Positions 1 to 32,846 of a DNA stretch of 32,846 bases are shown piece by piece; position 1 is the first letter of the stretch, and every line of letters begins with the position of its first letter. Source of the stretch: Trueperaceae bacterium (lineage in GTDB: Bacteria > Deinococcota > Deinococci > Deinococcales > Trueperaceae). The notes under the pieces are model-generated. The model made no database searches. It had not been told where the DNA came from and was given only the letters and a program-made list of their open reading frames with translations. The DNA lies in the NCBI GenBank assembly GCA_020354625.1, contig CP070651.1, positions 3,616,006 through 3,648,851 of the forward strand, in the 5' to 3' direction. The translations under genes were made by a program, and so were the position numbers.

Positions 1-77
1 CGCTTCTGTTCGTGGGCCTCAACCTCATCGTCGACCTTCTCTACGCCCGCCTCGATCCGCGGGTGAGGTTGAACTGA
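1..77 (+). CDS. ABC transporter permease, DppB/OppB-like, C-terminal end only
   Basis: Only the last 24 codons are inside the window, read in frame 3 and ending at the TGA at 75-77. The peptide ends in LIVDLLYARLDPRVRLN, which is the usual C-terminus of the first permease of dipeptide/oligopeptide/nickel ABC importers (last membrane helix followed by the conserved Y-x-x-x-D-P-R tail). Its stop codon shares one base with the ATG of the next permease gene, the normal DppB-DppC order. The substrate cannot be told from this fragment. Confidence 0.8.
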   Translation, partial: LLFVGLNLIVDLLYARLDPRVRLN

Positions 78-1006
78 TGCGCCGGTGGTCGAAGCCCGAG
101 ACGGTTGCCGAGACGGACACGGTAAAGACAAAGACTCCAACGCCCGTCCGGCGGGCGTTGCGCAGCCTCTTCCGGGCCAAGTGGCCGCTTCTGGCGATTC
201 TGATCTTGGTCTTCGACGTCTCCGCTGCTCTGTTCGGTCCGGCGATCGCGCCGAAAGACCCCAACCGGCAAAACATCATCAAGCGGCTTCAGCCGCCTTT
301 GCAAGAAGAGCGTAACGGTGAGGTCGAGTTTCTCCTCGGTACCGATGGACTGGGTCGCGACGTGCTCTCCAGGCTCATCTACGGCGCACGCATCTCGCTG
401 CTGGTCGGCTTCATCGCGGTGCTGATCGGCGGCACCATGGGCACTTCGCTCGGCCTCTTGGCCGGATATTTAGGCGGCCGTACCGACGACGTCATCATGC
501 GCCTGGCCGATATCCAGCTCGCCTTCCCCTTTATCTTGCTGGCCATCATGTTTCTGGTGGTGCTCGGCCCAGGCGTGGTCAACCTGGTGCTGGTCCTCGG
601 CATCGGACAGTGGGTGACCTACGCCCGCATCGCCCGCGGGCAGACCGTGTCGCAACGGGAAAAAGAGTATGTCGAGGCCGCTCGTGCGCTCGGTAAGAGC
701 GACCTCGCCATTATGTTCGGAAGCATTTTGCCCAATATCCTGGCGCCACTGATCGTCATCGCTTCGTTCAACGTCGCCAGCGTCATTTTGGCCGAGGCGT
801 CGCTGTCGTTTTTGGGTCTGGGGGTGCCCCCGACGGTGCCGACCTGGGGTGGGATGCTTGCTGAAAGCCGCGACCAGCTCCTGGCGGGGCGCTGGTGGTT
901 GGCGGTCTATCCTGGCGTAGCCATCATGATGACGGTGCTGAGTTTCAACATCCTCGGCGACTGGCTCCGTGATTTCCTCGACCCACGTTTGCGTGGGATC
1001 GGGTAG
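77..1006 (+). CDS. ABC transporter permease, DppC/OppC-like
   Basis: A 309-aa inner-membrane permease of the dipeptide/oligopeptide/nickel importer class. The N-terminal OppC_N segment (basic cytoplasmic tail, then a helix near residues 35-58) is followed by the conserved LLGTDGLGRDVLSRLIYG stretch, about five further membrane helices, and an EAA loop (EYVEAARALGKSD, near 195-207) that would contact the ATPase. The C-terminus RDFLDPRLRGIG is typical. The start ATG overlaps the stop of the upstream DppB-like gene by one base, so the two are co-translated subunits of one channel. No binding protein or ATPase gene follows; they presumably lie upstream of the window. Peptide or sugar-like substrates are both possible. 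Confidence 0.93.
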   Translation: MRRWSKPETVAETDTVKTKTPTPVRRALRSLFRAKWPLLAILILVFDVSAALFGPAIAPKDPNRQNIIKRLQPPLQEERNGEVEFLLGTDGLGRDVLSRLIYGARISLLVGFIAVLIGGTMGTSLGLLAGYLGGRTDDVIMRLADIQLAFPFILLAIMFLVVLGPGVVNLVLVLGIGQWVTYARIARGQTVSQREKEYVEAARALGKSDLAIMFGSILPNILAPLIVIASFNVASVILAEASLSFLGLGVPPTVPTWGGMLAESRDQLLAGRWWLAVYPGVAIMMTVLSFNILGDWLRDFLDPRLRGIG

Positions 1007-1093
1007 TGGCAATACGATCATCACACCTTTGCTGGGTGGCACCTCGGTGAGCCTCCGCATGTATCGGGATCGTGTGTTCTCTGAACGGCTTCG

Positions 1094-2089
1094 GTGGTTG
1101 AGCTTGGGGTAGGCTCGAGCTCGATCGTGCCAAGAGGACGCTATGCCCCAAGCCCTACCGGAGCGCTGCACCTAGGCAACGCCCGCACCGCCCTGGTCGC
1201 CTGGTGGCAGGCGCGGAGCCGGGGGGGATCGTTCACCCTTCGCGTCGAAGATTTGGATGAAGCCCGCACGGTCTCGGAAGCGGTTCAGGGCAATCTAGAT
1301 GAGCTCCGTTGGTTGGGGATCGATTGGGATGAGGGCCCGGACGTGGGTGGCCCTCACGAATCCTACCGGCAGAGCGAGCGCCTGGATCTCTACCACCAGG
1401 CCCTCGAGCGGCTCGAAGCTTCTGGACACCTGTTCGAGTGCTATCTTTCGCGCAAGGATCTGCGCGAACTCGCTTCAGCCCCGCACGGCTCCTTTCCGGT
1501 CTACGGCGAGCCAGAGCGCCGCGCCAACGAACGGCTGGCCCAGGCCAAGCGGGCCGGTGGCAAAGACCCCAGCGTGCGCTTCCGCGTTCCCGACGTAACC
1601 GTCGAGTTCAGCGACCTCCTCATGGGAGCCAAACGGTTCGATGTCAGAAAAGAGGTCGGCGATTTCGTGGTGCGGCGTGCCGACAACGTGTTGGCGTACC
1701 AGTTGGCGGTAGTGGTCGACGATATCGCCATGGGCATCACCGAGGTGGTGCGTGGGGACGATCTGTTGACCAGTACGGCGGCGCAGCTCCTGCTCTACCG
1801 GGCGCTCGATGTCGATCCGCCCGAATATGCACACGTACCCCTGCTGCTCGACGAAACGGGCCGACGCATGGCCAAGCGCAAGGGATCGTTGACCTTGTCC
1901 GCTCTGGTGGCCAACGGCGTCAGGCCGGAGCGGGTGGTCGGCTTGCTCGCCTACTCGCTCGGTGTGACTTCGGTTCTGGAAGAGCGGAGCGCCGAGGAGT
2001 GCCTGGATCACTATGAGCTGGCTCGGCTTCGTCAAGAGCCTGTCTCGCTGACCCCCGCTGAACTTGCGTGGCTTACGGGTGAGTCGTGA
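1094..2089 (+). CDS. gluQ: Glutamyl-queuosine tRNA(Asp) synthetase (GluQ-RS)
   Basis: A short glutamyl-tRNA-synthetase paralogue of about 331 aa. It has the class I catalytic core (RYAPSPTGALHLGNART with the HIGH-like HLGN, and a KMSKS-like MAKRKGS near residue 254) but ends without an anticodon-binding domain, as GluQ-RS does. Members of this family attach glutamate to queuosine at the wobble position of tRNA-Asp. The zinc-binding cysteine set of the E. coli enzyme is not visible; only one Cys (FECYLSRKD) remains in that segment. The reading frame opens at a GTG at 1094, but an in-frame GTG at 1127 would give the more usual short N-terminus (MPRGRYAPSPTG); neither has a good ribosome-binding site. 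The 3' end overlaps the next gene by 4 nt (GTGA). Confidence 0.9.
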   Translation: MVELGVGSSSIVPRGRYAPSPTGALHLGNARTALVAWWQARSRGGSFTLRVEDLDEARTVSEAVQGNLDELRWLGIDWDEGPDVGGPHESYRQSERLDLYHQALERLEASGHLFECYLSRKDLRELASAPHGSFPVYGEPERRANERLAQAKRAGGKDPSVRFRVPDVTVEFSDLLMGAKRFDVRKEVGDFVVRRADNVLAYQLAVVVDDIAMGITEVVRGDDLLTSTAAQLLLYRALDVDPPEYAHVPLLLDETGRRMAKRKGSLTLSALVANGVRPERVVGLLAYSLGVTSVLEERSAEECLDHYELARLRQEPVSLTPAELAWLTGES

Positions 2090-3066
2090 GTTCCCGTTCG
2101 ATCCGCCCCTTCGAGGAGGGCGACTACCCCGCTGTGGCCCGCCTGTGGAACGAAGTATTTCCCGAAGACCGCTATACTCCCGAAGAGCTCGCCTACTACG
2201 ACGCCGCCCTCCCACCACCGTGCGAATGGGGTAGATGGGTAGCGCTCGAGTCGGGTGATGTGGTCGCTGTGGCTGAGTATCAGCAGATGCCTGGCGCCTA
2301 CCACCCGCGGAAGTTCCATCTCCAACTCTATGTCGATCCACGGTTTGAGCGTCGCGGTATCGGCTCTGCCCTTTATGACCGGCTCCTTGAAGAGCTCAAG
2401 CCCTTCGATCCCCTCTCGCTTCGCACCCGGGTCAAAGAGAGCCTGGAGCATGCCGTCCGTTTTGCCACCGCACGTGGGTTTGTGGAGACCAAGCGCGACT
2501 GGAAGGCCGTGCTCGATCTTTCGACATTCGATCCCAACCCCCACCAGCATCTCGCAGAGCGGTTGCAGGACCAGGGCATCTCCCTGGTGACGCTGGCCGA
2601 CCTCACTGATGGGGAGGGGGCGAGGCGGCGCTTCCACGAGCTCTTTAGTACGGTCCGTATCGATGTTCCGCGCAGCGAGCCGCCGACAGAACTCTCGTTC
2701 GATCAGTTCCGGGCCTTGGTGCTCGAGGCCCCCGATTTTTTTCCAGAAGGAGTTTTCTTGGCGCTCGTCGGTGAAGAGATGATCGGCATGAGCCACCTGT
2801 TCAAGGGCAGCGCCAGCGAGGATCTCTACGCAGGCTTGACCGGGGTCAGGCGTGAATACCGTGGCAGAGGCGTCGCCAAGGCGCTGAAGGTCGAGGCCCT
2901 CCGCTTTGCCAAGGAGAGCGGCGCGCCCAGGATCTACACCGAGAACGACACCACCAACCTCGAGATGATCGCCATCAATGACAAGCTCGGCTTCGTCAAG
3001 CTCCCGGCCTGGTTGAGCATGGCCAAGGTCATCGGCAAGGGGTTGCAGATTCGGCCGGTCGGGTAA
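2086..3066 (+). CDS. Tandem GNAT-domain N-acetyltransferase
   Basis: A 326-aa protein with two GNAT folds in series. The first spans about residues 5-150, with the acetyl-CoA loop motif VDPRFERRGIGSAL near 84-97. The second spans about 165-320, with VRREYRGRGVAKAL near 255-268 and a conserved N-x-x-M-x-x-I-N-x-x-L-G-F stretch near the end. The GTG start overlaps the gluQ stop as GTGA, which indicates translational coupling. Tandem GNATs often have one catalytic and one degenerate or substrate-binding domain; here both loops look intact. The substrate is unknown and the pairing with gluQ does not reveal it. Confidence 0.88.
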   Translation: MSSRSIRPFEEGDYPAVARLWNEVFPEDRYTPEELAYYDAALPPPCEWGRWVALESGDVVAVAEYQQMPGAYHPRKFHLQLYVDPRFERRGIGSALYDRLLEELKPFDPLSLRTRVKESLEHAVRFATARGFVETKRDWKAVLDLSTFDPNPHQHLAERLQDQGISLVTLADLTDGEGARRRFHELFSTVRIDVPRSEPPTELSFDQFRALVLEAPDFFPEGVFLALVGEEMIGMSHLFKGSASEDLYAGLTGVRREYRGRGVAKALKVEALRFAKESGAPRIYTENDTTNLEMIAINDKLGFVKLPAWLSMAKVIGKGLQIRPVG

Positions 3067-3145
3067 TCGTACGTGATGGGTGATGGGTGTTGCGAAGGTC
3101 ACGTTCCAACCCGTTTGCTTTGAAAGATGAACCTACAAGATTAAG

Positions 3146-3183
3146 GTGATGGGTGATGAGTGATGAGTGATGAGTAATGAGTG
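3146..3183 (+). repeat. Heptameric short tandem repeat, forward orientation
   Basis: Five to six consecutive 7-mers of the form GTGATGG/GTGATGA/GTAATGA read on the plus strand. A shorter copy lies at 3073-3090. The same 7-mer family reappears in reverse orientation at 3229-3284 and 16346-16410. It resembles the short tandemly repeated repetitive (STRR) sequences known from cyanobacteria and some other phyla; no function is evident. Confidence 0.75.
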
Positions 3184-3228
3184 CTTCGAAGGGTACGGGT
3201 TCAGCCTATCCTTTGCAGATTATCCACG

Positions 3229-3284
3229 CATTACCCATTACCGCTTACCCATTACCAGATAGTGCATGACCCATTTCTCATTAC
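3229..3284 (-). repeat. Heptameric short repeat, reverse orientation
   Basis: Copies of the same 7-mer family on the minus strand (read on plus as ATTACCC, TTACCCATTACC and CTCATTAC), separated by short non-repeat spacers. Together with the forward block 46 bp upstream it forms an imperfect inverted repeat that could extrude or fold as a long hairpin. Confidence 0.65.
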
Positions 3285-3334
3285 CTTCGTGTCGGTTGGC
3301 TACATCATCTCTCATCACTGTTCACTCGTTACAT

Positions 3335-3340
3335 TATGCT
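3335..3340 (+). promoter_or_regulatory. Candidate -10 element of the BTAD regulator gene
   Basis: TATGCT lies 11 bp before the ATG at 3352, with no Shine-Dalgarno sequence between (ggtagaacgcc). If this is the -10 box, transcription would begin within about 5 nt of the start codon, giving a nearly leaderless mRNA. No good -35 box is seen 16-18 bp upstream. Confidence 0.35.
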
Positions 3341-3351
3341 GGTAGAACGCC

Positions 3352-6312
3352 ATGGCCATCGCTGTCAAACTTCTCGGCACTCCCCAAGCGCTCCAGGCGG
3401 GCGAGTGGCAGGTATTGCCGGCCGACAAGCGCAGCTGCCTGCTGGCCTATCTCGCTTTTTGCAACGACTGGGTGGGCCGTGAGCACGTAGCCGCCCTCTT
3501 CTGGCCCGACGTTCCCGACAGCCAGGCCAGGCGCAACCTGCGCCAACTAATCAGCAGAACGAGGAAACTCGTATTGGCTGAGGAGTTTCAAGTCGAACCG
3601 GAGCAGATGCGGTGGCTGGTGGAAACAGACGTTGCCCGCTTTCGCCAAGCCGTCGGGCAACAAGACTGGGAGGGGGCAGCCACCTGCTACCGGGGGCACC
3701 TCTGCGAGGGGCTGCCGGAAGCTGGGGAAGGGTTTGAGTCCTGGCTCGAGCTCGAGCGAGAAAACCTGCAGGTGGCTTGGCGGGAGGCGGTGCTGAAGCG
3801 GGCCGGGGAGCTCGAGGCTGAAAGGCGTTATCCCGAGGCTGCCGATGCTCTCCAGCGCCTCCTCTCCCACGACACCCTGGCCGAAGATGTGTTGCAACAC
3901 TACCTCCGCTGCGCCTACCTGGCGGGCCGCCGTGAGGCGGCGCTGAGCGCTTTCGACGCCTTCGCAGACAATCTACGTGAAGAGCTCGATCTCGAGCCGC
4001 TCGAGGAGACCCGTGACCTCGCTGCGAGCATCCGCCTGGCTGAACCCTTGTCCCTGGACGTCGAAACCGAAGCCGAACCGGTACGCGTGCCCGTTGCCAT
4101 TCTCAGGCCGCAGCAGTTCGTCGGTCGCGAGGATGCGCTGCAGCAGGCGTTGACGACGCCATCGAGCGTGGTGATGCTCTCGGGGGAGGCCGGTGTCGGC
4201 AAAACGCGCCTCATGGAGGTACTCGCACCCAAGGCACCCATCTTGCGTTGCCAAGAGGGGCTGCAGAACGTCCCCTATCATCCGGTACAAGGGCTCGTGA
4301 GGGGAGCGGGGATGCCGGCTGTGCCGCCGCTAGGGAGCTATCTCGAAGACCTCGCGCGGCTCGTACCAGACATTGCGCCCAACATCACCCCCGGCCCTGC
4401 CGACCCGCACACAGCGAAACCCAGGCTTTTGGAAGCGCTGGCGCGCTACCTCGAAGGCATCGTTTCGGAGCACAAAGGGGAACGGTTCCAGCTCACCTTT
4501 GAAGATTTGCAATGGGCGGATCCTGCCACGCTCGAACTGCTGGTCTTTTTGAGCGCTCGTGGGACCTTGCGTCTCGTCGGCTCGTACCGGGACCACGAGA
4601 CCACGCCGAAGTTGCGTGAGGCCTTGCAGAGCGTGCGGGCGACGACGCTCAAGCTCGAACCCCTCGACGAACAGGCCGTGCAGGCCCTGCTGGCCGACCT
4701 GATCGGCCAGGAGCGAGGTCCACCAGTCTTCAGCCGCTGGCTGCACCACACGACCGGTGGAAACCCGATGTTTCTGCTGGAGATCCTCAAGTCGATGTTC
4801 GAGTCTGGAGACTTGTGGGCAGAGGGTTCTGGTTGGCGGACAAGCCTCGACGACATTACCCACGATTACAGCGAGTTCACACCCCCCCCTGTGGTGACAG
4901 ACGTCATTCAGCGGCGTCTGGCCGATCTCCCCAGTGAAGTCAAGCGCGTGCTGGAAACCGCGGCCGTGGTCGGTGAAGGGTTTAATCCGGAACTCCTCGG
5001 TAGCGTCTCACGCCTGTCGAGCTGGGTGACGCTCGAGGCGCTGGAAGAGGCCGAGGCACGAGGGGTAGTGCGCGGTGAGCGGTTCGCTCACGACCTCATC
5101 CGCAAGAGCCTCTATCACGGCCTCTCACAGATGCGCAGGCGCCTCCTCCACGCTGCCGTGGCCGACGCCTTGAGTGGACTCCCCGAAACGGATCCGGCTG
5201 TTCTGGCTGAGCACTGGCTCGACGCGCAGCAGCCCCAGAAAGCGATCGAGTCCTGGCAGGCGGGTGCTCAGCTCAGACGCGAGCGTGGGCTCTACGCGGA
5301 GGCTGCGATGTTGCTGGAACGCGCCTTGGAGTATGCCTCTGATTCAGAGACTTCACGGCGGCTCCGAGTCCTCCTCGGGAGCCTCTACAAGGAGATGGGG
5401 CGTCATCGCGATGCGGAAGCGATGGTCAGCGATCTTCTCGGTCTTATCGACGACCCGCCGACCCGTGCCGCCGCCCATGAGATTCAGGCGGGCAACTTGT
5501 TCTATCAGGGTAAGCTGACCGAAGCAAAGACGGTTGCCGACGCGGGCCTTGCGATCGCTCGTACATCTGGTGATGTGTCGTTGTCGCGCCGCTTGTTGGT
5601 GACGAAAGCCATGCTTCTGCACTCTGTCGGTGAACACCTGGAGGCGCTCGCACTACTAGAACCCATGGTGGTAAGTGCCCGCAAGAAAGCGCCGGATTTG
5701 GCATTGAGCCAACAGCTCAGCCACGTCGCTGCCATCTACGATATGTTGGGCCGTCATGAAGAAGCTTTGCCACTACACCTGGAGGCTCTCACGCTTGCCG
5801 AACGTATCGGAGCCCGCTACGCGCAAGTGGATGCCGCACTCAATCTACTCTACTGCTATATGGATCTTGGACGTACCGAGCAAGGCATCACTCCAGCCGA
5901 GGAGGCGCTCGAGCTCGGGCGTTACGAAGGGACCGATACCCTCCGCAACAACCTCGCAGCGGCCCTGGCCGATCTGGGGCGTTTGGAAGAGGCGACCTCT
6001 CACTACCAGACGTTGACTGAGGAGAGCAGCGACCCGACGCTCCTCTGCATCGCCTGGTCGCGCCTCGCCGACCTCTATGAGAGGGTGGGGTGCTCTGACG
6101 AGGTGCAGCCTGCGCTCGAGCGGGGCATCGACTTCGCCCACCAGACCGAGTTCGCGGTGGCTCAAGTCCGCGCAGTCATCAACACCTTGCGGCTCGGCTC
6201 GAGCGAGCAGACCACGAAGATCCAGCCCCTGCTGCAGCAACTTCAACCTGAAACACTCCCTACAAACCTACGCACCGAACTGGAAAGTGCCCTGGCTTCC
6301 CTAAGCGCGTAA
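3352..6312 (+). CDS. BTAD/SARP-type transcriptional regulator with AAA ATPase and TPR domains
   Basis: A 986-aa AfsR-like regulator. Residues 1-95 form an OmpR-type winged-helix region (starting AIAVKLLGTPQAL), and about 96-240 the bacterial transcriptional activation domain. A STAND/AAA ATPase core follows, with Walker A GEAGVGKT near 278-285 and Walker B-like FEDLQWAD near 383-390. The C-terminal 400 residues are a run of TPR-like helical repeats (for example HEEALPLHLEALTLAERIG). In known relatives the N-terminal half binds direct repeats near promoters, and the ATPase/TPR half senses a signal or partner. The ATG has no Shine-Dalgarno sequence. The neighbouring astacin gene and the repeat-flanked operon at 16460 are possible but unproven targets. 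Confidence 0.9.
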   Translation: MAIAVKLLGTPQALQAGEWQVLPADKRSCLLAYLAFCNDWVGREHVAALFWPDVPDSQARRNLRQLISRTRKLVLAEEFQVEPEQMRWLVETDVARFRQAVGQQDWEGAATCYRGHLCEGLPEAGEGFESWLELERENLQVAWREAVLKRAGELEAERRYPEAADALQRLLSHDTLAEDVLQHYLRCAYLAGRREAALSAFDAFADNLREELDLEPLEETRDLAASIRLAEPLSLDVETEAEPVRVPVAILRPQQFVGREDALQQALTTPSSVVMLSGEAGVGKTRLMEVLAPKAPILRCQEGLQNVPYHPVQGLVRGAGMPAVPPLGSYLEDLARLVPDIAPNITPGPADPHTAKPRLLEALARYLEGIVSEHKGERFQLTFEDLQWADPATLELLVFLSARGTLRLVGSYRDHETTPKLREALQSVRATTLKLEPLDEQAVQALLADLIGQERGPPVFSRWLHHTTGGNPMFLLEILKSMFESGDLWAEGSGWRTSLDDITHDYSEFTPPPVVTDVIQRRLADLPSEVKRVLETAAVVGEGFNPELLGSVSRLSSWVTLEALEEAEARGVVRGERFAHDLIRKSLYHGLSQMRRRLLHAAVADALSGLPETDPAVLAEHWLDAQQPQKAIESWQAGAQLRRERGLYAEAAMLLERALEYASDSETSRRLRVLLGSLYKEMGRHRDAEAMVSDLLGLIDDPPTRAAAHEIQAGNLFYQGKLTEAKTVADAGLAIARTSGDVSLSRRLLVTKAMLLHSVGEHLEALALLEPMVVSARKKAPDLALSQQLSHVAAIYDMLGRHEEALPLHLEALTLAERIGARYAQVDAALNLLYCYMDLGRTEQGITPAEEALELGRYEGTDTLRNNLAAALADLGRLEEATSHYQTLTEESSDPTLLCIAWSRLADLYERVGCSDEVQPALERGIDFAHQTEFAVAQVRAVINTLRLGSSEQTTKIQPLLQQLQPETLPTNLRTELESALASLSA

Positions 6313-6396
6313 CGCCTGCATAACGCCCTCCTTCCTAGCATGTGTTCAGAACAGAGCGCGGGGCACCAACCCCGAGCGCACGAAAAGGAGCACATG

Positions 6397-7251
6397 ATGA
6401 CACGCACCCTCAAGAGACTCAGCCTTCCGGTACTCACCATCATCGCCTTCGCCCTCACCGCCTGTCAGGGCACACCCGGTCTCAGTACAGAAGATGCCGG
6501 CGCCGAAACGCACAACCCCTACCTCGACGGAAGTGTAGAGACGATGGTGTTGAATGGCTACGAGGTGGAAGTCGAAGTGTTCGAAGACGACCTGGTGGTC
6601 TTGGAAGGCGATATGATCCTGGGAACCCGGGATGAGCTGACGAAGCTGTCCACCCAAGGCATCACCATCGATCGCGAGTGCACCTGGATCTTCTGCCACG
6701 ACTTCCGTTGGCCCGGTGGAGTGGTGCCTTTCAAGCTAAACAGCAACCTCACGCGGACCCAGCGGGACCGCATCTTCTCCGCTATCAACCACTGGGAGCG
6801 CAACACCCAGATCGACTTTCAACCCAAGCAGTGGTACCACGGCGATTACGTCGAATTCCGCAGAGGGTCCGGTTGCTCTTCTCACGTCGGCCGCCAGGGT
6901 GGCCGCCAGGTCATCAACCTATCGACCTCTTGCGGCAGAGGCGCTGTCATCCACGAGATGGGCCATGCGGTCGGCCTCTTCCATGAACACACCCGCTGTG
7001 ACCGCAATAATTTCGTAACCGTCAACTTCGCCAATATCCAAGACGGTGAAGAGAACAACTTCTTCCGCCACTGCTCGGATGCCACCGACCGCGGAACCTA
7101 CGATTTCGGCTCGATCATGCACTACGGCGCCTTCGCCTTCAGTGCCAACGGACTCCCCACCATCTCGTGCCGCCGTTTCCCCTGCCCGGCCTTCGGACAG
7201 CGCAGTGGGCTCAGCACCGGGGACATCCAGACCGTGAACAACTTCTACTAA
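6397..7251 (+). CDS. Astacin-like (M12A) zinc metalloprotease lipoprotein
   Basis: A secreted protease of about 284 aa. The N-terminus (MTRTLKRLSLPVLTIIAFALTAC) is a lipoprotein signal with lipobox LTAC, so the protein should be anchored at the outer face of the membrane. A short propeptide follows, containing LEGDMIL, which resembles the FxGD zinc-blocking motif of astacin proforms. The catalytic domain has HEMGHAVGLFHEHTRCDR (zinc ligands near His186, His190, His196) and the Met-turn SIMHY near 240. Cysteine pairs suggest disulfides. The ATG at 6397 lies 6 nt after AAGGAG; an adjacent ATG at 6394 is only 3 nt away and less likely. It sits 84 nt after the BTAD regulator and ends at a hairpin. 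Confidence 0.9.
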   Translation: MTRTLKRLSLPVLTIIAFALTACQGTPGLSTEDAGAETHNPYLDGSVETMVLNGYEVEVEVFEDDLVVLEGDMILGTRDELTKLSTQGITIDRECTWIFCHDFRWPGGVVPFKLNSNLTRTQRDRIFSAINHWERNTQIDFQPKQWYHGDYVEFRRGSGCSSHVGRQGGRQVINLSTSCGRGAVIHEMGHAVGLFHEHTRCDRNNFVTVNFANIQDGEENNFFRHCSDATDRGTYDFGSIMHYGAFAFSANGLPTISCRRFPCPAFGQRSGLSTGDIQTVNNFY

Positions 7252-7271
7252 ACCGGAGCCAAACCCGAAGT

Positions 7272-7297
7272 GAGGGGCGCTCATCTGGGCGCCCCTC
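7272..7297 (+). terminator. Stem-loop after the astacin gene, probable terminator
   Basis: A perfect 9-bp GC-rich stem (GAGGGGCGC at 7272-7280 with GCGCCCCTC at 7289-7297) encloses an 8-nt loop, starting 20 nt after the stop codon. The sequence after it is only mildly T-rich, so termination may be weak or factor-assisted. Confidence 0.6.
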
Positions 7298-7386
7298 CTC
7301 ATTGACGTAGGTTCTGAAGACATCCTTTTTGCCCATCATCGCCTTCGGAAAGATGTCGGCCTTGAGGTATGAAGGTGCAGCGTCGG

Positions 7387-7791
7387 TTACTCCGAAGACC
7401 CTTCGGCCACCGCTTTACCCTGTTCCTTCCAGGTGTTGAAGCCCCCGTCCATGTGCGCCACGTCGGTGTAACCCAGCTGTTTCAAGGTGCTGACGGCCAG
7501 GGCCGACCGCCCCCCCGAGGCACAGTGGAGGATGACCCGCTTATCGGGCGTTAGTGCAGGGTTGTGGTAGGGGCTGGTGGGGTCGGCGCGGAACTCGAGC
7601 ATCCCCCGGGAGACGTGGAGCGCCCCGGAGATGACCCCGTTTTGCGCCCGTTCGTCGCTGTCGCGAATGTCGACCAGAAGGACCCCTGGCTTTTCGAGTT
7701 CTTCAGCCACCTGTTGGGGCGTCAGGTTCTCGATGGCCCCCTTCGCCTCGGCCACCATCTGTGCAGCGGTCTTATTGGATGTTTCGCTCAT
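7387..7791 (-). CDS. Rhodanese-like single-domain sulfurtransferase
   Basis: A cytoplasmic protein of 134 aa with one rhodanese fold, starting MSETSNKTAAQM. Its active-site loop HCASGGRS (catalytic Cys near residue 98) and the C-terminal MDGGFNTWKEQGK are typical of single-domain thiosulfate sulfurtransferase/GlpE-like proteins. These move sulfane sulfur from thiosulfate or persulfides to cyanide or thiol acceptors. On the minus strand AAAGGAGG lies 6 nt before the ATG at 7791; an in-frame ATG two codons upstream abuts the ribosome-binding site and is unlikely. The gene stands alone, downstream of the sulfatase terminator. A role in the sulfur metabolism of its neighbours is only a guess. Confidence 0.9.
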   Translation of the reverse strand: MSETSNKTAAQMVAEAKGAIENLTPQQVAEELEKPGVLLVDIRDSDERAQNGVISGALHVSRGMLEFRADPTSPYHNPALTPDKRVILHCASGGRSALAVSTLKQLGYTDVAHMDGGFNTWKEQGKAVAEGSSE

Positions 7792-7825
7792 GCGCATCCT
7801 CCTTTCTTGCTCTATTCTGTATCCG

Positions 7826-7856
7826 ATTGTACTCCGTTGGCGAACTCGTCCGACAA
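7826..7856 (-). promoter_or_regulatory. Candidate promoter of the rhodanese gene
   Basis: On the minus strand a -10-like TACAAT (7831-7826) lies 19 bp after a -35-like TTGTCG (7856-7851). The spacing is longer than ideal, and the -35 overlaps the T-tract of the upstream terminator. The -10 match is good, so transcription would start about 25-30 nt before the ATG. Confidence 0.3.
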
Positions 7857-7885
7857 AAGAGGTGCTCGCCCCGAAAGGGGCGAGC
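7854..7885 (-). terminator. Rho-independent terminator after the sulfatase gene
   Basis: A perfect 9-bp stem (7864-7872 pairing with 7877-7885) closes a 4-nt loop and, on the minus strand, is followed 3 nt later by TCTTTTG. This is a canonical intrinsic terminator about 165 nt beyond the sulfatase stop codon, and it insulates the rhodanese gene. Confidence 0.75.
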
Positions 7886-8050
7886 GAAGTGGGATGGGAG
7901 GGAGGTGGTGTTGCACCCTTAAGCTAACCCCTAGCCTCTCACACGATTCTGAATGCTTTCTGACGGATTTCTGAATCGCTGAAAACCGTTCTACCAAGCG
8001 TTCTATGTTCGTCGTGACACGGCAACCCCAGCACCTCGAAGGAGGGGGTG

Positions 8051-9448
8051 CTACATCGGAGCGATCCGCTCGCTGCCGACGTCGATACCCTCGATCATGC
8101 TGGCGTTGAAGCTGGCCGTGAGCAGCTCGAGCTTGAGGGCTCGGTATTCGGGACGGTCCCAGAGGTCGTTATATTCCCAGGGATCCTCTTGCAGGTCGAA
8201 GAGTTCGCCCAGGCCGTGGGTGTGGTAGACGCAGAGTTTATAGCGTTCGCTGCGGTACATGGTGGCGTAGGACAGGCCGCCGTGGGTCAAAGAGCCATCC
8301 AGGGCGTCGAAGTACTCGCTACGCACGAAATCCCGGTGCTGATGGGGAGCTGCCTCACCCCGTAGGATCGGCTGTAAACTCCGTCCTTGCATGGTAGCCG
8401 GGGTATCCACACCTGCCAACTCCAGGAGCGTGGCTGACAGGTCGACCAGCTCCACCAGCGCCTCACTCTGGAGGTCGCTTTGGAACCTCCCCGGCCAACA
8501 AAAGATCAGTGGCACCCGCACCAGGCCTTCGTAGAAGCGGCACCCCTTGTAGAGCAGGCCGTGGTCGCCGAGCATCTCGCCGTGATCGCTGCAGAAGACG
8601 ATCACGGTGTTATCGCGCTGGCCTGTTTTCTCCAAACAGGCCAGGATGCGCGCGAGTTGGGTATCGAGCTGGGCGATCATGGCGTAGTAGCGCGCCTGGG
8701 CCGTCTTGCCCTCGAAAGTATCGGGGTGCTCGGCCAGCGTTTGGAAGGCGACGTCTTCTAGCTTCTTTTGGTGCTCGAGATCGCCCTCCCGGAAGTAGGG
8801 TCCGGGCATGCTGGCGGGGTCGAAGCGTTCGGCATAGACCCGGGGTGGGATGAAGGGGGGATGGGGGTCGTAGGGGTTGAGTGTCAAGAACCACGGTCCC
8901 TGGCGCTCTTGCGATATGAACTCGATGGCGCAATCCGAAACCCAGGTGCTCTGATGCAGCTCCGGCGGCACCCGCTCTTCATGAGCCCGGAGCGCGTCCA
9001 AATCGCCGCCGCGGGCTCTCACCCAGTCGCCGTAATCGTGACCCTGGGGCCAATCGTCACGGGGGGCATGGCTGAACCTCCAGAAACGGTAGCCGTCATC
9101 GAGCCTCGGCTCGGTGCGCCGGCCGGCGCTCTGGAGGTGGAACTTACCGACCAGGCCGCAGTCGTAGCCGTTGTCGGCGATCAGCTTCGAGATCAAAGGG
9201 GGATGGTTTGGCCAGTCGGCGTTGCCGTTGCGGGCGTTGCGGATGCGGCTCGGGTACATGCCGGTCATGAAGCTGGCTCGGCTCGGGGTACAGATGGGGC
9301 TCTGACAGTAGGCGTGAGTGAAGGCGGTGCCTTGCCGGACCAGGGTGTCCAAGGTCGGGGTGTGCACGTGAGGGTTGCCGAGAGCGTGAATGGTGTCGAA
9401 GCGCTGCTGGTCGGTGCAGTACCACAAGATGTTGGGCCGGTCTGGCAT
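8051..9448 (-). CDS. Type I sulfatase (arylsulfatase/choline-sulfatase-like)
   Basis: A 465-aa alkaline-phosphatase-superfamily sulfatase beginning MPDRPNILWYCTDQQR. The sulfatase signature CTPSR places the catalytic Cys near residue 53; it must be converted to formylglycine by a maturation enzyme not encoded here. Other conserved elements are the calcium-site Asp in TDQQR, GLVGKFHL, and SDHGEMLGDHGLLYKG. There is no signal peptide, so it is likely cytoplasmic. The ATG at 9448 has GGAGGA a few bases upstream on the minus strand; the frame stays open further upstream but without a comparable start. It is divergent from the glycosyltransferase gene. The substrate (sulfated sugar, aryl sulfate or choline sulfate) is not determined. 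Confidence 0.93.
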   Translation of the reverse strand: MPDRPNILWYCTDQQRFDTIHALGNPHVHTPTLDTLVRQGTAFTHAYCQSPICTPSRASFMTGMYPSRIRNARNGNADWPNHPPLISKLIADNGYDCGLVGKFHLQSAGRRTEPRLDDGYRFWRFSHAPRDDWPQGHDYGDWVRARGGDLDALRAHEERVPPELHQSTWVSDCAIEFISQERQGPWFLTLNPYDPHPPFIPPRVYAERFDPASMPGPYFREGDLEHQKKLEDVAFQTLAEHPDTFEGKTAQARYYAMIAQLDTQLARILACLEKTGQRDNTVIVFCSDHGEMLGDHGLLYKGCRFYEGLVRVPLIFCWPGRFQSDLQSEALVELVDLSATLLELAGVDTPATMQGRSLQPILRGEAAPHQHRDFVRSEYFDALDGSLTHGGLSYATMYRSERYKLCVYHTHGLGELFDLQEDPWEYNDLWDRPEYRALKLELLTASFNASMIEGIDVGSERIAPM

Positions 9449-9467
9449 AGATTCCTCCCTGGTGCAG

Positions 9468-10664
9468 ATGTTGCGTATCCGATCGCCTATCATAAGCTTG
9501 AAGGGTCTGTCGCCTGTCGGCGAAGCCCGTTGGAGGATAGCGATTCGCATTCTGGTGATCTCGGCATCGGTTGGTGGAGGGCACGTGGCGGCGGCCAGGG
9601 CGCTGGTGACAGCTGGCCACGGTGAGGGTCTCGAACTGCAACACCTCGATATCCTGCAGTTCCTAGCACCCCCCTTGCGGATCGTTTTTCGCGAAGCGTA
9701 CTTCGACCTGGTCGCCAGGGCTCCGGATCTCGTCAACTGGTTGGCCGATCTAACAGACCGGCGTCCGGCGGAGGAGAAGTCCCGCATGACTCGTACCCTC
9801 GCCCGGCTCAGCCGACGCCTCGTCGGCAGGTTCCCACGGTACGTCGGTGAGTACCGGCCGGATCTGCTGCTCCACACCCACTTCCTCGCCCCCGCGCTTC
9901 TGGCGGCCAATCGAAAGCTCGGTGTGCCCCAAGCCGAGGTTATCACCGACTACCAAGCGCACAGCTTCTGGCTTCAACAGAATATCTACAAGTACTTCGT
10001 AGCGACCGAAGAGATGCGAGTCCACCTCGAGAGCGCCGGAATCGACCCGGGACGCATCCTGGTGAGCGGCATCCCGATCGACGAGCGGTTCTCGCACCTG
10101 AAACCGAAGGCGGAACAGCGTCGAGCGCTCGAGCTCAGCGTCGAGCGAGACGTCCTTTTGTTGATCGCGTCGGGTTTGAACAAGACCGTTTTCTTCGATC
10201 TCTTATTTCAGCTCAAGAACCTGAAATGGCCGGCGACCGTGGTCGTCATCTGCGGTCGATCCACTTCCTATGAACAGTTGGCCCAGGCGAGCTTGGAGGA
10301 TTACGAAGGTCTGCTGAACTTCAAGGTGTTGCGTTACACCCCCGATATGCCGGAGTACATGGCGGCGGCGGATCTCGTCATCGGCAAGCCAGGGGGGCTT
10401 ACCACCACCGAATCTCTCGCTGCTGGCCTCCCCTTTGCCATCGTCGATCCCTACCCGGTGCAGGAAGTCTCGAACGCTGCCTTTCTGCTCGAGCAGGGTG
10501 TCGGCTTCAACCTCGAGCCGCTCACCGTTCTCCCTTATAAGATCAAGGCCTATTTGGAGGATGGTTCTCGTAGGGAAACGATGCAGGCACGCGCGCTCGA
10601 AGTTGCGAAGCCCGATGCCGCTGTCAGGATTCTCCGGTCGCTGGGACCGCTGGCTTTTAAGTAA
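9468..10664 (+). CDS. MGDG-synthase-like/GT28-type glycosyltransferase
   Basis: A glycosyltransferase resembling monogalactosyldiacylglycerol synthase and processive diacylglycerol glucosyltransferases. These transfer a sugar from a UDP-sugar to diacylglycerol at the inner membrane. The N-terminal nucleotide-fold start ILVISASVGGGHVAAARAL carries the family GGGH motif. The C-terminal half has IASGLNK, VVVICGRS, and the donor-site GKPGGLTTTESLAAGLP. The coordinates use the ATG at 9468, which lacks a ribosome-binding site. Family N-termini begin directly at the ILVISAS strand, where an ATT codon at 9543 sits 6 nt after TGGAGG, so the real protein may be 373 aa starting there. Glycoglycerolipids are typical of deinococcal membranes. 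Confidence 0.87.
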   Translation: MLRIRSPIISLKGLSPVGEARWRIAIRILVISASVGGGHVAAARALVTAGHGEGLELQHLDILQFLAPPLRIVFREAYFDLVARAPDLVNWLADLTDRRPAEEKSRMTRTLARLSRRLVGRFPRYVGEYRPDLLLHTHFLAPALLAANRKLGVPQAEVITDYQAHSFWLQQNIYKYFVATEEMRVHLESAGIDPGRILVSGIPIDERFSHLKPKAEQRRALELSVERDVLLLIASGLNKTVFFDLLFQLKNLKWPATVVVICGRSTSYEQLAQASLEDYEGLLNFKVLRYTPDMPEYMAAADLVIGKPGGLTTTESLAAGLPFAIVDPYPVQEVSNAAFLLEQGVGFNLEPLTVLPYKIKAYLEDGSRRETMQARALEVAKPDAAVRILRSLGPLAFK

Positions 10665-10728
10665 TCTCTAATCCCGAAGCTACGTACCGGCCGTGGCCGA
10701 GAGGTCGACTGTTGCCAGGTGGTAGAGG

Positions 10729-10737
10729 TGGTAGACT
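10729..10737 (+). promoter_or_regulatory. Candidate extended -10 promoter of the arylsulfotransferase gene
   Basis: TGgTAGACT is an extended -10 type element 42 nt before the GTG at 10780. No convincing -35 is seen. The same TAGACT preceded by TG occurs in front of the GH3 gene on the other strand. Confidence 0.35.
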
Positions 10738-10779
10738 CTTTTCGTTGTCGGATCGCTGAACCAGAGATGGAAGGAGAGG

Positions 10780-11928
10780 GTGAGCGTAGTGGCTTGGATT
10801 CGCAACCGTCCCCTGGGGCTTGTCTACCACGACCCTGCCCAGGCACAATCCGGGTACACGCTGTTCTCTTCTGTCGGGGGACACCACGCTACGTTGCTCG
10901 ACCCCGAGGGTGCGATCGTTCACCGCTGGCACCACTCCGAAGGGATCCAGTACGCGCGCCTTTTGGCGAACGGTAACCTCCTCGTCAGCACGCTGCCTCC
11001 CAAGGAAGCGGACGGCCTCGAACAGCTCGGCGGGTTGCAAGGGGCGCTGGTCGAACTCGACTGGCGAGGGCAGACCGTCTGGGAGTATCGTAACCCTGCC
11101 CTTCACCACGATCACCTGCGGCTCGAAAACGGCGACACCTTGATCCTGACCTGGCGCAAGCTGCCCGAAGGCCTGACTGAGCGGGTGCGCGGCGGCCACC
11201 CCGACGAGAGCGATCCCGAGCGCATGTGGGGCGACGTGGTGCAGCGGATCGACCCGCACGGGACGGTCCTCTACGAGTGGCGTTCCTGGGAGCATCTCGA
11301 CGTCGATGAAGATCTGATCTGCCCGCTCGAAGGGCGCAAGGAGTGGACACACGCCAACTCGCTCGACCTCACCCCCGACGGCCGGTTGCTCATCAGCTTC
11401 CGGCAAACCGATACGGTCGGTATGGTCGATTTCGAGACCGGAGACTTCACCTGGAAGTGGGGACCCGGTGTCCTCTCTCACCAGCACCACGCCAGCTGGC
11501 TCGAGAGCGGCCGCGTGCTCGTTTTCGACAACGGTTGCCACCGCAGGCATAGAGGCACCTACTCCGAGGTGCTCGAGGTCGACCCGGCCTCGAACGAGAT
11601 CGCCTGGAACTACAAAGCGGGGACCATCCACGCCTTTTTCAGCTCCTTTTTGAGCGGAGCCGAGCGCCTCGCAAACGGCAACACCTTCATCACCGAAGGG
11701 GCGAGTGGCCGCCTTTTCGAGGTGACGCCAGAGGGGGAGACCGTGTGGGAGTACGTCAGCGCCTTCAACTACCAGCTGGGCTTCGGCCCGAGCCCGGCCG
11801 TGTTCCGCGCCCACCGCTACCCACTCGACGACCCACGTTTTAGCGGCAAGACGCTTTCGAAAGAGCCCTACCTGGAGTTGAACGCGAGAATCGAGCGCGG
11901 CCTCGTGATCGAAGAGGGCAGCGGCTGA
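10780..11928 (+). CDS. Arylsulfotransferase (ASST)-family beta-propeller protein
   Basis: A 382-aa protein of the ASST family, seen from repeated propeller-blade motifs: HHATLLDPEGAIVHRWHH, HDHLRLENGDTLILTW, HANSLDLTPDGRLLISFRQ, HHASWLESGRVLVFDNG, and ERLANGNTFITEGASGRLFEV. True arylsulfotransferases move sulfate between phenolic donors and acceptors using a catalytic His; several His residues are present but the catalytic one cannot be assigned here. No signal peptide is visible, unlike periplasmic AssT. The GTG start at 10780 lies 3 nt after AAGGAG, and a GTG at 10789 is an alternative. It follows the sulfatase/glycosyltransferase pair. A decayed partial copy of this gene lies at 14402-14551. 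Confidence 0.85.
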   Translation: MSVVAWIRNRPLGLVYHDPAQAQSGYTLFSSVGGHHATLLDPEGAIVHRWHHSEGIQYARLLANGNLLVSTLPPKEADGLEQLGGLQGALVELDWRGQTVWEYRNPALHHDHLRLENGDTLILTWRKLPEGLTERVRGGHPDESDPERMWGDVVQRIDPHGTVLYEWRSWEHLDVDEDLICPLEGRKEWTHANSLDLTPDGRLLISFRQTDTVGMVDFETGDFTWKWGPGVLSHQHHASWLESGRVLVFDNGCHRRHRGTYSEVLEVDPASNEIAWNYKAGTIHAFFSSFLSGAERLANGNTFITEGASGRLFEVTPEGETVWEYVSAFNYQLGFGPSPAVFRAHRYPLDDPRFSGKTLSKEPYLELNARIERGLVIEEGSG

Positions 11929-11955
11929 ACGGCTGAAGTGAGGACGAAGCGGTGT

Positions 11956-11997
11956 GGTGGCCAGGATGGCCTACCAGAGATATGGAGATAGGCCACC
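11956..11997. terminator. Nested inverted repeats between convergent genes
   Basis: Two alternative stems lie between the convergent arylsulfotransferase and GH3 genes: GGTGGCC (11956-11962) with GGCCACC (11991-11997), or GGCCTA (11968-11973) with TAGGCC (11989-11994). No T-tract follows on either strand, so a bidirectional terminator is plausible but unproven. Confidence 0.35.
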
Positions 11998-12010
11998 CCG
12001 GGGAATGAGC

Positions 12011-14296
12011 TTACGGGGTTGAATCGAGTAATTCCCCAGCAAGGTTGAGTCCGTAACCGTACCCGAACAGCGGATCGTAATCCACGTCTCCGACGTTGAT
12101 CGGAATCTGTTCATAGGTTTTGGACCAGCTCTGTGGTAACGTCCCGGTAAAGTCGTACGCTCCATACAAGACCTCAGCGATGCCGGCCCCTTCGGTGCCG
12201 GGGAGCCAGGCGGCCACCACGGCGTCGACGTTGGGGTCGAGAACCTGGTCGGTGATGATCATGGGGCGTCCGGAGATCAGCACCACGGCGCAGGGTATGG
12301 CGTTGCACACGCTAGCGATCAGATTCTTCTCGGTAACGGTCAGGTCGAGCTCATAAGCGTCTCCCTGCCCTTCGGCGTAGGGTTGTTCGCCGACCACCAC
12401 CACGCCGACGTCGTAGCTACTCAGCTGCTTCTTTGTGGGCCGTTCGTGGAGCTTCACCGTGGCCCCGGTAGCCTCAGCGAGCAGCCCCTCGTAGACCGTA
12501 GTTCCGGGCGTGATATCCCCGCCGGAGCCTTGCCAGGTGATGGTCCAACCGCCCGCTTGGTAGCCGATGTTGTCGGCGTGTGCACCGGCCACGAGGATGC
12601 GGTTGGGATCGCCGGGGGTCAGCGGCAGCACGTTGTTTTCGTTTTTGAGTAAGACCAGCGATTCGCGCACGGCCTGGCGCGCGACGTCGCGGTGAGCCGC
12701 TTGGCCGACAAATGTGTTCGGGTCGGAGAACGTGTTTGGGTCAGAGAACGGTGAAGATGTTTGATCGAGGTCAGTGACCGATGGAACGGGCGCTTCAAAG
12801 AGTCCCAACTCGAACTTCTTGGTGAGGATGCGCCCTACCGCCTCGTCGATACGGTCCAGGCTGACGTTACCGGCGTCTACTTCTGCGGTGAGCGTCTGAA
12901 TGAACAGCTGGTAGTTATGGGGAACCATTACCATATCTACCCCGGCGTTGATGGCGGTGCGGACGTCGCTGTTGTAGTCCCCTGGGATCTGGTCGATAGC
13001 CGCCCAGTCGGAGATGATGAAGCCGCTAAAAGCGAGCTCGCTTTTGAGCACGTCATTGATGAGAGTGCTGCTGGCGTGGAGCTTCTCCCCGTTCCAACTG
13101 CTGAACGAAGGCATCACCGAGCCCACGCCCTTGGCGATGGCGTCGATATAGGGCGGGATGTGGATGGCGCGCAGCTCCGCTTCCGTGACCTGGGTATCGC
13201 CCTGGTCGATCGCATAGCTGCCCTCTCCTGTGCCCCAGGTAGTGCCGCCATCACCGACCCAGTGTTTGGCGGTGGCCATCACGGTTCCGGGAGCGTCTGA
13301 GACCCCTCCAACGCCCTGATATCCCTCGATGATAGTCGTCATCATGGCAGCGATTTCGGGATGCTCGCCGAAGCTTTCGTAGGTCCGTCCCCAGCGCGCG
13401 TCGCGCGCCACGCAGAGGCAGGGCGAGAACGTCCAGCGGATGCCCGTTGCATAGACCTCGGCTGCGGTGACAGTTCCTACGTTGCGGACGAGGTCGGGGT
13501 TGCGGGTCGCCCCCAGGCCGATGTTGTGGGGGAAGATGGTGGCGCCGACCACGTTGTTGTGACCGTGCACCGCGTCGACCCCGTAGAGGAGCGGGATGCC
13601 GAGCGGGGTCGCCAGCGCCTGCTGCTGGTATGCGTCGACCATGTCGGCCCACGCTTGCGGCGTGTTGGGGCTCGGCGTCGAGCCGCCACCCGATAGGAGA
13701 GAGCCCAAGGAATAGCTGGTGATGTCGTCGATACTCTGCAGCGAGCTCCGCTCCACCTGGGTCATCTGGCCGATCTTCTCCGCCAGCGTCATGCGGCCGA
13801 GCAAGTCTGCGACTCGTTCGCTTGTTGGCCGGGCCGGATCTTGATAGGGGAGGGGTTGGGAAGAACGGTCGTCGTCTCGGATCACCAGCGTGGCGTTGCC
13901 CTGTTGAAGGCGCAGCTCGACCGGGTCGTAGAGTTCCAAGCCGACGGTCTCGTCCGGTTCGCTCTGATCGTTGTCAACGATCCCCACGTCAAACGTCTTG
14001 GTGGCGTCACCGACAGCGAATGCCAGCGTGTTATCTACAGCAGTGTAATCGATGTTCGCTAGAGCGCTGCCGTCGACGGTCCGGTACCTGATCGAACCGG
14101 GCCGTGTGGCCTGCTCGGCGAGTTGCACGGTGATCGTGGCTGTCTCTTTTTCGCTAACCGTATACGTCGATGCGCTAAAGCCCACTCGCTGCGGCTTCCC
14201 GGCGGTGGGTTCGAGTTGGGCGTCGGCGGCTCGCTCCGAACAGGCTGCCAGGCTGACGCATAGCAACCAGATCCCCACAGTTCGCCGAATGTTCAT
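12011..14296 (-). CDS. Lipoprotein GH3 beta-glucosidase with N-terminal Calx-beta domain
   Basis: A 761-aa exported hydrolase. Residues 1-19 are a lipoprotein signal (IWLLCVSLAAC). About 38-145 form a Calx-beta domain (YTVSEKETATITVQL, DYTAVDNTLAF, DNDQSEPDETVGLEL). The GH3 barrel follows (PLLYGVDAVHGHNNV, AKHWVGDG), with the nucleophile Asp near 430 in GFIISDW. The C-terminal GH3 sandwich has YAEGQGD, which holds the likely acid/base Glu, and GTLPQSWSKTYEQIPIN. It resembles ExoI-like beta-glucosidases that release glucose from beta-linked glucans outside the cell. AAAGGA lies 6 nt before the ATG. An 18-bp tandem duplication in the linker gives FSDPNTFSDPNTF. Confidence 0.94.
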   Translation of the reverse strand: MNIRRTVGIWLLCVSLAACSERAADAQLEPTAGKPQRVGFSASTYTVSEKETATITVQLAEQATRPGSIRYRTVDGSALANIDYTAVDNTLAFAVGDATKTFDVGIVDNDQSEPDETVGLELYDPVELRLQQGNATLVIRDDDRSSQPLPYQDPARPTSERVADLLGRMTLAEKIGQMTQVERSSLQSIDDITSYSLGSLLSGGGSTPSPNTPQAWADMVDAYQQQALATPLGIPLLYGVDAVHGHNNVVGATIFPHNIGLGATRNPDLVRNVGTVTAAEVYATGIRWTFSPCLCVARDARWGRTYESFGEHPEIAAMMTTIIEGYQGVGGVSDAPGTVMATAKHWVGDGGTTWGTGEGSYAIDQGDTQVTEAELRAIHIPPYIDAIAKGVGSVMPSFSSWNGEKLHASSTLINDVLKSELAFSGFIISDWAAIDQIPGDYNSDVRTAINAGVDMVMVPHNYQLFIQTLTAEVDAGNVSLDRIDEAVGRILTKKFELGLFEAPVPSVTDLDQTSSPFSDPNTFSDPNTFVGQAAHRDVARQAVRESLVLLKNENNVLPLTPGDPNRILVAGAHADNIGYQAGGWTITWQGSGGDITPGTTVYEGLLAEATGATVKLHERPTKKQLSSYDVGVVVVGEQPYAEGQGDAYELDLTVTEKNLIASVCNAIPCAVVLISGRPMIITDQVLDPNVDAVVAAWLPGTEGAGIAEVLYGAYDFTGTLPQSWSKTYEQIPINVGDVDYDPLFGYGYGLNLAGELLDSTP
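12714..12749. repeat. 18-bp tandem duplication inside the GH3 gene
   Basis: Two adjacent 18-bp copies (12714-12731 and 12732-12749) differ at two positions and encode a repeated FSDPNT hexapeptide in the linker between the two GH3 domains. It keeps the frame, so it is likely neutral and fairly recent. Confidence 0.8.
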
Positions 14297-14362
14297 CTGC
14301 GATCCTTTCTGGTTTGGAGACCGGTACGATACCGCTCCCGTCCTTTGCCATAAACCTTCTCG

Positions 14363-14390
14363 AGTCTAGCAAATTAATCTGTTTTGCCAG
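14363..14390 (-). promoter_or_regulatory. Candidate promoter of the GH3 gene
   Basis: On the minus strand, -35-like CTGGCA (14390-14385), a 16-bp spacer, and -10 TAGACT (14368-14363) preceded by an extended TGC. This gives a leader of about 60 nt before the ATG at 14296. Confidence 0.45.
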
Positions 14391-14401
14391 GCTTAAGCTG
14401 T

Positions 14402-14551
14402 CCTAAAGAATTGACCGAGTTGGTTCGCGGCGGTCACCCCGACGGGGGCGACCTCGAGCATATGTAGGGCGCTTTGGTGCAGCGGATCGACCCGCAATGG
14501 ACGGGCCTCTACGAGTGGCGTTGCTAGGAGCATTTCAGCGTCGATGAAGAC
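14402..14551 (+). pseudogene. Decayed fragment of an arylsulfotransferase-family gene
   Basis: About 150 bp read PKELTELVRGGHPDGGDLEH, then a stop, then GALVQRIDPQWTGLYEWR, a stop, and EHFSVDED. This aligns without gaps to the inner part of the intact gene (about 11164-11313: LTERVRGGHPDESDPERMWG through WRSWEHLDVDEDL). Both in-frame TAG codons fall where the intact copy has Trp TGG. No flanking parts of the gene are recognisable, so this is a short dead relic of a paralogue, a duplication, or an exchanged copy. Confidence 0.85.
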
Positions 14552-14564
14552 TAAGCGGAGACAC

Positions 14565-15005
14565 CTATTTGCGGACTTGGGATGAGAGGTATAGCGTTGC
14601 AACACCTTCTTCTCTAGCAATGTTGGCCAGCGCACCGTCTGCGGTGACGAGCGCGAGGTTCTCGAGCTTGGCTACCGCCAGGTGAAGCGCGTCGGCACTG
14701 CGAAGGTTCCGGTTTAGAGGGCGTAGGAGCCTTTCTGCTTCTGAGAAGTGGATCGTAGTCACCGCGATTTGTTGGTAGAAGCGACCGGAGCAGTGGTGTG
14801 AAAAGTTGGTAAGAAGCTCGTTTGCCAGGGCTCGACTGATATCGTTTCGCCTGAGCTGGATGCCGAGCGCCGATGTCATTTCGACGCGTACCCAATCGCT
14901 GATGACGAGCTGCCCGGTGTGCTTTTCGATAAAATGCACCGCTTTTGGCGTGTGCACATCGGGATTGTAGAAGCTCATGAGAACACTCGTGTCGATATAG
15001 TTCAG
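14565..15005 (-). CDS. PIN-domain ribonuclease toxin, VapC-type
   Basis: A small PIN-fold RNase. From a CTG at 15005 it reads (M)NYIDTSVLMSFYNPDVHT and is 146 aa. The four acidic positions of PIN nucleases are visible: Asp in YIDTSVL, Glu in VRVEMTSAL, Asp in SADALHLAVAK, and Asp in LVTADGAL. The first ATG, at 14978, would remove the first catalytic Asp, so it is unlikely to be the true start. The CTG overlaps the antitoxin stop as CTGA, where ATGA is usual, and GAGGAGG lies 7 nt before it. It forms a toxin-antitoxin operon with the gene upstream. Its target RNA is unknown. Confidence 0.85.
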   Translation of the reverse strand: MNYIDTSVLMSFYNPDVHTPKAVHFIEKHTGQLVISDWVRVEMTSALGIQLRRNDISRALANELLTNFSHHCSGRFYQQIAVTTIHFSEAERLLRPLNRNLRSADALHLAVAKLENLALVTADGALANIAREEGVATLYLSSQVRK

Positions 15006-15247
15006 TAGCGTGCCTCCTCGCGCTCCTGCAGGACAGGGTTTTCTCGTAGGCCGTGATTCTCTTCTATTTTTTGCCGTAAAGCAGCAGCCTCTTCAATGAC
15101 TCGCTGCGGGTCGGCGAACTCTCGGGTGGGTACGAGCCGGGCGATGACTTTGCCACGGCGGGTAATGTTCACCTCACCACCTTGCTCGACCAAGTCGAGC
15201 AGGCTGCTCAATTTCGTGCGTGCTTCGCGTACGTTGACTTCGAGCAA
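15002..15247 (-). CDS. Phd/YefM-family antitoxin
   Basis: An 81-aa antitoxin. It starts LEVNVREARTKLSSLLDLVEQGGEVNITRRGKVIARLVP, the characteristic Phd/YefM fold in which the N-terminal half binds operator DNA, and ends in a charged helix (VIEEAAALRQKIEENHG) that would neutralise the toxin. The start is a TTG at 15247 with GAGGGG 5 nt upstream. Its stop overlaps the presumed CTG start of the VapC gene. A TGTACA palindrome about 30 bp upstream is a probable autoregulatory operator. Confidence 0.9.
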   Translation of the reverse strand: MLEVNVREARTKLSSLLDLVEQGGEVNITRRGKVIARLVPTREFADPQRVIEEAAALRQKIEENHGLRENPVLQEREEARY

Positions 15248-15542
15248 TGCGACCCCCTCGCCGTGTAGTCACCTAGAGTGTACACCTTGTGTGTCAGCGC
15301 TGTCGTGATGTAACTGCCTAGACATGATGGGATTGTTGTTGGAGAGAGGCGTTTGCGAAGTGGCACGATGTGTTGCATCTCTCGATTTGGCAACCTGGCG
15401 GCGACACCCGTCATCTACATGTTTTTGTCGGCCACCTTTAGCGTCTAGTGGTCGGTGTTGCCTAAGGACCAGGGTTTTCATGCCGTATTCAGCATCTGCT
15501 GCTACCATGCAGGAAAACGGGGAGGATACTCCAGCAGTCATC
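15248..15542. other. Intergenic region upstream of the toxin-antitoxin operon
   Basis: This stretch of 295 bp carries the antitoxin operator palindrome at its left end. Open frames here have no family resemblance or ribosome-binding sites, and I see no RNA gene. A GGGGAGGA at 15520-15527 lies 15 nt before the ATG at 15543. Confidence 0.5.
15278..15285. promoter_or_regulatory. TGTACA-core palindrome, probable antitoxin operator
   Basis: GTGTACAC is a perfect 8-bp palindrome 31-38 bp upstream of the antitoxin start. E. coli YefM binds operator palindromes with a TGTACA core, so this is a likely binding site for the Phd/YefM protein encoded next to it. A half-site-like GTGTA lies at 15263-15267. 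Confidence 0.55.
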
Positions 15543-16029
15543 ATGAGCACTTACCAAGGCTGGACCAACTACGCGACCTGGCTGGTGGCGTACTGGTTCG
15601 ACAGCCGGAGGGTCCGCTACTGGCACGCCTTGGTAGAGGAGCAACGAGATATCTTCCTCGATCATGTCGTCGCTGCGGCACTGGAGAAATTTTCCGGAAG
15701 GGGCGATCCCACCGAACAGGATTTCACCAAGCGCCTCAGGCACGCCTTGTGGGCACACTTCGAGGAGAGCGCCCGATCTTCCGTACGCCGACTACAAGAT
15801 CGTCATCAGCCTTGCCCTATTCAGCCACCAGCGAGATGGAGATGGTCAGCGTGTCCTGACCAGACGGTTGGAGGCGTACTTCAGAGATCAAGATCCCGAC
15901 GCTCCGGTGATGCAAGGCCTCGCGAGTGTCAATTGGCGAGAGATCGCCACAACCCTCATCGGCGTCATTCATCAGGTGGACTGGAGTGATCGAGATGGGG
16001 CCGGAGCCGATGAGGCCGGTTTGTGGTAG
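15543..16029 (+). pseudogene. Frameshifted small conserved protein with WTNYATW N-terminus
   Basis: Frame one begins MSTYQGWTNYATWLVAYWFDS and runs to HALWAHFEESA near 15773. Good coding sequence then continues in the +1 frame as DLPYADYKIVISLALFSHQ up to GLASVNWREIATTLIGVIHQVDW and a TAG at 16027-16029. Skipping one base of CCC at 15772-15774 rejoins both parts into a protein of about 161 aa. The W-x-N-Y-x-T-W start and the VNWREIA end resemble small uncharacterised proteins that I recall from phages and mobile elements. It may be a true frameshift mutation or a sequence error. The function is unknown. Confidence 0.6.
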
Positions 16030-16118
16030 CCGAGTAGAAAGGAATTTCTTGAAAAGGCGTCAACAGTAATAGCTCTTTGGTAGAAGCGTTGTGTCTCCTG
16101 ATGGAGGGTGATGCAGAT

Positions 16119-16143
16119 GGCGTGGTCGGCTGTGAGCCACGCC
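16119..16143. other. GC-rich stem-loop upstream of the operon
   Basis: GGCGTGG (16119-16125) pairs with CCACGCC (16137-16143) around an 11-nt loop. It lies 90 nt after the frameshifted gene and 24 nt before the TGTTCA repeats. It could end upstream transcription, but there is no T-tract. Confidence 0.45.
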
Positions 16144-16166
16144 CAGGTTGGTGGGTTTGGGCACGG

Positions 16167-16194
16167 TGTTCACACCCTGTTCAACGACTGTTCA
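16167..16194 (+). promoter_or_regulatory. Three TGTTCA direct repeats with 11-bp spacing, possible SARP-type operator
   Basis: TGTTCA occurs at 16167-16172, 16178-16183 and 16189-16194, exactly 11 bp apart; the last two extend to CTGTTCAA. SARP/BTAD regulators bind direct repeats at this helical spacing just upstream of the -10 box. A CATACT at 16207-16212 could be that box. Confidence 0.5.
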
Positions 16195-16345
16195 AGGCCG
16201 TCGTTGCATACTGAACACATCGGAGCGCTCCTCGCGTAGGGGAGCCTCCCTTTGTAAGGAGGCACGAGCCCATGCTCTTCAACAGGTTTGCGTTAACCTT
16301 CTCGGCCCATCGACGACTCAGATCCGATCGGCCTCTTTTAGCTTT

Positions 16346-16410
16346 TACTCATCACTCATTACCCATCACTCATCACCCCTTACCCATCACTCATCACCCC
16401 TTCCCCATCC
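16346..16410 (-). repeat. Heptameric short tandem repeat, reverse orientation
   Basis: About eight or nine 7-mers of the TCATCAC/TCATTAC/CCATCAC type on the plus strand, the reverse complement of the repeats near 3146. They end 49 bp before the HMG-CoA reductase start codon and would lie in the 5' leader of the mRNA if transcription begins near 16220. Confidence 0.75.
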
Positions 16411-16459
16411 CCTGCCTGGATCTGCTCCCACCCACACGAGGCTCAGATCGGAGTTCTTC

Positions 16460-17740
16460 ATGACCACCACGTCCAACCGTGCCGGACGCTATCTCGAGAA
16501 ACTTCTTGAAGACGCCAGCCTCGAGGAGCTGTTGCACCGTTTGGAGCCCAAGCAGAGCGAGCCGAGAACGAAGCTGCCCCGTTCTCCGACGATCACGCCG
16601 GAGTCGGTGGCGCAGCGTTGGGATGCGATCCCGGCGCCCGCCAACTGTCGTGAGGAGCTGCTCGATGCGCGGACCGCTGAGCAGATGGCACGTTACGAAC
16701 GCAACATCGAAAACTTCATCGGCACCGTCAAGGTGCCCATCGGTGTGGCCGGACCACTTCGCGTCAACGGCCTCTTCGCCCAAGGGGACTACTACCCCCC
16801 GCTAGCCACCACCGAGGCGGCGCTGGTGGCTTCTTACAGCAGAGGAGCCCGGCTCATCACCGAGGCGGGTGGCTGCTCGGCTCTGCTGCTCAACGAGGGG
16901 GTGAGCCGTTCCCCTGGTTTCGCCTTCGACAACCTGCGCGAGGCGGGCACATTCGTGCTCTGGGCCGTCAACGAACAAGAGCGCTTCAAAGAGGTGGCCG
17001 AAGCCACCACCCGCTTCGGGAAGCTGATCGACATGCGCCTGACCGTCGAAGGGAACCACGTCTACTTGATCTTTGACTACACGACCGGTGACGCGGCCGG
17101 ACAGAACATGGTGACCATCGCCACCGCCGCCATCTGCCGCTACATCGAGACCCACTCGCCGGTGAAACCGCGCTACAGCGTCCTAGAAGCCAACATGTCG
17201 GGCGACAAGAAAGCCAGCGCCCAGTCGTTCATGTCGGTCCGGGGCAAAAAGCTCACCGCTGAGGTCACCGTGGCCGCGGCACTCGTCGAAAAAATACTCC
17301 ACACCACGCCCGAGCGGATGGCCGAGCACTGGCGCATGTCGTCGATGGGGGGTGTGTTGAGCGGGACCATCGGCGTCCAGGGACACTACGCCAACGGCTT
17401 GGCTGCGCTCTACCTCGCCTGTGGCCAGGATGTCGCTTGTGTTTCAGAGTCTGCCGTCGGCGTCACGCGTTTCGAGGTAACGGACGAGGGCGCGCTCTAC
17501 GCCTCGGTGACGCTGCCCAACCTGATCGTCGGCACGGTCGGCGGCGGGACGGGCCTGCCGAGCCAACGTGCCTGCCTCGATCTCCTCGGGCTCGGCGGAA
17601 ACGGGAAGTCCCAGGCCTTCGCCGAAGTCTGCGCCGCCCTAGCCCTGGCCGGCGAGCTGTCGATCGCCGGTGCGCTCTGCGCCGGGCATTTCGCCGACGC
17701 CCATCAGCGCTTGGCCAGGGGCACGAGCGGAGCGCGTTGA
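16460..17740 (+). CDS. Class I hydroxymethylglutaryl-CoA reductase
   Basis: A soluble enzyme of 426 aa that reduces HMG-CoA to mevalonate with NAD(P)H. Class I signatures are all visible: ENFIGTVKVPIGVAGPL (catalytic Glu near 83), DAAGQNMVTIAT (Asp near 211), GDKKASAQSF (catalytic Lys near 250), GTVGGGTGLPSQ, and the C-terminal GHFADAHQRLARG with the catalytic His. The short N-terminus without membrane helices matches archaeal and bacterial class I forms. The ATG at 16460 is chosen for GGAG 7 nt upstream; the open frame before it is repeat-derived. Its TGA overlaps the ATG of the UbiA gene by one base. Deinococcota normally make isoprenoids by the MEP route, so a lone reductase here is unexpected. 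Confidence 0.95.
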   Translation: MTTTSNRAGRYLEKLLEDASLEELLHRLEPKQSEPRTKLPRSPTITPESVAQRWDAIPAPANCREELLDARTAEQMARYERNIENFIGTVKVPIGVAGPLRVNGLFAQGDYYPPLATTEAALVASYSRGARLITEAGGCSALLLNEGVSRSPGFAFDNLREAGTFVLWAVNEQERFKEVAEATTRFGKLIDMRLTVEGNHVYLIFDYTTGDAAGQNMVTIATAAICRYIETHSPVKPRYSVLEANMSGDKKASAQSFMSVRGKKLTAEVTVAAALVEKILHTTPERMAEHWRMSSMGGVLSGTIGVQGHYANGLAALYLACGQDVACVSESAVGVTRFEVTDEGALYASVTLPNLIVGTVGGGTGLPSQRACLDLLGLGGNGKSQAFAEVCAALALAGELSIAGALCAGHFADAHQRLARGTSGAR

Positions 17741-18681
17741 TGGTCAGGGGCGGCGCTACCAACCGCTGGTGGATCTACCAGCGTGAGCGGTTTCCGCTGG
17801 TGGCCAACGGCCTGTTGATCACGGCGCTAGGACTCTCGGCGGTCGGCTACTCGGCGCTCTTGCGCGGCCAGCAGGCGCTCCCCAGCCTTGCCGTGAGCGT
17901 GACGGCCTGTCTCAGCTGCTTCCTCTTTTTTCTTCAGCTTCGTATCAGCGACGAATTCAAGGACTACCGAGATGATCTCACCTATAGACCCTACCGGCCA
18001 CTGCCACGGGGTCTGGTGACGCTCAAGGAGCTAGGCTTGATCGGTCTCGTCGCAGCGGTTTTGCAATTCTTCTTGGCGTTATGGCTCGAGCCGCGATTGC
18101 TGCTGATTCTGGTGACGGTTTGGGCCTACTTGGGCTTGATGTCCAAGGAGTTTTTCGTGGCGAAGTGGCTCAAAGCGAGGCCGCTGGTCTATCTGTGGAG
18201 CCACATGCTGATCTTGCCATCGATTATCCTCTACGCCACGGCCTGTGACTGGGTCGTTGCGGGGGAGACGGTGCCTGCTCCGGGACTCGGTTGGTTTTTG
18301 GCATTCAGCCTGTTCAACGGCGTGGTGCTCGAGATCGGCCGGAAGCTCCGCGCCCCTGAAGATGAAGAGGAAGGGGTGGAGACCTACACCGTCCTCTATG
18401 GGCGCAATCGAGCGGTAGCGTTTTGGTTGGGGGCGCTCGCGATGACGGCGCTGGCAGCGATCCTCGCCGCGCGGCAGATCGCGTTTCTCTGGCCGGTTCT
18501 TCTCTTGCTCGGCATCCTAGTGATGGTGGGCGCGGTTCTCGCCAGGGGCTTTCTCGAGCAGCCGGTGACTTCGCGGGCGAAGCGCTTCGAACTCTTTTCA
18601 GGCCTGTGGACGCTGTCGTTGTACGTGTCGGTGGGGATCGTGCCGGCGCTGCTGCGGCTCGGCGCCACGCCGCAGCTTTGA
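17740..18681 (+). CDS. UbiA-superfamily membrane prenyltransferase
   Basis: A 313-aa protein with about eight membrane helices. The first Asp-rich motif is DEFKDYRDD, followed by LTYRPYRPLPRGLV, as in UbiA enzymes that bind a prenyl diphosphate through magnesium. The second motif region reads EIGRKLRAPEDEEEGVETYT, with acidic residues but not the usual DxxxD. Such enzymes attach an isoprenoid chain to an aromatic or lipid acceptor. The ATG at 17740 overlaps the reductase stop as TGATG, so the two are tightly coupled. The acceptor is unknown; quinone, tetrapyrrole and glycerophosphate prenyltransferases are all in this family. Confidence 0.88.
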   Translation: MVRGGATNRWWIYQRERFPLVANGLLITALGLSAVGYSALLRGQQALPSLAVSVTACLSCFLFFLQLRISDEFKDYRDDLTYRPYRPLPRGLVTLKELGLIGLVAAVLQFFLALWLEPRLLLILVTVWAYLGLMSKEFFVAKWLKARPLVYLWSHMLILPSIILYATACDWVVAGETVPAPGLGWFLAFSLFNGVVLEIGRKLRAPEDEEEGVETYTVLYGRNRAVAFWLGALAMTALAAILAARQIAFLWPVLLLLGILVMVGAVLARGFLEQPVTSRAKRFELFSGLWTLSLYVSVGIVPALLRLGATPQL

Positions 18682-18694
18682 GGCGGAGGTGAAC

Positions 18695-21385
18695 ATGTAT
18701 ATCCTCGAGCCGGGCCACTATCCCAAGGATCCCGCTGCTTTCGGTGGCAAGGCGGGTGCGCTGGCTAATTTGCAGGCTGTGAATCTGGAGATCCCTCCCT
18801 GGTTCGTGGTAGCACCCGAAGCGTTTTACGCGGGCCTGTCATCGGACCAGCGTGGGGCGCTGGAGCGCAGTGAAGATCTGAAAGCTATCCGGCACATCAT
18901 CGATGGCATGAGACCCGGCTCCGAAGTGCGGCGAGCGCTCGAGCAGGCGCTCTCTCGGCTCTGTCCCAACGGTGAAAGGGTGGCTGTGCGCTCCTCGGCT
19001 TCCGATGAAGACTCGGTGCAGCACTCGTTTGCCGGGCAGCTCGACAGCTTTCTGTTCGTCACGCCTGCAGAGGTTGTAGAAAAGGTCGCCGCCGTGTGGC
19101 GCTCCGGTTTTGGCGAGCGGGTGCTGGCCTACCGCCGGGAAGCCGGCCTACCACTCTTGCCGAGCCCGCCGGCCGTGCTTGTGCAGCGCATGGTCGACGC
19201 CGAGGTTTCCGGGGTGGCTTTCGGTGCCGATCCTGTGAGCGGCAGGCGGGGGATCCGGGTGGTGTCAGCCGTCTACGGGCTCGGCACCGCGCTGGTGTCG
19301 GGTGAGGGAGACGCGGACGTTTATCAGGTCGATCGCACGGGCACGATCGTAGCGCGGATAATCGCTGACAAGCGCTTTGCCCATCGGCAGTGTGAAGAGG
19401 CGAGCGAAGGGGTGAGTAGCTCACCCGTGGCGCCAGAACGTCGGAACGAGCCGGCCTTGGCAGACGACCTGGTCGTACAGGTAGCTGCGCTGGTGCAGCG
19501 CACCGGGGAGCACTTCGGCCGCCCGCAGGACATCGAGTGGGCCATCGAAGCCGGTCGCTTGTATCTGCTGCAGTCGCGCCCTATCACCTCGCTGGCGACC
19601 GTGGCCGATCCCGACGGGGCACTCGGCATCTGGGACAACAGCAACATCGTCGAGAGCTACGGCGGGATCACCACCCCGCTCACGTTCACTTTTGCGCGTT
19701 ACGCCTACGAAGGCGTCTACCGTGAGCTGTGCCGCATCTTAGGGTTCTCCTCAGCCAAGCTCAGCGCGCACGAAAACGACTTTCGCCACATGCTCGGGCT
19801 CTTTAAGGGGCGCGTGTACTACAACCTGTTGTCCTGGTACAGACTCCTCGCCGCGTTGCCGGGTTTTGGCGCCAACCGGCCTTTCATGGAGCAGATGATG
19901 GGGGTCAAGGAGGGTCTTCCCGAGAGCGTGGTGGCCGGCCTCGCACCTACCACGTGGCGTGGGCGTCTAAGAGATCGACTCGATTTTGGGGCCTCGGCGT
20001 TCAAGCTGCTGTTCAACTTTGTGACCCTGCCCCGCCAGGTGCAGAGATTCTACCAGCGACTCGATGAGGCGCTAGGAGACCTACCGCTCCCCTTGAGCAG
20101 TATGCGCCCAGATGAGCTCGTGAGCCACTACCGCACGCTCGAGCGCAAGCTCCTGTCTAGCTGGGATGCGCCGCTGGTCAACGATTTTTTCGCCATGATT
20201 TTCTACGGCGTACTCCGCAAGCTCAGCGAAGCCTGGTGTGACGATCCCGACGGCACCTTGCAAAACGACCTTATATCTGGAGAAGGGGGTATGGTAAGCG
20301 CCGAACCCGCCGAGCGCATACGAGAGATGGCGGCGCTCGCCGCCGAGCGCGAAGGCTTCCCGGAACTCCTGAGCGGAGGTGCGCTCGGCGAGATCCTTAC
20401 GGAGATGGAGAGAGCACCCGCGTTCAAAGAACACTACCAGACGTACCTCGCGAAGTTCGGAGACCGCTGTCTCGAGGAGCTGAAGCTCGAAAGTCCTACC
20501 CTGCGTGACGACCCGCTATTGCTGCTCCGTTCGGTGGGGCGACTGGCACGGCATCGTCACGTCACAGAAACCGCATCGACCAGCGTCGATACCACGTTAC
20601 GCCGTAAGGCGGAGATGAGGGTCGCGCGGACGGTCACCCATCCCATCAAGCGCCGTTTTTTCGATTGGGTTTTGCGCCAGACACGGGCGCGCATCCGCGA
20701 CCGCGAGAATCTGCGCTTTGAACGGACCCGGGTGTTCGGCCGCGTTCGCCATGTCTTTCTCGAGCTGGGCCGGAGGCTCCATGCGCTCGAAGTTCTGGAT
20801 GATCCGCGTGATGTCTTCTACCTCGAACTCCACGAAGTTCTAGGGTTCGTGGAGGGCGCCGGCAGCAGCACCCGCCTCGCCGATCTGGCCGCCCTACGCA
20901 AAGTGGAGTTTGGTGGCTACCGTGACGGCGATCCACCTGCCGACCGGTTCGAAACCCGTGGCGTGGTTCACGTGGGCAACGACTTCCGAGACAGGTCGAG
21001 TGAACCTCAGATACTCGAAGGAGACACGCTCAAAGGCATCGGTTGCTGCCCCGGGGTGGTGCGTGGTCGAGTGCGCGTGGTTACCGATCCCCGCAACGCG
21101 GTGCTCGAGGTCGGCGACATCTTGGTAGCTGAACGGACCGATCCCGGTTGGGTCATGCTCTTTCCGTCGGTCTCGGGCTTGCTGGTCGAGCGCGGTAGCT
21201 TGCTGTCGCACTCGGCCATCGTGGCGCGCGAAATGGGAATCCCGGCCATCGTATCGCTCCAAGGCGTCACGCGCTGGTTGCAAAATGGCGACCGGGTCGA
21301 GTTCGACGGCAGCAGCGGAGTGGTCCGGCGGCTGGAGGAGCCGCAAGGCGAACGGGATCACCTGGAGTCGGGCCATGCCGAGTGA
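18695..21385 (+). CDS. PEP-synthase-like phosphotransferase (PPDK ATP-grasp plus phosphohistidine domain)
   Basis: An 896-aa protein. Residues 1-300 match the ATP-grasp domain of PEP synthase and pyruvate phosphate dikinase (FGGKAGALANLQ, RVAVRSSASDEDSVQHSFAGQ, DIEWAIEAGRLYLLQSRPI). The long middle part is poorly conserved. The C-terminus is the mobile phosphohistidine domain, with GSLLSHSAIVAREMGIPAIV and the acceptor His near 839. No PEP/pyruvate TIM barrel follows, so the layout is that of rifampin-phosphotransferase-type enzymes, which move phosphate from ATP via His to a small molecule. GGAGG lies 5 nt before the ATG at 18695. It presumably phosphorylates an intermediate of this operon's pathway. 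Confidence 0.85.
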   Translation: MYILEPGHYPKDPAAFGGKAGALANLQAVNLEIPPWFVVAPEAFYAGLSSDQRGALERSEDLKAIRHIIDGMRPGSEVRRALEQALSRLCPNGERVAVRSSASDEDSVQHSFAGQLDSFLFVTPAEVVEKVAAVWRSGFGERVLAYRREAGLPLLPSPPAVLVQRMVDAEVSGVAFGADPVSGRRGIRVVSAVYGLGTALVSGEGDADVYQVDRTGTIVARIIADKRFAHRQCEEASEGVSSSPVAPERRNEPALADDLVVQVAALVQRTGEHFGRPQDIEWAIEAGRLYLLQSRPITSLATVADPDGALGIWDNSNIVESYGGITTPLTFTFARYAYEGVYRELCRILGFSSAKLSAHENDFRHMLGLFKGRVYYNLLSWYRLLAALPGFGANRPFMEQMMGVKEGLPESVVAGLAPTTWRGRLRDRLDFGASAFKLLFNFVTLPRQVQRFYQRLDEALGDLPLPLSSMRPDELVSHYRTLERKLLSSWDAPLVNDFFAMIFYGVLRKLSEAWCDDPDGTLQNDLISGEGGMVSAEPAERIREMAALAAEREGFPELLSGGALGEILTEMERAPAFKEHYQTYLAKFGDRCLEELKLESPTLRDDPLLLLRSVGRLARHRHVTETASTSVDTTLRRKAEMRVARTVTHPIKRRFFDWVLRQTRARIRDRENLRFERTRVFGRVRHVFLELGRRLHALEVLDDPRDVFYLELHEVLGFVEGAGSSTRLADLAALRKVEFGGYRDGDPPADRFETRGVVHVGNDFRDRSSEPQILEGDTLKGIGCCPGVVRGRVRVVTDPRNAVLEVGDILVAERTDPGWVMLFPSVSGLLVERGSLLSHSAIVAREMGIPAIVSLQGVTRWLQNGDRVEFDGSSGVVRRLEEPQGERDHLESGHAE

Positions 21386-22475
21386 GATCGCCGGACACGC
21401 CGAGTTCAGCGGGATTCGTTACGCACAGTGTTGGGAAGATGCGGACATTTTACTCGAAGCCCTCGATATCCAACCGGGTGATGTCTGCCTCTCTATCGCC
21501 TCGGGCGGGGATAATTCGCTGGCGATGCTGAGCCGGAACCCGGGACGCGTGGTGGCGCTCGACCTTAGCGGGGCGCAACTCGCTTGCTTGGAGCTGCGGG
21601 TGGCGGCCTACCGAGAGCTGAGCCATCCAGAGCTATTGGAGCTGATCGGTTCGCGTCCGAGCCGGCGCCGACCTGAACTCTACAACCGTTGCCGGACGCA
21701 ACTTTCCCCCGAGACGAGACAGTTTTGGGATTCCCACGCTCGCCAAATCGAAAGTGGTATCGGCGGCGCGGGCAAGTTCGAGCGCTACTTTGCACTCTTC
21801 CGGCGCTACCTCCTCCCACTCGTCCATGGACGTGGGCGGGTGGCGCGGCTGCTTGAGGGAGGTAGCCTGGAGGAGCGTCAGCAGTTCTATGCGTCTGAGT
21901 GGGACAGTTGGCGCTGGCGGGCGCTCTTTCGCGTTTTCTTCTCGCGTTTGGTGATGGGCCGAGCGGGGCGCGACCCCACCTTCTTCCGCTACGTCGAGGG
22001 TAATGTCTCAGAGCGTATTCTCTCCCGGGCTCGCTATGCGCTCACCTATTTGGATCCATCCGAGAACCCCTACTTGCAATGGATCCTGACTGGTCGCCAC
22101 TTGGACGCCTTGCCCTTCGCGCTCCGGGCCGAGAACTTCGCGACCATTCGCGACAACCTCGACCGACTCGAGTGGCAGCAGCGATCGGTCGAGGACTATT
22201 TGCAAGACGCCGGTGAAGGAGCGGTACAGCGCTTCAATCTGAGCGATATCTTCGAATATATGTCGCTCCCCGGTTATCACGGGCTGCTCGAGCGGCTCAT
22301 AGCGGCTGGCAGCGCTGGAGCGCGCCTGGCGTACTGGAACATGCTCGTACCTAGGCGCCGCCCACAGCAGATGGCGGGCCACCTACTCTCCTTGACGCGC
22401 TGTTCTGAGAGCCTGTACGCTCGGGACAAGGCCTTCTTCTACAGCGACTTCGTGGTCGAGGAGATCGCATCGTGA
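21375..22475 (+). CDS. DUF3419/BtaA-like S-adenosylmethionine 3-amino-3-carboxypropyl transferase
   Basis: A 366-aa protein of the DUF3419 family. Diagnostic stretches are IRYAQCWEDADILLEAL, VCLSIASGGDNSLAML, and VVALDLSGAQLACLELR (a Rossmann-like SAM site), then FFRYVEGNVSERILSRAR and FNLSDIFEYMSLPGYHGLL. The characterised member BtaA transfers the 3-amino-3-carboxypropyl group of SAM to diacylglycerol in betaine-lipid synthesis. No BtaB-type N-methyltransferase is present here, so the product may be an unmethylated homoserine-type lipid or something else. The ATG at 21375 overlaps the previous gene by 11 nt. The gene ends in a GTGA overlap with the next one. Confidence 0.88.
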   Translation: MPSEIAGHAEFSGIRYAQCWEDADILLEALDIQPGDVCLSIASGGDNSLAMLSRNPGRVVALDLSGAQLACLELRVAAYRELSHPELLELIGSRPSRRRPELYNRCRTQLSPETRQFWDSHARQIESGIGGAGKFERYFALFRRYLLPLVHGRGRVARLLEGGSLEERQQFYASEWDSWRWRALFRVFFSRLVMGRAGRDPTFFRYVEGNVSERILSRARYALTYLDPSENPYLQWILTGRHLDALPFALRAENFATIRDNLDRLEWQQRSVEDYLQDAGEGAVQRFNLSDIFEYMSLPGYHGLLERLIAAGSAGARLAYWNMLVPRRRPQQMAGHLLSLTRCSESLYARDKAFFYSDFVVEEIAS

Positions 22476-23803
22476 ACCCTTGGTTGGGCATAACTCTGCT
22501 CGCAGGTACGCTGGCCGCGCTCATGGCGGGGCTTCACCTCTTTCAGCAGCGCATGCAGCCCCATCCGGAAGTCGTTCGCAAGCTGTTTCACGTCCTCATG
22601 GGCTTAGCTACACTCGCCCTCCCCTGGCTTTTCGATGCCGCCTGGCCGGTACTCTTTCTTTCCGGCTCGACCGTAGCACTGCTCGGCTTTGTGAAGCGCT
22701 CGCGGCTCAGGGGGGGGGTAGGCCAGATCCTCGATGGGGTGGAGCGAACCTCGCTGGGCGAGCTCTACTTCCCCGTAGCCGTTTCCGCCGTATTCGTGCT
22801 CTCGAAGGGGGATCCGATCCTCTTTTGCATCCCCATCTTGATCTTGACCCTCAGCGATGCTGGTGCAGCGCTCATCGGCATTCGCTACGGTTCGCTGCAC
22901 TACGGTGCAGCTGAGGAGACCAAGAGCATTGAGGGGTCGGTGGCTTTTTTCCTTACCACCTTCGTGAGCGTGATCGTGTCTCTGCTCCTTTTCACCGATA
23001 TCGGCCGTCCCGAAACGGTTCTGATCGCACTGCTGTTGGGGCTTCTCGCCATGATGCTCGAGGCGGTCGCCTGGAGCGGGCTCGACAACCTGTTCATCCC
23101 GCTGGGCGGTTTCTTGCTGCTCGAGACCTACCTGGGGATGAACCACACGGCGCTCTTGACCAACGCGCTCGTCGTCATCTTGCTCATGGGGTTCGTGGTC
23201 GTGTGGCGCCGGCGTACGCGCATGGATAGCGGTGCCATCATCGGTGCGGTCTTGACCGGCTATCTCATTTGGGCCACGGTCGGTTGGCTCTGGATGTTGG
23301 CACCGCTCATTTTGTTCGTCAGTTACAGCATGTTTTTGCCACCGAGCCGATCAGATGCGACGCATAAGCGGAGGTTGCAAACGGTTCAATCGGTAGCGAG
23401 CGCCACCACCCCCGGCCTCTTGTGGCTCCTGCTGGCAGAAACCGCCAATGAACCGGCCTTTTTATTCCCCTACACGCTCACCTTCGCCACCTACCTCGCG
23501 ATCATCGGCATCACCCGTGTTCGCTACCGTACCCAGCGCCCTGTGCGAAAGTACCTCGTCTTGGAGAGTATCTTCGTCGGTTGGGTCTTGCTCTTTGTGC
23601 CCTTTGTGGTGGTTTCCGGCCTAACGGTACGCTCGCTGTTGCTCGCCTCTGTTGCGATCCTCGTGGTCGTTGCCGCCTCTTGGGTTTTCTACTACGTTCA
23701 GCCGGGTCTCGATCGCCATTTAGGCGCCAAACGTTGGCTCTGGCAGAGTGGAATAGCCACCGTCATGTCTTCACTGGGCCTCATCCCGCTCTATCTGGTG
23801 TGA
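22472..23803 (+). CDS. Membrane prenol kinase (VTE5/dolichol-kinase-like) with C-terminal DUF92-like domain
   Basis: A 443-aa protein with about 13 membrane helices. The N-terminal half (1-220) resembles CTP-dependent polyprenol/phytol kinases: EVVRKLFHVLMGLATL, ILTLSDAGAALIGIRYG, then KSIEGSVAFF. The second half begins RTRMDSGAIIGAVLTGYLIWATVGW and continues with LFVSYSMFLPP and RRLQTVQSVASATTPG, which looks like DUF92/TMEM19. Plant VTE5 makes phytyl phosphate and VTE6, a DUF92 protein, makes phytyl diphosphate. One polypeptide might therefore turn a prenol into a prenyl diphosphate for the UbiA enzyme. The first half is confident; the DUF92 call is from memory of motifs. The GTG start overlaps the DUF3419 stop by 4 nt. 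Confidence 0.78.
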   Translation: MNPWLGITLLAGTLAALMAGLHLFQQRMQPHPEVVRKLFHVLMGLATLALPWLFDAAWPVLFLSGSTVALLGFVKRSRLRGGVGQILDGVERTSLGELYFPVAVSAVFVLSKGDPILFCIPILILTLSDAGAALIGIRYGSLHYGAAEETKSIEGSVAFFLTTFVSVIVSLLLFTDIGRPETVLIALLLGLLAMMLEAVAWSGLDNLFIPLGGFLLLETYLGMNHTALLTNALVVILLMGFVVVWRRRTRMDSGAIIGAVLTGYLIWATVGWLWMLAPLILFVSYSMFLPPSRSDATHKRRLQTVQSVASATTPGLLWLLLAETANEPAFLFPYTLTFATYLAIIGITRVRYRTQRPVRKYLVLESIFVGWVLLFVPFVVVSGLTVRSLLLASVAILVVVAASWVFYYVQPGLDRHLGAKRWLWQSGIATVMSSLGLIPLYLV

Positions 23804-23852
23804 CGTCGATCAGTCAGGGTCGGCCTCGTCAGACCTACATAGATCACACCAG
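23795..23852. other. 9-bp inverted repeat at the gap between the kinase and GNAT genes
   Basis: CTGGTGTGA (23795-23803, including the stop codon of the membrane kinase) is perfectly repeated in reverse as TCACACCAG at 23844-23852, with 40 nt between. The 88-bp gap is the only sizable break in the operon. The repeat may be an mRNA-processing stem, a weak terminator or a protein site. Confidence 0.45.
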
Positions 23853-23891
23853 TGTGTTCGAGAGATAACGATTCGTTCAACGGATCCATCG

Positions 23892-24908
23892 ATGGGAGTT
23901 CACGTAAACATGTTTGTAACCGCACGTAACAGCGAAAATCTGACCCCATTTGCCGGATCGGAGCTCTATAAAGAGTTTGCACCGGACACTTTGGAGGTAG
24001 AGCGCCCCGGCACCCATCAGATCCTTCTCGAGGACGAGCCTTCTGCCCGGTGCTCGCTCTGGTGGCGAGATGTGCCGAGTGACCCTCGGCTGGGGGCGAG
24101 CCGAGGTCAGAAACTCGGGGTGATCGGCCACTATGCAGCTCGCAACGCCAGGGCGGCGGAGCAGCTCCTGTTACACGCCTGTGGGATCCTAGCCGCCAAC
24201 GGATGCAAATTGGCGGTGGGACCGATGAACGGGAACACCTGGCGGCGCTACCGCTTTGTGACCGAACGGGGTGAGGAACCCCCCTTTTTTCTCGAGCCCG
24301 ATCACCCTGAGAGCTATCCGGAGCAGTGGAGGTCCGCCGGTTTTACCGCTTTGGCAACCTATAGCTCTTCCCTTCAGACCGATCTGGTTCAGGCGTCTGG
24401 CAGCCGTGAGAGAATCCTGGCCCGGATACGGCGTGCGGGCATTGTGCTGAGGCCGTTGAGAATGGAGGCTATCGAAGACGAACTCCGTGCAATCTACCGG
24501 GTAACCGTCGAGAGCTTCCGAAAGGCCTTTCTCTACACCCCCATTCCCGAGGCAGAGTTTGTCGAAATGTACCGTGCTGTGTTGCCGTACGTAAGGCCTG
24601 AGCTCTGCATCGTCGCTGAGGCGGATAGGTTGCTCGGGTACTCTTTTACACTCCCCGACGTGCGAAAGAAAGAGCGGGGTGAAACGGTCGACACCGTGAT
24701 TTTCAAGACCCTGGCCGTAGTGCCACAGGCTGCTGGCCGAGGTCTCGGTAGCGCCATGGTCGATCACACCCTCGAAGTCGCACACACGCTCGGTTTCAAG
24801 CGCGCTATTCACGCGCTTATGCATGAGGATAATGTCTCACAAACTATGAGTCGCCGCTACCGTTCAAAGCCGATCAGGCGCTATGCGCTGTTCGCAAAAC
24901 AGCTATGA
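23892..24908 (+). CDS. GNAT-fold acyltransferase
   Basis: A 338-aa protein with a C-terminal GNAT domain. The acetyl-CoA loop is VPQAAGRGLGSAMVDHTLE near 272-290, preceded by FKTLAV and followed by HALMHEDNVSQTMSRRY. The N-terminal half contains VGPMNGNTWRRYRFVTE, a block I associate with uncharacterised GNAT-like proteins in biosynthetic loci. Both a small acyl-CoA and an acyl-AMP from the next gene are conceivable donors. The start at 23892 has no strong ribosome-binding site; an ATG at 23910 is the alternative. The stop overlaps the ligase ATG as ATGA, so the two are probably made together. Confidence 0.82.
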   Translation: MGVHVNMFVTARNSENLTPFAGSELYKEFAPDTLEVERPGTHQILLEDEPSARCSLWWRDVPSDPRLGASRGQKLGVIGHYAARNARAAEQLLLHACGILAANGCKLAVGPMNGNTWRRYRFVTERGEEPPFFLEPDHPESYPEQWRSAGFTALATYSSSLQTDLVQASGSRERILARIRRAGIVLRPLRMEAIEDELRAIYRVTVESFRKAFLYTPIPEAEFVEMYRAVLPYVRPELCIVAEADRLLGYSFTLPDVRKKERGETVDTVIFKTLAVVPQAAGRGLGSAMVDHTLEVAHTLGFKRAIHALMHEDNVSQTMSRRYRSKPIRRYALFAKQL

Positions 24909-26479
24909 ACATCGCTCACCTGTTGCGGGAACAGGCCTTTGAAAGAGCCCAGGCCGTTGCGATCAAGGGGGGACGCCGCGCCAAGGGGCGTTCCATCACC
25001 TTCGCCGGGCTCGAAGAGAGCGTCGCGCGCGCCGTCACGCTACTCGCCGAGAGCGGTCTCAAAAAGGGCGACGCGGTGCTGGTCTTCGTGCCGCTTTCGA
25101 TCGAGCTCTATGTGGCGCTATCTGCACTTTTTCGCCTCGGTTTGATCGCCATGTTCGTCGATCCTTCGGCGGGGCGCGAGCGCCTCGAGCAGTGTTGCCG
25201 CCTCTACCCGCCCAAGGGGCTGATCGCAAGCAGCAAAGCCCATCTCCTACGGATCGTCTCGCCTGCTATGAGAGCTATCCCCGTCAAATTCGTGGTCTGG
25301 GGCCGCCTGCCGGGCGCCATCCCGTGGGCCCGGGCCGACCGGCTTCCACTCGAGAATGCCGTTGCAAGGTGTGGTGAGGAGCATCCGGCCCTGCTAACCT
25401 TCACCAGTGGCAGCACAGGTCTTCCCAAAGCTGCGGTACGAACGCACAGTTTTTTGTCGGCTCAGTATCGCGCTCTCGCCAAAAACCTCGAGCTTCGGGC
25501 GGGGGAGACCGACCTCACCACCCAACCGATCTTTGCGCTGGCCAACCTGGCATCGGGTTTAACGAGTCTCTTGCCCGATGCCGACTTGCGCCGCCCCGAC
25601 CGGATCGACGCCGAGGCTGTGGTTGCTCAGATCGAGCGTGAGCGCCTGGACCGGGTGTCGGCTTCACCGGCCTTTTTGGAGCGTGTCCTCGACTACGCCG
25701 AGTCTCGGCGGCTCCGTTTCCCCCGGCTGGGAAAGATACTTACCGGAGGGGCACCTGTGTTTCCCGGACTGCTCGAGCGGTTGCAGGCGCTTGCACCACG
25801 TGCCGACATCATCGCGGTCTACGGTTCGACCGAAGCTGAACCGATCGCTCACGTCTCCCTGAAAGAGATCAGTCCACGCGACAGAGAGGCGATGTGTCGG
25901 GGGCGAGGTTTGCTGGCAGGTCCGCCGATCCCGGATATCGAACTTCGGATCATCCGAGACTCTTGGGGTGAGGCGATTCCCCATCAAGGCGAAGCTCCGT
26001 TCGCCGAACGGTGTCTGCCCCAGGGACAGGTTGGTGAGATCGTGGTGAGCGGGAGGCACGTACTGCACGGGTACCTCCACGGCCGTGGCGACGAGGAGAA
26101 CAAATTCGATGTCGGGAAGACCCGCTGGCACCGGACCGGCGACGCCGGCTACCTCGACGAACGAGGCCGGCTATGGCTCTTGGGCCGTTGCAGTGCGCGG
26201 ATCGAGGACGAACACGGCACTCTCTATCCGTTCGCACTCGAATGCGCCGCCCATTCTCAGGCGACCCTCCACCGCGTTGCCGCCGTCCTCGATCGGGGCG
26301 TGCGGACGCTGGTGGTCGAGCCTAAAAAAGGCGTTCCGGTCGATACCGAAGGGCTGTTGAATGCTCTTGCCTGGGCCGAGTTGTCCGGTGTGCGCGTCAT
26401 CGATAGGATGCCTGTGGACAGGCGCCACAACGCCAAGGTCGACTACGCGGCGCTTCGCAGAGTTCTGTCCCAGAGGTGA
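24905..26479 (+). CDS. AMP-forming acyl-CoA ligase/OleC-like ANL enzyme
   Basis: A 524-aa adenylating enzyme. The ANL core motifs are present: LTFTSGSTGLPKAAVRTH (P-loop A3, near 166), VYGSTEAEPIAH (A5), HRTGDAGYLDERGRLWLLGR (A7/A8), and a C-terminal MPVDRRHNAKVDYAALR with the A10 lysine. The ending RHNAKVD is like that of OleC-type enzymes and related fatty-acid ligases. OleC closes beta-hydroxy acids to beta-lactones, while others activate fatty acids for transfer. It would activate an acid, perhaps for the GNAT-like protein encoded just upstream (4-nt overlap). It is the last gene of the operon, 79 bp from the convergent GH4 gene. Confidence 0.88.
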   Translation: MNIAHLLREQAFERAQAVAIKGGRRAKGRSITFAGLEESVARAVTLLAESGLKKGDAVLVFVPLSIELYVALSALFRLGLIAMFVDPSAGRERLEQCCRLYPPKGLIASSKAHLLRIVSPAMRAIPVKFVVWGRLPGAIPWARADRLPLENAVARCGEEHPALLTFTSGSTGLPKAAVRTHSFLSAQYRALAKNLELRAGETDLTTQPIFALANLASGLTSLLPDADLRRPDRIDAEAVVAQIERERLDRVSASPAFLERVLDYAESRRLRFPRLGKILTGGAPVFPGLLERLQALAPRADIIAVYGSTEAEPIAHVSLKEISPRDREAMCRGRGLLAGPPIPDIELRIIRDSWGEAIPHQGEAPFAERCLPQGQVGEIVVSGRHVLHGYLHGRGDEENKFDVGKTRWHRTGDAGYLDERGRLWLLGRCSARIEDEHGTLYPFALECAAHSQATLHRVAAVLDRGVRTLVVEPKKGVPVDTEGLLNALAWAELSGVRVIDRMPVDRRHNAKVDYAALRRVLSQR

Positions 26480-26558
26480 TCTCGGAGTCTATTTCCACCG
26501 AGCCTTCGGGGAATGGCTTTTGTGGTTTGGCTGTGCCGGATCGAAAGAAGCGAGAGCC

Positions 26559-27860
26559 TCAACGAAGCAGTCGCTCGGGGAGGTAGTCGCTTTGGGCAGC
26601 CGCCAATTCATCGTAGATCGCTTCGGCTTTGTCGAGAGAAAGCACCAAGGGATTTGCCGCCAGCGCGCATATGGCCTCTTTTCGGGTGCCGCACCAGGCG
26701 GCGTCTGCCGCCAATGACTGGTACTCCGCCAGCATCTTGATGAGACCGGCTACCGGTTTCGGCAACTGCCCCACGGCCAGGGGGGTGACCCCGCGGCGCT
26801 CGGTGTAGGCGGGGACTTCGACCACGCAATCGTCGGGTAGATCTTGAATGGCTCCCCGGTTGGGCAGATTGACCGGGAGCACCTCTTTGGTGTCGTTGAA
26901 GACAGCATCGATGAGGTCGAGGGCCAGCTCGAGCTCAAAGATGCCCCCACGGGAGCGCTTCGGATCGAGCCTCGGCAGCGCCTGTTGGGTTTGCTCGTGG
27001 TAGTGATCCCAATAGCCGGGCACACTCGCCATGATGTCCTGTGCGCGTGTGGTCGGCTTGTGGGCCAATTCTTCAAACACTTCGTCTTTGAAGAGATAGT
27101 ACTGGAAGTAGTCCGCAGGGGGGATGCTCTCCAGGGTGGCGGCGACTTGGAGGAGTCGTTTGGTGTGCGCATCGACCGAAGGGTCCTCTCGTTTCCGTTG
27201 GTAGGCGCTCTGCAAAAGAGGGATCAGGTCGTTCCCATCATGCTCATGCCTGATACTCCACGAGGCGTGGTTGAGACCGATGGTGGTTGCCTCGACCTTG
27301 TGCGGCTCGATGTCGGCGGCGAGGGCGATCTGCCGAGCAGAAGTGATCGGGCCTTCACACAGTGAGTAGATGGCGGCATCGGTGTGTCGGGTCACGGCCT
27401 GTGACACGATATTGATGGGGTTGGTGTAATTGAAGATGATCGCTTTGGGACTGACCTTGGCAAGGTCGCTGACGATCTCTTTCATGACCTGGATCGACCG
27501 GAGGGCCATGAAAAAGCCACCCGGTCCCTGGGTCTCTTGGCCGATGACGCCGTGTTTCAGGGGGATGCTTTCGTCGAGGTGGCGCATTTCGAACCCACCT
27601 GGCCGAAAGCTGGTGAGCACAGCGTCGCAATCTGTCAGTCCGGCGCGGCGATCGGTGGTGGTGGTGATCTTCATATCGACCCCTCTGGCCAGGGCCAGCT
27701 TTTCGCCGACGGTCTTGACGAGTTCGAGTCTTTTCTCGTCCAAATCGATCAGGACGAGCTCACTCCCTTGAAAGTTCTCTCCCTGCTCGAGTAGCGAAGC
27801 GACCGTCCCGGGGGCTCGAGTGCTTCCACCACCTACATATGCCAGTCGGATGCTTGCCAT
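26559..27860 (-). CDS. Glycoside hydrolase family 4 (6-phospho-beta-glucosidase-like)
   Basis: A 433-aa NAD- and metal-dependent GH4 enzyme. The Rossmann start reads MASIRLAYVGGGSTRAP. GH4 markers follow: RPGGFEMRHLDESIPLKHGVIGQETQGPGGFFMALRS, IIFNYTNPINIVSQAV, and the metal ligands Cys in SLCEGP (near 168) and His in GLNHASW (near 196). GH4 enzymes cleave by oxidation-elimination and act on alpha or beta, phosphorylated or free glycosides. The sequence looks closest to 6-phospho-beta-glucosidases, but no PTS gene is in the window. The ATG has GGGAGA upstream, and a good promoter lies at 27912-27940. It is divergent from the transporter gene. Confidence 0.9.
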   Translation of the reverse strand: MASIRLAYVGGGSTRAPGTVASLLEQGENFQGSELVLIDLDEKRLELVKTVGEKLALARGVDMKITTTTDRRAGLTDCDAVLTSFRPGGFEMRHLDESIPLKHGVIGQETQGPGGFFMALRSIQVMKEIVSDLAKVSPKAIIFNYTNPINIVSQAVTRHTDAAIYSLCEGPITSARQIALAADIEPHKVEATTIGLNHASWSIRHEHDGNDLIPLLQSAYQRKREDPSVDAHTKRLLQVAATLESIPPADYFQYYLFKDEVFEELAHKPTTRAQDIMASVPGYWDHYHEQTQQALPRLDPKRSRGGIFELELALDLIDAVFNDTKEVLPVNLPNRGAIQDLPDDCVVEVPAYTERRGVTPLAVGQLPKPVAGLIKMLAEYQSLAADAAWCGTRKEAICALAANPLVLSLDKAEAIYDELAAAQSDYLPERLLR

Positions 27861-27911
27861 GAGAGTCTCCCGGTATCGGAAATCTAGCCTGCTAACGTGG
27901 GCGGCCAGACC

Positions 27912-27940
27912 AGGGTATCAATCCCCTAGAGGCGTGTCAA
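27912..27940 (-). promoter_or_regulatory. Sigma70-type promoter of the GH4 gene
   Basis: On the minus strand a perfect -35 TTGACA (27940-27935), a 17-bp spacer and -10 TACCCT (27917-27912). The leader to the ATG at 27860 is about 45 nt. Confidence 0.6.
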
Positions 27941-27972
27941 TCGACCTTTCGTACGGGGTAGAACTCACCACT

Positions 27973-28001
27973 TTGACAACAAAAACGCGCCTTGCTATGC
28001 T
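27973..28001 (+). promoter_or_regulatory. Sigma70-type promoter toward the MFS gene
   Basis: A perfect -35 TTGACA (27973-27978), a 17-bp spacer and -10 TATGCT (27996-28001). It faces the transporter gene, which starts 183 bp downstream. Confidence 0.65.
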
Positions 28002-28184
28002 CGACTGTCTTTTTTTGTCGCCTGTCTGGTCTATCTAGTACCGACCAATGAAGCGATCTTTATCGAGAAAGGGAATGGAAACCCGAGATCGAAGCGGTTC
28101 TTCGAGTGATCCCGCCGACCATAACATGAGACTGCCACCGCCTTGTCGGCCATCTGTAGCCGTTGCTCAGAGTGAGAGATACCC

Positions 28185-29426
28185 GTGACCACTCAAGGTG
28201 TTGCACCATCACCAATACCTGTTTGGCGTGTCCTATTCCCTGTGTCACTCGGTACGAGTCTGTCTCTGCTCGGTGACGCAGGCCTCTACGTCATCTTGCC
28301 GATCAGCCTGGGTGTGGCTGGTGTGACCCTCGATCAGACAGGGATCTTGCTCTCGGCAAATCGGGTAGTTCGCCTGTTTTTCAACGGCCTGGGTGGGTTC
28401 GCTTTCGACCGTTTGCCGAGACGGCCTCTTTTTGTGATGTCACTTTTTTTGGCTGCCCTCTCGACTGCGCTCTACGCTTACACTTCGGGTTTTTGGTGGT
28501 TGCTCGTCGGACGCCTGCTCTGGGGTATTTCGTGGGTGGGTATCTGGATCGGTGGCAATACGATGATCATGGACGTGACCGAGCCGAGCGAGCGGGGGCG
28601 CTGGATTGGAACGTATCAGATGTCGTTCTTCTTCGGTGCCGCTGCCGGTGCCATGATGAGCGGGGCACTCAACGACTGGGTGGGGTACAGGGGCAGTATG
28701 TGGCTCGCAGCTGGCCTGACGTTGCTCGCTGCCGTGCTCGTCTCATTCATTCTGCCAGAAACGAAACCACGACGGTTGAGAGAGACGGATCGTACCACAA
28801 GGGAGGGTGCTGAAGATCCAAAGATCCGTTGGGGAGAACTGATCGCGTCCACCGCGCTTTTGGGTGTGTACCGTTTGGCGATTGCGGGGATTCTTACGGC
28901 TACCTTTAGTCTATTCCTCACCGTGCAGTTCGAAGATGGGCTTCGGTGGGGTTCTATTGAGATCGGTATAGCCACCCTTGCAGGGTTGGGTCTGGGAATG
29001 TCTACGCTGATCAGCCTATTCGCCTCACCGGTCGCCGGGCACCTCTCCGATCGCGCCAATAACCGCTGGTTTACAGCGTCCTCGTAGCTGGTAGCAGGTG
29101 TCTTCGGCTTCTTTCTTCTCACCTTGCGAACGCCTTTGAGCATCCTGCTCGCCTTGCCATTGATCGCAATCTCCTCGGGGGGGAATCAGAGTCTCGCCAC
29201 CACCATCATGGGGGACCTGGTCGTCAACAGACAGCGCGGTCGCGCTCTGGGTCTGCTCTACACCGTCGGAGATCTGACGAGTGCCGTTGGTCCCGTGCTC
29301 GCCTTTAGCTTCATGATTCCTCGTTGGGGTATCGTCAGTGTCTATCAGGTGAGCCTCGCGGCCTTGGTGTTGATGCTCGTCGCCGCGGCGTATTTTTCGT
29401 TCGCTGGGGTCTCGAGAAACCGCTAG
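28185..29426 (+). pseudogene. MFS transporter gene interrupted by an in-frame TAG
   Basis: From the GTG at 28185 the frame encodes a 12-helix major facilitator. N-terminal half: PVSLGTSLSLLGDAGLYVILPISLG, ANRVVRLFFNGLGGFAFDRLPRRPLF, GRWIGTYQMSFFFGAAAGA. Central loop: ETKPRRLRETDRTTREG. After residue 300 (RANNRWFTASS) a TAG at 29085-29087 stops it. The same frame then continues with perfect transporter sequence (LVAGVFGFFLLTL, SLATTIMGDLVVNRQRGRALGLLYTVGDL) to a TAG at 29424-29426. A single base change therefore truncates an otherwise undamaged gene of 413 codons. The mutation is recent, a strain polymorphism, or a sequencing error. The substrate is unknown. Confidence 0.82.
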
Positions 29427-29605
29427 CGAGCACATTATCCCGTACCCTCGCATCGGAATGGCTTCGAGAGCATTCTTCGGGGTCTATCAGAAGATCCGGT
29501 ACCGTCGATCCTTCGAGGTGTCTCGGGTGGGACTGCTCGGTAGTTGTGTAAATTCACAGTCTAGGTAAGCGTTTTGTAAGAAGAGGACTGCTAGCTTGCC
29601 GGGAG

Positions 29606-30706
29606 ATGGATTTTGTCGACTGGCTCACCGAGATCATCCGGCATGGGGCCTCGGATATCCATTTGCATGCCGGCTTGAGGCCGATGATGCGGCTCAACGG
29701 GAAACTGATGCCTGTGATGAAGACGCCGCTTACACCGGAGTTCACCGAGTCGCTTTCGGACATCTTGTGTGATGAGCGAACCCGTGCCATCTTCGAGGAA
29801 AAAAAGCAGGCCGACCTCGCCTATAGCATCCCCGGCGTAGCTCGCCTCCGGGTGAATATTTTTCGGCAGCGTGGCAGTGTCAGCGCTGTTCTCCGTGTGA
29901 TCAACACCAACGAATCTCAACTAGAAATCGTCAATTTGCCCAAGGAGATCCTCGATTACTTTCGGAATCAGGAAAAGGGTCTCATTCTGGTAACCGGTCC
30001 GACAGGTTCCGGAAAATCGACGACCTTGGCGCGCATCGTCAACGAGATCAACCAGACCCATCAAAAGATGATCGTTACCATCGAGGATCCCATCGAATAC
30101 TTGCACCAATCCCGAGAGTCAGCGGTGATCCAGCGCGAGATCGGCGCAGATGCCCCGAGCTTTTCTGAAGCGCTCACGGCGGCCTTGCGCCAGGACCCCG
30201 AAGTGATCATGATCGGGGAGATTCGTGACCGCGGGACCGCCGAAGCGGCTCTTAGCGCTGCTCAAACGGGTCACTTGGTTCTTAGCACGCTGCATACCCT
30301 CGATACCGTTCGCACCATCAACCGAATGATCGAGCTTTTCCCACCAAATGAGCGCGACACCGTTCGGATTCTCTTTGCAGAGTCGTTGGTGGGGATCGTA
30401 TCCCAGAGGTTGCTCCCAAGTGCGGACGGACAGGGGCGAATCGCCGCCATGGAGATCCTCAAGGGCACACTCAGGATCAGGGAACTTGTGAAGGATGAAA
30501 ACCGAACCTACGAGATCTATGAGGCGCTCAAGGACTCTAGATTCGACGGCATGCAGACATTTGATGATGCGCTCGCAGAACTGTATGCCGAAGATCTTAT
30601 TACCTTCGAGACAGGGTTGATCGCCGCAACGAGTCCTCAACACTTCAAGATGGCGGCTACCCAGATCGATGTAGAGCGAGGCCGCGAGGCTCCATCGCCT
30701 GTTTGA
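29606..30706 (+). CDS. pilT: PilT-type twitching-motility ATPase
   Basis: A 366-aa hexameric ATPase that drives type IV pilus retraction from the cytoplasmic base. Visible are the N-terminal PAS-like region (ASDIHLHAGLRPMMRLNGKL), Walker A GPTGSGKSTT near 132-141, the Asp box VTIEDPIEY, Walker B DPEVIMIGEIRD, and the His box TGHLVLSTLHT. The AIRNLIRE-like signature of PilT appears as LRIRELVKDENRTYEIYEAL. This could also be a PilU-like paralogue. The ATG at 29606 directly follows GGGAG, so the ribosome-binding site is poorly spaced. No other pilus gene is adjacent. Confidence 0.92.
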   Translation: MDFVDWLTEIIRHGASDIHLHAGLRPMMRLNGKLMPVMKTPLTPEFTESLSDILCDERTRAIFEEKKQADLAYSIPGVARLRVNIFRQRGSVSAVLRVINTNESQLEIVNLPKEILDYFRNQEKGLILVTGPTGSGKSTTLARIVNEINQTHQKMIVTIEDPIEYLHQSRESAVIQREIGADAPSFSEALTAALRQDPEVIMIGEIRDRGTAEAALSAAQTGHLVLSTLHTLDTVRTINRMIELFPPNERDTVRILFAESLVGIVSQRLLPSADGQGRIAAMEILKGTLRIRELVKDENRTYEIYEALKDSRFDGMQTFDDALAELYAEDLITFETGLIAATSPQHFKMAATQIDVERGREAPSPV

Positions 30707-30853
30707 TACCCTATCACCGTTTTCAACTAGCTGGCTGATCGACGTCTTGTCTACGAGATGAGGCGTGTGTACACTCTGTCCGCTGAGTTCTGTAATTCTT
30801 GCCTGCTGTGGAGAGTTCTCGGCGGACAGAGGGTTGGGTCACACAACCGAGAT
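30707..30853. other. Convergent intergenic region with a long inverted repeat
   Basis: This 147-bp gap between convergent genes carries a 14-bp inverted repeat (30774-30787 with 30818-30831, one wobble pair, 30-nt loop). Touching its left side is a GTGTACAC palindrome at 30767-30774 like the one in front of the antitoxin gene. The repeat may act as a two-way terminator. Confidence 0.6.
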
Positions 30854-31525
30854 CTAGAAGGGGCGGTAGAACCAGTGGAGTTCCTCGGATAGGGTTCGGG
30901 TTTCGCTTCGAACGATCATGTAGTCCGAGAGGTCGGTGGCCGGTTCGAGAGCTGCCACCTCCTCGACGACGGTGTTCCATCCCTCTTTCAACTCGAGCTC
31001 GTATACCTGTTCGCCCCAGGCATAGCTGCAGGTGCCGGTGACGGTCACTTCCTTATTGACGCAGAAGCGGTTGACGGTGAAGTCGCCGAGACGGGGCACC
31101 GTATTGTGTGGATGGGAGGCTTGGTAGATCGTGCCGAGCGTCGCCGCGTAGAAAGGCTCTAACTCGCCTTCAGGCAACACGCGAAGATCAAAGACCGCGA
31201 AGATGGTAGCGTCATCGTTCGAGACTTTTAGGGTTTCGCAACCGAGGCTGGTGAAGAACTCAAGAATAGGCATGACACCTTCCGATGGCGTGGCCTCGCC
31301 TGTAACGAGTTCGAACTCGAAGCTACCATCGGTGGCGAGATGCCCTTGACCTAACGTGACCGGGAACCAAATGGGGCTCTGTCTCGTTTCTGCCACAAGC
31401 ATCGCTGCTTCACCGCTATAGTCCTCAACGATCCCGCTAAAGGAGCCGTGTTGGGCCCATGCGAGGGAGAGGAGTAATCCTGTCAGGGTGATGGCTAGGC
31501 ACGAGCGGATTACAGTTGCCGACAT
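30854..31525 (-). CDS. Secreted protein of unknown function
   Basis: A 223-aa protein with a clear Sec signal peptide (MSATVIRSCLAITLTGLLLSLAWAQ, cleavage likely after AWA). The mature part is beta-rich, with blocks such as GSFEFELVTGEATPSEGVMPILEFF and FTVNRFCVNKEVTVTGTCSY. Three cysteines may form disulfides. I do not recognise a family, although small deinococcal exported proteins with this look are common. GGAGG lies 6 nt before the ATG. It converges on pilT, and no partner gene is evident. Confidence 0.78.
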   Translation of the reverse strand: MSATVIRSCLAITLTGLLLSLAWAQHGSFSGIVEDYSGEAAMLVAETRQSPIWFPVTLGQGHLATDGSFEFELVTGEATPSEGVMPILEFFTSLGCETLKVSNDDATIFAVFDLRVLPEGELEPFYAATLGTIYQASHPHNTVPRLGDFTVNRFCVNKEVTVTGTCSYAWGEQVYELELKEGWNTVVEEVAALEPATDLSDYMIVRSETRTLSEELHWFYRPF

Positions 31526-31905
31526 CCTACACCTCCAATCACTCTTTCGATTAGGGTCCGGAACCGGGGCGAATAATGAGTTAATGGAGTATTTGATGGG
31601 ATGGGAAGTAGGCGTTTCAATGAACGGTCAAGGGTTCCGAACACCTATACATCACGTAGACCACAGCAGGTAGATCCTAGAGGCGAAACGCTAACATGGC
31701 GCTATATCGCCTCCCTACAAGCTAAGTCTTCCGTCCTTGGGCTCGCTTTGACAAGAGTCAAAAGTCCCACTCTTCTGATGTGTCGATGCGTTGTGATGGT
31801 CTGACCAGCAGTTTGTGCTCCCACGCCTGCAGAAACGGTGGTCGTAGCCGGCGCCAGGCTCGCTTTCGACCGCCGCACGTGCCACGATCTGTCCAAACTT
31901 TGGTG

Positions 31906-32106
31906 TCATGGTGATCTCTTTTGGGAGCGACCTGGGAATTGACCGGTCTCGCTTACAGGTGGTACGGCAGGGGGCGTCATCCAGCCGGACTCAACTTTGG
32001 CGATTGTCTGATCTATTCGACGGCTAAACTCGCCCAGCGACCACTCCTTTGCTAGGGCAACGGCTTCAAACAGACGGATCTCGAGTTGGTTTTACCTTAG
32101 CCTCCC
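31906..32106 (-). pseudogene. Remnant of a small gene lacking a start codon
   Basis: On the minus strand GGGAGG (32106-32101) is followed after 6 nt by TAA where a start codon would be expected. A protein-like frame then reads [20 protein letters not shown] and [17 protein letters not shown] to a TGA at 31908-31906. That stop overlaps an ATG (ATGA) opening a second, less protein-like frame to 31715. This arrangement suggests a small gene that lost its start codon. No family was identified. Confidence 0.3.
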
Positions 32107-32227
32107 TTTTCCTGGTGCCGGCGTGGCAATCCTCTATGTCAGTGTTTGAACCACAGGTGCAGCCCGTCTTCTCGTAGCGGGTAGCCCCGAAGTAAGAACG
32201 CTGTTGGAGACGTGCATGTAAGAGTTC

Positions 32228-32236
32228 TGTTATATG
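32228..32236 (+). promoter_or_regulatory. Candidate extended -10 promoter of the Ig-like lipoprotein gene
   Basis: TGtTATATG is an extended -10-like element 22 nt upstream of the ATG at 32258. Transcription would start around 32243, inside the loop of the hairpin that follows, leaving a leader of only about 15 nt. No clear -35 box is seen. Confidence 0.35.
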
Positions 32237-32259
32237 TCTGTGTCTAGCATCACAGACAT
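32234..32259 (+). other. Perfect 9-bp stem-loop ending in the start codon
   Basis: ATGTCTGTG (32234-32242) pairs with CACAGACAT (32251-32259) around an 8-nt loop. The last two bases of the 3' arm are the first two bases of the lipoprotein ATG. It may be a dyad operator or an RNA hairpin that covers the start. Confidence 0.6.
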
Positions 32260-32846
32260 GAGACGCGTTGTAACTCTACGACCACAGATCCGATCTCAAC
32301 TCTTGCGCTTATCAGCCCTGGTTGGATGGCTTCTATTTACCGTTGTACTGCTTTCTGCCTGTGGCAGTCAGACGGCGACGGTGCCGCTGCCGTTCGTAGT
32401 GGCGATCGAGCCTCAGATGGACGCTACCGACGTGCCTGTCGACACGGTGATATCGGTAACGTTCGGCTCGGAAGTGTTTCAAGACACTCCTGACACCATC
32501 ACCCTGATGGTCGGTGAGCTGGTCGCTTCCGGTGTGATATCCTACGACGCCGAGACGAAAACCGCGACCTTCACACCAGATGCCCTTTTGGAGTACGACA
32601 TGCAGTACTCCGTCAGTTTGGCTGATGGCATTAGTCTCGATGCAGGTCTCATGCCGGCGAGCACACATACCTGGAGCTTCACTACCGAGTCACCTCCAGA
32701 GGCAGATCCCACGGATCCGACCGACCCCACGGATCCGACCGACCCCACGGATCCGACCGACCCCACGGATCCGACCGACCCCACGGATCCGACCGACCCC
32801 ACGGATCCGACCGACCCCACGGATCCGACCGACCCCACGGATCCGA
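32258..32846 (+). CDS. Ig-like (SbsA/Big_5) domain lipoprotein with Asp-Pro-Thr repeat, 3' end outside the window
   Basis: The first 196 codons of a gene that has no stop before the window ends. The N-terminus MRRVVTLRPQIRSQ is followed by a hydrophobic segment and the lipobox LLSAC (Cys near residue 37), so it is a surface lipoprotein. Residues about 48-145 form an SbsA-type Ig-like domain: IEPQMDATDVPVDTVISVTF, TITLMVGELVASGVISYD, TATFTPDALLEYDMQYSVSL, and WSFTTE. From about residue 150 the protein is a run of DPT tripeptides, a probable extended stalk leading to a further domain beyond the window. The ATG lies in a hairpin and has no ribosome-binding site. Confidence 0.82.
   Translation, partial: MRRVVTLRPQIRSQLLRLSALVGWLLFTVVLLSACGSQTATVPLPFVVAIEPQMDATDVPVDTVISVTFGSEVFQDTPDTITLMVGELVASGVISYDAETKTATFTPDALLEYDMQYSVSLADGISLDAGLMPASTHTWSFTTESPPEADPTDPTDPTDPTDPTDPTDPTDPTDPTDPTDPTDPTDPTDPTDPTDP
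32705..32846 (+). repeat. 18-bp tandem repeat encoding DPTDPT
   Basis: Almost eight nearly identical copies of GACCCCACGGATCCGACC run to the window edge; only the first differs, at one base. The unit length keeps the frame and codes for Asp-Pro-Thr twice. Near-identity at the DNA level shows recent expansion or homogenisation, so the copy number is likely variable and may be misassembled. Confidence 0.95.

Follow-up and report, generated by a model that had tools for sequence, protein, structure and literature searches.

Upstream of an HMG-CoA reductase gene in the genome of a Trueperaceae bacterium lies a short run of three evenly spaced direct repeats, and the question it raises is whether these form a promoter and, if so, of what kind and under which regulator. 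The genome (G000) is a single contig of 4.29 Mb, C1, and the window analysed here is the whole stretch of 32,846 nucleotides from 3616006 to 3648851 of that contig. At window positions 16167-16194 it reads TGTTCACACCCTGTTCAACGACTGTTCA, with TGTTCA starting at 16167, 16178 and 16189, i.e. 11 bp apart, in the layout TGTTCA-N5-TGTTCA-N5-TGTTCA. Positions and spacing are as claimed in a preliminary description of this DNA, and its judgement that the arrangement is unlikely by chance holds. The triad has no other match in the window even with up to three mismatches, and at the same tolerance it appeared in 0 of 100 dinucleotide shuffles (chance expectation 0). In Markov-resampled windows 0.0 cases are expected of any hexamer occurring three times at a constant period of 9–12 bp; the window has two. 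The hexamer TGTTCA is found 21 times in the window versus 10.7 expected. Lone copies at 3319 and 6343, to which the preliminary description had also drawn attention, are indeed present, but neither has an 11-bp partner and among 21 copies they add little.

Comparison among sites shows that the unit kept is GTTCA, and that the recurring architecture is GTTCA-N6-GTTCA-N12-YANNNT, preceded in some sites by a third repeat. The parts of the putative promoter in the window, all on the plus strand, are:

16168-16172, plus strand: GTTCA repeat 1, the optional upstream repeat, at about -51 to -47 from the predicted start
16179-16183, plus strand: GTTCA repeat 2, at about -40 to -36, which would correspond to the AfsR upstream repeat
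16190-16194, plus strand: GTTCA repeat 3, at about -29 to -25, which would correspond to the AfsR downstream repeat
16207-16212, plus strand: -10 hexamer CATACT, 12 nt past the third GTTCA, the same position as in the other sites of this genome
16219, plus strand: predicted transcription start (+1), the seventh base past the -10 hexamer, where the leaderless ATGs of relatives begin

A search of the window's own genome with GTTCA-N6-GTTCA-N12-YAYMCT gives four sites at 0–1 mismatch: the triad, with 0 mismatches, and sites at contig positions 557480(+), 1750655(-) and 4044851(+). Matches at two mismatches are at the control level. The 12-nt spacing is found in all four, and the -10 hexamers of the other three are CATCCT, CATCCT and CACCCT; the -10s of this genome are thus CA-type, whereas those of relatives are TA-type (TANNNT). 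Across the 111 genomes of the order (the set at the class level consists of the same 111), the bare triad has 12 matches versus 0 for the reversed control, and two repeats followed by TANNNT at 12 nt have 43 matches versus 3. Among triads picked without any -10 criterion, TANNNT turned up seven times at 12 nt and once across all other offsets, and because a -10 played no part in their selection this check of the spacing is not circular. A third repeat placed exactly at -11 is enriched, though not obligatory: about one quarter of relatives' sites have it. A sigma-70 consensus scan reported no promoter, as expected for a promoter that lacks a -35, and no match was found in Rfam.

The genes that follow these sites are mostly for lipoproteins or S8 proteases. 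A lipoprotein-like ORF comes after 22 of 37 sites, versus 4% at random positions of the same regions. Six sites have an ATG exactly at +1, i.e. 6 nt past the -10 hexamer, and those of these ATGs that were read open leaderless mini-ORFs, e.g. MPLSLWDLDGYSFPAEV. Leaderless ATGs at this place would fix +1, with the repeats at -40 and -29. We note that leaderless mini-ORFs are conserved at the predicted +1 at five loci (MPLSLWDLDG..., MPISIIEIDG..., MPWIFTELDG...), and that those in Thermaceae and Deinococcus loci precede S8 peptidase or lipoprotein genes.

Genes for SARP-type regulators are linked to the sites. In genomes of a family other than the window's (f4, taken as Thermus, Meiothermus and relatives) we scanned the surroundings of sites with a SARP profile, in 20 regions each some 18 kb long. 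A SARP-type gene was found in 15 of these regions, with 0.84 expected (Poisson P 3e-14, a value that overstates independence, as the count includes related species at shared loci); none was detected in the other five, and control regions totalling 230 kb contained 0 SARP genes. All but one of the 15 linked SARPs belong to a single subfamily, LxTLGG, which a profile comparison ties to canonical SARPs with a probability of 99% and an E of 3e-18. The subfamily occurs in 23 of 23 sufficiently complete f4 genomes with sites, versus 14 of 26 without (Fisher P 1e-4, uncorrected for phylogeny). In G008, a genome from the same family as the window's, two sites flank a SARP gene. The association extends to named records outside the sample: on plasmid pMESIL01 of Allomeiothermus silvanus and on a Deinococcus psychrotolerans plasmid the box adjoins a SARP gene and an S8 peptidase gene, and in D. 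psychrotolerans the box stands before the peptidase and is followed by the leaderless MPWIFTELDG mini-ORF. Five other plasmid loci, including one of Meiothermus taiwanensis, had no box at the same stringency, and the plasmid collection held no relatives of the window region.

AfsR acting on afsS offers a ready comparison. There the upstream 11-bp repeat spans -40 to -30 and the downstream repeat -29 to -19, as inferred from a 22-bp box centred at -29.5; the repeats overlap a poor -35 (TTCAGC), and the -10, CACTGT, is weak (PMC10936776). At the site described here, as in this afs box of Streptomyces coelicolor, direct repeats with an 11-bp period occupy the -40 and -29 frames and overlap the -35, TTCA lies in the contacted part, and the -10 is similarly weak. 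Unlike the afs box, the site places TTCA about 1 bp further upstream, keeps strictly to the word GTTCA and adds a third repeat; where the targets of the afs box are antibiotic regulators, those linked to the present class are secreted proteases and lipoproteins, with a lipid operon in the case of the triad. The operator of PimR, a SARP-containing regulator of Streptomyces polyene clusters, shares three repeats with 11-bp periodicity, albeit as CGGCAAG heptamers rather than GTTCA and without overlap of the -35 (PMC5930380), which the repeats here do overlap.

Three features, namely the fixed 12-nt distance to the -10, the genomic link with SARP genes and a register like that of AfsR, support the SARP-box class well. 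Judging from these sequence comparisons, the promoter type is shared across Deinococcota and very probably switched on by AfsR-like (SARP) regulators. We are fairly confident that 16168-16212 is a SARP-type, activator-dependent promoter of the HMG-CoA reductase operon, whose regulator would be an LxTLGG SARP rather than the SARP encoded in the window at 3352. The preliminary description had proposed both a SARP/BTAD direct-repeat box beside the -10 and the 3352 protein as its regulator; its reading is well supported as to the class and probably wrong as to the protein. In the mechanism proposed here, GTTCA repeats that begin at -51, -40 and -29, one every 11 bp, would take the place of a -35 element. 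AfsR-like SARP protomers, two or three of them, would occupy neighbouring repeats along the same face of the DNA and bring sigma region 4 and RNA polymerase to the weak -10 CATACT, and transcription would begin near 16219 into the operon.

The nearest SARP gene, about 10–13 kb from the triad, is the one in the window:

3352-6312, plus strand: large SARP-AAA-TPR regulator with a BTAD domain, the candidate of the preliminary description

That a BTAD regulator is encoded here is borne out (Pfam BTAD E=2.3e-13), and in a hand alignment the protein keeps residues that match AfsR DNA contacts (S91, R92, R94, K95). Its proximity and these residues favour it as the protein that binds the triad, but several AfsR contact residues are conserved across SARPs generally, so that no specificity follows from them (PMC10936776). 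Moreover, the 3352 protein does not belong to the SARP subfamily that goes with GTTCA boxes, having 27% identity to a linked member, and no GTTCA comb is found near its gene or near ten other non-LxTLGG SARP/BTAD loci of the genome. We regard binding of the triad by this protein as improbable. A single-sequence AlphaFold model of its N-terminus had a pLDDT of 43 and was set aside.

The window contains a second exact 11-bp triad, TTCTGA three times (TCAGAA on the minus strand) at 7947-7974, upstream of a rhodanese-like gene at 7387-7797(-). About 0 such triads are expected, and it is unique among the 111 genomes at up to one mismatch; it has no -10 at the 12-nt position. It may serve a different SARP, for example 3352, which lies 1.6 kb away.

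The most likely regulator of the GTTCA triad is probably an LxTLGG SARP, and the best candidate on sequence grounds is that at C1:53,934 rather than 3352. The gene at G000:C1:53,934-57,266 encodes SARP, STAND ATPase and TPR parts and is the top LxTLGG member of the genome; Pfam recognises NB-ARC/AAA and TPR, in the large-SARP layout (SARP-STAND-TPR) that AfsR has. The protein matches a canonical-only SARP profile at 5e-14, and its N-terminus is predicted to form an OmpR-type DNA-binding plus BTAD region. Pfam BTAD misses it, giving weak scores in only 4 of 11 subfamily members, and sequence searches of the PDB returned no SARP match. At this locus a divergent promoter, which faces the gene of a secreted beta-lactamase-fold protein, has three GTTCA and a last GTTGA, at spacings of 12, 12 and 11 bp, before CATCAT. 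Imperfect as this comb is, it is the only one that adjoins a SARP gene among the 19 own-genome SARP loci examined; the other 18, including eight LxTLGG paralogues, have no GTTCA comb. No SARP gene was detected near the three own-genome sites besides the triad (sites B, C and D). At least nine LxTLGG paralogues, absent from the hits of the Pfam BTAD search, are encoded in G000:C1. Their recognition helices are divergent, that of the paralogue at 909k being nearer to the Thermaceae type, and because these residues vary another paralogue may be the actual partner.

The presumed target of the triad promoter is the operon that starts at 16460 and runs on to 26479. Its first gene lies about 265 bp downstream of the triad and 240 nt after the predicted +1, and a low-complexity tract lies between. 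The features of this interval and the gene itself are:

16222-16250, plus strand: GC-rich 5'UTR stem-loop near +1, a predicted fold with a z of -1.8, which is weak evidence
16256-16262, plus strand: AAGGAGG, ribosome-binding-like in sequence, for the small ORF at 16272
16272-16463, plus strand: 63-aa ORF with a low-complexity repeat tract inside, its TGA overlapping the HMG-CoA reductase ATG
16460-17740, plus strand: HMG-CoA reductase, the first annotated downstream gene (Pfam PF00368 E=2.6e-115)

HMG-CoA reductase is followed by UbiA, a PEP-synthase-like protein and DUF3419, and then by further genes, for a membrane protein without a Pfam match, a GNAT protein and an acyl-CoA ligase-like protein. 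The 63-aa ORF could possibly be a coupled leader ORF, although this assignment is uncertain. A stem-loop near +1 is present in several relatives, not in all, as a generic 5'UTR hairpin that is strong in some Thermaceae sites and weak here. Degenerate heptamer tracts resembling CATCACTCATCACCC are present at window positions 16345-16412 and 3146-3183, and CATCACTCATCACCC-like tracts also occur upstream of HMG-CoA reductase in another genome, G017.

Cyanobacteria, Nitrospirae, Gammaproteobacteria, Acidobacteria, Gemmatimonadetes and others have HMG-CoA reductases 36–70% identical to that of the window, and so wide a distribution over phyla, at identities reaching 70%, suggests that this lipid/isoprenoid cassette has spread horizontally. 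The preliminary description had proposed to look for conservation of the triad before the operon in relatives and had named its absence there as a refutation; taken literally, that absence is what is seen, as the repeats are lacking in every other carrier of HMG-CoA reductase that was examined. In two Trueperaceae genomes that belong to a different genus, an aroC-like gene lies directly upstream and there are no repeats. They are absent as well from all 24 regions upstream of HMG-CoA reductase that were compared across phyla, one of which is this Trueperaceae locus. With the repeats absent before the gene in other carriers, the triad is not part of the cassette. As read from these comparisons, its position before the operon is a lineage-specific recruitment, the box being conserved as a promoter class and not at the operon.

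The same absence would also fit a chance or decayed repeat with no function here, e.g. the leftover promoter of a gene displaced by the HMG-CoA reductase cassette. Coding is sparse between 14.3 and 16.4 kb of the window, a repeat tract lies between box and gene, and the box is some 240 nt before the gene, much as site B has no obvious gene close downstream. However, selection would probably be needed to preserve three perfect repeats and a -10 at the right distance, all at 0 mismatches, and the chance expectation is 0; we consider such a relic unlikely.

Pho boxes, bound by PhoP in Streptomyces and PhoB in E. coli, are likewise 11-bp direct repeats that replace the -35, and the actinobacterial word is GTTCA-like. 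An OmpR/PhoB-family response regulator would thus match the box in repeat period, position and, very nearly, word, and the downstream DUF3419 domain presumably resembles BtaA of phosphate-starvation betaine lipids. Against it, the sites go with SARP genes, the surroundings of the own-genome sites yielded no recognisable pst gene, and GTTCA repeats were found in 0 of 18 pstS upstream regions of relatives, which leaves binding by such a regulator unlikely. Several of the relatives' pstS upstream regions contain TGAC-N7-TGAC direct repeats, a possible Pho box of the order.

For a SARP-type promoter the wider setting is of interest. We see about an even chance that, as the sequences would have it, Deinococcota possess an undescribed, phylum-wide SARP regulon in which AfsR-like regulators control secreted S8 proteases and lipoproteins via GTTCA boxes, partly via leaderless mini-ORFs (MPLSLWDLDG..., MPWIFTELDG...), and which in the window's lineage was recruited to drive the horizontally spread HMG-CoA reductase cassette. 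To our knowledge, nearly all that is known of SARPs comes from the antibiotic clusters of Streptomyces. In the open literature (most subscription journals being outside this scope) we found no description of such a GTTCA-box regulon, and for Thermus, Meiothermus or Deinococcus the only work of this kind that we found concerns DnrS of T. thermophilus, which contains a BTAD domain. In public annotation the linked regulators are named only 'tetratricopeptide repeat protein', and under that name their role as regulators seems to have been overlooked. With its defined box, fixed -10 spacing and linked subfamily, this becomes a testable SARP regulon in Thermaceae and on Deinococcus plasmids, and the box allows its targets, secreted proteases and lipoproteins, to be predicted from sequence alone.

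At its far end, from 32708 to 32846, the window contains a perfect 18-bp tandem repeat of 7.7 copies that runs off the window end.
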